From a virus: a stretch of 39,845 bases of DNA. The stretch is from positions 1 to 39,845 of the IMG/VR virus record IMGVR_UViG_3300032288_002108. One strand, given 5' to 3'. The notes under the pieces are model-generated. The model ran no database searches. It saw only the letters and a list, made by a program, of their open reading frames with translations, and was not told the DNA's origin. The translations under genes and the position numbers were made by a program. Below are positions 1 to 39,845 of the stretch, piece after piece (the first letter of the stretch is position 1; the number at the start of each line of letters is the position of its first letter).

Positions 1-218
1 AAGCCCTTCGCGGGCCATGCCAGGAACACGTCACAGACTCCTGACTTCACGCCTTCGGCCTTGAGCTTCGCGGCGGTCGTCTTGTGCCTCCACCCTCCGT
101 TTGGTATGGCGAACATGTTGGCAAGCTGCGGGTATTTATAGCGGTTGAGAGCCTCCCAGGTGAAAAGCTGCCGCTGCTCCTGGTGCTCCGTCGCTACGTT
201 GTAGGTTCGGGATTTCAT
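1..218 (-). CDS. VRR-NUC domain nuclease, C-terminus cut by window edge
   Basis: Reads leftward from an ATG at 218 and runs off the window, so only about 72 residues are visible. They contain the pattern IPNGG-x-R near residues 40-46, then LKAEGVKSGVCDVFLAWP, which is the N-terminal half of the VRR-NUC (PD-(D/E)xK) fold. The D of GVCD is the expected metal ligand; the later E-x-K lies outside the window. The start overlaps the upstream stop as ATGA. In phages such proteins are found near replication and recombination genes and are thought to act on branched DNA. Domain call is good; substrate is unknown. Confidence 0.8.
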   Translation of the reverse strand, partial: MKSRTYNVATEHQEQRQLFTWEALNRYKYPQLANMFAIPNGGWRHKTTAAKLKAEGVKSGVCDVFLAWPAKG

Positions 219-598
219 GGCTTAATCAACGGCTGAATCTCACTCACAAGCTCGGACAGCCTGCGCACAGCCTCAAGCGGCAGGGCCTCGGCGTGGAAGC
301 CCAGGAAGGCGGACAAGCTGGTGCTGGCCTTGGTGAGGGCGACGCGGAGCTTGGCGTTTTCAGCCAGAATCTCAGGAACTCGCTTCTGGATCACTTGGCG
401 GCATGATTGTCCAAGGCTTGCGCCCAGCAATTTTGCTAGTTCTTGCGGATTCCATTCGGCCTCGACAGTTTGAGCTTCTGCTTTCCACCGTTTAAGTTCT
501 GCAATCTGGCGCTCATACCAGCCCACAATGGCGCGGGCCAGCCTCATCTCGGCGGCGGTGAGTTCGCCAAAGTGTAGGCGGATTTGGTCGTTGGTCAT
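215..598 (-). CDS. Hypothetical protein, 127 aa, helical
   Basis: No family recognised. It is predicted largely helical, with a charged N-terminal half (LTAAEMRLARAIVGWYERQIAELKRWK) and heptad-like leucines, so a small coiled-coil or DNA-associated role is possible. It starts at ATG 598, overlapping the previous stop as ATGA, and its own stop overlaps the VRR-NUC start the same way. The tail ends in IQPLIKP, resembling the ends of two other small genes in this window. Confidence 0.75.
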   Translation of the reverse strand: MTNDQIRLHFGELTAAEMRLARAIVGWYERQIAELKRWKAEAQTVEAEWNPQELAKLLGASLGQSCRQVIQKRVPEILAENAKLRVALTKASTSLSAFLGFHAEALPLEAVRRLSELVSEIQPLIKP

Positions 599-861
599 GG
601 TTTCAGGAATGGTTGGAGTTTGGAGAGGGCGCTTGTTGATTTGATCAAACCGCTGCCCTGTAAGTCATAATCTGTATTCATTCTAAATCCGGCTCGCTTG
701 AATAAAATCAGCGCATCATGCGCATCCCTGATAGCCTCGCGCATGGCGGCGTTCTCGCGTTCGAGAGTTTCAAATTTATGCCTCACCGGACAATCTGGGT
801 GATGCCCTTGTCCAGGCCAGAAATCTGCGCAGCCGCAATGAGGGTATTCCGTATCACTCAC
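595..861 (-). CDS. Small Cys/His-rich hypothetical protein, 88 aa
   Basis: I place the start at GTG 861, which overlaps the upstream stop as GTGA and fits the junction style of this operon. A longer frame to 915 would run back into the upstream gene. Residues near the N-terminus (HCGCADF, then GHHPDCP) form a possible zinc knuckle, followed by a coiled-coil-like stretch LERENAAMREAI common in phage accessory proteins. Ends in LQPFLKP. No function assigned. Confidence 0.7.
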   Translation of the reverse strand: MSDTEYPHCGCADFWPGQGHHPDCPVRHKFETLERENAAMREAIRDAHDALILFKRAGFRMNTDYDLQGSGLIKSTSALSKLQPFLKP

Positions 862-1049
862 TTCGCCACCTCCTTCCACCGAAAGGTGGTGTTGCCTTCC
901 TTGTCCGGCACCCATTCGGCAAAGCCGCGCTCGACGGCTTCGGTGCGGAAATCCTGCACTCCATTAAAGGCACCAGCCATATAGCAGCAAAAACAAAGTA
1001 AGGCTATGAATACAAGCAGTAGAGTATTTAAAATTGCATCGTCACTCAC
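858..1049 (-). CDS. Small membrane protein, 63 aa
   Basis: GTG start at 1049, overlapping the previous stop (GTGA). Residues about 8-27 form one strongly hydrophobic segment rich in Leu and Cys, followed by a soluble tail containing AVERGFAEWVPDKEGNTTF, a tail type seen on many small phage accessory proteins. Likely an inner-membrane protein with the tail in the cytoplasm; topology is inferred. Function unknown. Confidence 0.7.
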   Translation of the reverse strand: MSDDAILNTLLLVFIALLCFCCYMAGAFNGVQDFRTEAVERGFAEWVPDKEGNTTFRWKEVAK

Positions 1050-1414
1050 TCCGCACCCCCTTTCTTGGCGGCAAGGAAGCCGTCAATAAATCCAGGCTTG
1101 TTGGGCCGTGTTGCCTCGGGCAGTTTGCTATAAGCCAGAGCAGCTTCGGCTCTCCACTTCTCCTCCTGGCTGGGCTCGCGGGGCAGGATGCCCTCGGGGA
1201 GGCGGCCAAGCCAAGCCTTGATTTCGTGGTGAAATGGATGATCCCAACGGCGTATGTCATGCTGACCGTTTTCCCAAAAGACCGCAATACAACCGTTAGC
1301 ATCCGCATCCTCCATCGTCGGCTTCTCCGAGGGCAGGCGCAGGCGAATCATGGGCGGCGAGGCCGGGGCGGGCTGGGTGATGGGCTTCTTTTTCGTGGTC
1401 GTTTTCTTCTTCAT
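1046..1414 (-). CDS. Hypothetical protein, 122 aa, basic N-terminus
   Basis: Starts ATG 1414 in an ATGA overlap. The first ten residues are almost all Lys and Thr (MKKKTTTKKK), followed by a Pro-rich linker and then a compact region with IAVFWENGQHDIRRWDHPFHHEIKAWL. The lysine tract may contact nucleic acid. No family recognised. Confidence 0.7.
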   Translation of the reverse strand: MKKKTTTKKKPITQPAPASPPMIRLRLPSEKPTMEDADANGCIAVFWENGQHDIRRWDHPFHHEIKAWLGRLPEGILPREPSQEEKWRAEAALAYSKLPEATRPNKPGFIDGFLAAKKGGAE

Positions 1415-1791
1415 GGCATTTTCAGTTTGCAGGATTCAAGGATATTTTGGGCGTGTTCTTGTTCGCGCTGTTCAGCCTCACGATTGGCGATTTCTTCCGG
1501 CGTCCAATGACGCATGGCCTTCTCTAAAGCATCTTCTTCATACCGCTCAAGATGAAGCATGGAATGCTCGCCGCAATGTTTGCAGCGCGGACTGTAAAGC
1601 GTAACCGTCCATTGCAACCCGGTTCCGCGCATATGAACATGAGCATCATCTTTACCATTTGGGGCAAAATAGACGCACCTCCAAACAGGCTCATTCTCCC
1701 TCCATGTTGGATGAATCTGAATTTCAATGAGATGCTTATTTGCGTAAATGGCGGCAATCCACTCTTGGATCTCTGGTCTGATTTCACTCAT
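1411..1791 (-). CDS. Hypothetical protein with CxxC motif, 126 aa
   Basis: The frame stays open further upstream, but that part overlaps the exonuclease gene and reads as low-complexity Arg/Ser. I therefore start at ATG 1791, which overlaps the exonuclease stop as ATGA. Contains CKHCGEH near residue 77 and a helical C-terminus (EEIANREAEQREQEHAQ). It ends in KLKMP, as does the upstream exonuclease gene: the 18-nt junction sequence is nearly identical. Function unknown. Confidence 0.75.
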   Translation of the reverse strand: MSEIRPEIQEWIAAIYANKHLIEIQIHPTWRENEPVWRCVYFAPNGKDDAHVHMRGTGLQWTVTLYSPRCKHCGEHSMLHLERYEEDALEKAMRHWTPEEIANREAEQREQEHAQNILESCKLKMP

Positions 1792-2420
1792 GGCATTTTG
1801 AGTTTGGGTGTGACTTCGTTGTAAACTTTCTGATACTGCTCGCAGAACTTGAGCAGCGTTTCGAGCATCCGACTGGTGTAATCGTCCCAGGTGACGACGA
1901 CGTGATGCGGCTGCATTCCTGGAAAGTAACTCCAGAAATGCCACTGGCGGATGCCTGTCACGCACATCGAGCCGTGAACCTGCTGTTTGTAGGTGTCGGG
2001 CAGACCGCCGGAGCGAACGTATTCGACATGTGTCCCCGGCGCAGGGCATTTGATTTCTAGCCCTGCAACGTATTGCCCGCCATCCACAATCAGCCCGTCA
2101 GGAGAGCACCCAAGGATGCCGTTGTCGTGCGTAACAAATCCCACCTGTTCCACGTTCAGCGCCGTGTGAGCCTGAAACGCAAGACGCGCCTGCGGCTCCA
2201 TCTCAGTGCCGCGCCGGGTCATCCAGTTTCCAGCAAACTCCGGCTCGAAGTCAGGAGCGAACGTCTCGCCGATCAGCTCGTTGATGTAGCCATCTGCGGA
2301 CTTCGACAGCTCGCACTTGGCAGCGGTCACGATCTTGGAGAAGTTGGAAGCAGTCGGCTTGCCCTTTCGGACAAGAAGCCAGTCTGGCGTGCCTTGGATT
2401 ATGTCTTTATGAACGATCAC
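1788..2420 (-). CDS. YqaJ/lambda-type exonuclease
   Basis: Alkaline exonuclease of the lambda Exo/YqaJ family, which digests one strand of linear duplex to expose ssDNA for the annealase. Visible motifs: GTPDWLLVRKGKPTAS at the N-terminus, E75 in GTEMEPQAR, D108 in CSPDG, E122-x-K124 in LEIKCP, and the QQVHG glutamines near 146. Length (210 aa) is normal. Start is GTG 2420, overlapping the RecT stop as GTGA; AAGGGGGT upstream is one of the very few Shine-Dalgarno-like sites here. Translationally coupled to RecT, its partner. Confidence 0.93.
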   Translation of the reverse strand: MIVHKDIIQGTPDWLLVRKGKPTASNFSKIVTAAKCELSKSADGYINELIGETFAPDFEPEFAGNWMTRRGTEMEPQARLAFQAHTALNVEQVGFVTHDNGILGCSPDGLIVDGGQYVAGLEIKCPAPGTHVEYVRSGGLPDTYKQQVHGSMCVTGIRQWHFWSYFPGMQPHHVVVTWDDYTSRMLETLLKFCEQYQKVYNEVTPKLKMP

Positions 2421-3373
2421 TTGCTACCCCCTTTCACGATAGCCTGAATGCCGCTCCACGCCGACAGAACAGAACGAAGCTCATCGTCCGTGCAGTCGTC
2501 GGGATTGTTGCGAACGTCGTCCAGGATGCCGTCGTCGAGGAGCTTGTGATTGATGTCCGTCCACTCGATGCCGTCAGTGGTCAGGCGTTCCTTGACAGCT
2601 TCCAGCGCCGTCTTTTCCGGCACCTCGGCGGCGAACATGTCAGCGGGCGGTTCAGCCTTCACAAACGGGTTGATAGGCTCGGCGCGGGCTGTGCGTTTGG
2701 CGGGCGTCACATCGCGCTCGACAGCGGGAATCAGGTCATCATCATCACGCTCGACAGCCTCCCGGAATTCAGCCGACAACGGAAGCCACTTGGAAAGGCG
2801 TCGGAAAGCGGTCTTTTTCGCCATCTCGTTGTAGTCTGTGACCCATGGGCCTGATGTTCCGGCGCGGCTCCGCTTGCGGATGGACTCAATTTCATCCTTT
2901 GACATGACGGCGCAAAAAACCGGACCGTCCTTCGTGACCGCCAGCGCGTAAGCCGCATACATCGCTCCGCGTGGCTTCTTCCAGTCGATTTCATGGCGCG
3001 TCACCTCACCCATGTTGTATTCGAAAACGTCACCCTCGCAGACAACGTCCGCGTGCAGCTTGGCAATGATGCCGGAGCGCATGGCAAGTTCGGCCAGACC
3101 CTTCCAGTCAATGACCAACGTGCATTGATCCTTATAAGGGATCAGATGGGCGCGGCGTCCGTCCGGCTCAAGGCCAAAAGCGGACAGGTCGAGAAGACAG
3201 CGCATGAGGCTTTCCTTCGTGCATTCCGCTAGCTTAGGCGTGCGAGTCAATGCCGTGATGGCAATGCGAGTGAAGCGTTCCGGGCTGAGATGCTTGGGCA
3301 GAGCTTTGGCGAACTGCTCCTGCATCTTGGCGTCAGTAAGCGTCTGTTTGATCGTGGTGAGTTGGTTTGACAT
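2417..3373 (-). CDS. recT: RecT-family single-strand annealing protein
   Basis: 318 aa, close to the usual RecT length. Core features present: SFxxC-like CLLDLSAFGLEPDGRRAHLIPY near residues 60-80, the VIDWKGLAELAMRSG block, and SGPWVTDYNEMAKKTAFRRLSKWLPLS, followed by an acidic EAVERDDDD and a poorly conserved C-terminal tail. It anneals complementary ssDNA generated by the adjacent exonuclease and probably drives concatemer formation and mosaic exchange. ATG 3373 has no Shine-Dalgarno; the leader is C/A-rich. Confidence 0.95.
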   Translation of the reverse strand: MSNQLTTIKQTLTDAKMQEQFAKALPKHLSPERFTRIAITALTRTPKLAECTKESLMRCLLDLSAFGLEPDGRRAHLIPYKDQCTLVIDWKGLAELAMRSGIIAKLHADVVCEGDVFEYNMGEVTRHEIDWKKPRGAMYAAYALAVTKDGPVFCAVMSKDEIESIRKRSRAGTSGPWVTDYNEMAKKTAFRRLSKWLPLSAEFREAVERDDDDLIPAVERDVTPAKRTARAEPINPFVKAEPPADMFAAEVPEKTALEAVKERLTTDGIEWTDINHKLLDDGILDDVRNNPDDCTDDELRSVLSAWSGIQAIVKGGSK

Positions 3374-3392
3374 GGTGGTATGTGTTGTTTGG

Positions 3393-3602
3393 CTAGATGA
3401 ACAGAAGAACGAGGATCAGGGCGACAAGCAGCAACCCGCCGACGATGGAGGAGACGCGCTCATGGAATTGAGCTACTGTAGCGACTTTCTCACAACGCAG
3501 CCGCCGCTGGCGAGGACTGTTGTATTGTTGATACGCCATGAAGCGGGCCGAAAACTCGGCGGTGCGGTCAATCACGCGGTCGTTTGGATGGACAAGTTTC
3601 AT
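3393..3602 (-). CDS. Small C-terminally anchored membrane protein, 69 aa
   Basis: I start at ATG 3602, four bases after the upstream stop; the longer frame overlaps that gene and is Pro/Ser-rich shadow. The last 20 residues (SSIVGGLLLVALILVLLFI) form one transmembrane segment ending at the C-terminus, with an Arg-rich soluble part before it. Tail-anchored topology is inferred. Function unknown. Confidence 0.65.
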   Translation of the reverse strand: MKLVHPNDRVIDRTAEFSARFMAYQQYNSPRQRRLRCEKVATVAQFHERVSSIVGGLLLVALILVLLFI

Positions 3603-3606
3603 AATA

Positions 3607-3855
3607 TCAACCAGCGTTAAATGATGCGCAGACAACACCTTGACGGACGCCTTCGGCGGCGGTGCCGATGAGCTTGACGGTGACGTTCTCGGGGCAGGAG
3701 GCCCAGTCGGACCAAGCGTCGCCCCATTTCTCCATGGGCTTGCCGTCACTTGGGTTCATGTTGCGGGCAGTGTCTTCGTCAGGAGCGCAGACAACGGCGG
3801 AGTCAAAAGTGTCCCAAGTGTTGTTCTCGGTTTGAGAGATGAGGTAAAGATTCAT
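3607..3855 (-). CDS. Conserved-type phage protein, 82 aa
   Basis: Begins MNLYLISQTENNTWDTFDSAVVCAP, a pattern I associate with small phage proteins of unknown role that share a beta-strand followed by D-T-(Y/F)-D-S-A-V-V. Starts at ATG 3855, one base after the stop of a 23-codon gene. Acidic, with several Trp in the middle. No catalytic motif seen. Confidence 0.75.
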   Translation of the reverse strand: MNLYLISQTENNTWDTFDSAVVCAPDEDTARNMNPSDGKPMEKWGDAWSDWASCPENVTVKLIGTAAEGVRQGVVCASFNAG

Positions 3856-3856
3856 A

Positions 3857-3928
3857 TCAGTGTTGAATGATGGTCAGAATCCAGCCAAGGGCGGACAGGA
3901 TGAGAGCGATGATGACGGCGGTTTTCAT
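3857..3928 (-). CDS. 23-aa single-pass membrane peptide
   Basis: A 24-codon frame that is almost entirely a transmembrane helix: MKTAVIIALILSALGWIL then TIIQH. Support is positional: its ATG at 3928 overlaps the upstream stop as ATGA, and its TGA is separated from the next ATG by a single base. It therefore fills the gap between two genes exactly. Role unknown; small membrane peptides in phages can act as antiholins or inhibitors of host membrane proteins. Confidence 0.6.
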   Translation of the reverse strand: MKTAVIIALILSALGWILTIIQH

Positions 3929-4137
3929 ACGGAAAAGTGGTTGACCATTGAGCGCATCCATTCGTCGGCCAGACCTTTCCAGCGACCGGACGAAACGGCA
4001 TCGCGCATTGCCCACTGGCGGCGGTTGAGGCGGAAGCATTGGCGAGCTTGGCGCAGCATATGCGCGGACTGCTGGCGGGCCTGAGAGTATCCGGTGGACG
4101 CCAAAAAAATGGAGCGAATGGAAGAAGACGGCTTCAT
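3925..4137 (-). CDS. Basic hypothetical protein, 70 aa
   Basis: Starts ATG 4137 (ATGA overlap with the ribbon-helix-helix gene). Rich in Arg and Gln in the centre (ARQQSAHMLRQARQCFRLNRRQWAM), with GRWKGLADEWM near the end. Basic character and linkage to a probable DNA-binding protein suggest nucleic-acid contact, but no family is recognised. Confidence 0.65.
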   Translation of the reverse strand: MKPSSSIRSIFLASTGYSQARQQSAHMLRQARQCFRLNRRQWAMRDAVSSGRWKGLADEWMRSMVNHFSV

Positions 4138-4340
4138 GCGTTCTGGTTCTTGTAGGGGTTGCGGTTGACGCCACGGCCTTTCATGAGGGCCTTGAGGCGG
4201 GTCTGCACTTCGGAATCAGCAAGCGCAAAGTGACGCATCTGCTGGTTGATCGTGCGGTTATTTTCGGCGGCAACGGCCTTGATGGCGCGATGCTCTTCCG
4301 GCGGAACTTTGATTACGATTTGTTTCATGGGCAGCGCCAT
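4134..4340 (-). CDS. Ribbon-helix-helix (Arc-like) DNA-binding protein
   Basis: The sequence KQIVIKVPPEEHRAIKAVAAENNRTINQQM fits the beta strand (QIVIKVP) plus two helices of the Arc/CopG ribbon-helix-helix fold, with E-E-H at the start of helix A and N-R-T-I between the helices. It would bind DNA as a dimer through the strand. About 68 aa from ATG 4340; ATG 4328 (MKQIVIK) is an equally good start. A C-terminal basic tail follows. It is the clearest candidate regulator in the accessory block. Confidence 0.75.
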   Translation of the reverse strand: MALPMKQIVIKVPPEEHRAIKAVAAENNRTINQQMRHFALADSEVQTRLKALMKGRGVNRNPYKNQNA

Positions 4341-4375
4341 TATGCACCGCCGCAAACACGCATCAAGCTATATTT

Positions 4376-4588
4376 TCATCTTTTTTCACCGTGCATTTCC
4401 TGCCATCGTGCAAGGAACTGAGTCAACGGCTCGTCCCCATGCCCGTTCATGGCGCAGGCGCAGTTGGTGGCTTCGCAGCAAATAAAGGTGCACCCAGGCT
4501 CATGCTGAACCTGTGGCTTTCCGTCCTTCTTACGACGGCACTTGGCCGTTGCGTTGAAGTGATTGGCGATGGTTTCCCAGGCAGTCAT
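4376..4588 (-). CDS. Cys-rich small protein, 70 aa
   Basis: Cysteines occur at about 17, 32, 37, 38, 43 and 45 (KCRRKKDG, PGCTFICCEATNCAC), suggesting a metal-binding or zinc-ribbon-like knuckle. Starts at ATG 4588, overlapping the previous stop as ATGA. No named family recognised. Confidence 0.65.
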   Translation of the reverse strand: MTAWETIANHFNATAKCRRKKDGKPQVQHEPGCTFICCEATNCACAMNGHGDEPLTQFLARWQEMHGEKR

Positions 4589-4935
4589 GCTTCCGTGACG
4601 ATGACTTTCACGATACGGAGATCGGGATGCTTACGCCGGTAGTCCTTGCCCCAAATCTCGCGGACTCGGGCAAGCGTGTCTTTGCGCCGGTAAGCGAAGG
4701 CGCACTTCGTCAGGGCATCGCATTGCGTCGCGCAGTAGGCGGTGAAGGATCGTTTCTTGGCAGGGACGATGATTGTATCCCGCTCGATGGCATGAGCGCC
4801 AACGGCACGAACGCTAGCCTCGACCTGCGCCCATTCATGCCTCGCCTTGTCCCAATACTTCGCGCCAGGAATTAGATTCCAGTCGTGCTTTCCTTTGTAG
4901 ATTTTCCACCCTTTTGGGGGCTTTGGAATATTCAT
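4585..4935 (-). CDS. Hypothetical protein, 116 aa
   Basis: Starts ATG 4935 in an ATGA overlap. Basic overall; begins MNIPKPPKGWKIYKGKHDWNLIPGAKYWDK and has a C-terminal half with RRKDTLARVREIWGKDYRRKHP. The central FTAYCATQCDALTKCAF carries three Cys. No family recognised; possibly DNA-associated because of its charge. Confidence 0.7.
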   Translation of the reverse strand: MNIPKPPKGWKIYKGKHDWNLIPGAKYWDKARHEWAQVEASVRAVGAHAIERDTIIVPAKKRSFTAYCATQCDALTKCAFAYRRKDTLARVREIWGKDYRRKHPDLRIVKVIVTEA

Positions 4936-6167
4936 GGCTGGCCCTCCTTGGCTGGGGTGAGGCAGGCGGCAGGGAAGAATCGCTGATTGAATCCTGCGGC
5001 ATCAAACCACGAGCAGGCGGCGTCAATGTCCGCGTTGTAAGCCTCGACGGTCATCTCCGGCCCGCCCGAATTGAGCCGCACCACGTCGCCGGGGCGGGGC
5101 GTCCAGGCTTGTTGCGACTGCGTGGGCTGGGCTGAACGCTTAGTCACAACAGCTTCAAGCAGATCCCTTTCTTTCCTCATCTCTTCGACAAGCTCCGGCA
5201 CTTTGGCGCACAAGACATCCTCGTGCTTTCCGCCGTCATCAGCAATATATACCTGTTCGCCAACAGCTTCGCCGCAGCGGACGACAAGGGAGCGGTAGTA
5301 ATCGACGTTGCGTTGATTCTGCGCGGATGTCTCCATCCATGCCTGAATGCGTTTTGCCACAGCTTCCGCAAGGCGGGCGTCCATCGGCGTTCCACTCGTT
5401 TCAGGGTCGCACCAGCAATGTGCGGCAATCTGCCTCGCTTCACTCATCCAAGGTTTTTCCGCCTGCGCCTTTTTCGACTCCATGCTTTTCAGCAGGTCGT
5501 TGTAAGGCCAGCCGTGGCCGGGCTTGGCTGGGGCGGGCTCTGTGGACTGGGTTGGCTGCGTGAGCCTTGATGTGCTGGCATATTCCTCTACCCGTCCCCA
5601 GAGGGATAGTTCATTACATCCCTCTTCTCGCGGAACACCCAGCTCATCGAGCTTACGATGCACACAGGCTGCTTCCACAGCGCAATGCCCGACCGGATCG
5701 GCCTCGTTAAGTGGGGGAAGCCTTTTGTCCTCTGGTTCGGTAGGAATGGCCTCCGCCTGGGCAGGCTCAGGTTTGGCCTTGCTAGACGCATACTCCTCTA
5801 CGCGGCCCCAAAGGGTGAACGTCTTTCCGTGCCTTTCGCGTGGGACTCCGATCTCGTCCAGTTTTTGATGAACGTAGGCTGCTGCGACTGCGCAATGTCC
5901 AATCGGGGCGGATTCGTCGAGCGGTGGGAGCATCTTGTCCGATGGTCCTGTGATGGTGGTCTTTTTCTCTTCATCAGGCACGGCCTCCGGCTTCGGCAGG
6001 GCGGCCAGGAAGGCGCGGGCGATGGCGAGGCGTCGTTTTTTCTCTTGCTCAAAGCTATTGCTCAGAGGGTCGCAAGATAGAAGTCCAACGCTGCCTGAAG
6101 TAAAAGCCGCGTCAATGGCGGCCTGAAGCTGCTCGTCTGTGTATTTGTGTGCGTTGTTTGTTTGCAT
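4932..6167 (-). CDS. Modular accessory protein with 50-residue tandem repeat and YodC/DUF2158-like C-terminus
   Basis: 411 aa made of distinct blocks. Residues 79-128 and 149-198 are two copies of one unit (LPPLDE...PIGHCAV...LWGRVEEYAS), exactly 70 residues apart and about 70 percent identical. A helical block follows (ARQIAAHCWCDPETSG, 245-259), then a coiled-coil-like region (320-342). Residues about 358-404, PGDVVRLNSGGPEMTV with CSWFDA, match the small YodC-like DUF2158 domain. The repeat GHCAV with conserved Cys/His is unexplained. It starts the accessory block after the lysis genes. Role unknown. Confidence 0.75.
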   Translation of the reverse strand: MQTNNAHKYTDEQLQAAIDAAFTSGSVGLLSCDPLSNSFEQEKKRRLAIARAFLAALPKPEAVPDEEKKTTITGPSDKMLPPLDESAPIGHCAVAAAYVHQKLDEIGVPRERHGKTFTLWGRVEEYASSKAKPEPAQAEAIPTEPEDKRLPPLNEADPVGHCAVEAACVHRKLDELGVPREEGCNELSLWGRVEEYASTSRLTQPTQSTEPAPAKPGHGWPYNDLLKSMESKKAQAEKPWMSEARQIAAHCWCDPETSGTPMDARLAEAVAKRIQAWMETSAQNQRNVDYYRSLVVRCGEAVGEQVYIADDGGKHEDVLCAKVPELVEEMRKERDLLEAVVTKRSAQPTQSQQAWTPRPGDVVRLNSGGPEMTVEAYNADIDAACSWFDAAGFNQRFFPAACLTPAKEGQP

Positions 6168-6199
6168 GGCGCAGCAGCGTAACCGCTCGCCCTATGCCG

Positions 6200-6676
6200 T
6201 CAAATCAACTTCTGCACGTCGTAACCCACTTCTTCCATGCGATCTCTCATTTCTGAGAGAGTCTTGCCGAACGTGACCTGAAAGTGCGGCGTCTCCTGAA
6301 AGCTCTTCCAGTTTCCCGCCCATTCGATGCCCATCTTCCCAGCAATGATGCCGATTTCAGTATAGAGTTTGTCGGCAAGTCCAGGCTGTTTTTCGTCCAA
6401 GTAAACGCCGTTCTTGAACAGTCCAAGGTCGATTGCTAGCCCGTAGTTGTGCCAGGAGGAGCCAGGGCGCGCCTTGGTGACAATCCGCCCCGGCTTCGTC
6501 CTGCCCTGCGCATAAAGCGCCGCCTGCGCAGCCCATGAGCGAAGGCCGGAAATTACCTCCACCGTGACGCCTTTCGCCTCCATCGCTTTTTCAGCGGCGG
6601 CAACAAACGGCTCCAACTTGGCGAGCGCCTTCTTGTTCAAGCTGCCCAGGTTCTCGATGGTTCGTTTCGTTCTCAT
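6200..6676 (-). CDS. Endolysin, M15-type peptidase
   Basis: 158 aa L-Ala-D-Glu/D-Ala-D-Ala peptidase of the M15 group. Visible: SGLRS (43-47), QAALYAQGR (51-59), the zinc motif SSWHNYGLAIDL with H76 and D83, and the third ligand H131 in PHFQ. It would cleave the peptide part of peptidoglycan at lysis. There is no signal peptide, so release needs a holin, consistent with membrane proteins just upstream. ATG 6676 overlaps the stop of a 38-aa membrane protein (ATGA). Confidence 0.92.
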   Translation of the reverse strand: MRTKRTIENLGSLNKKALAKLEPFVAAAEKAMEAKGVTVEVISGLRSWAAQAALYAQGRTKPGRIVTKARPGSSWHNYGLAIDLGLFKNGVYLDEKQPGLADKLYTEIGIIAGKMGIEWAGNWKSFQETPHFQVTFGKTLSEMRDRMEEVGYDVQKLI

Positions 6677-6789
6677 GGGTCTTTGTCGTTGTAGTCACGC
6701 GCACCGCACCAAAGCGCGATGGCACCAAACACCAGCACCGCCCCAAAGAAACAGAGCATGCCGACAAAAATCTGGAAGCATTCGATCAT
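6673..6789 (-). CDS. 38-aa membrane protein of the lysis cassette
   Basis: ATG 6789 overlaps the lipoprotein stop (ATGA) and its TGA overlaps the endolysin ATG, so both ends are fixed by junctions. The product has one hydrophobic segment, FQIFVGMLCFFGAVLVFGAI, then LWCGARDYNDKDP. It could be a pinholin-like, antiholin or accessory lysis peptide. Topology and function are inferred from place and composition only. Confidence 0.65.
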   Translation of the reverse strand: MIECFQIFVGMLCFFGAVLVFGAIALWCGARDYNDKDP

Positions 6790-7010
6790 GGGCGGAGAGA
6801 TTCACGGACGGCTTTCATATATTCTGCGTGCGAATGCCATACCTCGTCAGTCTGGCACTGGTATTGCCCTTGTGACGTTTGAATCACCGTTCCCGCCTTC
6901 AGGTGCAACGCCTGCGGGGAATAAAGCTGCATGGAGTCTGCGACGGTAGGCGAGCGAAATGCGCAGCTCGTCAGCGTGACGCTTGCCAGCAGGATTTGCA
7001 ATATCTTCAT
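6786..7010 (-). CDS. Lipoprotein, candidate outer-membrane spanin subunit
   Basis: 74 aa with a signal peptide and lipobox: MKILQILLASVTLTSC, where Cys16 would be lipidated. The mature part is short and polar. The gene starts inside the upstream gene and overlaps it by about 164 bases in the +1 frame, as in Rz/Rz1 spanin pairs of Gram-negative phages. Unlike lambda Rz1 it is not Pro-rich. If the spanin call holds, the host has an outer membrane. Confidence 0.65.
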   Translation of the reverse strand: MKILQILLASVTLTSCAFRSPTVADSMQLYSPQALHLKAGTVIQTSQGQYQCQTDEVWHSHAEYMKAVRESLRP

Positions 7011-7137
7011 ACCTCAGAATCTCCAGCGTTAGAGCCTCCATTTCCTTCGTCAGGTGCCACGCAAGCCAAAGCGGGAATGCCTTTAGGGCCTGCGTAGCTG
7101 CCTGGAAAAAGGCGGTTATGGCGGACAGTGGACTCAT
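6847..7137 (-). CDS. Candidate inner-membrane spanin / lysis-associated protein
   Basis: 96 aa starting ATG 7137 in an ATGA overlap. The N-terminus is moderately hydrophobic (AITAFFQAATQALKAFPLWLAWHL), then a helical charged stretch EMEALTLEILRYEDIANPAGKRHADELRISLAYRRR that could be coiled coil. Its 3' half contains the overlapping lipoprotein frame. The hydrophobic segment is weak for a true transmembrane anchor, so the spanin role is only likely. Confidence 0.6.
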   Translation of the reverse strand: MSPLSAITAFFQAATQALKAFPLWLAWHLTKEMEALTLEILRYEDIANPAGKRHADELRISLAYRRRLHAALFPAGVAPEGGNGDSNVTRAIPVPD

Positions 7138-7307
7138 GCCCCGGTCTTGTTGCCATCCTTGGCAGCGATCAGTCCCAGCCCGGCCAGAGTAGCAACGGCT
7201 TTAGCCACCTCGTCGGCATACTGAGGCAGCCAAGTTGCGGTGATTACTCCGGCAATGGTGACGATTCCAGCCAGGGTCGTTTTCCAGTTTTTCAGGATGT
7301 AGTTCAT
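7134..7307 (-). CDS. Holin-like small membrane protein, 57 aa
   Basis: Starts ATG 7307 (ATGA overlap): NYILKNWKTTLAGIVTIAGVITATWLPQYADEVAKAVATLAGLGLIAAKDGNKTG. The pattern KNWKTTLAG ... AKAVATLAGLGLIAAKD is one I associate with a common family of phage membrane proteins sometimes annotated as holins. Two hydrophobic segments (about 10-26 and 34-49). Its place two genes above the endolysin fits a holin role. Confidence 0.7.
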   Translation of the reverse strand: MNYILKNWKTTLAGIVTIAGVITATWLPQYADEVAKAVATLAGLGLIAAKDGNKTGA

Positions 7308-7606
7308 GGGCGTTTCGTGTTGTGTAGTTTGGCTTTTTCTTCCTCGGTCAGTGAAAAGGTGCTGCCTGAATTCAGCTTGCCAGCATAGGGGCATCCTGGC
7401 GTCGGGCATTCGTCAATGATGGCTAGAGTCCCTTTCGCCAGCCCCATTTTCTCCGCCATCTTGGTAATCAGTGGCTCCTTTTCAGCCCTCCATTGCTCGC
7501 ATGAGATAGAACGATCCCAGATGATTTTGAAAGCTACGCATAGAGCACCGGTCACAGCGGTGATGCCTGAAAGAAGAGCTTGTTCCAGCGTCATGTCTGC
7601 GATCAT
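7304..7606 (-). CDS. Membrane protein of lysis cassette, 100 aa
   Basis: One N-terminal transmembrane segment (about residues 8-28, ALLSGITAVTGALCVAFKIIW), then a charged tail with SCEQWRAEKEPLITKM and two Cys in CPTPGCPY. ATG 7606 lies 31 bases after the tail gene and may open the lysis cassette. Could be a type III-like holin or spanin component; no family assigned. Confidence 0.65.
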   Translation of the reverse strand: MIADMTLEQALLSGITAVTGALCVAFKIIWDRSISCEQWRAEKEPLITKMAEKMGLAKGTLAIIDECPTPGCPYAGKLNSGSTFSLTEEEKAKLHNTKRP

Positions 7607-7637
7607 AGCGGGTTAGGTAAAATCAACAAGGAAAAAA

Positions 7638-8054
7638 TCAGGCGTTATCCTCTGCGTAGGCAGCGGCAAAAATGGCGTCAGCTTGGGCATCAGTGAGTCC
7701 AAGAACCTGCTGAAACTGAGGGATTGCCGGATGAGTAGAGCGAACAGTTGGCTGATACTCCCACCATGAGCTTAAATCATGCCGCTGTTCGACATCCTGA
7801 ATACCATTAATCCACGCGCTAATCTTGATACAGTTCGATCGTCCAAGGGCACGTCGGAGCGATCCCATGGCAACAGAGTAAACTTGGCGCTGAATAGGCC
7901 TAGCCTCCCATGCAGCCTCGATCTCGGCCAGTGTCGGCTTGGATGTGCCGTCGAGCATGGTCAACCCGGCATAGGTTTCAGGGTCGAGCTTGAATTTAGC
8001 TCCTGGGCGGGCAAGCGCGACGGCTTCAGCGAGATTGTATGATGGGACTGACAT
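7638..8054 (-). CDS. Tail-fibre-associated protein, 138 aa
   Basis: Begins YNLAEAVALARPGAKFKLDPETYAGLTMLDGTSKPTLAEIEAAWEA, the pattern of short proteins encoded next to tail fibres (XkdW-like, possibly assembly factors). The C-terminal QFQQVLGLTDAQADAIFAAAYAED is a small helical module also common in tail accessory proteins. ATG overlaps the fibre stop as TAATG, so it is co-translated with the fibre. Confidence 0.7.
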   Translation of the reverse strand: MSVPSYNLAEAVALARPGAKFKLDPETYAGLTMLDGTSKPTLAEIEAAWEARPIQRQVYSVAMGSLRRALGRSNCIKISAWINGIQDVEQRHDLSSWWEYQPTVRSTHPAIPQFQQVLGLTDAQADAIFAAAYAEDNA

Positions 8055-9385
8055 TAGGCTCCTACCTCCATAAGAAGTATTGTTGAGGCTGCGCGGGCAA
8101 AAGCGGCGGAATCGGTATCTGTTGCGGATCGATTCAAGTAAACGGCACCAGAGCCAGAGGAGGCAATCTCAATCTCATACGTCAAAGCCGACGTGGATGC
8201 CGGACTGTCCAGATAGTTGACCGTAGAGGCTAGCATCTGACTTGGCTGGTTGGCATATGCGTTGGAGGTGACCCGTGTTCGAGAGCTTGCGGTATCGCCC
8301 TGCAATAGGATGCTGCCGCTTTTTGTCAGTCGGACAAACACTGCATTGGAAGTTGCAGCGGACACGTTCAGGGATGCCAAAATCAACACCTTAGATGTAG
8401 CGGAAGATGGCGTGATGGACGCGGTGAACACGCTAGAAAAACTGGTTCCAGTGACGCTAGCCGTATCCGTTTTCGTAGCCTGGACAACCTGAAGAATCTT
8501 GCCTCCCCCGCTGCCGCCAGTCGCCGACAACGTGCCTCCACTCAAAGAAAGGCCGCTGCCAATGCTGATTTCCTCAATCGCGCCCGTGCTGGCAGTGCTA
8601 CGGCCCAGGAGCTTACTGGTCGCCATGGTCAGTCCAGAGCTTGTGACCGCGCCTTTCAGCGCATAGATGGCGTTCAGCAGCGTCTTGATCGAACTGTAGG
8701 CAATGTTTTTCAGCGTTCCGCCGGAGGTGACAAAGGCGACTTCATCCGTGTCGGCAAGCGTCGTTTCGGTCGCTGCGCCGGAGATGGCAGAGCCTACGTT
8801 CGTTGCGTCCGTGACATCAGCCAGCGCCTCGATGGCGTCCAGTTTGGTCTTGTCGGCAGCAGACATGAAGCCCGGGTCGCTGGTGGTCGCGTCCGCGTGC
8901 GTGTGCGTGGTGAGGGAATCAACGTAAGTTTCCCATGCGCCGGAGTGATAGATGCGCCGAACTTGGCTGCCTGCCGTGCTGTATCCTGTGCTGCCAACGG
9001 TGGCCGTGCCGTTGCGGACAACCACGGTGTAGCCTTTGCCTTCGGTCGGGCTGGGGTCTGTGACGGTTGCAGACGCCACCACAACATAAAGGCCATTGTT
9101 TGAGGCGGTGAAATTGCTTGATTTCACCTCGGCAGGTTGAAGCGCCGAATCCGCCAAAGCCCCTTGCGCAGCGGTGGCAAAGTATCCGATATCCTCAGCG
9201 GCAGCAGTGCCGATGTCGGCGGGCTGCACGGCGGTATCGGCAAGGGCGCCCTGGGCTGCGGTGGCAAATGCGGTTGCCGCCTCGTTGGCAGCCGTGCCAA
9301 GATTGTTCACAGCGCCGATGACGCTATTCAGCTTCGTCCTCACAGACGAGCCGGTTTCACCGTTGGCGATTGTAGAAATAGGCAT
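8054..9385 (-). CDS. Tail fibre / receptor-binding protein
   Basis: 443 aa, rich in Ala, Ser and Thr with few Cys. The N-terminus (PISTIANGETGSSVRTKLNSVIGAVNNLG) is a typical phage fibre start. Two direct repeats of FATAAQGALAD(T/S)A(V/L)QPA occupy about 40-57 and 69-86. SGAWETYVDSLTTHTHADATTSDPGFMSAADKTKLD is the common fibre shaft motif, and a Gly/Ser linker near 290 leads to a beta-rich head domain. Probably trimeric and attached to the tail. No chaperone cleavage motif seen. Confidence 0.85.
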   Translation of the reverse strand: MPISTIANGETGSSVRTKLNSVIGAVNNLGTAANEAATAFATAAQGALADTAVQPADIGTAAAEDIGYFATAAQGALADSALQPAEVKSSNFTASNNGLYVVVASATVTDPSPTEGKGYTVVVRNGTATVGSTGYSTAGSQVRRIYHSGAWETYVDSLTTHTHADATTSDPGFMSAADKTKLDAIEALADVTDATNVGSAISGAATETTLADTDEVAFVTSGGTLKNIAYSSIKTLLNAIYALKGAVTSSGLTMATSKLLGRSTASTGAIEEISIGSGLSLSGGTLSATGGSGGGKILQVVQATKTDTASVTGTSFSSVFTASITPSSATSKVLILASLNVSAATSNAVFVRLTKSGSILLQGDTASSRTRVTSNAYANQPSQMLASTVNYLDSPASTSALTYEIEIASSGSGAVYLNRSATDTDSAAFARAASTILLMEVGA

Positions 9386-9390
9386 AAAAG

Positions 9391-9537
9391 TCAGTCAATC
9401 CAAGTTTGGTCATCGCGCCAGACACCGAAGTCATCCCACAGCCCCGTTGCCAGAATCCAGTCACCAGTAGGCACGCCACCTCCGCCACCCATTGATGGCC
9501 CGATTAGACTAAGATGGAGAGAGAGTGAGTGCATCAT
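9391..9537 (-). CDS. 48-aa tail-region protein with W-rich C-terminus
   Basis: Starts at ATG 9537, overlapping the stop of the Fn3-like gene (ATGATG), and stops five bases before the fibre ATG. After a Gly-rich hinge (SMGGGGGVPTG) comes DWILATGLWDDFGVWRDDQ, a tryptophan/aspartate pattern repeated in many phage tail proteins (DDTGVWxDxxxWID type). It fills an otherwise empty gap in the tail block. Probably a small virion or tail-tip component. Confidence 0.65.
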   Translation of the reverse strand: MMHSLSLHLSLIGPSMGGGGGVPTGDWILATGLWDDFGVWRDDQTWID

Positions 9538-9887
9538 GTTCCTGGAATTTCGACGCTTGCGATATTGCTTTCAGGCCCATCCCCGGCGTCATTGTATGGG
9601 ATCACTTTGAAATACCACATACCCTCCTGTCCTAGCGCGGCGTCAAAATTAGCGCTTTGATTCGTCCCGTCGTAAAACTCGGTGAATGCGCTGTTATCAG
9701 GGCTGGAATAAGCCTTGTAGCCAAACCCAGCAGAACCCGTCTTGTTGCTGGCCGTCCAGTCAAGAGTGACCGAATAGCCGCCAAAGTCGATAGACAATGC
9801 CAGCACAGGCGCAACAGTCGGCGGCGTCAATTCAGCGGAGGCGAAGGCAACCGCAGGCAAAGACACGCCGAGAGCAAGGGACATCAT
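9534..9887 (-). CDS. Fibronectin-III-like tail appendage protein
   Basis: 117 aa. A hydrophobic N-terminus (MMSLALGVSLPAVAFASAEL) could act as a signal-like segment but may simply be part of the fold. Residues about 22-115 look like one Fn3/Ig-like domain: TPPTVAP, SVTLDWTAS, GFGYKAYSS, MWYFKVIPYNDAGDGPESN. Such domains decorate phage tails and bind cell-surface sugars. Start is ATGATG overlapping the previous stop. Confidence 0.7.
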   Translation of the reverse strand: MMSLALGVSLPAVAFASAELTPPTVAPVLALSIDFGGYSVTLDWTASNKTGSAGFGYKAYSSPDNSAFTEFYDGTNQSANFDAALGQEGMWYFKVIPYNDAGDGPESNIASVEIPGT

Positions 9888-10159
9888 TCAAGCCAGAGGA
9901 TAACAGCGCCAGATGTGAGAGTGATCGAACTGCCGCGAATCGGGTAATAGCCAACGGGCAGGGTGGTCGCAATACCTGTCTCGTCGCCATCGTAGGCCGT
10001 GCCCTCAGGTCCTGCGCTCGTCGGAGCAACAAGGGCCGAAATAACCGCCTCGGCAATGACCGTAAAACCGTAGAAATTTTTGGCCGTGGCGGAGGTGTTC
10101 GATACCACCTTATAACCCTTGGTGGCCTGTTCCCGCGTGAAGTTGGAAGTTTCAGACAT
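9884..10159 (-). CDS. Small structural protein, 91 aa
   Basis: First gene of the tail appendage block; its ATG lies 9 bp from a palindromic promoter-like element. Sequence is Ser/Thr/Ala-rich, with KGYKVVSNTSATAKNFYGFTVIAEAVISAL and ending PVGYYPIRGSSITLTSGAVILWLE, which looks like a beta-structured virion or decoration protein. No named family recognised. Confidence 0.7.
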   Translation of the reverse strand: MSETSNFTREQATKGYKVVSNTSATAKNFYGFTVIAEAVISALVAPTSAGPEGTAYDGDETGIATTLPVGYYPIRGSSITLTSGAVILWLE

Positions 10160-10167
10160 GGCCCGAG

Positions 10168-10193
10168 TTTCTCATATTTGAGAATGACGGCAA
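10168..10193 (-). promoter_or_regulatory. Palindromic promoter-like element, copy A
   Basis: TTTCTCATATTTGAGAAT (10168-10185) with GCAAG at 10190-10194. On the transcribed strand this reads CTTGC, 4 nt, then ATTCTCA-AATA-TGAGAAA just before the tail block. The same arrangement occurs at 25.7 and 29.8 kb. TTGCCG could be a -35, with the palindrome filling the spacer. Confidence 0.6.
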
Positions 10194-10694
10194 GGATTTT
10201 TTCCATTTTCGGCTTGGCAGACTGGCGACAGGCTGGAAGAATCGGCGCAGGGTATTGCGTCGGGGTTCAGAGGTTGTTTCCCTGGTTATTCATTCCGCCC
10301 ACCGGTAAACGCGTAAAAGCCGGTTTCTTTGACATTTCAGACTTTGGCCCGCCCTGGAGGTAAAAGACCTGTGACCGACTGGAATAGCACCCGCGCACCG
10401 CGAGAGGGCAAGCACCAGGGAAAACCAGGCAAGCCAGGCGGGCCGCCTATTTCCTGCCGTGCCTGTGCTGGCCGACCATCAATCTCCGGCGACTTGCCGA
10501 CTTTGGCATGGGAGAATGGACAGCGCGAACGAGCACTAGGCTCACCGTGCCACCCTGGTGAAAACGGGCTTTCGCGGCGGCAGGAATCCAATTTGAGCGC
10601 ACGGTTCGACTCCGTAGTATCTCCACAAAACCCAAGAAGCCCGGGCCGCAAGCCCGGCAGTCCTTGGCTGGGGGCTGGCCGTCAGGGGCCGCGC
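10194..10694. other. About 0.5-kb region without a convincing gene
   Basis: The longest gap in the window. It holds a hairpin after the giant gene, GC-rich stretches with repeated CCAGG, and a tRNA T-arm-like GGTTCGACTCC at 10603-10613 on the plus strand. Weak minus frames exist, including one from 10698, but their composition is Arg/Pro/Ser-rich and unlike the neighbours. I see no complete tRNA or tmRNA. Confidence 0.5.
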
Positions 10695-10698
10695 TCAT
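10447..10698 (-). CDS. Doubtful ORF, 83 aa, after the giant ejection protein
   Basis: ATG 10698 overlaps the giant gene's stop as ATGA, which is the style of real genes here. However the frame crosses the hairpin at 10641-10657 and reads as low-complexity basic sequence (SPMPKSASRRRLM). CRACGPGF near residue 14 is the only motif-like part. Probably spurious; listed because of the junction. Confidence 0.2.
   Translation of the reverse strand: MSAAPDGQPPAKDCRACGPGFLGFVEILRSRTVRSNWIPAAAKARFHQGGTVSLVLVRAVHSPMPKSASRRRLMVGQHRHGRK
10641..10657 (-). terminator. Possible terminator hairpin after the giant gene
   Basis: CCGGGC-CGCAA-GCCCGG, a 6-bp GC stem about 40 bases past the stop at 10695. On the transcribed strand it is followed by GCTTCTTGGGTTTTG, only moderately T-rich, so termination would be weak. 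Confidence 0.4.
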
Positions 10699-13600
10699 TT
10701 TTCTCTATTCACAGCCTCATCAATCTTGCGATACTCGCGGGCAAGGTTTGCCATGACATCGGCAGCTCCAGCTTGCGGTCCAAAGATCGGCGCAAGAACT
10801 GATCCAGTCGCAGACGACAGTTTATCAAGTTCGTTCACAACGTCCTCGGGATCATCCGAAAACAGGTCATTGATGTCACGCCCGGCGCGGTAAACATCAG
10901 ACGCCACCTTTTCCGTCAGCGTCGTTTCACCAAAGACGCGCAGCCCCAGGAGGTATTTCACGCCGTATTCAATGCCGCGCCCCAAGACAAATATGCCGCC
11001 AACAGGACCAAGTGCCAGCGTTGCCGCCCATTGTTCACGGCTCCATTCCCGTTCTTCATCCTCCGGCTTGCCCAGGACACTCGCCAGAATGGCAACGGAA
11101 AGCTGAGTCACCGCAGCCTGCGCGACATGAGCCACAAGGATGCGCTGAATGTCCATGGCCTTGTTCTTGGACTTGCCGGACGCCAGATGCTTGATCGCCA
11201 TAAGCTCGATTGCCGCAGCCTTGCGCTGATCGCTGAGAAACATCCACATGGCTTTTGCAAAGATGTTTGTGGACTGCTCGGCAATGGATCGGTTTACAAG
11301 GTCTGACGGCTGGGCAGACGTGGCAATCATTCGCTCAATACGCTGTGATGCATAGGCGTCAGCCTGCTCTGCCGTGGCACCGGAATTCTCCGCGAGGTAG
11401 CTGCGGCGATAGTAGTCGAAGGCAATGGCAGAACCGATAGCCGTCCAGCCTGCATCCGTCCATGCCATCGGCAGCATCCCTTTTTGCATGAGCGAAATAA
11501 GCATGGAGCCATTAACGCCCGCATTTTGCATGGCAACGCGAGCCTCGGCGGAGAACCCGCCCTGGATACGGCGCTGAATGATGTCGCTCTTCCACATGGC
11601 AGCAACATCGGATGTAAACTCAACCGGACTCGTCAAAGCTCGAGCCAGCCCGACAGAATAGGCGTGTGCCGGAACATCGGCCAAGAGCGGATTCAGGACC
11701 GCCGAACTTTGCTTTGCCACGGGCGAGATGCGGAACGCCAGCGCCTTGAATGCTCGATACTGCATCAAGTTCTGCCAGAACCTAGACAGAAACACGATGT
11801 CTTTCACAGCCCGAGTGCCAGCCGCCTCAATGTTCGCAATGTTCGTTTTAAGGTTCGTCAGCGAAGCGTCACCGCTCTTTTGCCGAATAGCAGTCTGCAC
11901 GTTCTTATCGAGCAGCACAGCCTTGGTGTCGCGCATGATTTCAGCATGGCTCACCCAATGCGCCACATTCTGCCAGTGACCCAGAAATACAGCCATGGCA
12001 TCCATGCGCATAAGCGGCGACGTAGTGTTGACGCGGGATTTTGTAAAGCCCGCCGTCATGCCGCTGCTAATGTCAGAGCCGTCAAGCTCCATCACGGACG
12101 CATCGCCGGAGCGGTGGCGATAGATAGGAGCGTAATTCTTGATCCTCGGCAGCGGGGCGTTGAATAGACGACGGTAAACCGGGTCAATCATCTTTGCCGC
12201 TGCATCGTAGCTGGACGCCATCCAATTAGCCAGTGCCACGGCCTGCGGACTCAGGAAATCGTCAAGCTGCCTGAATGAATCTTCCGTCCAGCCGTCGCGC
12301 TCCATCTGCTTACGGCTCGCGTCCTGACGTGACCACAGCAGATATTGAATCCCCTGCATTTCCGACATATCGAGCGGCTTCAATTCGCCAGCGTTCAGCA
12401 CCTTTTCAACCGTAACCGTGCGCTTGCGGTCAGATGCAGCCCATTCTTCCAGAGCGGTTTCCACCTGATCCTGGCGCAGTCCGGCGGCTTCCGCCGCCAT
12501 CGTGCCATCGGAGAGTTTTGTCAGCGTCTCGATGTCGAGTTTAACCGTTTCAGTCTTGCGCCCTTCTGTGATAGAAACGCCGCTCTTTTTCACGGTCTGC
12601 ATTTTCCCGATGGCACGAGCCTGGGCAATCGTGGATTCGGTGTCAAAGATGACGCTCAACGCCTCGCGCCTCTGCGCATCAATATTTCGCATGATGTCCG
12701 TTTCCTGATTCGCAGCAGACACCAGACTGTCAGCAAAGAACCGCGTCACTTTGGAATCCTCGCCAAACAGCAGTTCAAGGCGCTGAGCAGTCGTCCAGAG
12801 AATCGAACTCATCATGCCGCGCAGAGCCTGGGCAGCCTTCCTGAAATTACTGCTCTGAATTGCCGTTGTTTCGTTGTCCGCCTCAGCCTGCGACACTTCA
12901 CGGTCTGGCAACGCGCCCTTGATGGCATCGCCGCGCAGGTCATCCAGCATCGCCTTACGCTCCTCATCCAGAATCTTTTTCCCAAGCTTGCCGGTTGCGA
13001 CAATGTCTTGCAGCCACTTCATGGCATCGGCCATGCTCGCGCTGTCCTTGTCGCCCCAAAGCTCAAACTGGCGCAGCACGCCCATCTTGGACATGAGGCT
13101 GGCGGTCTCGTCGGCATCCTGGGAATCGGCAATGGCAGCGTCCAGGGCCTTTTCTTCATTCGCCACCGTCTCGATATCGGCGTTACGGATGAAATTCGCG
13201 TAGTCCACAAGCTCCGTGTAATTGGACAGCAACTTGCCCTCCATACGGCCAGACGCGCCTTTCTGCGATGAGTAGCGATCAAGCAGGGAATAGACCTCGG
13301 CTGTGATCTCCTTCCGCATGAACTTCTCAAGCTCGACCACGGCCTTCTGCATAGCCTTCTCGATCGTCTTGTAACGCGCCCGTTCCGTCGCCTGACCGGT
13401 CAACTTCACCATTCCGCCCGGCACGATCTTACCGCGAATCTCCGCAGGGAACGCGGCCATGGCGGTGTTGAACAGTCGTGCGTCACGTTGGAGCGATTCG
13501 CGAGGTGACCAGTCATCCTGCATCATGTCCTCGGTATCGTCGCGCCACTGCTGCGCCTCGGCTTTGGATTGGGACTTGGCTTTCTTCTCCACGTCTTTCA

Positions 13601-16600
13601 CCGCGCTTTCAGCCTTGGCAAACTCGGCACGAGCGGCACGTTGTCCGACAACCACGCTGTTCAGCGCATTCCAGAGAGCATCCGGCGTCGGCTCATTCAA
13701 AAGACCATCATCATAAAGATTCTGCGCCATCACATCGGGCATAATGCCGGCGCCTGCTCCAGCATACCACGCAGGAGGAAGCCAGCCCGCGCCATCATAA
13801 TCACCAGCTTTGCCTTTGCCGTCAGTCTTGAGCTTGCCAAGATTCTCTGCCGTGGTTTTGGACATGAGGCGGCCATGCGCGCCAAGCATTTGCTTGATAA
13901 GCGGATGATCGTTCATCTGGCCGATGCCTTCACTCCACGCCATGAGCGTTTCAGGCGTCAGCCTTGACATGCCAGCGTCCACAAGCTCAGCCTCCCGTGT
14001 CGCCTGCCGCATCGCCTGCTCCTTGTCCAGGCTGGCCTTTGTGCGCTTCTCAACGACAGGCCGAATCTTGTCACCCTTCCACGTCACGCGTTCGGCGCTC
14101 CAGTTCTGAATCAGCCGGTTGATGTCGGACAGTGACCGCTGGCGAATCTTGAACGCCAGTTCAGTCCGCGCCTGCATGATCGACTCGATGATGTTAGCCA
14201 ACTGCTCGGCGGATGAGGTGGGGGAGAGACTAAACCGGATGTCTGCTGACTCGGCATTGAACCGCTGGGAAAGCGGGATCACGTTGCCGGACTCGTCGTA
14301 TGTTACGGGGTCGGCGGATTTGATCTGGCTTGCCTCTTTAATAATAACGACAGGCAAATCTATATTCCCATGTTCATAAGTTCTGATTGAATCAAACCCG
14401 AGCGACCAAACGGCAGACCCTAAATTATCTGTGAAACTATTTGATGGAGATTCCTTAAAGTCCTCCCATGATTTATCCGACTCAACAGCGTTTAACGCCT
14501 CGTTGATAGTGGACGCCTTGTTATATTTTGGGTTGTTACTCCATTCAAACAAGTTTGCTTTGGCGTTCAAATCAACGCCTTGCATCTGTAGATGTTTTTT
14601 AAATTCCTCAAAGGAGGAGGATTCATTCAAAGCGTTGTCAACCCTAAGCGGCTTGGTTAAGCGAGCTTTAACCGAAATAGTGTTGCCGTCGTCTCCTTCT
14701 GCGTAGATGTCCGCGTATTCCTTGTCAGGCGTGAAGTGTGCACCATCCCTGCCAAAAGCCGGGACACTTCCCGATTCCTTGCGTCCACGAAAAAGAGTTT
14801 CGCTGTCATATCCAGCAGCCTTCGCAGCCTCATTCACCATGCGCTGCGCCTTGGCAGCAGCTTCTGGATTACGCTTAACCCACGCTTCAAAAACAGACTT
14901 TCGCTCGTCTTTAGGGGAGCTTTTCAGCAGTTGAATTAGGTTGTCATTGCCGCTGTCGCCAGCCTCTACGGCGGCCATGTGTTCGGCGTCCTGGGCGGGC
15001 GTGACGGGAGAGAGGCTAAATGCCATTCCGTCCGCCTCCATCTGCTGCCGAATCTGATCAGCCTGCGCAGCATCTTCCCGCGTCTGCTCGGTCAACCCAA
15101 GGAGCTTGTCCATGAACTCGGTGAAATCTCCCACCGTGCCGTTCTGTTCGGCCTGTGAAATGATCTTGGCAGTAGCAACGACGCCGCGAAGGTATGCGCC
15201 GACAGCCTTCACCCATGCGCGGAGACGGCGAAGCAGCGTCATTTCCGCAGGCTTGCGAGCCGTCAGCACAGCAGAATCCAGGGCGCGGAGAATCGTCCCT
15301 GGCGTCATACCTGTGCGCTCGCCGGTCTTGTCGCGGCCAATCCATGTTCGCACGGCCAGTTCCGAAATGACCTCGCGAAGAAGGTTCTCGTCGCCCTCTC
15401 CCTTGGCAACGCGAGATGCACGGTCAAACCAGTTTAATTCCTCCTGTGTCGCCCTTTTGCCAAGGCGTTTCGGGTCGATTTGGGAAATCAGGACTGCGAC
15501 GGCATTTCGGCTCTCCTGCTCGGTGAACTTGCCGAGAGCGACGCCCTTTCGCCATGAGGCTTCGACGTGCTCATGTAGAGCGGTGATTATGCGCGGGATG
15601 TTGGTTGTTCCGTCCTTGTTGAGACTGCGCATGAAAACGGTTGAAACGGCCCGGCCAAACTCAAAGTGATTTTCTCCAAGAATGGTCTGTGCAACGTCCG
15701 CTTCGCCCTCTTTGTCAGCAAGCGCCATCTGCTCATCTCGCAGATTCTGAATGCTGGCCGTGTCTTTAATCTCGCGCTTCTGCCCCGTGATTGGATGCAC
15801 AAACACAAGGCCGTTCTCGCCAACAGTGGGGACTTCTGCCGTAATCTCGACGCGCTGATCTGGCTTGAGCCGCAACAATTCATCCACGGCGGCAATGGTC
15901 GTTTCAGCCTCGTATTCAGATGAAGCCATGAGGAAATAACGCTGCATCTGCGTTGCCACCTCCTGCGATTCGGCGGGGACCGTTGTCCCGTCAGCCATGC
16001 GGACTTTCCAACCAGACTCATCACGGATGACCGCCACGCCGATATTTTCAGCCTCCGCCGCATCACGGTTGAGGAGCTTTTGCGCCTCGCGCTGCTTCTC
16101 CATGAAGCGAGCCAAAGCGCCAGCCTTCTCTTCCGGTGTCGCCTTTTTGTCAGACGTGAAATTCGCCTGGAATCCAGCGTCAGCACCGGGCCAGTCGCCA
16201 GCCTCCGCCTTCTTGGCGATGCCTTCCGCAACGTCGGGAGCGATGCCGGTTGCAACCATGGCGTCAACGTCCATCGCCAGTTCTCGGCCACGCTTGATGT
16301 CACGAATCGAAACCGCGCCGCCGCCAACCAGGGAATAGACCAGAGCAGGGCCCCAGGTCTGCGAGGCGATTTCGCTGAACTTCGGCATGCGCTTTTCCCA
16401 ATCCACCCCCGGCATGTCCTGGTCCAGGGCCGTGACAAGCCCCTCCATTTGCAGGGGAATGAAGCTCTGTGCGTATTCCTCGCCAATCTCGCCAGCGGTG
16501 CCAGCAGCGGAACGAATCGCCAGATTACGAGCCGCCCCTGCAATGCTCGTAGTGGTCGATTGCAGCCACTTTTGCAGAAACGGCAGCTTCACTTTCCCGA

Positions 16601-17753
16601 ACGGAATCAGCGCCGTCACCGTTTCCACAGCGGCGTTCAGAGGTGCGGAAGCGATGCCGATGGCGTCGGCCTGTTCATACGTCAGAGCCGGGTTCTCCAT
16701 CTTCGCCTGCGCCGCGATAGTGTCGCGAAAATAGGCAAGGTTCGCGCCGAATCCAAGTGCCGGATTGATGATCGTGGCGGCGGACTGCGGCACCATGCGG
16801 GCAACGTCAATGCCAGTCTGTGACCACCATCCGTCTCCCTTGATGGGTGAAATCATGGAATCGGCAACCGTGCGGACCTGCTGGGCAAGAATGTTCATCT
16901 CGCGATTCTTGCCAGTCTGGCGTTCCATGCGTCCAGCCATTTCAAGCTGTCCAGCCTCGGTGAGATCGGCCACGGCAGACGCCAACGCCGCGCTTTCCGT
17001 GCTGGACACAACAGCCGCGCCAACAGTCTCAGACATGCGCCCGAACGCCCCGGCCAGCTTGGACAGGTAGCTTGCCCGCTCCTTAGCATCTTTTCCGCCA
17101 GTCTCGCCAATGGCGGAGATTACCAGAGGGCGCATTTCGTCCGGCACGGACAGGAGGCGTTCAGCCACGGATTGAAACACCTTGGAGTCCGGCAGGCTCA
17201 CATCCGGCGCCCCAAACTGATTAAAAGAAACCAGCCCCTTGTCCATTTCAGGCTTCAACTTTGCAGCCGTTTCATTGATGACGCCGCGATACGGAGCAAG
17301 TTTGACCGCCAGCGCCGTATGACGTTTTGCCAAGTCTTTCGTGTATCGACTGAACACTCCGCGAAGTTGCGAAGGCCCCCGCTTGGCTTCCAGTTCGGCT
17401 ATGGCTTCCGGCAGGGAAATGCCTGAAAGCGCAGTTCTGGCAGCAATGTCCGCCGCCTCATCTGCTGTCTGGATGTGAGAGCGGACCAGCGTATGCAACT
17501 GCTCGTCCGACACGTTGCGGGCGTCCTTCATCTGGAAATATCCCTGAGCAAGCGCGTCCTTGTCAGCCTGCCAAGTGATCGAGCCGGAGTTGATGTCGCG
17601 TCCAGCCGTGCGCGTCATCCAGGCTGAAAGAGCGATATTCCTGTTCAACCGCAAAGCGTCCTCACCTTGTGGAACAAACAGCCGGTCAGATTCGGCAGGC
17701 TCGGGAAACTGATCGTTGAGAATTGCCTGCTTTAGAAGTTCGTCGGGAGTCAT
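10695..17753 (-). CDS. Giant internal (ejection) virion protein with embedded ADP-ribosyltransferase-like domain, 2352 aa
   Basis: Occupies the T7 gp16 position as the last of three ejection proteins, though about 1.7 times longer than gp16. Mostly helical. Hydrophobic or amphipathic segments lie near residues 308-352 and 470-485 and near the C-terminus (about 2215-2260, LGPVGGIFVLGRGIEYGVKYLLG), suitable for a membrane channel. Residues about 972-1178 look like a polyvalent-protein ADP-ribosyltransferase: GYDSETLFRG, AHFTPDKEYADIYAEG, VVIIKEASQIKS and the closing QRFNAESADIRFSL. That part is AT-rich and flanked by two FSLSP motifs (912-916 and 1174-1178). It probably enters the cell with the DNA and may modify host proteins. 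No lytic transglycosylase motif recognised at the N-terminus. Confidence 0.85.
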   Translation of the reverse strand: MTPDELLKQAILNDQFPEPAESDRLFVPQGEDALRLNRNIALSAWMTRTAGRDINSGSITWQADKDALAQGYFQMKDARNVSDEQLHTLVRSHIQTADEAADIAARTALSGISLPEAIAELEAKRGPSQLRGVFSRYTKDLAKRHTALAVKLAPYRGVINETAAKLKPEMDKGLVSFNQFGAPDVSLPDSKVFQSVAERLLSVPDEMRPLVISAIGETGGKDAKERASYLSKLAGAFGRMSETVGAAVVSSTESAALASAVADLTEAGQLEMAGRMERQTGKNREMNILAQQVRTVADSMISPIKGDGWWSQTGIDVARMVPQSAATIINPALGFGANLAYFRDTIAAQAKMENPALTYEQADAIGIASAPLNAAVETVTALIPFGKVKLPFLQKWLQSTTTSIAGAARNLAIRSAAGTAGEIGEEYAQSFIPLQMEGLVTALDQDMPGVDWEKRMPKFSEIASQTWGPALVYSLVGGGAVSIRDIKRGRELAMDVDAMVATGIAPDVAEGIAKKAEAGDWPGADAGFQANFTSDKKATPEEKAGALARFMEKQREAQKLLNRDAAEAENIGVAVIRDESGWKVRMADGTTVPAESQEVATQMQRYFLMASSEYEAETTIAAVDELLRLKPDQRVEITAEVPTVGENGLVFVHPITGQKREIKDTASIQNLRDEQMALADKEGEADVAQTILGENHFEFGRAVSTVFMRSLNKDGTTNIPRIITALHEHVEASWRKGVALGKFTEQESRNAVAVLISQIDPKRLGKRATQEELNWFDRASRVAKGEGDENLLREVISELAVRTWIGRDKTGERTGMTPGTILRALDSAVLTARKPAEMTLLRRLRAWVKAVGAYLRGVVATAKIISQAEQNGTVGDFTEFMDKLLGLTEQTREDAAQADQIRQQMEADGMAFSLSPVTPAQDAEHMAAVEAGDSGNDNLIQLLKSSPKDERKSVFEAWVKRNPEAAAKAQRMVNEAAKAAGYDSETLFRGRKESGSVPAFGRDGAHFTPDKEYADIYAEGDDGNTISVKARLTKPLRVDNALNESSSFEEFKKHLQMQGVDLNAKANLFEWSNNPKYNKASTINEALNAVESDKSWEDFKESPSNSFTDNLGSAVWSLGFDSIRTYEHGNIDLPVVIIKEASQIKSADPVTYDESGNVIPLSQRFNAESADIRFSLSPTSSAEQLANIIESIMQARTELAFKIRQRSLSDINRLIQNWSAERVTWKGDKIRPVVEKRTKASLDKEQAMRQATREAELVDAGMSRLTPETLMAWSEGIGQMNDHPLIKQMLGAHGRLMSKTTAENLGKLKTDGKGKAGDYDGAGWLPPAWYAGAGAGIMPDVMAQNLYDDGLLNEPTPDALWNALNSVVVGQRAARAEFAKAESAVKDVEKKAKSQSKAEAQQWRDDTEDMMQDDWSPRESLQRDARLFNTAMAAFPAEIRGKIVPGGMVKLTGQATERARYKTIEKAMQKAVVELEKFMRKEITAEVYSLLDRYSSQKGASGRMEGKLLSNYTELVDYANFIRNADIETVANEEKALDAAIADSQDADETASLMSKMGVLRQFELWGDKDSASMADAMKWLQDIVATGKLGKKILDEERKAMLDDLRGDAIKGALPDREVSQAEADNETTAIQSSNFRKAAQALRGMMSSILWTTAQRLELLFGEDSKVTRFFADSLVSAANQETDIMRNIDAQRREALSVIFDTESTIAQARAIGKMQTVKKSGVSITEGRKTETVKLDIETLTKLSDGTMAAEAAGLRQDQVETALEEWAASDRKRTVTVEKVLNAGELKPLDMSEMQGIQYLLWSRQDASRKQMERDGWTEDSFRQLDDFLSPQAVALANWMASSYDAAAKMIDPVYRRLFNAPLPRIKNYAPIYRHRSGDASVMELDGSDISSGMTAGFTKSRVNTTSPLMRMDAMAVFLGHWQNVAHWVSHAEIMRDTKAVLLDKNVQTAIRQKSGDASLTNLKTNIANIEAAGTRAVKDIVFLSRFWQNLMQYRAFKALAFRISPVAKQSSAVLNPLLADVPAHAYSVGLARALTSPVEFTSDVAAMWKSDIIQRRIQGGFSAEARVAMQNAGVNGSMLISLMQKGMLPMAWTDAGWTAIGSAIAFDYYRRSYLAENSGATAEQADAYASQRIERMIATSAQPSDLVNRSIAEQSTNIFAKAMWMFLSDQRKAAAIELMAIKHLASGKSKNKAMDIQRILVAHVAQAAVTQLSVAILASVLGKPEDEEREWSREQWAATLALGPVGGIFVLGRGIEYGVKYLLGLRVFGETTLTEKVASDVYRAGRDINDLFSDDPEDVVNELDKLSSATGSVLAPIFGPQAGAADVMANLAREYRKIDEAVNREK
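14220..15025. other. AT-rich cassette inside the giant gene, bounded by FSLSP repeats
   Basis: Two copies of a 15-bp sequence coding FSLSP lie at about 14224-14238 and 15006-15020 with 13 of 15 bases matching. Between them, rows at 14341-14400 and 14521-14580 are about 35-37 percent GC by count, against roughly 53-60 percent on either side. This fits acquisition of the ADP-ribosyltransferase-like domain as a unit. Confidence 0.6.
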
Positions 17754-19357
17754 TTAACAAAGAAATTGATGGATGGGAAGAAGCTGGAATCCGTGGCGTT
17801 TTCGCCCTGGACGGGGCCGACTGGAAGCGCGTTTGAGCTTGAATCAAGGTAGCGTTGTTTAGCGACCTCCACATAATCGGTGCTCAGGACATCGGACACG
17901 ATCTTGTTCACCTTGCCAAGGTCATCGACGCCCTTAACACGTCGCTCAATTTCCTTTTCCAGCATGAACACGCGCTGTTGAAAGTTCATCCAATCAGACG
18001 CCTTTTTAGGGTCGAGCTTCTTGTCCTCGCCGCTGCCGGTGAAAAACTTTGACTCGCGGAATTTGACGATTTCTCGCAGCATTTCGCGCCCTAGTCGTTG
18101 TCCATCTGCGGCGGCGCTTTTGTCATCGGTGCCCGCAAGTTTGGATTGCATTGCTGTCGAAAGCAGGTCGCGCAGGTGCGGAGGCGACTTCTTGATTCGC
18201 ATGGTCGCCCGCGCCATTTCCACAACCTCTTTCGGGTCACGGTTTTTAACAAGCGTCGGATCAATGCCGTCGATCATCGTCATAGTGTCCAGATACATAC
18301 GAGCCTCGTTTTCAGGCGTCACAGGCATGGCTGCGTTAATCTCCGCCCGCGCCTCCATTAGTTGCGCAGGCTCCATGTATTGAGAGGTGAAGTCGTTGCC
18401 GTCTACCACCTCGTTCTTGGCAACGCGGTTCATAAAGTTCAGCAAATCCTGATTTGCGTAGCGCGTCTTGGCCTGCTGAATCTGCATCTTCATTTCTTCC
18501 TTAATCTGGGGAGTGAGATCGGATTTGACGCGTAGCTCTTCGGCCTTGGCAAGATCGACAGGAATGCCATTCTCACCGGAGATGTAGGAACGGAACGTTG
18601 CCTCAATCTCTCCGCGCTTTGCGGACTTCTGTTCAAGCGCGTGGTTCTCATCGTCCAGCCCTCCAAGCTCCTTGATCTGATCGTTCAGTCGCTCAACCTC
18701 GCCCCATGCCATAATATCGCCCTGATTGCCAAGACGGATATTTTCTGCCTTCTGCTCCTTGAGGCTTTGAATCTTTTTCGCCTTTGCCTGATCCTCAACT
18801 ACGGTATAGGCAACGTCGGCGCTTTCTGGCGTGCGGAATCCTGCCGCCACTTCGTTTTTGAGGTGATCCTTGTAGATTGCCGTATCGCCCGTTTCGACGG
18901 CCTTCATCGCCGCCAGCCTGCCGGAATCCTCCATGCGCTGGCCGGTCTTTTTAAACGCCTCCGCCTGAACCATAATCGTCCCCCGCGTGCTCCAATTCGT
19001 CACTCGGTCTTGAAGCTGCAAACGCGCATCCGGCGTCAGCGGCATCTTATCGAAGTCGGTTTTTAGCTTGTTCTGAATCTCATCCCATTTGCCCATCCAT
19101 GCAGATTCGTCGGGGTTTTCCTGCTGGAATTTGGCAAATTCCAACTGCGCGTTCTGCATCGCCATAGATGCGTTGGTGAGGTGAGTCACGTCCTGGGCGC
19201 GTTTAGCCCTTTCATTGATGTCGAAAGCAACCTGCCCGACCTTGGCTAAGCCCTGAGCAATGCTTTGATTATTGACCGCTTGAAGCTCGGGAACGCGCAG
19301 GGTTTGATTGCCCGTCTGAATCTGGCCTGGGCCTTGGAGAATGGGGATGCGTGCCAT
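17750..19357 (-). CDS. Internal virion protein, T7 gp15-like
   Basis: 535 aa, second of the three ejection proteins by position. Starts ARIPILQGPGQIQTGNQTLRVP and is then almost wholly helical and charged, with coiled-coil-like stretches (SMAMQNAQLEFAKFQQENP, then long Lys/Glu-rich blocks). No transmembrane segment. In T7-like virions this protein forms the periplasmic tube together with the gp16 analogue. The stop overlaps the giant gene's ATG as ATGA, giving coupled synthesis. Assignment rests on order, length and composition. Confidence 0.7.
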   Translation of the reverse strand: MARIPILQGPGQIQTGNQTLRVPELQAVNNQSIAQGLAKVGQVAFDINERAKRAQDVTHLTNASMAMQNAQLEFAKFQQENPDESAWMGKWDEIQNKLKTDFDKMPLTPDARLQLQDRVTNWSTRGTIMVQAEAFKKTGQRMEDSGRLAAMKAVETGDTAIYKDHLKNEVAAGFRTPESADVAYTVVEDQAKAKKIQSLKEQKAENIRLGNQGDIMAWGEVERLNDQIKELGGLDDENHALEQKSAKRGEIEATFRSYISGENGIPVDLAKAEELRVKSDLTPQIKEEMKMQIQQAKTRYANQDLLNFMNRVAKNEVVDGNDFTSQYMEPAQLMEARAEINAAMPVTPENEARMYLDTMTMIDGIDPTLVKNRDPKEVVEMARATMRIKKSPPHLRDLLSTAMQSKLAGTDDKSAAADGQRLGREMLREIVKFRESKFFTGSGEDKKLDPKKASDWMNFQQRVFMLEKEIERRVKGVDDLGKVNKIVSDVLSTDYVEVAKQRYLDSSSNALPVGPVQGENATDSSFFPSINFFVK

Positions 19358-19359
19358 GA

Positions 19360-19950
19360 TTAGACGTTGGTAGAACCCGCGACAGGCTGCCGCGTCTTGT
19401 AATTGTAGGCTGTTGCTCCGGTCGTTGGGCGAGTCGTGAATGTGCCATAAGCACCGCCAGCAGCGGAGGCTAGGCCAGAGATGGCCGCTCCCGTGGCGTC
19501 ACGCCTATGCTGCGCGGCCTGCTGTTGTCCCATGATGCCAGTGCTATATCCCTCGTATGCAAGCTGCCTCTGCGCAAGGTCAGCCGTCCGCTGCTGGTCT
19601 GCTAGCTCGATCTGCTGCTTTGCCCAAGTGTCAGCTTCAATAGCAAGTGGCGTTCCGGTGCCAAGCATTGCGCCGCTGCCTGCCATGGCGTTAAGCTGCA
19701 TGGCTCGCTGCCTGCGCTGCTCCTGGGCTGCTCTGCGTTGGTTTTCGGATTCCTGCGCCGCCTGCCGCTTTTGTTCCTCGGCAATAGCCTTCTGTTGCGC
19801 GTCGGCATTGTATTCAGCCTGTTTTGCAGCAGTCTGGCTGGAATCGTAGCTAACATATGCAGACGCCAGAGACGCGGCAATCGCCACATAGGCCAGAACA
19901 TCCAGGCCATATGCGAGCGGCATGACTTGGAAGAAATCAACTAGATTCAT
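19360..19950 (-). CDS. Internal virion protein, T7 gp14-like
   Basis: 196 aa. An N-terminal hydrophobic segment (AYGLDVLAYVAIAASLASAYVSY) is followed by a long Gln/Ala/Arg coiled coil (QAEYNADAQQKAIAEEQKR...) and a Gly/Ala-rich hydrophobic stretch (ATGAAISGLASAAGGAYG). This is the usual plan of gp14-like proteins, thought to form the outer-membrane end of the ejection channel. ATG 19950 overlaps the previous stop by 14 bases; ATG 19923 is an alternative. Neither has a Shine-Dalgarno. Confidence 0.75.
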   Translation of the reverse strand: MNLVDFFQVMPLAYGLDVLAYVAIAASLASAYVSYDSSQTAAKQAEYNADAQQKAIAEEQKRQAAQESENQRRAAQEQRRQRAMQLNAMAGSGAMLGTGTPLAIEADTWAKQQIELADQQRTADLAQRQLAYEGYSTGIMGQQQAAQHRRDATGAAISGLASAAGGAYGTFTTRPTTGATAYNYKTRQPVAGSTNV

Positions 19951-20362
19951 AAGTGATGGGCTTGATGATTTGCGTGAACTGCTTTTGTGAAACGAACCAG
20001 CCTAGCCCTTTCAAAGACTCGGCCAGTCGCTCATCTATAAAGCTGATAACGACAGCATAACGCACCCTTTGGCCTTGGCAATGCTCCAAGTTACGCAAAA
20101 ATGAGAAAATCGCGGATTCCAGAATCCTCCAGGCTTTCAGCAATTGTATTCCGTCAGCACCCGGCCTGCCATAAAAATCGTCGATGGACGCCCTTGGACA
20201 ATCAAATGTGATGTAACACCACGCCGCCGCCAACGGACCCTCCTCATCCTCGACAATAAACCCATTCGGGCTGAGAAGCTGAGACACCAGCGCCATGTTC
20301 CTCGCTTTCGCCCATTGTTCCACGGTGGCGAAATCAGCGGGAGTGTAGGCTCTGATGGTCAT
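19937..20362 (-). CDS. GNAT-like acetyltransferase-fold protein in the gp13 position
   Basis: 141 aa from ATG 20362, chosen over an upstream TTG that would overlap the tail tube gene. Begins TIRAYTPADFATVEQWAKARNM, then GFIVEDEEGPLAAAWCYITFD and a helix with LLKAWRILESAIFSFLRNL, matching the overall beta-alpha order of GNAT proteins, though the acetyl-CoA loop is not clear. Several T7-like phages carry such a protein between the tail tube and internal virion genes. Enzymatic activity is doubtful. Confidence 0.65.
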   Translation of the reverse strand: MTIRAYTPADFATVEQWAKARNMALVSQLLSPNGFIVEDEEGPLAAAWCYITFDCPRASIDDFYGRPGADGIQLLKAWRILESAIFSFLRNLEHCQGQRVRYAVVISFIDERLAESLKGLGWFVSQKQFTQIIKPITYESS

Positions 20363-20394
20363 GGTGCCCCAGGATGCCAGAAACGCGCCCGGCG

Positions 20395-23157
20395 TCAAGG
20401 GGCGCCTGAGATGTCGCCAACCTCGACGTTGTAGATGATCGACAACAGATTAAAACGGAACGGATGCCGGGACACAATCACAGGCATGGCGTTCTGTGCG
20501 TGGCTGAAATTCACGGGCTGAGTGAGAGTCTGCCCCGTTACGTGGCCGATCGTGCTAGGATCATCGGACGGCGACACAGGGAATTCATCAATATCAGCAG
20601 TATTAATCCTGCTTTGCAGCGTATAATCAAACTCGTTCAACGCCTGCCAAATCTGGCCGTAATAGGATCGCCACAAGCGGAACGATGCCGATACAATACG
20701 CCATTTGCTCATTTGCGCCGTTCCGCTTTGAAGCTGAGCCTCAAGCCTGTTTGGGATGGCAAATGCGTTGTATGGAATACCGATTGCGTAGGTTCCGCTA
20801 GATGGAACAGTGCCATCAAACACGAAATCAGTATCTCCTGTTGTTCCTCCTGGGGCAGCTGTCTCAACAGGCGATCCATCGGCCATAACCTCAAGTGCTC
20901 CCACTGCGAGAGTGGAGTTTATGCCATACAATGTCGGGTTTGATGATCCGATATTGGTAAATCTAAGAATGTCGCCGTCTTTAACCCCTGAGTGCAGTGA
21001 ATAGGAGTCCATATACCAGACAGCGCCATCTTGATTAGCGGATGTCATGGCAGTAATCATCACCTCTCCATCAATGGATGAAAGGTAATCGCCGCCCTTG
21101 CCATCAATTGCCAAGAACACCATTGAATCTGCCTCGGTTGATGGACTGTAAAGCGTGCAAATGCTGGAAACTATAATAGCTCCTCCTGTATCAAGACCAT
21201 CTAATCCAATGTTTGTTCCAAGCTGATGACGATGCCAAGCCGTGATATTATTCTCCCTGTCGTATGTGAATCCGCTAAATTGTCCGTTGGCATGGATTAG
21301 CCACACAATCGGGTCAGGGCTCTGTGAATAGGCCATTCCAATGACGTTGGATCGAGCTGGAATATGCTCAGCCAGCAACGTCATATCGGGCGCGGAGTAA
21401 CCGTCCTTTTCAAAGACGTATGCAAATTCACGAAGGCGATTGTCGCGGGTCAGCCACAGCAGCGCATCGCCAGCCAAAACTGGTTGAAGTTTGCTTGAAC
21501 CGTAGCGGCTCCACCTGCGCAAACGGACATTGGATGGTGACAGCGCGGCGTCCTGCTCTCCGCTGTCCATAGTCCATTCCTCGCCAGTTGTGCCAATGAC
21601 CATCGTGCGCTTAAACGACGTGATCCATTCAATGTCATTTGCCTGCGTGGCTGCAAGAGTCACGTCGATACCGGATGTTTCCAGGGAGCCAGTCAGGAAC
21701 GTATAAAAGTCGTCCGTCTGGCTTCCCCAGATTCGCATTGGCTCTGTTTCCGTGCCAGCAAACCACAACCGTTGATCGTGAAAGCAAACTGTTTTCGGAT
21801 AGCCGCGAGACACCGAGAACGCCCCTTTGCGCCATACCGGGAACGCCGTTCCAATGACCTCGTTTGGGATGAGGCTATCAACAGCCAGTTTCGGGATTCC
21901 TTTAACCTCGGTTGTTGAAGTGTAGGATTGAATCTCGAAAGGAATGTCGAGCTTTCCAACGATCGGCTCAACCGTCATCGTTCCTGTTCCGGTGGCGCTA
22001 GCCTTGATTGCCACCCAACGATACCAGCCACCTGTGTTCGGTGCCTGCGCCGTATAGGAAATCGTTCCCTCGTTGGAGGTATTGACATACCATTCGCGAA
22101 CCGTGGTGAAGTTGATCCTATCAAGGCTCTCCTGAAGCTGCAACGTGCATTGATTTGGCGCTCCGCCAGACGCCCACACGGTGCGAGCAACGTATGATCC
22201 CTGAATAAAGATTGCCGCGCTCGTAGTCGTGCTGATAGAAGCTGGAATCGTCTCAGATGCCAGACGGCCTGCGCTGCCAGAACCAGGAGAAAGCAGCCAG
22301 ATTGAGCCCACCTCGTCAGCGTCAAACGTGGCGGATGAGGCGATCAAGCGATAATCAGTGAACGGGATAAGCACCCAATCAGCGCCGACGCCTGGACGAT
22401 TTGCACTAGTCGCCGCCGTGCTTGCACCCTTCCAAAAGTAATTGCTGCCGAAATATTCGGCTACATCACCAGCTACGTAGGTCTGTCCCACATTCCACGG
22501 TGAACGATAAACGGCCTTGTCCCACTTTGCTAGTGTGAACGCGGCATCACTGTTCGCCGTTTTGCAACGGTAAAGCTCGTTTTGATACAGAACGAAATCG
22601 CCCACGCTGTAACTTGTCAGCGTTGCCCAGGTATTAGCGTCATAAACAAGCGTCATCGTCACTGCATCCGATGGAGGATCGAGCGCAGGAGCAAACTGAA
22701 ACGGAACGTTTTCAATCGCCCATGTTCCATCACTGGCCCTGGTAATCCGCTGCGGAGCATATTCCTTGTGAGTCAGGAACATGATGTCATTGATCTGGCA
22801 ATAATGGATATCCAGAATATCCGCCTCTGCGTAAGTCGTCGTCAGCGTTGTGACGAGTGTGAAAACACCAGATGCGTATGACCAAACTTTGATAGCGTTT
22901 GTCTTGAATCCAAACACGAAATTGACATCCGTAGAACGGCGGAATGGGATCAGGCGGACGCAGTCATCAGTGTGGCTATTGGACGCGCCAAACCTAGTGC
23001 CCGGCCTCTTGAAGATGCCGCCATAGGGCCGCACAATGAAGTTTTCGAGCAGCCGACAGCCAGTGGCGTATTTCTCCGAGTCCGTCCTTCCATCCATTAG
23101 CGGCGACATCTCGCCACCGTTAAGGACGCTTTTGATCGTTTGAAATTGAATCGCCAT
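20395..23157 (-). CDS. Tail tubular protein B (T7 gp12-like nozzle)
   Basis: 920 aa from ATG 23157, two bases after the stop of the gp11-like gene. The N-terminus has the family signature LNGGEMSPLMDGRTDSEKYATGCRLLENFIVRPYGGIFKRPGT, then RLIPFRRSTDVNFVFGF and later RLWFAGTETEPMRIWGSQTDDFYTF, typical of podovirus nozzle proteins. Beta-rich throughout. It forms the distal tail tube through which DNA and ejection proteins leave. Codons look like those of neighbouring structural genes. Confidence 0.92.
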   Translation of the reverse strand: MAIQFQTIKSVLNGGEMSPLMDGRTDSEKYATGCRLLENFIVRPYGGIFKRPGTRFGASNSHTDDCVRLIPFRRSTDVNFVFGFKTNAIKVWSYASGVFTLVTTLTTTYAEADILDIHYCQINDIMFLTHKEYAPQRITRASDGTWAIENVPFQFAPALDPPSDAVTMTLVYDANTWATLTSYSVGDFVLYQNELYRCKTANSDAAFTLAKWDKAVYRSPWNVGQTYVAGDVAEYFGSNYFWKGASTAATSANRPGVGADWVLIPFTDYRLIASSATFDADEVGSIWLLSPGSGSAGRLASETIPASISTTTSAAIFIQGSYVARTVWASGGAPNQCTLQLQESLDRINFTTVREWYVNTSNEGTISYTAQAPNTGGWYRWVAIKASATGTGTMTVEPIVGKLDIPFEIQSYTSTTEVKGIPKLAVDSLIPNEVIGTAFPVWRKGAFSVSRGYPKTVCFHDQRLWFAGTETEPMRIWGSQTDDFYTFLTGSLETSGIDVTLAATQANDIEWITSFKRTMVIGTTGEEWTMDSGEQDAALSPSNVRLRRWSRYGSSKLQPVLAGDALLWLTRDNRLREFAYVFEKDGYSAPDMTLLAEHIPARSNVIGMAYSQSPDPIVWLIHANGQFSGFTYDRENNITAWHRHQLGTNIGLDGLDTGGAIIVSSICTLYSPSTEADSMVFLAIDGKGGDYLSSIDGEVMITAMTSANQDGAVWYMDSYSLHSGVKDGDILRFTNIGSSNPTLYGINSTLAVGALEVMADGSPVETAAPGGTTGDTDFVFDGTVPSSGTYAIGIPYNAFAIPNRLEAQLQSGTAQMSKWRIVSASFRLWRSYYGQIWQALNEFDYTLQSRINTADIDEFPVSPSDDPSTIGHVTGQTLTQPVNFSHAQNAMPVIVSRHPFRFNLLSIIYNVEVGDISGAP

Positions 23158-23159
23158 GG

Positions 23160-24023
23160 TCAATTGATCCAGTAAGCGGAACGAGCCGCGACAAGCTGGG
23201 AATCTTCAAACGGCAAGATGCGCCGACCTTTGCCTTCGGATGAGTCCCTACTTTTGGCCTTGTTGGCAACGGCGTTCTCGAAGAACTGCCGCATCTGGGT
23301 AGCTTGTCCGCTCATGCCTGCGGTGTCGGAGGCGATGTAAGATGCGAGGAGATAGCTAAATGCCGTCACGAAGTCGGAGCTATAAGCCGTCGCGTCCGTG
23401 ATTCTTGCGATGTATTTCAGATTGATGGTCTCCTCATCGCAGAGGATCAGGCCGCCCTCAAAAAGGAAATCAGCGCCATCGTCCTCCATCTGCCCGCCAT
23501 CCGCATTAATCGAAATGGGACGCAGGCAATCATCAGGCGGCGTGTGCTGGAAATCGTAAGCAAACTGTGGAATTTTGACCCATTCGCCAGTCGATGACGT
23601 GTAGGTGCCGCTGAATTCGGAATCGTCCAGGTCGAAGGCGTTGGTATTGATGACGGTTACATACCATTGACCGTTCGCCGCCGTGACGCCCTCGACATCT
23701 TTGATGTAAACGCGGTCCCCCGTGCTGAGACCGTGGCTGTTTGATGTGACGCGAATCTCGCCGCTGCCGTCATCGGCAATCGCGGAGCCGCCCGAGAGGC
23801 TGGTGTAAGTGATGGTCTGCCGCTTGCGCTTCGTGGCGAAGTTCCATGGATGACTGCGCAAAATCTCATCCAGGGCGGTGTAAACTGGCGTTCCGCCATC
23901 TGGATTATACCACTTGCGGACGCTGTTAGCCTGCTGGCTAGTGTCAGTCGTGAGCGCCGTGAGTGCTCGCCCGCCCAAGTGGGCAATGGCAAGGTTCGCA
24001 ATGCTTGTGTGAGTCGTTGCCAT
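23160..24023 (-). CDS. Tail tubular protein A (T7 gp11-like adaptor)
   Basis: 287 aa starting ATTHTSIANLAIAHLGGRALTALTTDTSQQANSVRKWY, the recognisable gp11-like start, followed by LRSHPWNFATKRKR, a conserved block in this family. A central beta domain (SNSHGLSTGDRVYIKDVEGV) and helical C-terminus with YLLASYIASDTAG complete it. It forms the ring between the portal and nozzle. Preceded by a strong hairpin. Confidence 0.88.
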   Translation of the reverse strand: MATTHTSIANLAIAHLGGRALTALTTDTSQQANSVRKWYNPDGGTPVYTALDEILRSHPWNFATKRKRQTITYTSLSGGSAIADDGSGEIRVTSNSHGLSTGDRVYIKDVEGVTAANGQWYVTVINTNAFDLDDSEFSGTYTSSTGEWVKIPQFAYDFQHTPPDDCLRPISINADGGQMEDDGADFLFEGGLILCDEETINLKYIARITDATAYSSDFVTAFSYLLASYIASDTAGMSGQATQMRQFFENAVANKAKSRDSSEGKGRRILPFEDSQLVAARSAYWIN

Positions 24024-24038
24024 CTAAAGACATGGTGA

Positions 24039-24072
24039 GGGCGGGACGGCCACCATGCAAGCCGTCCCGCCC
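24039..24072 (-). promoter_or_regulatory. 12-bp GC hairpin between the head gene and tail tube gene
   Basis: GGGCGGGACGGC (24039-24050) pairs perfectly with GCCGTCCCGCCC (24061-24072), leaving a 10-base loop. No U-tract follows on the transcribed strand, so it may block nucleases or slow polymerase and lower tail gene expression relative to capsid. The loop contains CACCATG, complementary to CATGGTG at 24031-24037 beside it. Confidence 0.6.
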
Positions 24073-24086
24073 GGGTTTCTCAGGAC

Positions 24087-24560
24087 TTAGTTGAAGTCCC
24101 AATAAGCAACCGTGAAGTAAAGCACGGTGGAGGCGGTGACGGTGTTGGCGCTCGCGATGGTCACAATCACGGTGGAATTATCCGTGGTCGCAGCCGGGGC
24201 AAGATCGCCAGCGGTTCCAGCCACAGCATCGCCAAATCCGACGGTGCCGCCGCTGGAAAGCACAATACCGTCAGCATAGACATCAGCATTGCTGCTGGTG
24301 CCGATGTCGAGGGTAAGCGTGGTGCCAGGGTCAACGCAGGACACGAAACTGTTGCCACGGCTCACGATTGCGCCCTTGGGCAGGCGGCAAAGGTTGAACG
24401 TGTCGTTGGCAGCTTCGCTTCCAGTGGTGGTGTAGGAGGCAAGCAGACACTTGAGAGTGCCGCCAGTGGCGTTAATCGGGTTACGCGTAGGACGCTCGGA
24501 AGCGTCAGCGGCTCCGGCAACTTGGTTCGTGTAGAGGGTGGTATCAGTGAGGGCAGCCAT
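24087..24560 (-). CDS. Probable head decoration or fibre protein, 157 aa
   Basis: Follows the capsid gene directly. Rich in Thr, Ala, Gly and Asp, with predicted beta strands (GTTLTLDIGTSSNADVYADG, STVIVTIASANTVTASTVLYFTVAYWDFN) and hardly any charged residues. This composition is typical of decoration or head-fibre proteins. No named family recognised; the call rests on composition and location. Confidence 0.7.
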   Translation of the reverse strand: MAALTDTTLYTNQVAGAADASERPTRNPINATGGTLKCLLASYTTTGSEAANDTFNLCRLPKGAIVSRGNSFVSCVDPGTTLTLDIGTSSNADVYADGIVLSSGGTVGFGDAVAGTAGDLAPAATTDNSTVIVTIASANTVTASTVLYFTVAYWDFN

Positions 24561-24593
24561 AAAGGTGTATCGTTGAGTTTGGGTAATGGATTA

Positions 24594-24620
24594 GCCCCGG
24601 CGGGTGTTAAGCGCCGGGGC
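24594..24620 (-). promoter_or_regulatory. 9-bp GC hairpin after the capsid gene
   Basis: GCCCCGGCG (24594-24602) pairs with CGCCGGGGC (24612-24620), loop of nine. It lies 10 bases past the capsid stop and lacks a U-tract, so transcript protection or partial termination is more likely than full termination. Confidence 0.55.
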
Positions 24621-24629
24621 CGTGGTCAA

Positions 24630-25529
24630 TTAGGGGGTCTCGTCGCAGTAGATGCGAACAACCTTCTCGTTCTCAGTGCGGACGGCACCAAGAAGCATGG
24701 TCGTGCGAATCTGAAGCGCGTGACGGCGCATGGGCAGGATGTCCATGCGGGTCTGGCGCTCGGCCATCGAGAACTTGATTGCCGACTTGTGGAAGGCGAA
24801 GCAAGAACGGACATCAGCCGTGCCGGAAACGGTGCCGATGGGCAGACGCTCGGAGCGAATGAACTTGAAGCCCAGGAAGGTGTCGATCTGACCGTCCACA
24901 AGCGTTTTGACCGTGTTGTAGTCAAACGAGGTCATCGTCTGATCACGCAGCAGGTCTTGAAGCTCCTGGGAGCCGATCACGATGTAACGGTCCATGTCAG
25001 GCACTTCAGCAACGTCCATCAGGTATTTAGCCCGGCGGAGCTTGCCGACGGTCATGCCTGCGGAGGTGGGCGAGCCGGTTTCCACATAGGTGGCACCGAT
25101 GCTCTGACCGGACGGGAAATTGTCCGTGGTCGTGCCGTCCTCGCCAATGTAGCGGGTGGCGTCGAACGCGGCAATAATCACGTCGTCGATGGCGCGGTTG
25201 AAGGCCATGGCGTGGCTGCGAACCTCGTCAGAGGTAGGCAGGACGATGGTTCCAAGGAGCGTCTTGTCGAACTCATCGAAGGTGGTGACCTTCTCGCGTG
25301 CGGACTGGGTGAGCCAATATTTCGATCCGTCGAACTCGCCATCAGGAGTGTCACCCTTGCGGGTCGTGATGGTCTGCGCTTCGGAATCGTTAACGAGGTT
25401 GAACCACTTGCGCTTGCCAGTGAAGTCAGCACGAGTGATTGCAGGCAGGAGACGGGTGTCGCCCTGCTGAAGAACTTGGTCGAACGATGTGTCAAACATC
25501 GTTGGATAGAAGGTGTCGATCTGGGCCAT
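24630..25529 (-). CDS. Major capsid protein
   Basis: 299 aa. AQIDTFYPTMFDTSFDQVLQQGDTRLLPAI is a typical podovirus capsid start; KYWLTQSAREKVTTFDEFDKTLLG and DDVIIAAFDATRYIGEDG are further family-like blocks. An HK97 fold is inferred. It follows the scaffold gene but is separated from it by a terminator, a promoter-like palindrome and a structured leader of about 150 bases, so it can be transcribed on its own at high level. No maturation protease is evident. Confidence 0.85.
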   Translation of the reverse strand: MAQIDTFYPTMFDTSFDQVLQQGDTRLLPAITRADFTGKRKWFNLVNDSEAQTITTRKGDTPDGEFDGSKYWLTQSAREKVTTFDEFDKTLLGTIVLPTSDEVRSHAMAFNRAIDDVIIAAFDATRYIGEDGTTTDNFPSGQSIGATYVETGSPTSAGMTVGKLRRAKYLMDVAEVPDMDRYIVIGSQELQDLLRDQTMTSFDYNTVKTLVDGQIDTFLGFKFIRSERLPIGTVSGTADVRSCFAFHKSAIKFSMAERQTRMDILPMRRHALQIRTTMLLGAVRTENEKVVRIYCDETP

Positions 25530-25609
25530 AAGCCGGAAGTGTGAAAGAAGTTGAAGGGTTGAGCCTGCCTTGTGAGCGGGCGGAGGATTGTCGTGAATCC
25601 CTGGGCCTT

Positions 25610-25673
25610 CGGTTGTCTGCCGTTGGCAGGCCGTCGTTCAGGCGTCCGGTTGTCTCAATAAGAGGCCGTCGTT
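25610..25673 (-). ncRNA. Capsid mRNA leader with two related hairpins
   Basis: Two copies of CGGTTGTCT ... AGGCCGTCGTT (25610-25638 and 25646-25673) lie between promoter copy B and the capsid ATG. On the transcript each reads AACGACGGC, a variable stem (CTGCC-AAC-GGCAG in one, a weaker CTC-TTATT-GAG in the other), then ACAACCG. Flanks are conserved while stem sequences differ, which suggests a tandem RNA motif. Confidence 0.5.
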
Positions 25674-25680
25674 GCCGTAG

Positions 25681-25707
25681 ATTCTCAAATTTGAGAATTA
25701 ATGCAAG
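25681..25707 (-). promoter_or_regulatory. Palindromic promoter-like element, copy B
   Basis: ATTCTCAAATTTGAGAAT (25681-25698), a perfect 18-bp palindrome, with GCAAGCGGA starting at 25703. On the transcribed strand this is TTGCAT, 17 bases, AATCTA. It sits about 150 bp upstream of the capsid ATG and downstream of the scaffold terminator. Confidence 0.65.
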
Positions 25708-25730
25708 CGGAAAATGTCACCTCATTAAAA

Positions 25731-25782
25731 ATGCCCCTCGTTTTCCGAGGTTTACCCGCATTTGCCCCTCATTCTCCGAGGT
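25731..25782. repeat. Tandem 22-bp hairpin repeat
   Basis: TGCCCCTCGTTTTCCGAGGT and TGCCCCTCATTCTCCGAGGT start 30 bp apart. Each holds a short inverted repeat (CCTC ... GAGG); a third looser CCTCA/TGAGG pair follows toward 25818. On the transcript the last hairpin is followed by GGGGCATTTTTAAT. They lie between the scaffold terminator and promoter copy B. Confidence 0.6.
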
Positions 25783-25836
25783 CTGGAAATACTCCTCAGC
25801 TTCAAATCCTGCGTGAGGATGATTAAATGAATGCAC

Positions 25837-25867
25837 AAAAAAACCCGCCTCCCTTTCGAGAGACGGG
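25837..25867 (-). terminator. Rho-independent terminator after scaffold gene
   Basis: On the transcribed strand CCCGTCTC pairs with GAGGCGGG (one G-U) around an 8-base loop and is followed directly by seven Ts (A-run 25837-25843 on plus). It lies 25 bases past the scaffold stop and separates scaffold from capsid transcription. Confidence 0.85.
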
Positions 25868-25891
25868 CCATTCTGGGGCTGGAGAAGCTGT

Positions 25892-26752
25892 TTAGGATCG
25901 CTGGGCTTTCCAAAGCGACTCGATGCGATTCAGGGCGGCAAGCTGCTTTTCAGGGCCGTTCTTGCCCTGGAAGTCGTCGCCCTTTTGGATGCGCTGAATC
26001 TGCTCTTCGTAGGTCGAGCCGCTGGAATCAGCGTCCGAACCAACCAGGGAGGAATCCTCGCGGATCATCTGGTCGACTCGGATCATGGCCTTGATAAACT
26101 CTGGGTTATTCCCAAGGTCGCTCTTGGTCGTGTCGATTCCAAGAGCGATGGCGCCACGGTTAGCGCGCTGCCAGTTGTTCTTGGCTGAATCACCCCACTC
26201 CTTGTTCAGGCCGTCGACCATTTCCTGGCGCTGGGCGGCAGCCATCTCCTGCGACTTCGCCACCATGGAGCCGATGTTGTCGTTGTTGAGAGCGATCAAC
26301 TCTTGCAGCGCCTCGGGTGGCACGCCGTATTTGTGGGCAACAGCGGCGGCTTTACTTGCCAGTTCAGCGTTCCATTCCACACCTTCGGGCAGATTGTCTG
26401 GTGCCTTCAGCCCGTAGTCCTCCGGCTTTTCGGGGGCGCCGGTGATTTTGCGCAGGTCGGCGTAATACTGCTGAACCTGTTCTGGCGTGGCATCAGAACC
26501 CGGCTTCGTTGGCGCCGACTTCTTGCCCATCGCCATCTTTTCCAGGTTCGTGTAGCTGATTGCCAGTTTATCGAACTCAGGCTTGCCAGCGTCCTTGTTC
26601 CAGAACTTCTCCGGTAGCCACTCGGGCCGCTGTTCTGTGCTTGGCAGAGTGACCGTTTCGGGCGTGGTCTGCGTTTCTGTTCCGGTTCCGGTCGCCGCTG
26701 CCTGCTGTGCAAGCGCGGTTTCCGCCGTCGTTGGTGTAGTTTCGGTTTCCAT
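25892..26752 (-). CDS. Scaffold protein
   Basis: 286 aa, acidic and Thr/Gln/Glu-rich. The N-terminus is a low-complexity Thr/Ala/Glu tail; RPEWLPEKFWNKDAGKPEFDKLAISYTNLEK (about 42-72) is the block shared by many podovirus scaffolds, followed by EDYGLKAPDNLPEGVEWN and a helical C-terminus ending in LWKAQRS. It would direct capsid assembly and then be lost. Location between portal and capsid genes is diagnostic. Confidence 0.88.
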   Translation of the reverse strand: METETTPTTAETALAQQAAATGTGTETQTTPETVTLPSTEQRPEWLPEKFWNKDAGKPEFDKLAISYTNLEKMAMGKKSAPTKPGSDATPEQVQQYYADLRKITGAPEKPEDYGLKAPDNLPEGVEWNAELASKAAAVAHKYGVPPEALQELIALNNDNIGSMVAKSQEMAAAQRQEMVDGLNKEWGDSAKNNWQRANRGAIALGIDTTKSDLGNNPEFIKAMIRVDQMIREDSSLVGSDADSSGSTYEEQIQRIQKGDDFQGKNGPEKQLAALNRIESLWKAQRS

Positions 26753-26761
26753 AAGGAAGGG

Positions 26762-26968
26762 TTATAGCCTGACGAAAAAATGACGCGGCATGTCATTCTT
26801 GATGATGTAACTGCATCGCGAAACAAACAGATGACTCACAATTTGCGCAGTCCATCGTGGCAGGTTGAAATTGATCGTCTTGCCAAAAACACGAATGAAT
26901 CCAAAGCGCATCCCATGCGGCGAGATGTGAAGCTTGAAGTCAAAGGTCTGTGACGAAATATAAATCAT
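26762..26968 (-). CDS. Hypothetical protein, 68 aa
   Basis: Starts ATG 26968 in an ATGA overlap. Basic and beta-like: IYISSQTFDFKLHISPHGMRFGFIRVFGKTINFNLPRW. A His/Arg/Phe-rich small protein in the head gene block. No family recognised. Confidence 0.65.
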   Translation of the reverse strand: MIYISSQTFDFKLHISPHGMRFGFIRVFGKTINFNLPRWTAQIVSHLFVSRCSYIIKNDMPRHFFVRL

Positions 26969-27360
26969 TGCGAGTTCGCCTCCTGCCAAGCGTTGTAAGC
27001 GTCGCTGCCGTAATGGTTCACGAAGCAGACACGGAACTTGGACGGCTCGCGCTCGGGATCAGGAAATCCCGTCAAGTCGAGGGATTGAGTCGTGACGGCT
27101 GGCGTTCTCGCTGGCTCAGGTTGCGCCTCGATGTCAGGAACTTCCACGGTGACGCCGATTTCTTCCGGCTCGGCAACTGGTAAGGATTCCTTACAGGTTG
27201 GAGTCCCCACCTCAACCACAAGGTCAGGATTCCCGGCAGCGGCACGAATCTGTCCAACAATGCGCGGGGCCTGCTTTTCGGTGACGTAGGCGGTGCCGCC
27301 GTCAATGACGCCGATGTTCACGCCGTCGCGGAGGATTTGAGAGTCGATGATTTCAATCAT
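26965..27360 (-). CDS. Head-region hypothetical protein, 131 aa
   Basis: I start at ATG 27360 (IEIIDSQILRDGVNIGVIDGGTAYVTEKQAPRIVGQIRAA); the longer frame only adds shadow of the next gene. The N-terminal 50 residues look globular; a Pro/Glu-rich linker (EPEEIGVTVEVPDIEAQPEPARTP) leads to a C-terminal block with FRVCFVNHYGSDAYNAW. Possibly virion-associated because it sits between portal and scaffold. Confidence 0.7.
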   Translation of the reverse strand: MIEIIDSQILRDGVNIGVIDGGTAYVTEKQAPRIVGQIRAAAGNPDLVVEVGTPTCKESLPVAEPEEIGVTVEVPDIEAQPEPARTPAVTTQSLDLTGFPDPEREPSKFRVCFVNHYGSDAYNAWQEANSQ

Positions 27361-27364
27361 GGCG

Positions 27365-27493
27365 TTACTTCTTGGATTTTCCAGCCTTGCTAAGAGCGAT
27401 AGCGATGGCCTGCTTTTGCGGCCTGCCCTCATGGACAAGGCGGCTGATGTTGGACGAAACGGTTTTCTGCGAGCTTCCTTTTTTGAGTGGCAT
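27365..27493 (-). CDS. 42-aa basic protein, PLKKG family (DUF6496-like)
   Basis: [20 protein letters not shown] followed by [22 protein letters not shown]. This short Lys-rich pattern with [12 protein letters not shown] is one I recognise from many phages, often near head genes. Starts at ATG 27493, two bases past the stop of the upstream gene. Role unknown. Confidence 0.75.
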
Positions 27494-27495
27494 AA

Positions 27496-27846
27496 TCAGT
27501 TTTCAGGTTCGGTGACTTGTTTACGCGGCCGTCCTCGCCGCTTGGGCGTCTCCGGCGCTGTGGTATCCTGCACGGTCGCGGGCTCTTTGACAAGCTCCAT
27601 TGACGCCAGCAGATGCCGGTAAATGTCCCTGGGAATGGACTTCTGCCCCTCGTTAAAGGCGCATTTGAGCGAGTCCTCATCCTTGAGCGACGGCCAGGAA
27701 GTCGAGGCAATGCCGCCTGAAACGCCATTCATCCAGCGAAACAAAACCTGGAAGTCGTCCTTTTTGAACAGGGTCGAGATGATGGCTGGAATCCTGCCGC
27801 GTTCCTCGTCGGTCAGTGGCACAAGCAGTTCGTGAAGTTGAATCAT
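27496..27846 (-). CDS. Portal-linked hypothetical protein with AT-hook-like tail, 116 aa
   Basis: ATG 27846 overlaps the portal stop (ATGA). The first 70 residues are globular ([29 protein letters not shown]). The C-terminus has KRRGRPRKQ, an AT-hook-like basic motif that may contact packaged DNA. Family not recognised, but a gene of this kind often follows the portal in such phages. Confidence 0.7.
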
Positions 27847-29522
27847 GCTCCGATAAGTTCGCGCACTTTGTCCATTCCGCCAGCGTTTTTAACGGCTTGG
27901 CTGCCATCCTTGAGCATTTGAGCCATGGCTGCCTGCTGCTGCGCTTGGGCGCGTGCTTGGCGCATCTGGTCGCGCTCTTCGGGCGTGCGAAGAAGTTTCG
28001 GATCGCAGCCCATGAGGCGAGCTCCTTCCGTGGCGTAAAAGTCCCAATTGATGACATCCACGATGTCAGGAACGGCAGGAGCGACGGCCAGCACCTTTTG
28101 CACCTGCGCATCCGCAGAACGCAGGCTAAGGGCGTCCAGGGCGAGGGCAAGACGGCCTTTCATCGTCACCTGCGGGTCAGGGGTCTGAACCATCCCGGGC
28201 GCAACCTGGACAATGGCCTCTTCCGGCGGCGGAGGCAGCATCCCCATCTCAGCCCAGAGTCCAAACAGGCGAATCATCATCGGCTGTGTGTGATCCGTGG
28301 AATCACGATCAAACGCCGGGCTGATTGCCTCCAGCTTCTCGCTGGCAAGCTGTGACGCTTCAAACGCCGTCATCTCCCGGTTGTTCGCAGCGTTCATGCT
28401 GAACATCTGGAACATGTCGAGGTGGAAGCGGGACTTGATGACCGCCGCCCTCTGCTTCATCCGCTCCATGCCCCATTCGAGGTTTCCAACGATGTTCAGG
28501 GGCGCAATAGCCTCCGGCCCCATGCCGGACGGGTAAGGGTTGATTGCCCTGGCGGATGTCTTGAGCGTGCCTTCATAGGTGTCCGGCACCATCAGCGGCG
28601 GGAACACCGTCTTTTCGATGCTCACATCCAGCATCTTCGCCATGAAGTTCATCTGGCGCGACTCAGGCAGGACCGAGAAACCAGGGCCATAACCCCAATT
28701 CCCGCCCATCTGCGGGTCGATGCCTTCCCATGTCAGGAAGCGCCCAACCGTGAACGGAAACGAGTCAAACCCTCCCTCCTGAACTAGCTTTTTGGAATGC
28801 TGCTCGATGTAGTATGAGCCGAACCGCTTACGCTGCGCAACCGTGAAGCCGGTGCCGTCCATGGGCGCGTCGTCGCGCTCTTTCACCACATGAACAAACG
28901 TGAACTTCTTGGTGATGTCTTTGCACTCGTTGACGTTTTTGGGCAGGTTCTCCTCACCGAACTTCTCCTCTGCCTGCTCATGCGTCAGTTCAAATTCGCG
29001 CATCAGGCAATTCGCCATGCCGTGCTGGTTAAGCTGAAAGACATAGCTTCCAGGGCGCAGCTTCTCGAATCGGGTCTGTCCACTATCGTCCACCGTGATA
29101 AACATGCAGGCGGTGCCGAGTCCCCAAAGATCGAACAGGTATTCATGCCGCTGGGCGTAATAGTTTGAACCAGCGATGTATTCAGCCCCAAGCCTAGCAC
29201 ATTCGGCCAGCCAGTTCTTTGTAGCCTCGCTCTGGGCAAGCTGCCGAACGGGCGAAAAGCCAAACCAGGGCGTCGATTTAGGCGTCGTCCATGACATGTA
29301 ACCGGCAACGGCTCGCTCCAGCGAATCCATGGCCGTGATGTCGTAGACACGGGCGTCTCGCTGGTTGTTCGGCGTGTAATCTTTCTGTGTGATGCCAGCC
29401 TTGCGCGGGAAGATGTGTTCGGAAATCTCCTGCCAGCAGGTGTCCCACGTCACACGTTGCTCTTTCAGTTTCTCGTAGTTTTTGAGAAACTTAACGGTCT
29501 GTTCGGTGCCCTCGTTTTCCAT
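27843..29522 (-). CDS. Portal (head-tail connector) protein
   Basis: 559 aa from ATG 29522; a GTG at 29543 is an alternative adding seven residues. EKLKEQRVTWDTCWQEISEHIFPRKAGI, AGYMSWTTPKSTPWFGF and YLFDLWGLGTACMFI are typical of T7/BPP-1-type portals, and the C-terminal third is the Gln/Ala-rich helical barrel and crown (RQARAQAQQQAAMAQML). It forms the dodecameric packaging ring and binds the terminase. Follows terminase genes in the expected order. Confidence 0.9.
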   Translation of the reverse strand: MENEGTEQTVKFLKNYEKLKEQRVTWDTCWQEISEHIFPRKAGITQKDYTPNNQRDARVYDITAMDSLERAVAGYMSWTTPKSTPWFGFSPVRQLAQSEATKNWLAECARLGAEYIAGSNYYAQRHEYLFDLWGLGTACMFITVDDSGQTRFEKLRPGSYVFQLNQHGMANCLMREFELTHEQAEEKFGEENLPKNVNECKDITKKFTFVHVVKERDDAPMDGTGFTVAQRKRFGSYYIEQHSKKLVQEGGFDSFPFTVGRFLTWEGIDPQMGGNWGYGPGFSVLPESRQMNFMAKMLDVSIEKTVFPPLMVPDTYEGTLKTSARAINPYPSGMGPEAIAPLNIVGNLEWGMERMKQRAAVIKSRFHLDMFQMFSMNAANNREMTAFEASQLASEKLEAISPAFDRDSTDHTQPMMIRLFGLWAEMGMLPPPPEEAIVQVAPGMVQTPDPQVTMKGRLALALDALSLRSADAQVQKVLAVAPAVPDIVDVINWDFYATEGARLMGCDPKLLRTPEERDQMRQARAQAQQQAAMAQMLKDGSQAVKNAGGMDKVRELIGA

Positions 29523-29536
29523 ATGGGTGTCGTTGA

Positions 29537-29812
29537 TTACCACTTAACCCTATTCGGGCCGCGACCCATGACAGTTGGAGTAGGCGCAGGTTGGCCGGTA
29601 TTGACCATCGTGCCCTCAAGCGCGCCAACACCGAGTTTGCCAAGGCTTCCCAGGGCAGGTTCGGGAGCTAGCGGGCTGTTGGGGTCGATCGTCTTGCGCA
29701 GGCCCTGGCGACGGGACGCGGCAACGGATGCTTGTTCGCCCTCGGCTGAGTCAGCGCGGACGGGTGCAGGTGCAGGCGGTGGAGCCTTGGGTTTCTTAGC
29801 GGAGCCTCCCAT
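29537..29812 (-). CDS. Small Pro/Ala-rich head protein, 91 aa
   Basis: MGGSAKKPKAPPPAPAPVRADSAEGEQASVAASRRQGLRKT: a Gly-Lys-Pro-Ala start followed by ASRRQG. Short disordered proteins of this type are regularly encoded just before the portal in related podoviruses. It is the first gene after palindromic element copy C. Confidence 0.7.
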   Translation of the reverse strand: MGGSAKKPKAPPPAPAPVRADSAEGEQASVAASRRQGLRKTIDPNSPLAPEPALGSLGKLGVGALEGTMVNTGQPAPTPTVMGRGPNRVKW

Positions 29813-29824
29813 GATTTGCCGATT

Positions 29825-29850
29825 ATTCTCATTTTTGAGAATCTGGCAAG
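29825..29850 (-). promoter_or_regulatory. Palindromic promoter-like element, copy C
   Basis: ATTCTCATTTTTGAGAAT (29825-29842) followed by CTG and GCAAGCGGAGAAT. On the transcribed strand TTGCCA, 17 bases, ATAATC lies upstream of the 91-aa gene and the portal. It overlaps the end of the upstream gene (stop at 29829-29831). Confidence 0.65.
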
Positions 29851-30170
29851 CGGAGAATCTTTTTTCGAAGGCGCTGGTAGTCCACCCACTTCACCGGGTC
29901 GCCCTCCCTCCGAACGTAGCCGATCCACTTCCGAACCTCCGGCTTCGGGTCGAGGCGGCACAGCTCCGCGATGTCGCCCACAGCCAGAGTGACGAACCAG
30001 CCAAGCTGCGCGTGGGCCTCGCCAAAGTCACGCCAAGTGTCCATCGCACAGATGAACGTGTCGGGCGTGCAGATGACGTAACCATCCGTCAGGTGGTCGC
30101 GCACCATCTCCTCAAAATTGGGGATGCCGCACCGGTTGGCGGTTAGAATGGCTTCGTGTAGGGCTTTCAT
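29829..30170 (-). CDS. Hypothetical protein, 113 aa
   Basis: Starts ATG 30170 (an in-frame TTG lies two codons upstream). KALHEAILTANRCGIPNFEEMVRDHLTDGYVICTPDTFICAMDTW reads as a compact helical protein, with EVRKWIGYVRREGDPVKWVDYQRLRKKI at the end. No family recognised. Encoded between terminase and portal; the gene end carries element C. Confidence 0.7.
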   Translation of the reverse strand: MKALHEAILTANRCGIPNFEEMVRDHLTDGYVICTPDTFICAMDTWRDFGEAHAQLGWFVTLAVGDIAELCRLDPKPEVRKWIGYVRREGDPVKWVDYQRLRKKILRLPDSQK

Positions 30171-30172
30171 TC

Positions 30173-30412
30173 TCAAGATGGTAAGGCTTTGGATATTTCA
30201 TGCGCCTCCGTGCGTGCTTTCTCTTGTGTAATAAAGTGATGGGCCATGCCCTGGCGGGCAAACCAATTTCCTGCGCCGAGAAATACGTTTTGCGTTCCAA
30301 TGGAGGAAGAAACCGACGCTAGAACTTGAACTGATTCAAAATGCTCCATAAGAGCCAAGACGTGATTGCGCACTACGTCTTCCATCTGCTCCGGCGTTAG
30401 ATCGGTTTCCAT
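30173..30412 (-). CDS. Hypothetical protein, 79 aa
   Basis: ATG 30412 is two bases past the terminase stop. It is one of the few starts here with GGAGG at a normal distance, though those bases also code for the end of the terminase. ETDLTPEQMEDVVRNHVLALMEHFESVQVLASV is helical; GNWFARQGMAHHFI follows. Unknown function. Confidence 0.65.
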   Translation of the reverse strand: METDLTPEQMEDVVRNHVLALMEHFESVQVLASVSSSIGTQNVFLGAGNWFARQGMAHHFITQEKARTEAHEISKALPS

Positions 30413-30414
30413 GG

Positions 30415-31752
30415 TTACATTCCTCCGGTGTCCTGTGTCCAAACGCGCCGCTTGCCTTCAAATCCATGCTCAAAATCTACGTCCTCCATTGAGCGCGTCA
30501 TATTCGCGCCAACCTTCACATGCCCCTGCTGAATTGCCTCGGCCATATACCGGGCAGCGTCTGCTGTGTGACTGGACCAGTCGTGCACCGGTTCAGAGTT
30601 GATCAGCCTGCCGATGTTCACTTCCCGTGTGTGATACGCTTCGAGCGCCTCAATTCCTTTCGCGCATCGCTCAACGTGGAAAACTAGCGACGGGAACAGC
30701 CCTTTCAAGCCATTGATCCCGGTCCAGATGTCGGTGCAGCGCTTGAGCACTACAACGTTTGCAAACCCTGCCGCTCGCAGTTCCCGCTCAAACGATGAAC
30801 CTCCGCGCTCAGTCTGAGCCGCGTCATGTGGCAAGAAGTGCTTCCCGAAAGCATAACCTTTCTTCATCATCCAGGCTGCGCGCTGTGTGATTGTCTCCAC
30901 GCCGTCGATCAATCCAACGTCGCAGTCGATCATGCGAATCTCGCGCCCGACTACCTGCCAATACCAAACGCTTGTGTTCGTCGGGCTGCCCAAGTCCCAT
31001 GAGGTATGCACCAGCGAATCAGCCACGGGCAGTTTACAGATGCGCTGTTCCCTGTATGCCGCTTCCACAAGACGGGCGTAGATGGCGCCAGGACGCCCAA
31101 CGTTAAAGTCGCACTCCATTTCCTGCGCGTAGCTGTCCGCCGTGGTTTTCTCGCGGATGGCCTTCAACGCCTCAGGCTGGAGAATGCTGGACTCGGAAGC
31201 CTTGAGCATCAGCGTGTATGAGTCGGGATCGGTTAGCGCCTGCGTGTAAGCCTTGTAAAACGCATTGCGGCCTTTCGGTGTGCCGATGCGTGTATGCCAG
31301 CCGTTGTAATCGAGCAAGCACGGTAGAATGACGTAATCGAAGGCGGCGGGGGGGATGTCTGCATCCTCGTCACTCACGATGCCGTCAAAGTAAAGACCAC
31401 GCATACGCTCGTAGTTCTCGCCTGAGTAAAGCCGGATGACCGCCCGGTTAAACAGCGTGATCTTGAGCTCGCTTTCGTTGATCGTTGTGGCTGGTATCTT
31501 CTCGCAGTAGTCCTTGAGGTATGCCCATGCGATGTCCTTGGCCTGATCCCGCGTCGGGGCAATGTAAGCGTATCGAAGCGGCGGACCGTTCCTTTTGTGC
31601 GTCAGGGCGCAGCGAATGAGTTTCTGGACCACGGCAACCGTCTTGCCTGCCCGTCGATGGGCAACCAGCACAGCCCAGCGTTTGCCGGACTCGATGAACT
31701 CGCGGAACTGCTTCCGTGGTTCAATCTTGATTCTGACTTTCTGCGTTGCCAC
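30415..31752 (-). CDS. terL: Terminase large subunit
   Basis: 445 aa from GTG 31752; the frame is open further but only over the small-subunit gene. Walker A AHRRAGKT (31-38), Walker B FDGIVSDE (122-129), and the nuclease region starting at HTSWDLGSPTNT (about 250) with later MIDCDVGLIDG and LPHDAAQTERGGSS. ATP-driven DNA translocase and headful or site-specific nuclease. Overlaps the small subunit by 32 bases, giving coupled translation. Confidence 0.94.
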   Translation of the reverse strand: MATQKVRIKIEPRKQFREFIESGKRWAVLVAHRRAGKTVAVVQKLIRCALTHKRNGPPLRYAYIAPTRDQAKDIAWAYLKDYCEKIPATTINESELKITLFNRAVIRLYSGENYERMRGLYFDGIVSDEDADIPPAAFDYVILPCLLDYNGWHTRIGTPKGRNAFYKAYTQALTDPDSYTLMLKASESSILQPEALKAIREKTTADSYAQEMECDFNVGRPGAIYARLVEAAYREQRICKLPVADSLVHTSWDLGSPTNTSVWYWQVVGREIRMIDCDVGLIDGVETITQRAAWMMKKGYAFGKHFLPHDAAQTERGGSSFERELRAAGFANVVVLKRCTDIWTGINGLKGLFPSLVFHVERCAKGIEALEAYHTREVNIGRLINSEPVHDWSSHTADAARYMAEAIQQGHVKVGANMTRSMEDVDFEHGFEGKRRVWTQDTGGM

Positions 31753-32134
31753 CGATGATGACTTCAATTTCCAGTTTGTGACGCTCAGGCTCGAAATAGG
31801 CCGATGCTTTGCCGATGTGAGCAAGGGCACCAGAAGCGGCGGAGAAGTCGCCAGTCTGCCGTGCTTCTGCGGCGATGGCAGCCAGTTCATCCAGCCATTT
31901 GTCCTTAGTCATGTTGAACTTGGACTCCACCTTAGCCGCAACCTTTTCTCGTAATTCTGAAATCCTTGAAGAAACCTTGATGTCGCTAGAAAGCCTAGAC
32001 GCCGCTGGATCAATTGCGTTCGGGTCGCCATTTGGGTCTTCTGCCACATGCTGCCGGTAAGCTTTAGCCGCAGACATGCCAAGAGCGACCGCCTGAGCGA
32101 ATCGTTCGTGTTTCTGGTTTTTCAGGACTGGCAT
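31721..32134 (-). CDS. terS: Terminase small subunit
   Basis: 137 aa from ATG 32134. PVLKNQKHERFAQAVALGMSAAKAYRQHV matches the helix-turn-helix start of Terminase_2-type small subunits, with a central coiled-coil (ISELREKVAAKVESKFNMTKDKWLDELAAIAAEA). Binds the packaging site and loads the large subunit. No promoter is visible in the 42 bases between it and the terminator upstream. Confidence 0.85.
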   Translation of the reverse strand: MPVLKNQKHERFAQAVALGMSAAKAYRQHVAEDPNGDPNAIDPAASRLSSDIKVSSRISELREKVAAKVESKFNMTKDKWLDELAAIAAEARQTGDFSAASGALAHIGKASAYFEPERHKLEIEVIIGGNAESQNQD

Positions 32135-32175
32135 GATCCTAGTTCTTCCCACGTCCTCGCGGAGATTTCAAGCCC

Positions 32176-32204
32176 AAAAAAAGACCCGGCATTTAACCGG
32201 GTCT
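32176..32204 (-). terminator. Strong Rho-independent terminator before terS
   Basis: On the transcribed strand AGACCCGG pairs perfectly with CCGGGTCT around a 7-base loop and is followed by an uninterrupted T-run (A-run 32176-32182 on plus). Only 42 bases separate it from the terS ATG, so late genes need read-through or antitermination. Confidence 0.92.
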
Positions 32205-32208
32205 GATT

Positions 32209-32340
32209 TCAGGGTTGTTCGGGCGGTTTCTTTCGCGGCCGCCCGCCTTTCTTGCCGTTCTCCCGGCTGGACTGAGCCTTTGCCGGACTGGTCTTGCCTC
32301 GGCCTAGGCGGCCAAGGGCTTGTGCGTGGGGGTTTTTCAT
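32209..32340 (-). CDS. 43-aa basic protein, GGRPRKK tail
   Basis: MKNPHAQALGRLGRGKTSPAKA, then SSRENGKKGGRPRKKPPEQP. The NPHAxALGRLG start and KGGRPRKK end match a family of tiny basic phage proteins usually found near terminase genes. Probably nucleic-acid-binding. Last gene of the short promoter-to-terminator unit. Confidence 0.7.
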   Translation of the reverse strand: MKNPHAQALGRLGRGKTSPAKAQSSRENGKKGGRPRKKPPEQP

Positions 32341-32350
32341 GGGTAGACGG

Positions 32351-32581
32351 TTACGGATTTGCTGCAATGATCCTGTTGGCCTCGTTAATCGCGGCTGCCT
32401 GTTCACTCTCAGAACGCCTATGCCATGGCAAAATATTGTAGCACTCCTCCCAGTATCGTGCCGACGCCATGCGACAAACAGGAACTTGGATAAGGTGGAA
32501 AAGGCGTTTCTTGGTGATTCCAGGGCTGACAATCTTAATGGCCTGCGAGATTGCATTTTTGCTAGGTGTCGTGGTGGTCAT
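32351..32581 (-). CDS. Small basic protein, possible HTH, 76 aa
   Basis: TTTTPSKNAISQAIKIVSPGITKKRLFHLIQVPVCRMASARYWEECYNILP. The SKNAISQAIKIV...KKRLFHLI segment could form a helix-turn-helix. It is the first gene behind a consensus promoter with an inverted repeat at its transcription start, so an autoregulator or antiterminator is plausible. Family not recognised. Confidence 0.65.
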   Translation of the reverse strand: MTTTTPSKNAISQAIKIVSPGITKKRLFHLIQVPVCRMASARYWEECYNILPWHRRSESEQAAAINEANRIIAANP

Positions 32582-32607
32582 GTCGGTGGGTTGTATTGGA
32601 TGTTTGA

Positions 32608-32621
32608 TCAGCTTGTGCTGA
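32608..32621 (-). promoter_or_regulatory. Inverted repeat at the transcription start, possible operator
   Basis: TCAGC-TTGT-GCTGA, perfect 5-bp arms, centred just after the predicted start site of the promoter at 32629-32656. Could bind a repressor or cap the transcript with a hairpin. Confidence 0.45.
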
Positions 32622-32628
32622 CACCGCC

Positions 32629-32656
32629 ATAATAACCTAAGCGCTCTGGTTGTCAA
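32629..32656 (-). promoter_or_regulatory. Consensus sigma-70 promoter
   Basis: On the transcribed strand TTGACA (32656-32651), 16 bases, TATTAT (32634-32629). Immediately upstream is an A/T-rich run (32658-32680) like an UP element. Best promoter match seen in the window; drives the 76-aa and 43-aa genes. Confidence 0.85.
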
Positions 32657-32668
32657 AATCTTTTTTCA

Positions 32669-32803
32669 TTATTTTTTTCTGAGGCCTAAAAAGAGCCGCA
32701 TCTGCTCCTGCGCCTGCCTGGGCGGCATCGGGCGGCGTTCACCGGCCTGGACGGCACGGCAGTGGGCGAAGATGGCGGAAAGGGATTGTTCGGTTCGGCT
32801 CAT
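32669..32803 (-). CDS. 44-aa protein after the helicase
   Basis: ATG 32803 overlaps the helicase stop as ATGA. MSRTEQSLSAIFAHCRAVQA then GERRPMPPRQAQEQMRLFLG and LRKK. Basic, partly helical. Its TAA is inside the A/T-rich stretch upstream of the next promoter. Function unknown; support is the exact junction and a clean frame. Confidence 0.6.
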   Translation of the reverse strand: MSRTEQSLSAIFAHCRAVQAGERRPMPPRQAQEQMRLFLGLRKK

Positions 32804-34200
32804 ATCTGGTCTGTCCAGTCGTCGTTCGTTGATATTTCGCGCATTGTGAACTTCGCGCCGTTGAAAAACATGGGGATTTTGGAGCCAGCGGCAAAGCCAC
32901 GGGCAAGCTCAATGATAAGATTTCGGCGGGTATGATCCACCTCGGGCTGGCTTTCGGAACTAAAACGAGCCTTTTTCTTCTCAGGAATCCAGTGTGCAAC
33001 CTTTAGCCATGCTTCGCAATCCATTGCAGGTGAACGACTTTCGCGAATTTGTCCGTCCTCGTTCTCCTGGGCGACAGCGATCAACGCCACCCCATAACGC
33101 TTCGTTGCCTCGTAAAGGGAGAGGCTGATATGGGCAATCTCCCTTTCCCGGCTTTCCCATCGTTGGCGGGAACGAACTTTGCCGATGAGATCGACAATAA
33201 ACAGCTCAAACCCTCGATCTGCCTCGGCGCGGATGTCCGCAACGATGTCCTCAACGTATCGACCTGCCGAATTGTCCAGCTTCACCAACTTCCCGATGGA
33301 GCGCTTAAGCTCCATGACAGCCCGCCCGTATTCCTCCTGCTGGCGGCGGTCAATAATGCCCTTTCGCTCAATCGAGCCATCAATGTGCTCGGCAGCCATG
33401 GCAAGAATTCGCCCTGCGTAGGTTCGACGCTGGACCTCGTTTGTGTAGATTTTAACCCGATGGCCGGAACGGGCGGCATGGTCGGCAATATTGCCGGTCA
33501 GGACGGATTTGCCCGACTTAGTGGGGCCGGTCACGAGCCAGTATTCATCCTTGCCTATGCCTCCGCTTTGGGTGTCGAGCGTTGGAATGCCTGTCTTGAT
33601 GAGCGGATCATGCCCTGACTGAATGCGCTCGGTAAGCGCCTGCATGTGATCAACGTGCTCGTCGAGGCAGTCAGCCAAAAAGGCAGTTGTCCCCGCTGTG
33701 GTGGCGATGGTGTCAAAAAAGGTCTGCACAATCGTGGAAGCGGCTGCAATCGTCGTTCCTATGCCGTCATCTGGCCCATGCTCATAAACCGCTTTCAGCC
33801 CTCGGGCAAGTCCCTCGATGGCCCGCCGCTGGCGATACTTGGCCTCAACAGTCTCGATGTGAAACCGGAAATGGGCCGGAGCCGTCATGGCCATCCCAAG
33901 TTCTGTCACCTTCATCACACCCCCAGCATCGTCCAACATCTTCGTTTCGCGAAGTCTAGAAGTCAGGGTAATGGCGTCAATGGGGATGTCCTGCTCCTCC
34001 ATCGTGAACAGTTCCCTCATCATGGTTCGAGCATTCAGGGTATAGAACGCTTCCAGGGGCAACCGAAGGCGAGCGAGCCCGATTTGCTGCGGGTTGAAAA
34101 GGATGCCGGACACAATCCCTTCCTCCGCCTCCACGGAATGCGGCATGGGCTGGTTGAGACTAGGCAGGATTTCCTCAACGGTTGGTTCTTTTGGTTTCAT
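32800..34200 (-). CDS. DnaB-type replicative helicase
   Basis: 466 aa. N-terminal DnaB helical domain (LPHSVEAEEGIVSGILF-like start, about 20-120), then the RecA-type core with Walker A GPTKSGKS (215-222) and Walker B FELFIVDLIG (D327), and VALIAVAQENEDGQIRESRS, the helicase H4-like region. Unwinds the fork 5' to 3' as a hexamer. It directly follows the initiator gene, which probably loads it. Confidence 0.92.
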   Translation of the reverse strand: MKPKEPTVEEILPSLNQPMPHSVEAEEGIVSGILFNPQQIGLARLRLPLEAFYTLNARTMMRELFTMEEQDIPIDAITLTSRLRETKMLDDAGGVMKVTELGMAMTAPAHFRFHIETVEAKYRQRRAIEGLARGLKAVYEHGPDDGIGTTIAAASTIVQTFFDTIATTAGTTAFLADCLDEHVDHMQALTERIQSGHDPLIKTGIPTLDTQSGGIGKDEYWLVTGPTKSGKSVLTGNIADHAARSGHRVKIYTNEVQRRTYAGRILAMAAEHIDGSIERKGIIDRRQQEEYGRAVMELKRSIGKLVKLDNSAGRYVEDIVADIRAEADRGFELFIVDLIGKVRSRQRWESREREIAHISLSLYEATKRYGVALIAVAQENEDGQIRESRSPAMDCEAWLKVAHWIPEKKKARFSSESQPEVDHTRRNLIIELARGFAAGSKIPMFFNGAKFTMREISTNDDWTDQI

Positions 34201-34206
34201 GGCCGA

Positions 34207-35175
34207 TTACTTCTTTGGGGGCTGATAGGTGACGTGGTAGGCGACGATGCGTCCCCAAAAATCGCAGAAGGACGCAAGCTCGCCCGTCTGCCGAACGCAT
34301 TTATCAGCGTGGCGATCATTGGCGGCAACTTCCCAGCACCATCGCAAGCCGCTTTCCCATTCCGTTAGAGTGATTTCAGGAAAGGAGTTCAGCAGACCTG
34401 AAAGTGCCACAGCGTCACCAGCCTTTTCAGGATAGCTTGAACTTGTGAACTCTTCATAAATCTGCCGAAAACGTTGGGCAAATTCCTCTACGCGTGGATT
34501 TTGGAAAAAGTCCTGGGTTGATTCCGGCTCGCGTAATCCCTGCCACCCCTTTGTAATCGTGTGGTTAATCATGGCTATAGCTCGTCGCTCTCCAATCGCC
34601 TCCAGTTCTTCAAGCTGCTTGCGCAGCTGTGTCGGCTTGAGCGGTCTTTTGATTTCCTTCCTATGGCTGATCCAGTCTTGCCAAGACTTGGCAAATTCTG
34701 CCGAGTCAAACGGAAGGCTGAAAGCCTCCTCCTTGTTCCCTTCCCTTCCTTGTTCCCTTCCCTTCCCTTCCGCTTTGCCCGCGTGGTCGTCGCGTGGCTC
34801 ACGCGTGCCGCACGCGTCAAATGTCTCTGTTTGAACGCATTGCGAAGGATCAGGCAAATCTGACTCTCTTTCGCGGTTGTTAATGACTTGGTGCCTTGAA
34901 AAGGTCGGTATGCACCCGAAAACACCCGTGGATGACGCGTATTTCACAATGAATCCACGCGTGGTCAACGCGTCAAGCACGCGTGAAAAGTCGGCGTCAT
35001 CGTATGGCAAAATCTGAATTCCAAGTCGGCGAGGCTCCCACTTGAAACGTCCGGCCTTATCGGCTGCACACCACAATCCAGCATACGCCAAACGTAACGG
35101 AAGTTTCGTTTCACGCTCTGCGTTAAATAGCCCTTCGTGAAGAAAGAACTCGGGTTTAATTGTTCTGATTCTCAT
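34207..35175 (-). CDS. Replication initiator / organiser protein with origin inside the gene
   Basis: 322 aa. The N-terminus, RIRTIKPEFFLHEGLFNAERETKLPLRLAYAGLWCAADKAGRFKWEPRRLGIQILPYDDADFSRVLDAL, is a winged-helix type common to phage O-like initiators. A charged low-complexity linker (GKAEGKGREQGREGNKEE) leads to a helical C-terminal domain that could bind the helicase. The linker DNA holds iterons and a pyrimidine tract, as lambda O carries its origin. Start overlaps the HNH stop (ATGA). Confidence 0.82.
   Translation of the reverse strand: MRIRTIKPEFFLHEGLFNAERETKLPLRLAYAGLWCAADKAGRFKWEPRRLGIQILPYDDADFSRVLDALTTRGFIVKYASSTGVFGCIPTFSRHQVINNRERESDLPDPSQCVQTETFDACGTREPRDDHAGKAEGKGREQGREGNKEEAFSLPFDSAEFAKSWQDWISHRKEIKRPLKPTQLRKQLEELEAIGERRAIAMINHTITKGWQGLREPESTQDFFQNPRVEEFAQRFRQIYEEFTSSSYPEKAGDAVALSGLLNSFPEITLTEWESGLRWCWEVAANDRHADKCVRQTGELASFCDFWGRIVAYHVTYQPPKK
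34727..34771. repeat. Pyrimidine tract of TTCCC repeats
   Basis: On plus, TTCCCTTCC units repeat with only a few interrupting G bases; CCTTGTTCCCTTCCCTTC occurs as two near-identical copies. It lies directly beside the first iteron array and could melt or form a triplex. Confidence 0.65.
34779..34822. repeat. Iteron array 1 of putative replication origin
   Basis: Four 11-bp units start at 34779, 34790, 34801 and 34812 with cores CCGCGT, TCGCGT, ACGCGT and ACGCGT. The 11-bp period is not a multiple of three, so protein repetition cannot explain it; it places sites on one face of the helix. Confidence 0.75.
34924..34989. repeat. Iteron array 2 of putative replication origin
   Basis: Six 11-bp registers start at 34924, 34935, 34946, 34957, 34968 and 34979; cores are ACCCGT, ACGCGT, a degenerate ACAATG, then ACGCGT three times. 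A single further ACGCGTGG is at 34490. Same period and core as array 1. Confidence 0.75.
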
Positions 35176-35639
35176 TCGATGTCGTGATATTTAAGTTGTT
35201 CTGACTGCAAGATTCCCATGATTAGTCCAATCAAATCCAAGGTGGATGATTCAAGCTCTGCCAAATCTTGCTGCTGTGCCTCGCTAGACCTCATTTTTTG
35301 TAACGTATCGTTCCAATGAGCCAGAGTTGGCAGAAGCTGCAATGACTGCTTTGAGCACAGCAGCTCGTAAAACAGTGAACACTCAGAGGCTGACTGCGCT
35401 GAATGGATCCCAAAGCGGACTTTCAGTAACTCCAACTTCTCATGGCAAGGCTCGCAAACCGTCACTAATGCATGATCTGGATAATCCCATGGATTCTTCC
35501 ACTTCTCGTAATAGGCATGATGAACGTGAAGGGTTTTGCCTTCTGCTGCACAGTGAGTGCATTTCCATTCATCACGCTCAAGAATCTTGAGTCTCTTCTT
35601 CTGCCATCTCGGGTCTTTAAGTCTTTGGGCGTAGGTCAT
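35172..35639 (-). CDS. HNH-type zinc-binding protein
   Basis: 155 aa. RWQKKRLKILERDEWKCTHC (C27, C30), LHVHHAYYEKWKNPWDYPDHAL (H38, H40, H41) and VCEPCHEKLE (C62, C65) form the treble-clef HNH pattern of a common phage family. The HNH nuclease triad is partly present, so it may nick DNA or only bind it. The C-terminal half is helical and unlike typical HNH proteins. It begins just after an attenuator-like RNA. Confidence 0.8.
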   Translation of the reverse strand: MTYAQRLKDPRWQKKRLKILERDEWKCTHCAAEGKTLHVHHAYYEKWKNPWDYPDHALVTVCEPCHEKLELLKVRFGIHSAQSASECSLFYELLCSKQSLQLLPTLAHWNDTLQKMRSSEAQQQDLAELESSTLDLIGLIMGILQSEQLKYHDIE

Positions 35640-35731
35640 GACAACAAAAATCCCTCAACTCTGCCCGCCGCGTGAACCCCGCGACATGACGGCACGACAG
35701 GCAGAATTGAAGGATTAATGTTTGATTTCAT
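35636..35731 (-). CDS. Possible 31-aa leader ORF through the hairpin
   Basis: ATG 35731 to a TGA overlapping the HNH ATG (ATGA). Product KSNINPSILPVVPSCRGV then HAAGRVEGFLLS. The whole 24-bp hairpin lies in this frame, and its ATG is inside the segment complementary to the hairpin loop. Translation would open the hairpin. A frame this short can arise by chance. Confidence 0.35.
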   Translation of the reverse strand: MKSNINPSILPVVPSCRGVHAAGRVEGFLLS

Positions 35732-35755
35732 GTCGATTAATGACCGCAGGGGTTC
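35641..35755 (-). ncRNA. Attenuator-like RNA leader of the replication genes
   Basis: On the transcript, bases 35716-35693 pair with 35672-35649 over 24 consecutive positions (19 Watson-Crick, 5 G-U), followed by UUUUUGUUGU just before the HNH ATG. The 20-base loop holds UCAUGUCG and GGGGUUC, complementary to CGACAUGA (35735-35728) and GAACCCC (35755-35749) upstream. All five wobbles are G-U on this strand and A-C on the other, favouring function in minus-strand RNA. Confidence 0.7.
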
Positions 35756-35789
35756 AATCCTGGCACCCGGTCAAGGCAAAGAATATCAT
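35754..35789 (-). CDS. Possible 11-codon leader peptide
   Basis: MIFFALTGCQD; its ATG overlaps the stop of the 42-aa zinc gene (ATGA) and its TGA overlaps the first bases of the upstream pairing segment GAACCCC. A ribosome ending here would cover that segment. Too short to support as a product; listed as a possible control element. Confidence 0.3.
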   Translation of the reverse strand: MIFFALTGCQD

Positions 35790-35914
35790 TTCTTCACCTC
35801 ATGTCCATTGATTTTCTCAGTCTTGCGACACTTGGGGCAGGGCTTCCGCAGGCCGGTTCCGGCGTTGACAAGGATCGAGCCCATGCCGAGGCAGTGTTTG
35901 CATGTTGGTTTCAT
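35786..35914 (-). CDS. 42-aa zinc-knuckle protein
   Basis: ATG 35914 overlaps the previous stop as ATGA. MKPTCKHCLGMGSILVNAGT then GLRKPCPKCRKTEK: two CxxC pairs 21 residues apart, a rubredoxin-like or DnaJ-type zinc knuckle common in short phage proteins. Probably binds zinc; partner unknown. Confidence 0.75.
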   Translation of the reverse strand: MKPTCKHCLGMGSILVNAGTGLRKPCPKCRKTEKINGHEVKK

Positions 35915-36075
35915 GAATCAAGCCACTCTTGGGTTGCTCGCAGGAAGGCAAAAACAAGCACGCATAAAGCCACTAAAAAAGCGGCAGCGGCAAGCCAGTA
36001 AAGCTCATATGTAGCCAGGGCGGCGCTGGCGACAATGCACAGCATCGAGCAAATGAAGATGTGAATGCTTTTCAT
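35911..36075 (-). CDS. 54-aa membrane protein with two segments
   Basis: ATG 36075 is two bases past the SSB-like stop. Hydrophobic segments IHIFICSMLCIVASAALA and YWLAAAAFLVALCVLVFAFL, then RATQEWLDS. A small hairpin membrane protein in the replication block; function unknown. Confidence 0.7.
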   Translation of the reverse strand: MKSIHIFICSMLCIVASAALATYELYWLAAAAFLVALCVLVFAFLRATQEWLDS

Positions 36076-36077
36076 GG

Positions 36078-36440
36078 TCAGAACGGAATGTCTCCTCCAT
36101 CATCATCCGGCATGGCCGCATTGCTGGTTTCCTGGCGTTTTGGCGCGCCCTGGCCCTTGTCGAAAGAGAACACCTTGCCGTTGCCGATGATGGGCAGCTT
36201 GAGGCCTTCCTGGCGCTCCTCGCGAGTCACAGGCTCGGCCACGAAATGAGTGTTCCCGTAGTTGTCTTTGCCGTTCTTGTTCTCGACTGCCTCCAGATTC
36301 AGGTAGACCTTGCCGTTGGCGTGCTTCTTCGCCCTGGCCTTGTTCAGGTCGATCACGACGCACTCGGTGCCAGCTTTGGAGGTGATGAGGCTGGCACCTT
36401 GAAGGCCCAGCAGATTGATGGATAGATTCAGTTTATTCAT
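36078..36440 (-). CDS. SSB-like protein with acidic tail
   Basis: 120 aa from ATG 36440. Beta-rich N-terminal part (NKLNLSINLLGLQGASLITSKAGTECVVIDL, then KVYLNLEAVENKNGKDNYGNTHFVAEP) and a C-terminus of DDDGGDIPF, the acidic-tip pattern used by SSBs to recruit partners. The OB fold is inferred; it is not a close match to bacterial SSB. Start overlaps the previous stop by eight bases. Confidence 0.7.
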   Translation of the reverse strand: MNKLNLSINLLGLQGASLITSKAGTECVVIDLNKARAKKHANGKVYLNLEAVENKNGKDNYGNTHFVAEPVTREERQEGLKLPIIGNGKVFSFDKGQGAPKRQETSNAAMPDDDGGDIPF

Positions 36441-36597
36441 GGGGATTGGATTTCTCGTATTGTTTGCGCAGCCACTCGTTGACGAACTCAATGTCGCCTC
36501 GGTTTAAAGCGGCTTCAACCTCGCCTGTGCCCTCGTATTCCAGCGGGCCGGCGGGGAAATGCTCGGGATCGGTCTCTGGGGACGGGATGCGGCTCAT
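36433..36597 (-). CDS. Acidic small protein, 54 aa
   Basis: ATG 36597 follows the previous stop by one base. SRIPSPETDPEHFPAGPLEYEGTGEVEAALNRGDIEFVNEWLRKQYEK: Pro/Glu-rich start then an amphipathic helix. No family recognised. Confidence 0.65.
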   Translation of the reverse strand: MSRIPSPETDPEHFPAGPLEYEGTGEVEAALNRGDIEFVNEWLRKQYEKSNPHE

Positions 36598-36598
36598 G

Positions 36599-36862
36599 TC
36601 ACCATAGGTTGAGGGTCTTGCCGAAAGCTTCGGCGCGTTGGGTGGCAGTTGCATGCCAAATATAAGCAGCATGAGGCAAAGGCTTGCTGCTATTGTTCAC
36701 GCCGCTATACCCGACAATCCGGCTAAGATGCATGGCCATTGTTCCCATTAGCTCAACGGGCAGCTTTTTCTCCGCCTCATGCATGGCGTTGAGGTCGTTG
36801 AAATAGTCGGCATCTTTGCCAACGGCTTCTGCGATCTTGATTTGTTTTTGTTCTTGGGTCAT
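36599..36862 (-). CDS. Phage accessory protein with NDLNAMHEAEK motif, 87 aa
   Basis: ATG 36862 overlaps the previous stop (ATGA). TQEQKQIKIAEAVGKDADYFNDLNAMHEAEKKL: the DYxNDLNAMHEAEK block recurs in many phage and prophage proteins, some placed in phage ABA-sandwich-like families. The C-terminus has an A-x-Q-R-AEAFGKTLNLW motif seen at the ends of relatives. Function unknown. Confidence 0.75.
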   Translation of the reverse strand: MTQEQKQIKIAEAVGKDADYFNDLNAMHEAEKKLPVELMGTMAMHLSRIVGYSGVNNSSKPLPHAAYIWHATATQRAEAFGKTLNLW

Positions 36863-37053
36863 TTCACCAATCTCCTTTCCCATTCAAGTTTGATATACAT
36901 CAGGCAGTTTCCAGCTTTAACGCCGCTCGCCGTCATCACGTCATCGCTCTTGCCGTGGATTTCCTCCAGCCCCTCAATAGCCATCAATAGGCACTTGCTC
37001 TGCGGGTCGTCTTTCTGTCGAAGCGCGTCTTTGATTTGTTCGATGGTGGTCAT
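36859..37053 (-). CDS. Hypothetical protein, 64 aa
   Basis: ATG 37053 (ATGA overlap). TTIEQIKDALRQKDDPQSKCLLMAIEGLEEIHGKSDD is a helical pair; the end is LEWERRLVK. The start lies at a junction sequence (CACCAATGACC) shared with two neighbouring genes. Confidence 0.65.
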   Translation of the reverse strand: MTTIEQIKDALRQKDDPQSKCLLMAIEGLEEIHGKSDDVMTASGVKAGNCLMYIKLEWERRLVK

Positions 37054-37376
37054 TGGTGAGGTTGTCCTTTCTTTGTTGGCGGCATGGCCTGATTTGAAAG
37101 AAAATATGGCTGGAGTCTGTCTGGCATTCCTGATGACTGATCTCCCATGATCTGCATGACGCGGAGTCCGTTGCCTGTGCAATGGGTGGACGCCATATAC
37201 ATCTGGAAGTCGAGAGGGAAATAGGAACCAACCTTGTTTGAAAACGAGCAAGGCGTTGCAAGGGCACATGCTCCAAGCGTTCCAAAGAAGCGGGCTTGCT
37301 CTTTGTCGTCAAGCTGCCAGAAAAGTTCGGCTAGCTTCTCTGGCGTGAGCGGTGGGATTTCAGCGGTGATGGTCAT
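37050..37376 (-). CDS. Hypothetical protein, 108 aa
   Basis: ATG 37376 (ATGA overlap). TITAEIPPLTPEKLAELFWQLDDKEQARFFGTLG is a helical N-terminus of a kind seen in small phage proteins; the centre has HCTGNGLRVMQIMGDQ. Junction repeats on both sides. Function unknown. Confidence 0.65.
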   Translation of the reverse strand: MTITAEIPPLTPEKLAELFWQLDDKEQARFFGTLGACALATPCSFSNKVGSYFPLDFQMYMASTHCTGNGLRVMQIMGDQSSGMPDRLQPYFLSNQAMPPTKKGQPHQ

Positions 37377-37597
37377 TGGTGTGTCTTGTTGAGTTCGTGC
37401 AGAGACCATTTAAGCTCGTCTCTGTAGTTGGATGCCTGCAAGTCCCGGCCATACCCACAGTAAGAATCTGCTGACTCTCCGCGAAGTAGCGCGTCGATAA
37501 GAGACTGGGCATCTTCAGCTACGTTTTTGTATAGCCTAAGCTCCTCTCGCCAAGCCCAAACAGATAGGCGACGAGCAATCGTTTTTATAAGGGTCAT
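37373..37597 (-). CDS. Hypothetical protein, 74 aa, ends ELNKTHQ
   Basis: ATG 37597 joins the previous stop as TAATG. TLIKTIARRLSVWAWREELRLYKNVAEDAQSLIDALLRGESADSYCGYG is helical. Its end repeats the end of the gene before it (ELNKTH). Function unknown. Confidence 0.65.
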   Translation of the reverse strand: MTLIKTIARRLSVWAWREELRLYKNVAEDAQSLIDALLRGESADSYCGYGRDLQASNYRDELKWSLHELNKTHQ

Positions 37598-37836
37598 TAG
37601 TGTGTCTTGTTGAGTTCTGCGATCAGGGCGTCGGCCTGCTCAAGGGAAAGACTAGCTCTGTCTTTAAGTTCGCTGCCAGTCCATGAACACGGGTTAATTC
37701 CACTGTTTGCGTAGATTCCCTTTAAAACTTCCCCTGCAAAGTAGGCTCGCAGGGACATTCTGGGTCGATGCAAGTGATGATGCCCGTTTGAGGGGAAGGC
37801 TTCGCCTCCGTAATTAATGGTGTTTGGTGTGCTCAT
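37597..37836 (-). CDS. Phage accessory protein with MSLRxYFA motif, 79 aa
   Basis: GGEAFPSNG at the start and RMSLRAYFAGEVLKGIYAN in the middle match a widespread small phage protein whose core is MSLRDYFAAKAL. The C-terminus, LEQADALIAELNKTH, also follows that plan. Function unknown. ATG 37836 overlaps the previous stop. Confidence 0.75.
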   Translation of the reverse strand: MSTPNTINYGGEAFPSNGHHHLHRPRMSLRAYFAGEVLKGIYANSGINPCSWTGSELKDRASLSLEQADALIAELNKTH

Positions 37837-38261
37837 TGTTGTGGTGGGTAGATGTCGATGTAATCAGTATCCTCTTCGCCTGGCTCGCTAAAGGCGGCCC
37901 AAAAATCGCCCCCGCACGGTCCATATGGAATTCTGTGAGCGTAAAGCCGGATCATGCCATCCGGCACAGGCCCAGCCTCGGCAATAGGGCGCAGGCGGAG
38001 GGAGGCCTCCAACTCCTTCACCTTATCGTCGGAGGCGCGGATTGTGTCTTTGAGAAAGTTAATAGCCGATTCAAGTTCGTCAATTTTGTCGCTGCCGCCA
38101 GGGTCAATTTGCAACCTGCCTTCCAACTCCTTCACCCTGGCCTCGGCGGCGATGGCGCGGCGTTCGAGGGTGCGGCAGAAGTCGGCGTCCACGCAGTGAA
38201 TCCAGTTGCCTGTTCCGCAGGCGGCATCTGTCTCCGGCGTGTCTGTTTGTGGTGTGTTCAT
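37833..38261 (-). CDS. Coiled-coil accessory protein, 142 aa
   Basis: TPETDAACGTGNWIHCVDADFCRTLERRAIAAEARVKELE is the common TPETDA...LERR...ARVKELE arrangement of phage accessory proteins; a second helix (KDTIRASDDKVKELEASLRL) follows, then a compact domain (IAEAGPVPDGMIRLYAHRIP). Probably a dimeric coiled coil with a small C-terminal domain. ATG overlaps the previous stop. Confidence 0.7.
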   Translation of the reverse strand: MNTPQTDTPETDAACGTGNWIHCVDADFCRTLERRAIAAEARVKELEGRLQIDPGGSDKIDELESAINFLKDTIRASDDKVKELEASLRLRPIAEAGPVPDGMIRLYAHRIPYGPCGGDFWAAFSEPGEEDTDYIDIYPPQQ

Positions 38262-39016
38262 GGGAGGAAGGGTTGGAGGTTAGCCGAAGTCATTACAACT
38301 TCAAAATCGGTTATAAAATCGTCAATATCGGCATCATTAGGATGCTTGGCTTGAACTATGCCTTTTGCGCGTTCACAGAGATCAACTAACTCTCTGACCG
38401 TATCATTCGCCTGCCGAACAAACTCGGCGGGGTCTGGGACGCCAGCAAGGGCGTTGGTGCAAATAATACCGCGATTGGCCTGCGCAATATCAAGCAAGCA
38501 TCCGCCATTATCGGTTATCTCCGATTCAGGCAGTGGAGAAAGTTTCCACGGCTCGCCAAAGTCGGGAGCCTGCGCGGCCTCGGGCTGCTTGGCAAGCTCG
38601 TCAGGGTGCAGGAACTCGGGAGGGACGGGGCGGCGGGTGCGGTGACAGTGGAAACCGGATCCAATTTTGGCAACTGCCCCGACGATGGAAGATACTACCC
38701 ATGGCCCTCTTCCATAATACAATACCTCATCGCCCGCTTCAATCACCTCCCCATCCAGCAATGGCCTGAATCCTCCTTCCAACATCTCGTTGGTGAAGTC
38801 GTTCCTGTGCCACTCCGCGCCCTCGCGCAGCCGTGGCAGGCGGGCCTTCCACTCGTCGGCGTGGTGGATGCGGAATTTGTATGCTGCTGCTTTTGACATT
38901 TTTTCAGCGAAATCGCCGCCGACAACGAACCAATCTCCGTCGTCAACGTCGCAGTATTCAATCCGGCATTTCTTGGCCTTGGCAAGTTTCAGTTCTTCGA
39001 GGGTGTGTGTTTTCAT
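38258..39016 (-). CDS. Mosaic accessory protein, 252 aa
   Basis: Residues 1-55 (THTLEELKLAKAKKCRIEYCDVDDGDWFVVGGDF...) and a central GEVIEAGDEVLYYGRGPWVVSSIVGAVAKIG block look like separate small modules. The C-terminal part (FGEPWKLSPLPESEITDNGGCLLDIAQANRGIICTNALAGVPDPAEFVR) is the type found in Ead/Ea22-like phage proteins. Ends ANLQPFLP, like a gene at the other end of the window. Function unknown. Confidence 0.7.
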   Translation of the reverse strand: MKTHTLEELKLAKAKKCRIEYCDVDDGDWFVVGGDFAEKMSKAAAYKFRIHHADEWKARLPRLREGAEWHRNDFTNEMLEGGFRPLLDGEVIEAGDEVLYYGRGPWVVSSIVGAVAKIGSGFHCHRTRRPVPPEFLHPDELAKQPEAAQAPDFGEPWKLSPLPESEITDNGGCLLDIAQANRGIICTNALAGVPDPAEFVRQANDTVRELVDLCERAKGIVQAKHPNDADIDDFITDFEVVMTSANLQPFLP

Positions 39017-39018
39017 GG

Positions 39019-39168
39019 TTAGTTATCCTTCCATTTTTGAATGCAGGCAGCGATCATGTAAAACATACCAACAACCTTGAGGGCGATGGACCACCAATCT
39101 TGTGGTATCTGATAACTCTGATTCCAAAATAAGAATGCAGCGATCATGTTAAATTGATGATTTTTCAT
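39019..39168 (-). CDS. 49-aa membrane protein with internal duplication
   Basis: ATG 39168 overlaps the HTH stop (ATGA); TAA is two bases before the next ATG. FNMIAAFLFW and FYMIAACIQKW are related halves, and the matching DNA (39041-39063 and 39132-39153, GCGATCATGT core) is almost the same. One or two short hydrophobic segments. Function unknown. Confidence 0.65.
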   Translation of the reverse strand: MKNHQFNMIAAFLFWNQSYQIPQDWWSIALKVVGMFYMIAACIQKWKDN

Positions 39169-39428
39169 GGCTTTTCAATGGTCTCCAGCAGCCTTTTCAT
39201 TTCGGGCAGGCTGATGCCCTCGTTGTTGTGCAAAAAGTTTCCAAGGCGATACGGCGGCCAATTTAGGCGCTGGCGGATATGACCACGATGCAGGCCGTTT
39301 GCCCTCATGCGCTCGCGGACATGCTGGGCGATGTCGGACAGGATCACAGCGCGGCGTTCTTTGGCGTCTGCAAGGTCGCGCTCGGAACGCGACAGAGCAG
39401 CTAGCAGGATTGATTGCTTGGATGGCAT
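39165..39428 (-). CDS. Helix-turn-helix protein, 87 aa
   Basis: After a charged N-terminal helix comes IAQHVRERMRANGLHRGHIRQRLNWPPYRLGNFLHNNEGISLPEMKRLLETIEKP. The order of short helices and the I-S-L-x-E-M-x-R-L-L ending resemble XRE/Cro-type domains, with NGLHRGHIRQRLNWPPYRLGNFL as the turn and recognition helix. Likely an early regulator; target unknown. Confidence 0.65.
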   Translation of the reverse strand: MPSKQSILLAALSRSERDLADAKERRAVILSDIAQHVRERMRANGLHRGHIRQRLNWPPYRLGNFLHNNEGISLPEMKRLLETIEKP

Positions 39429-39468
39429 AGTGAGTGGTTAGACGGGTGGTGAGCCCGGCTCAGGCCGG

Positions 39469-39813
39469 TTAGAACTTGCTCGCTTTGCTGCGAGCCTCCA
39501 ACGTTTCAAGGTTCCGCTCATGGAAAGCGCCACGCCATTCTTCGGCCCATGGCTGGTGCTGCGCCGCCTCGGCGTCACGAAAGCCGATCACGTAACCGGG
39601 GGTGTAAAGGCAAGCGCGGAAAACCGCGACATCTTCAAGGCCAGAAGAAACGATCTTCTCTCCAAGCATGTAAACGTAACCGATACCGCCAAGGCCAAAG
39701 TTGATGCGGGTGACGCAGTAACCAAGAAGAGGCGGCGGCATGTCCTTTTTGTGAGCATAAACCTTGATTTTGCCAAGGGGGCGGGGGCCGGTCCAGCGGT
39801 AGGTGATGCTCAT
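39469..39813 (-). CDS. Hypothetical protein, 114 aa
   Basis: ITYRWTGPRPLGKIKVYAHKKDMPPPLLGYCVTRINFGLGGIGYVYML reads as a beta-rich N-terminal half; the C-terminal half is helical and charged (WAEEWRGAFHERNLETLEARSKASKF). First gene visible in transcription order; ATG 39813 follows a C/A-rich leader with no Shine-Dalgarno. No family recognised. Confidence 0.65.
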   Translation of the reverse strand: MSITYRWTGPRPLGKIKVYAHKKDMPPPLLGYCVTRINFGLGGIGYVYMLGEKIVSSGLEDVAVFRACLYTPGYVIGFRDAEAAQHQPWAEEWRGAFHERNLETLEARSKASKF

Positions 39814-39845
39814 AAGGTGTGTGTTGGTTGACGCCCCAGTATGCC

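Follow-up and report, generated by a model that had tools for sequence, protein, structure and literature searches.

In the a1b1-C4, seqA-CI and IsrK systems, leader segments complementary to a structured RNA segment control read-through or a small ORF (PMC4825925; PMC2864571). The C4 antisense RNA of phages P1 and P7 (RF01695) and the c4-a1b1 motif upstream of it have both been named (PMC2864571), and in the CI system of phage P4 transcription terminates prematurely in the leader of the replication genes, a segment of which is complementary to an upstream segment (PMC4825925). A primary untranslated transcript is processed to give the P4 CI RNA, whose pairing partners are seqA and seqC, while C4 controls the antirepressor (icd-ant) operon. 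The C4 mechanism is reportedly the one that Citron and Schuster described in 1990. In the RepY-RepZ leader of IncI and IncB plasmids, translation is activated by pairing, and an antisense RNA made from the opposite strand acts as the regulator.

Here we analyse a leader in IMGVR_UViG_3300032288_002108, a 39,845-nt (39.8-kb) IMG/VR phage record, the whole of which is referred to below as the window. The leader resembles C4 in that two short segments (a and b) are complementary to segments a′ and b′ of a structured RNA that belongs to the same transcript, two loop segments thus being matched by two upstream leader segments, and in being a phage regulator that would control the start of a small ORF. 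It differs from C4 in that a′ and b′ are located within or adjacent to the tip of a predicted intrinsic terminator, in having no covariance-model match, and in its downstream genes, which encode HNH proteins, initiators, DnaB or primase. With P4 CI it shares the position in a leader of replication genes and the complementarity to an upstream segment; however, the complementary loop here belongs to the terminator, and an integrase is mostly not found. IsrK of Gifsy-1 is similar as a short RNA with alternative structures that ends at a terminator, beyond which read-through enters an upstream ORF coupled to the gene that follows, but its pairing partner lies downstream in orf45, the short RNA activates, and the target genes are others. 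The leader ORF coupled to an initiator gene, the loop-loop or pseudoknot pairing and the control of replication recall RepY-RepZ, from which the locus differs in the central place of a predicted intrinsic terminator. As in the trp and his leader-peptide attenuators, a terminator is set against an alternative pairing and leader translation is involved; unlike in these, the ORF crosses the terminator and the peptide sequence is not kept.

No Rfam family matched the window region or the loci of 16 relatives. RF01695 gave no match up to E 5 in the window region and none at the gathering score in the 16 relatives, and no IsrK model match was found in either set. Matches below the Rfam cut-off (microRNA precursors on the long hairpin and one lncRNA elsewhere) were rejected as due to chance. 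Literature searches, whose coverage stopped short of subscription journals and preprints, found no description of the leader.

Results

The window carries podovirus-like genes (head-tail connector, terminase, tail proteins, RecT and DnaB helicase). Its replication operon lies on the minus strand and comprises an HNH protein (35172..35639, ATG at 35639-35637; PHROG HNH endonuclease, best E 2e-14), a replication initiator (34207..35175; PHROG replication initiation protein, E 3e-39) and a DnaB-like helicase (32800..34200; Pfam DnaB_C, E 5e-19; PHROG DnaB-like, E 2e-49).

Directly before the HNH gene, the minus-strand RNA contains a hairpin, T1, of 24 consecutive pairs without a mismatch (5′ arm, 35693..35716; 20-nt loop, 35692-35673; 3′ arm, 35649..35672; all minus strand). 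Nineteen pairs are Watson-Crick and five are G-U, with the U on the 5′ arm of the minus transcript in all five. The U-rich tract AUUUUUGUUGUC (35640..35651, minus strand) follows, its first three bases being the last of the 3′ arm, and the stem ends 9 nt upstream of the HNH ATG. A stable hairpin and then a U-tract is the form of an intrinsic (Rho-independent) terminator. A sequence-only reading of this DNA had already described the uninterrupted 24-bp hairpin, its five G-U pairs on the minus transcript and the U-tract before the HNH, initiator and helicase genes, and the sequence bears out all three. T1 is the longest uninterrupted stem in the window, compared with 15 bp on the plus strand and 13-18 bp in 25 dinucleotide-Markov shuffles, and the folding z was -4.16 for the minus RNA versus -1.69 for the plus RNA. 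T1 was absent from a strict terminator scan because its 20-nt loop exceeds the 3-8 nt that the scan permits.

Two features that the sequence-only reading lacked are a second hairpin, P1, which displays one of the complementary segments, and a promoter-like sequence just before it. P1 (35741..35773, minus strand), recognized from the sequence and by a detector, pairs UGACCG with CGGUCA and has an inner CAGG/CCUG stem closing an 8-nt loop, AUUGAACC. Promoters were called by consensus alone. In the window, a sigma-70-like promoter (TGGACA, 16 nt, TG-extended TATTCT, that is TGGACA-16-TGnTATTCT; 35780..35807, minus strand) has a -10 element that ends 6 bases upstream of P1, and the RNA is therefore predicted to start at P1. 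A similarly placed promoter-like sequence occurs in two related leaders (L090 and L148) and a weaker one in L089, and 20 of 20 leaders of a Bacteroidetes-like kind have TATATT[TC]G or TAGATTTG 100-112 nt upstream of the ATG. The inner hairpin of P1 (35747-35762, minus strand) resembles a tRNA T-arm; a tRNA or att-site origin was considered and rejected, as ARAGORN found zero tRNAs in the window.

The 15 loop bases said earlier to be complementary to two upstream segments do fall into two segments, but they number 8 + 8. Segment a, CGACAUGA (35728..35735), which contains the AUG of a leader ORF, is complementary to a′, UCAUGUCG (35682..35689), and segment b, UGAACCCC (35749..35756), mostly within the P1 loop, to b′, GGGGUUCA (35673..35680); all are on the minus strand, a′ and b′ are in the T1 loop, and the order is nested, b a ... 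a′ b′. None of 200 shufflings of the T1 loop matched this complementarity (p 0.005). Across loci, a contiguous-helix score of at least 17 was reached by 75% of matched versus 32% of swapped-locus pairs, and a two-helix score of at least 30 by 63% versus 24%. Contiguous helices with swapped-locus controls were informative in this way; complementarity scored by energy alone (duplexfold with bulges) was of no use for loops rich in G+C.

Nested folding of the growing window RNA gave b:b′ a probability of 0.92 once b′ had emerged and T1 a probability of 0.98 once its 3′ arm was complete; a:a′, at 0.01, was not predicted to form. The folding of L150, L230, L213 and L234 resembled that of the window, and that of the HNH-initiator type described below was weaker. 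With a T1 of 24 bp, a 20-nt loop and an 11-nt linker, simple geometry suggests that full a/b pairing (16 bp) and full T1 would be mutually exclusive in the window, while b:b′ alone could kiss the formed T1. The two competing states proposed earlier thus gain support in their order, the upstream pairing coming first and T1 later; that they exclude each other we infer from geometry and modelled folding.

Relatives were gathered from IMG/VR through the HNH, initiator and helicase proteins and through leader DNA. The window type comprises 13 distinct leaders (the window, L304-L309, L312-L316 and L230), nine of which, 89% identical, form alignment A8; the window, L309/L315 and L230 are too diverged at P1 and were left out of it. 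The HNH-initiator type (A1) comprises 25 distinct leaders, and two further types (A5, 11 leaders; A6, 8 leaders) are presumably Bacteroidetes-like, as their TATATTTG promoter-like box recalls Bacteroidetes promoters. All four groups have a common plan of P1, linker, T1, U-tract and the ATG of the next gene. In each of them the P1 loop finds its complement in an apical segment of T1, and compensatory changes occur. In every aligned group T1 is succeeded by a U-rich tract, the two lying directly upstream of the start codon, and the distance from the end of T1 to the ATG is about 9-15 nt.

In A1, 22 of 36 pairs showed double-sided changes with 94.8% of cells paired, and the covariation score was 0.448, compared with 0.194 in shuffles and 0.06-0.17 in slid controls, figures to be read with the caveat that the scored structures were drawn from the same sequences and that related sequences are not independent events. 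Double changes affected five of seven b:b′ pairs and six of seven a:a′ pairs in A1. They were found in 13 of 23 pairs in A5 (b:b′, 5/7, 100% paired), where P1 and the T1 tip each form a hairpin and the two 7-nt loops are fully complementary, and in 11 of 26 pairs in A6 (b:b′, 5/7). The closely related A8 leaders had double changes in 5 of 41 pairs, with one change in b:b′ (UUGGAAC/GUUCCAA to UUGAACC/GGUUCAA in L314) and an a:a′ that is invariant and hence uninformative. The P1 stems covary in the leader groups other than that of the window. The T1 stems of the window, L309/L315 and L230 differ from one another yet remain largely paired; beside the 19 Watson-Crick and 5 G-U pairs of the window, L150 has 17 and 4, and L230 has 16 and 2 with two mismatches. 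Stem T1 and the loop pairs thus covary in A1, A5, A6 and A8, so that the loop-to-upstream pairing first noticed in the window is kept in its relatives. In L305, on the same contig as L089, the b:b′ combination is mismatched; this locus (3432-3563, minus strand) joins the P1 loop of one window-type variant to the T1 loop of another and is possibly recombinant. Judged from these comparisons, the structure of the leader is close to certain, and the relatives indicate that the RNA is functional.

On the sense strand, the non-Watson-Crick cells of A1, A5 and A6 comprised 65 G-U versus 15 A-C, an excess that points to RNA of the operon transcript. The sequence-only reading had likewise placed an RNA rather than a DNA structure on the minus transcript, a view that the terminator-like form, the position before the replication operon and the covariation in relatives uphold; its main alternative, a single-strand replication or priming structure, is made unlikely by this G-U polarity. 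More broadly, an element acting at the DNA level (a cruciform, single-strand origin or priming structure) would suit a location at the head of replication genes, and inverted repeats in RNA are also inverted repeats in DNA. Nevertheless, folding is far better for the minus than for the plus RNA, and the U-tract, promoter-like sequence and reading frame are all positioned for a transcript, which together with the G-U excess makes such an element highly improbable.

The leader sequences of the four groups could not be aligned to one another and share no sequence. Model R1 recovered the leaders of its own type together with L142 and L143; its matches to other leader types were weak (L160, E 0.011), and sequence therefore does not link the groups. 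No riboswitch-like conserved aptamer core was found among the four groups. This bears on the idea that a phage protein or metabolite binds the kissing-loop fold and decides read-through. Such antitermination would explain why a tertiary-type pairing is conserved and would supply the different input that groups without a leader ORF require, but a shared pocket or binding site should have left a primary-sequence core common to the groups, and we regard this explanation as distinctly improbable.

A leader ORF of 31 codons, MKSNINPSILPVVPSCRGVHAAGRVEGFLLS (35636..35731, minus strand), has a stop that overlaps the HNH ATG as ATGA. It starts inside segment a and crosses the hairpin, as the sequence-only reading had it, but it stops at the ATGA rather than running in frame into HNH. 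In the window type this ORF, 31-36 codons long, begins after P1 and before T1 and stays open across T1 in 13 of 13 leaders, compared with 1/13 and 2/13 for the other two frames; in most members its stop forms an ATGA overlap with the start of the next gene. A 1-nt deletion in L307 and L316 alters the last ~15 residues, yet the end of the ORF remains next to the ATG. L230 (655-800) has its leader ORF and HNH joined in a single frame, which would place the T1 hairpin inside coding sequence. The leader ORF of the HNH-initiator type is open in 41 of 42 cases (other frames, 10/42 and 31/42), and despite internal frameshifts its stop lies 6 nt upstream of the ATG in most. Since reading frame and stop position are kept despite frameshifts, the conserved trait seems, as far as sequences can tell, to be ribosome passage through T1 to the next start rather than the peptide. 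The leader peptides differ between groups and contain no run of regulatory codons.

No clear Shine-Dalgarno sequence was seen at the leader AUG of the window, and the Bacteroidetes-like groups have no conserved leader ORF. These leaders keep the P1/T1 loop pairing all the same, which indicates that translation is not a universal input. The earlier proposal that leader translation sets the state therefore holds in part: the conserved openness of the 31-codon ORF through the hairpin agrees with it, but an 11-codon ORF included in the proposal (35754..35789, minus strand) lacks support. The latter does stop on segment b, its UGA occupying the first three bases, as had been noted. No counterpart was recognised in the relatives inspected, the close relative L162 having none, and a role for it was rejected for this lack of comparative support. 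Its start overlaps, as ATGA, the end of a gene for a 42-aa zinc-ribbon-like (CxxC...CxxC) protein (35786-35914, minus strand), which has a 95% identical counterpart in L162 and no PHROG match.

The reading frames also bear on a RepY-RepZ-like switch of translation only, in which T1 fails to terminate effectively in the host, the leader start is concealed by the structure, and translational coupling through the leader ORF governs the operon. The overlapping or abutting leader stop and next ATG, and the position of a:a′ over or beside the leader AUG, are what such a switch would need; it leaves the U-tract present in all groups and the groups lacking the ORF unexplained, and we consider it rather unlikely.

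The loop segments differ in variability. In A1, a/a′ is the most variable class (0.41 vs 0.22-0.31 elsewhere), b/b′ at 0.27 is no more variable than the rest, and 17 combinations of b and a types occur among the 25 leaders. These data are relevant to a trans-acting antisense switch with the logic of C4/CI or of plasmid copy control, in which b′ and a′ of the terminated RNA would pair with b and a of new transcripts and promote termination or block leader translation. The loop sequence would set specificity, and a build-up of genome copies or of a resident relative would damp the replication genes. Promoter, 5′ hairpin and terminator amount to a complete small-RNA gene, the loop segments vary, most of all a/a′ and in many combinations, while their pairing is kept, and the placement before an initiator is that seen in plasmid copy control and P4 (PMC4825925). 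However, both partners are present on each RNA and could pair internally, and b/b′ does not stand out in variability. Moreover, no tyrosine integrase was found in the window and an integrase was present in just 1 of 23 relatives' contigs (mostly incomplete), so lysogenic immunity is not indicated. We give a trans-acting switch a small but appreciable chance.

The detector was written ad hoc for a hairpin whose loop complements the loop of a terminator. The window leader ranked first across 3.1 Mb (both strands counted). At a score of at least 50 the detector picked out 27 of 96 non-redundant HNH or initiator starts, against no more than 4 among the 584 starts of other ORFs at these loci, which indicates that the leader is common, though not universal, before HNH and initiator genes. 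The gene after a window-type leader varies and may encode HNH, the same initiator, a DUF1376/primosomal-like protein, an O-like initiator, an HNH protein of another family, methyltransferases or small unknown proteins; initiator, DnaB or primase-helicase genes follow in most cases where the contig is long enough. The same leader design therefore heads replication operons with non-homologous first genes. No such leader was seen at chromosomal homologues of the initiator, and cultured phages gave no DNA match. In four protein-relative regions from cultured phages the relevant gene begins within about 20 nt of the one before it, which leaves no space for a leader. The phage L162 has a helicase 96% identical to that of the window, while its HNH-initiator module and leader sequence are both exchanged; leader and initiator module have apparently been swapped jointly. 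The L162 leader retains hairpin P1, the terminator and a loop complementarity, UGCACCC/GGGUGCA, which alone is not significant. Its region 700-2000 thus combines another initiator module with another leader of unchanged architecture.

Discussion

Taken together, the sequence comparisons establish for this leader a conserved and covarying sense-strand structure, a conserved open frame with start/stop coupling, and a position ahead of the replication operon. Attenuation at the leader is likely, and the leader is very probably a real switch for the start of replication. The form of it that we favour, with moderate confidence, is a conditional terminator (attenuator) of the replication operon whose ON state is aided by leader translation. 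Promoter use, termination, the sign of the loop pairing and translation as an input are what we infer in the following scheme.

The leader RNA would begin at the promoter immediately upstream of P1 and by default end at T1, about 9-15 nt before the first replication gene. As there is scarcely room for a promoter between T1 and the ATG, the operon very probably needs read-through of T1. The apical segments of T1 (b′, plus a′ where present) would meet b and a while the 3′ arm of T1 is still to be transcribed, and T1 would be delayed by this pairing, which in the subfamily of the window would also cover the start codon of the ~31-codon leader ORF. In the ON state, a ribosome would load on the leader start before a′ and b′ emerge, keep a open, enter T1 and reach the HNH start by stop-start coupling. 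In the OFF state, T1 would be completed and a short RNA of about 130 nt released. The groups without a leader ORF would require an input of a different kind, perhaps the loop pairing as such, whether in cis or in trans.

It is known that intrinsic terminators can be suppressed by ribosomes (PMC5021804; PMC4824070). Terminators within the first 100 bp of a coding region can nevertheless function efficiently (PMC4824070), which argues against strong suppression at T1. The P1 and T1 loops of A5 look able to kiss with T1 formed, and the pairing may thus not oppose T1. The Bacteroidetes-like leaders without an ORF, the lack of a clear Shine-Dalgarno sequence, the weak a:a′ pairing and the L305/L089 mismatch also count against an attenuator.

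The leader appears to be unnamed so far. A bolder reading, which we offer tentatively and think improbable as a whole, is that it represents a widespread undescribed class of phage leader RNA that senses genome dose or a co-infecting relative, the variable loops of the terminated RNA pairing with nascent leaders and shutting off the replication operon. If true, phages that lack evident lysogeny genes would possess an RNA-based control of copy number and incompatibility.

Little is understood about how an uncultivated phage decides to begin replicating. One RNA design, diverged loops included, precedes operons with unrelated initiators in phages of apparently distant hosts, which suggests that phage replication has a common RNA checkpoint, open to testing and recognizable by its signature. 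The loop pairs might also be put to use as natural orthogonal parts in the RNA control of transcription. Leader-like detector matches of the same design lie before MNELALFAGAGGG... in L096/L108 and before MKLTIDPEFKALIPPLAPEELAQLE in L092/L136, and the gene after the match in L096/L108 resembles a DNA methyltransferase.
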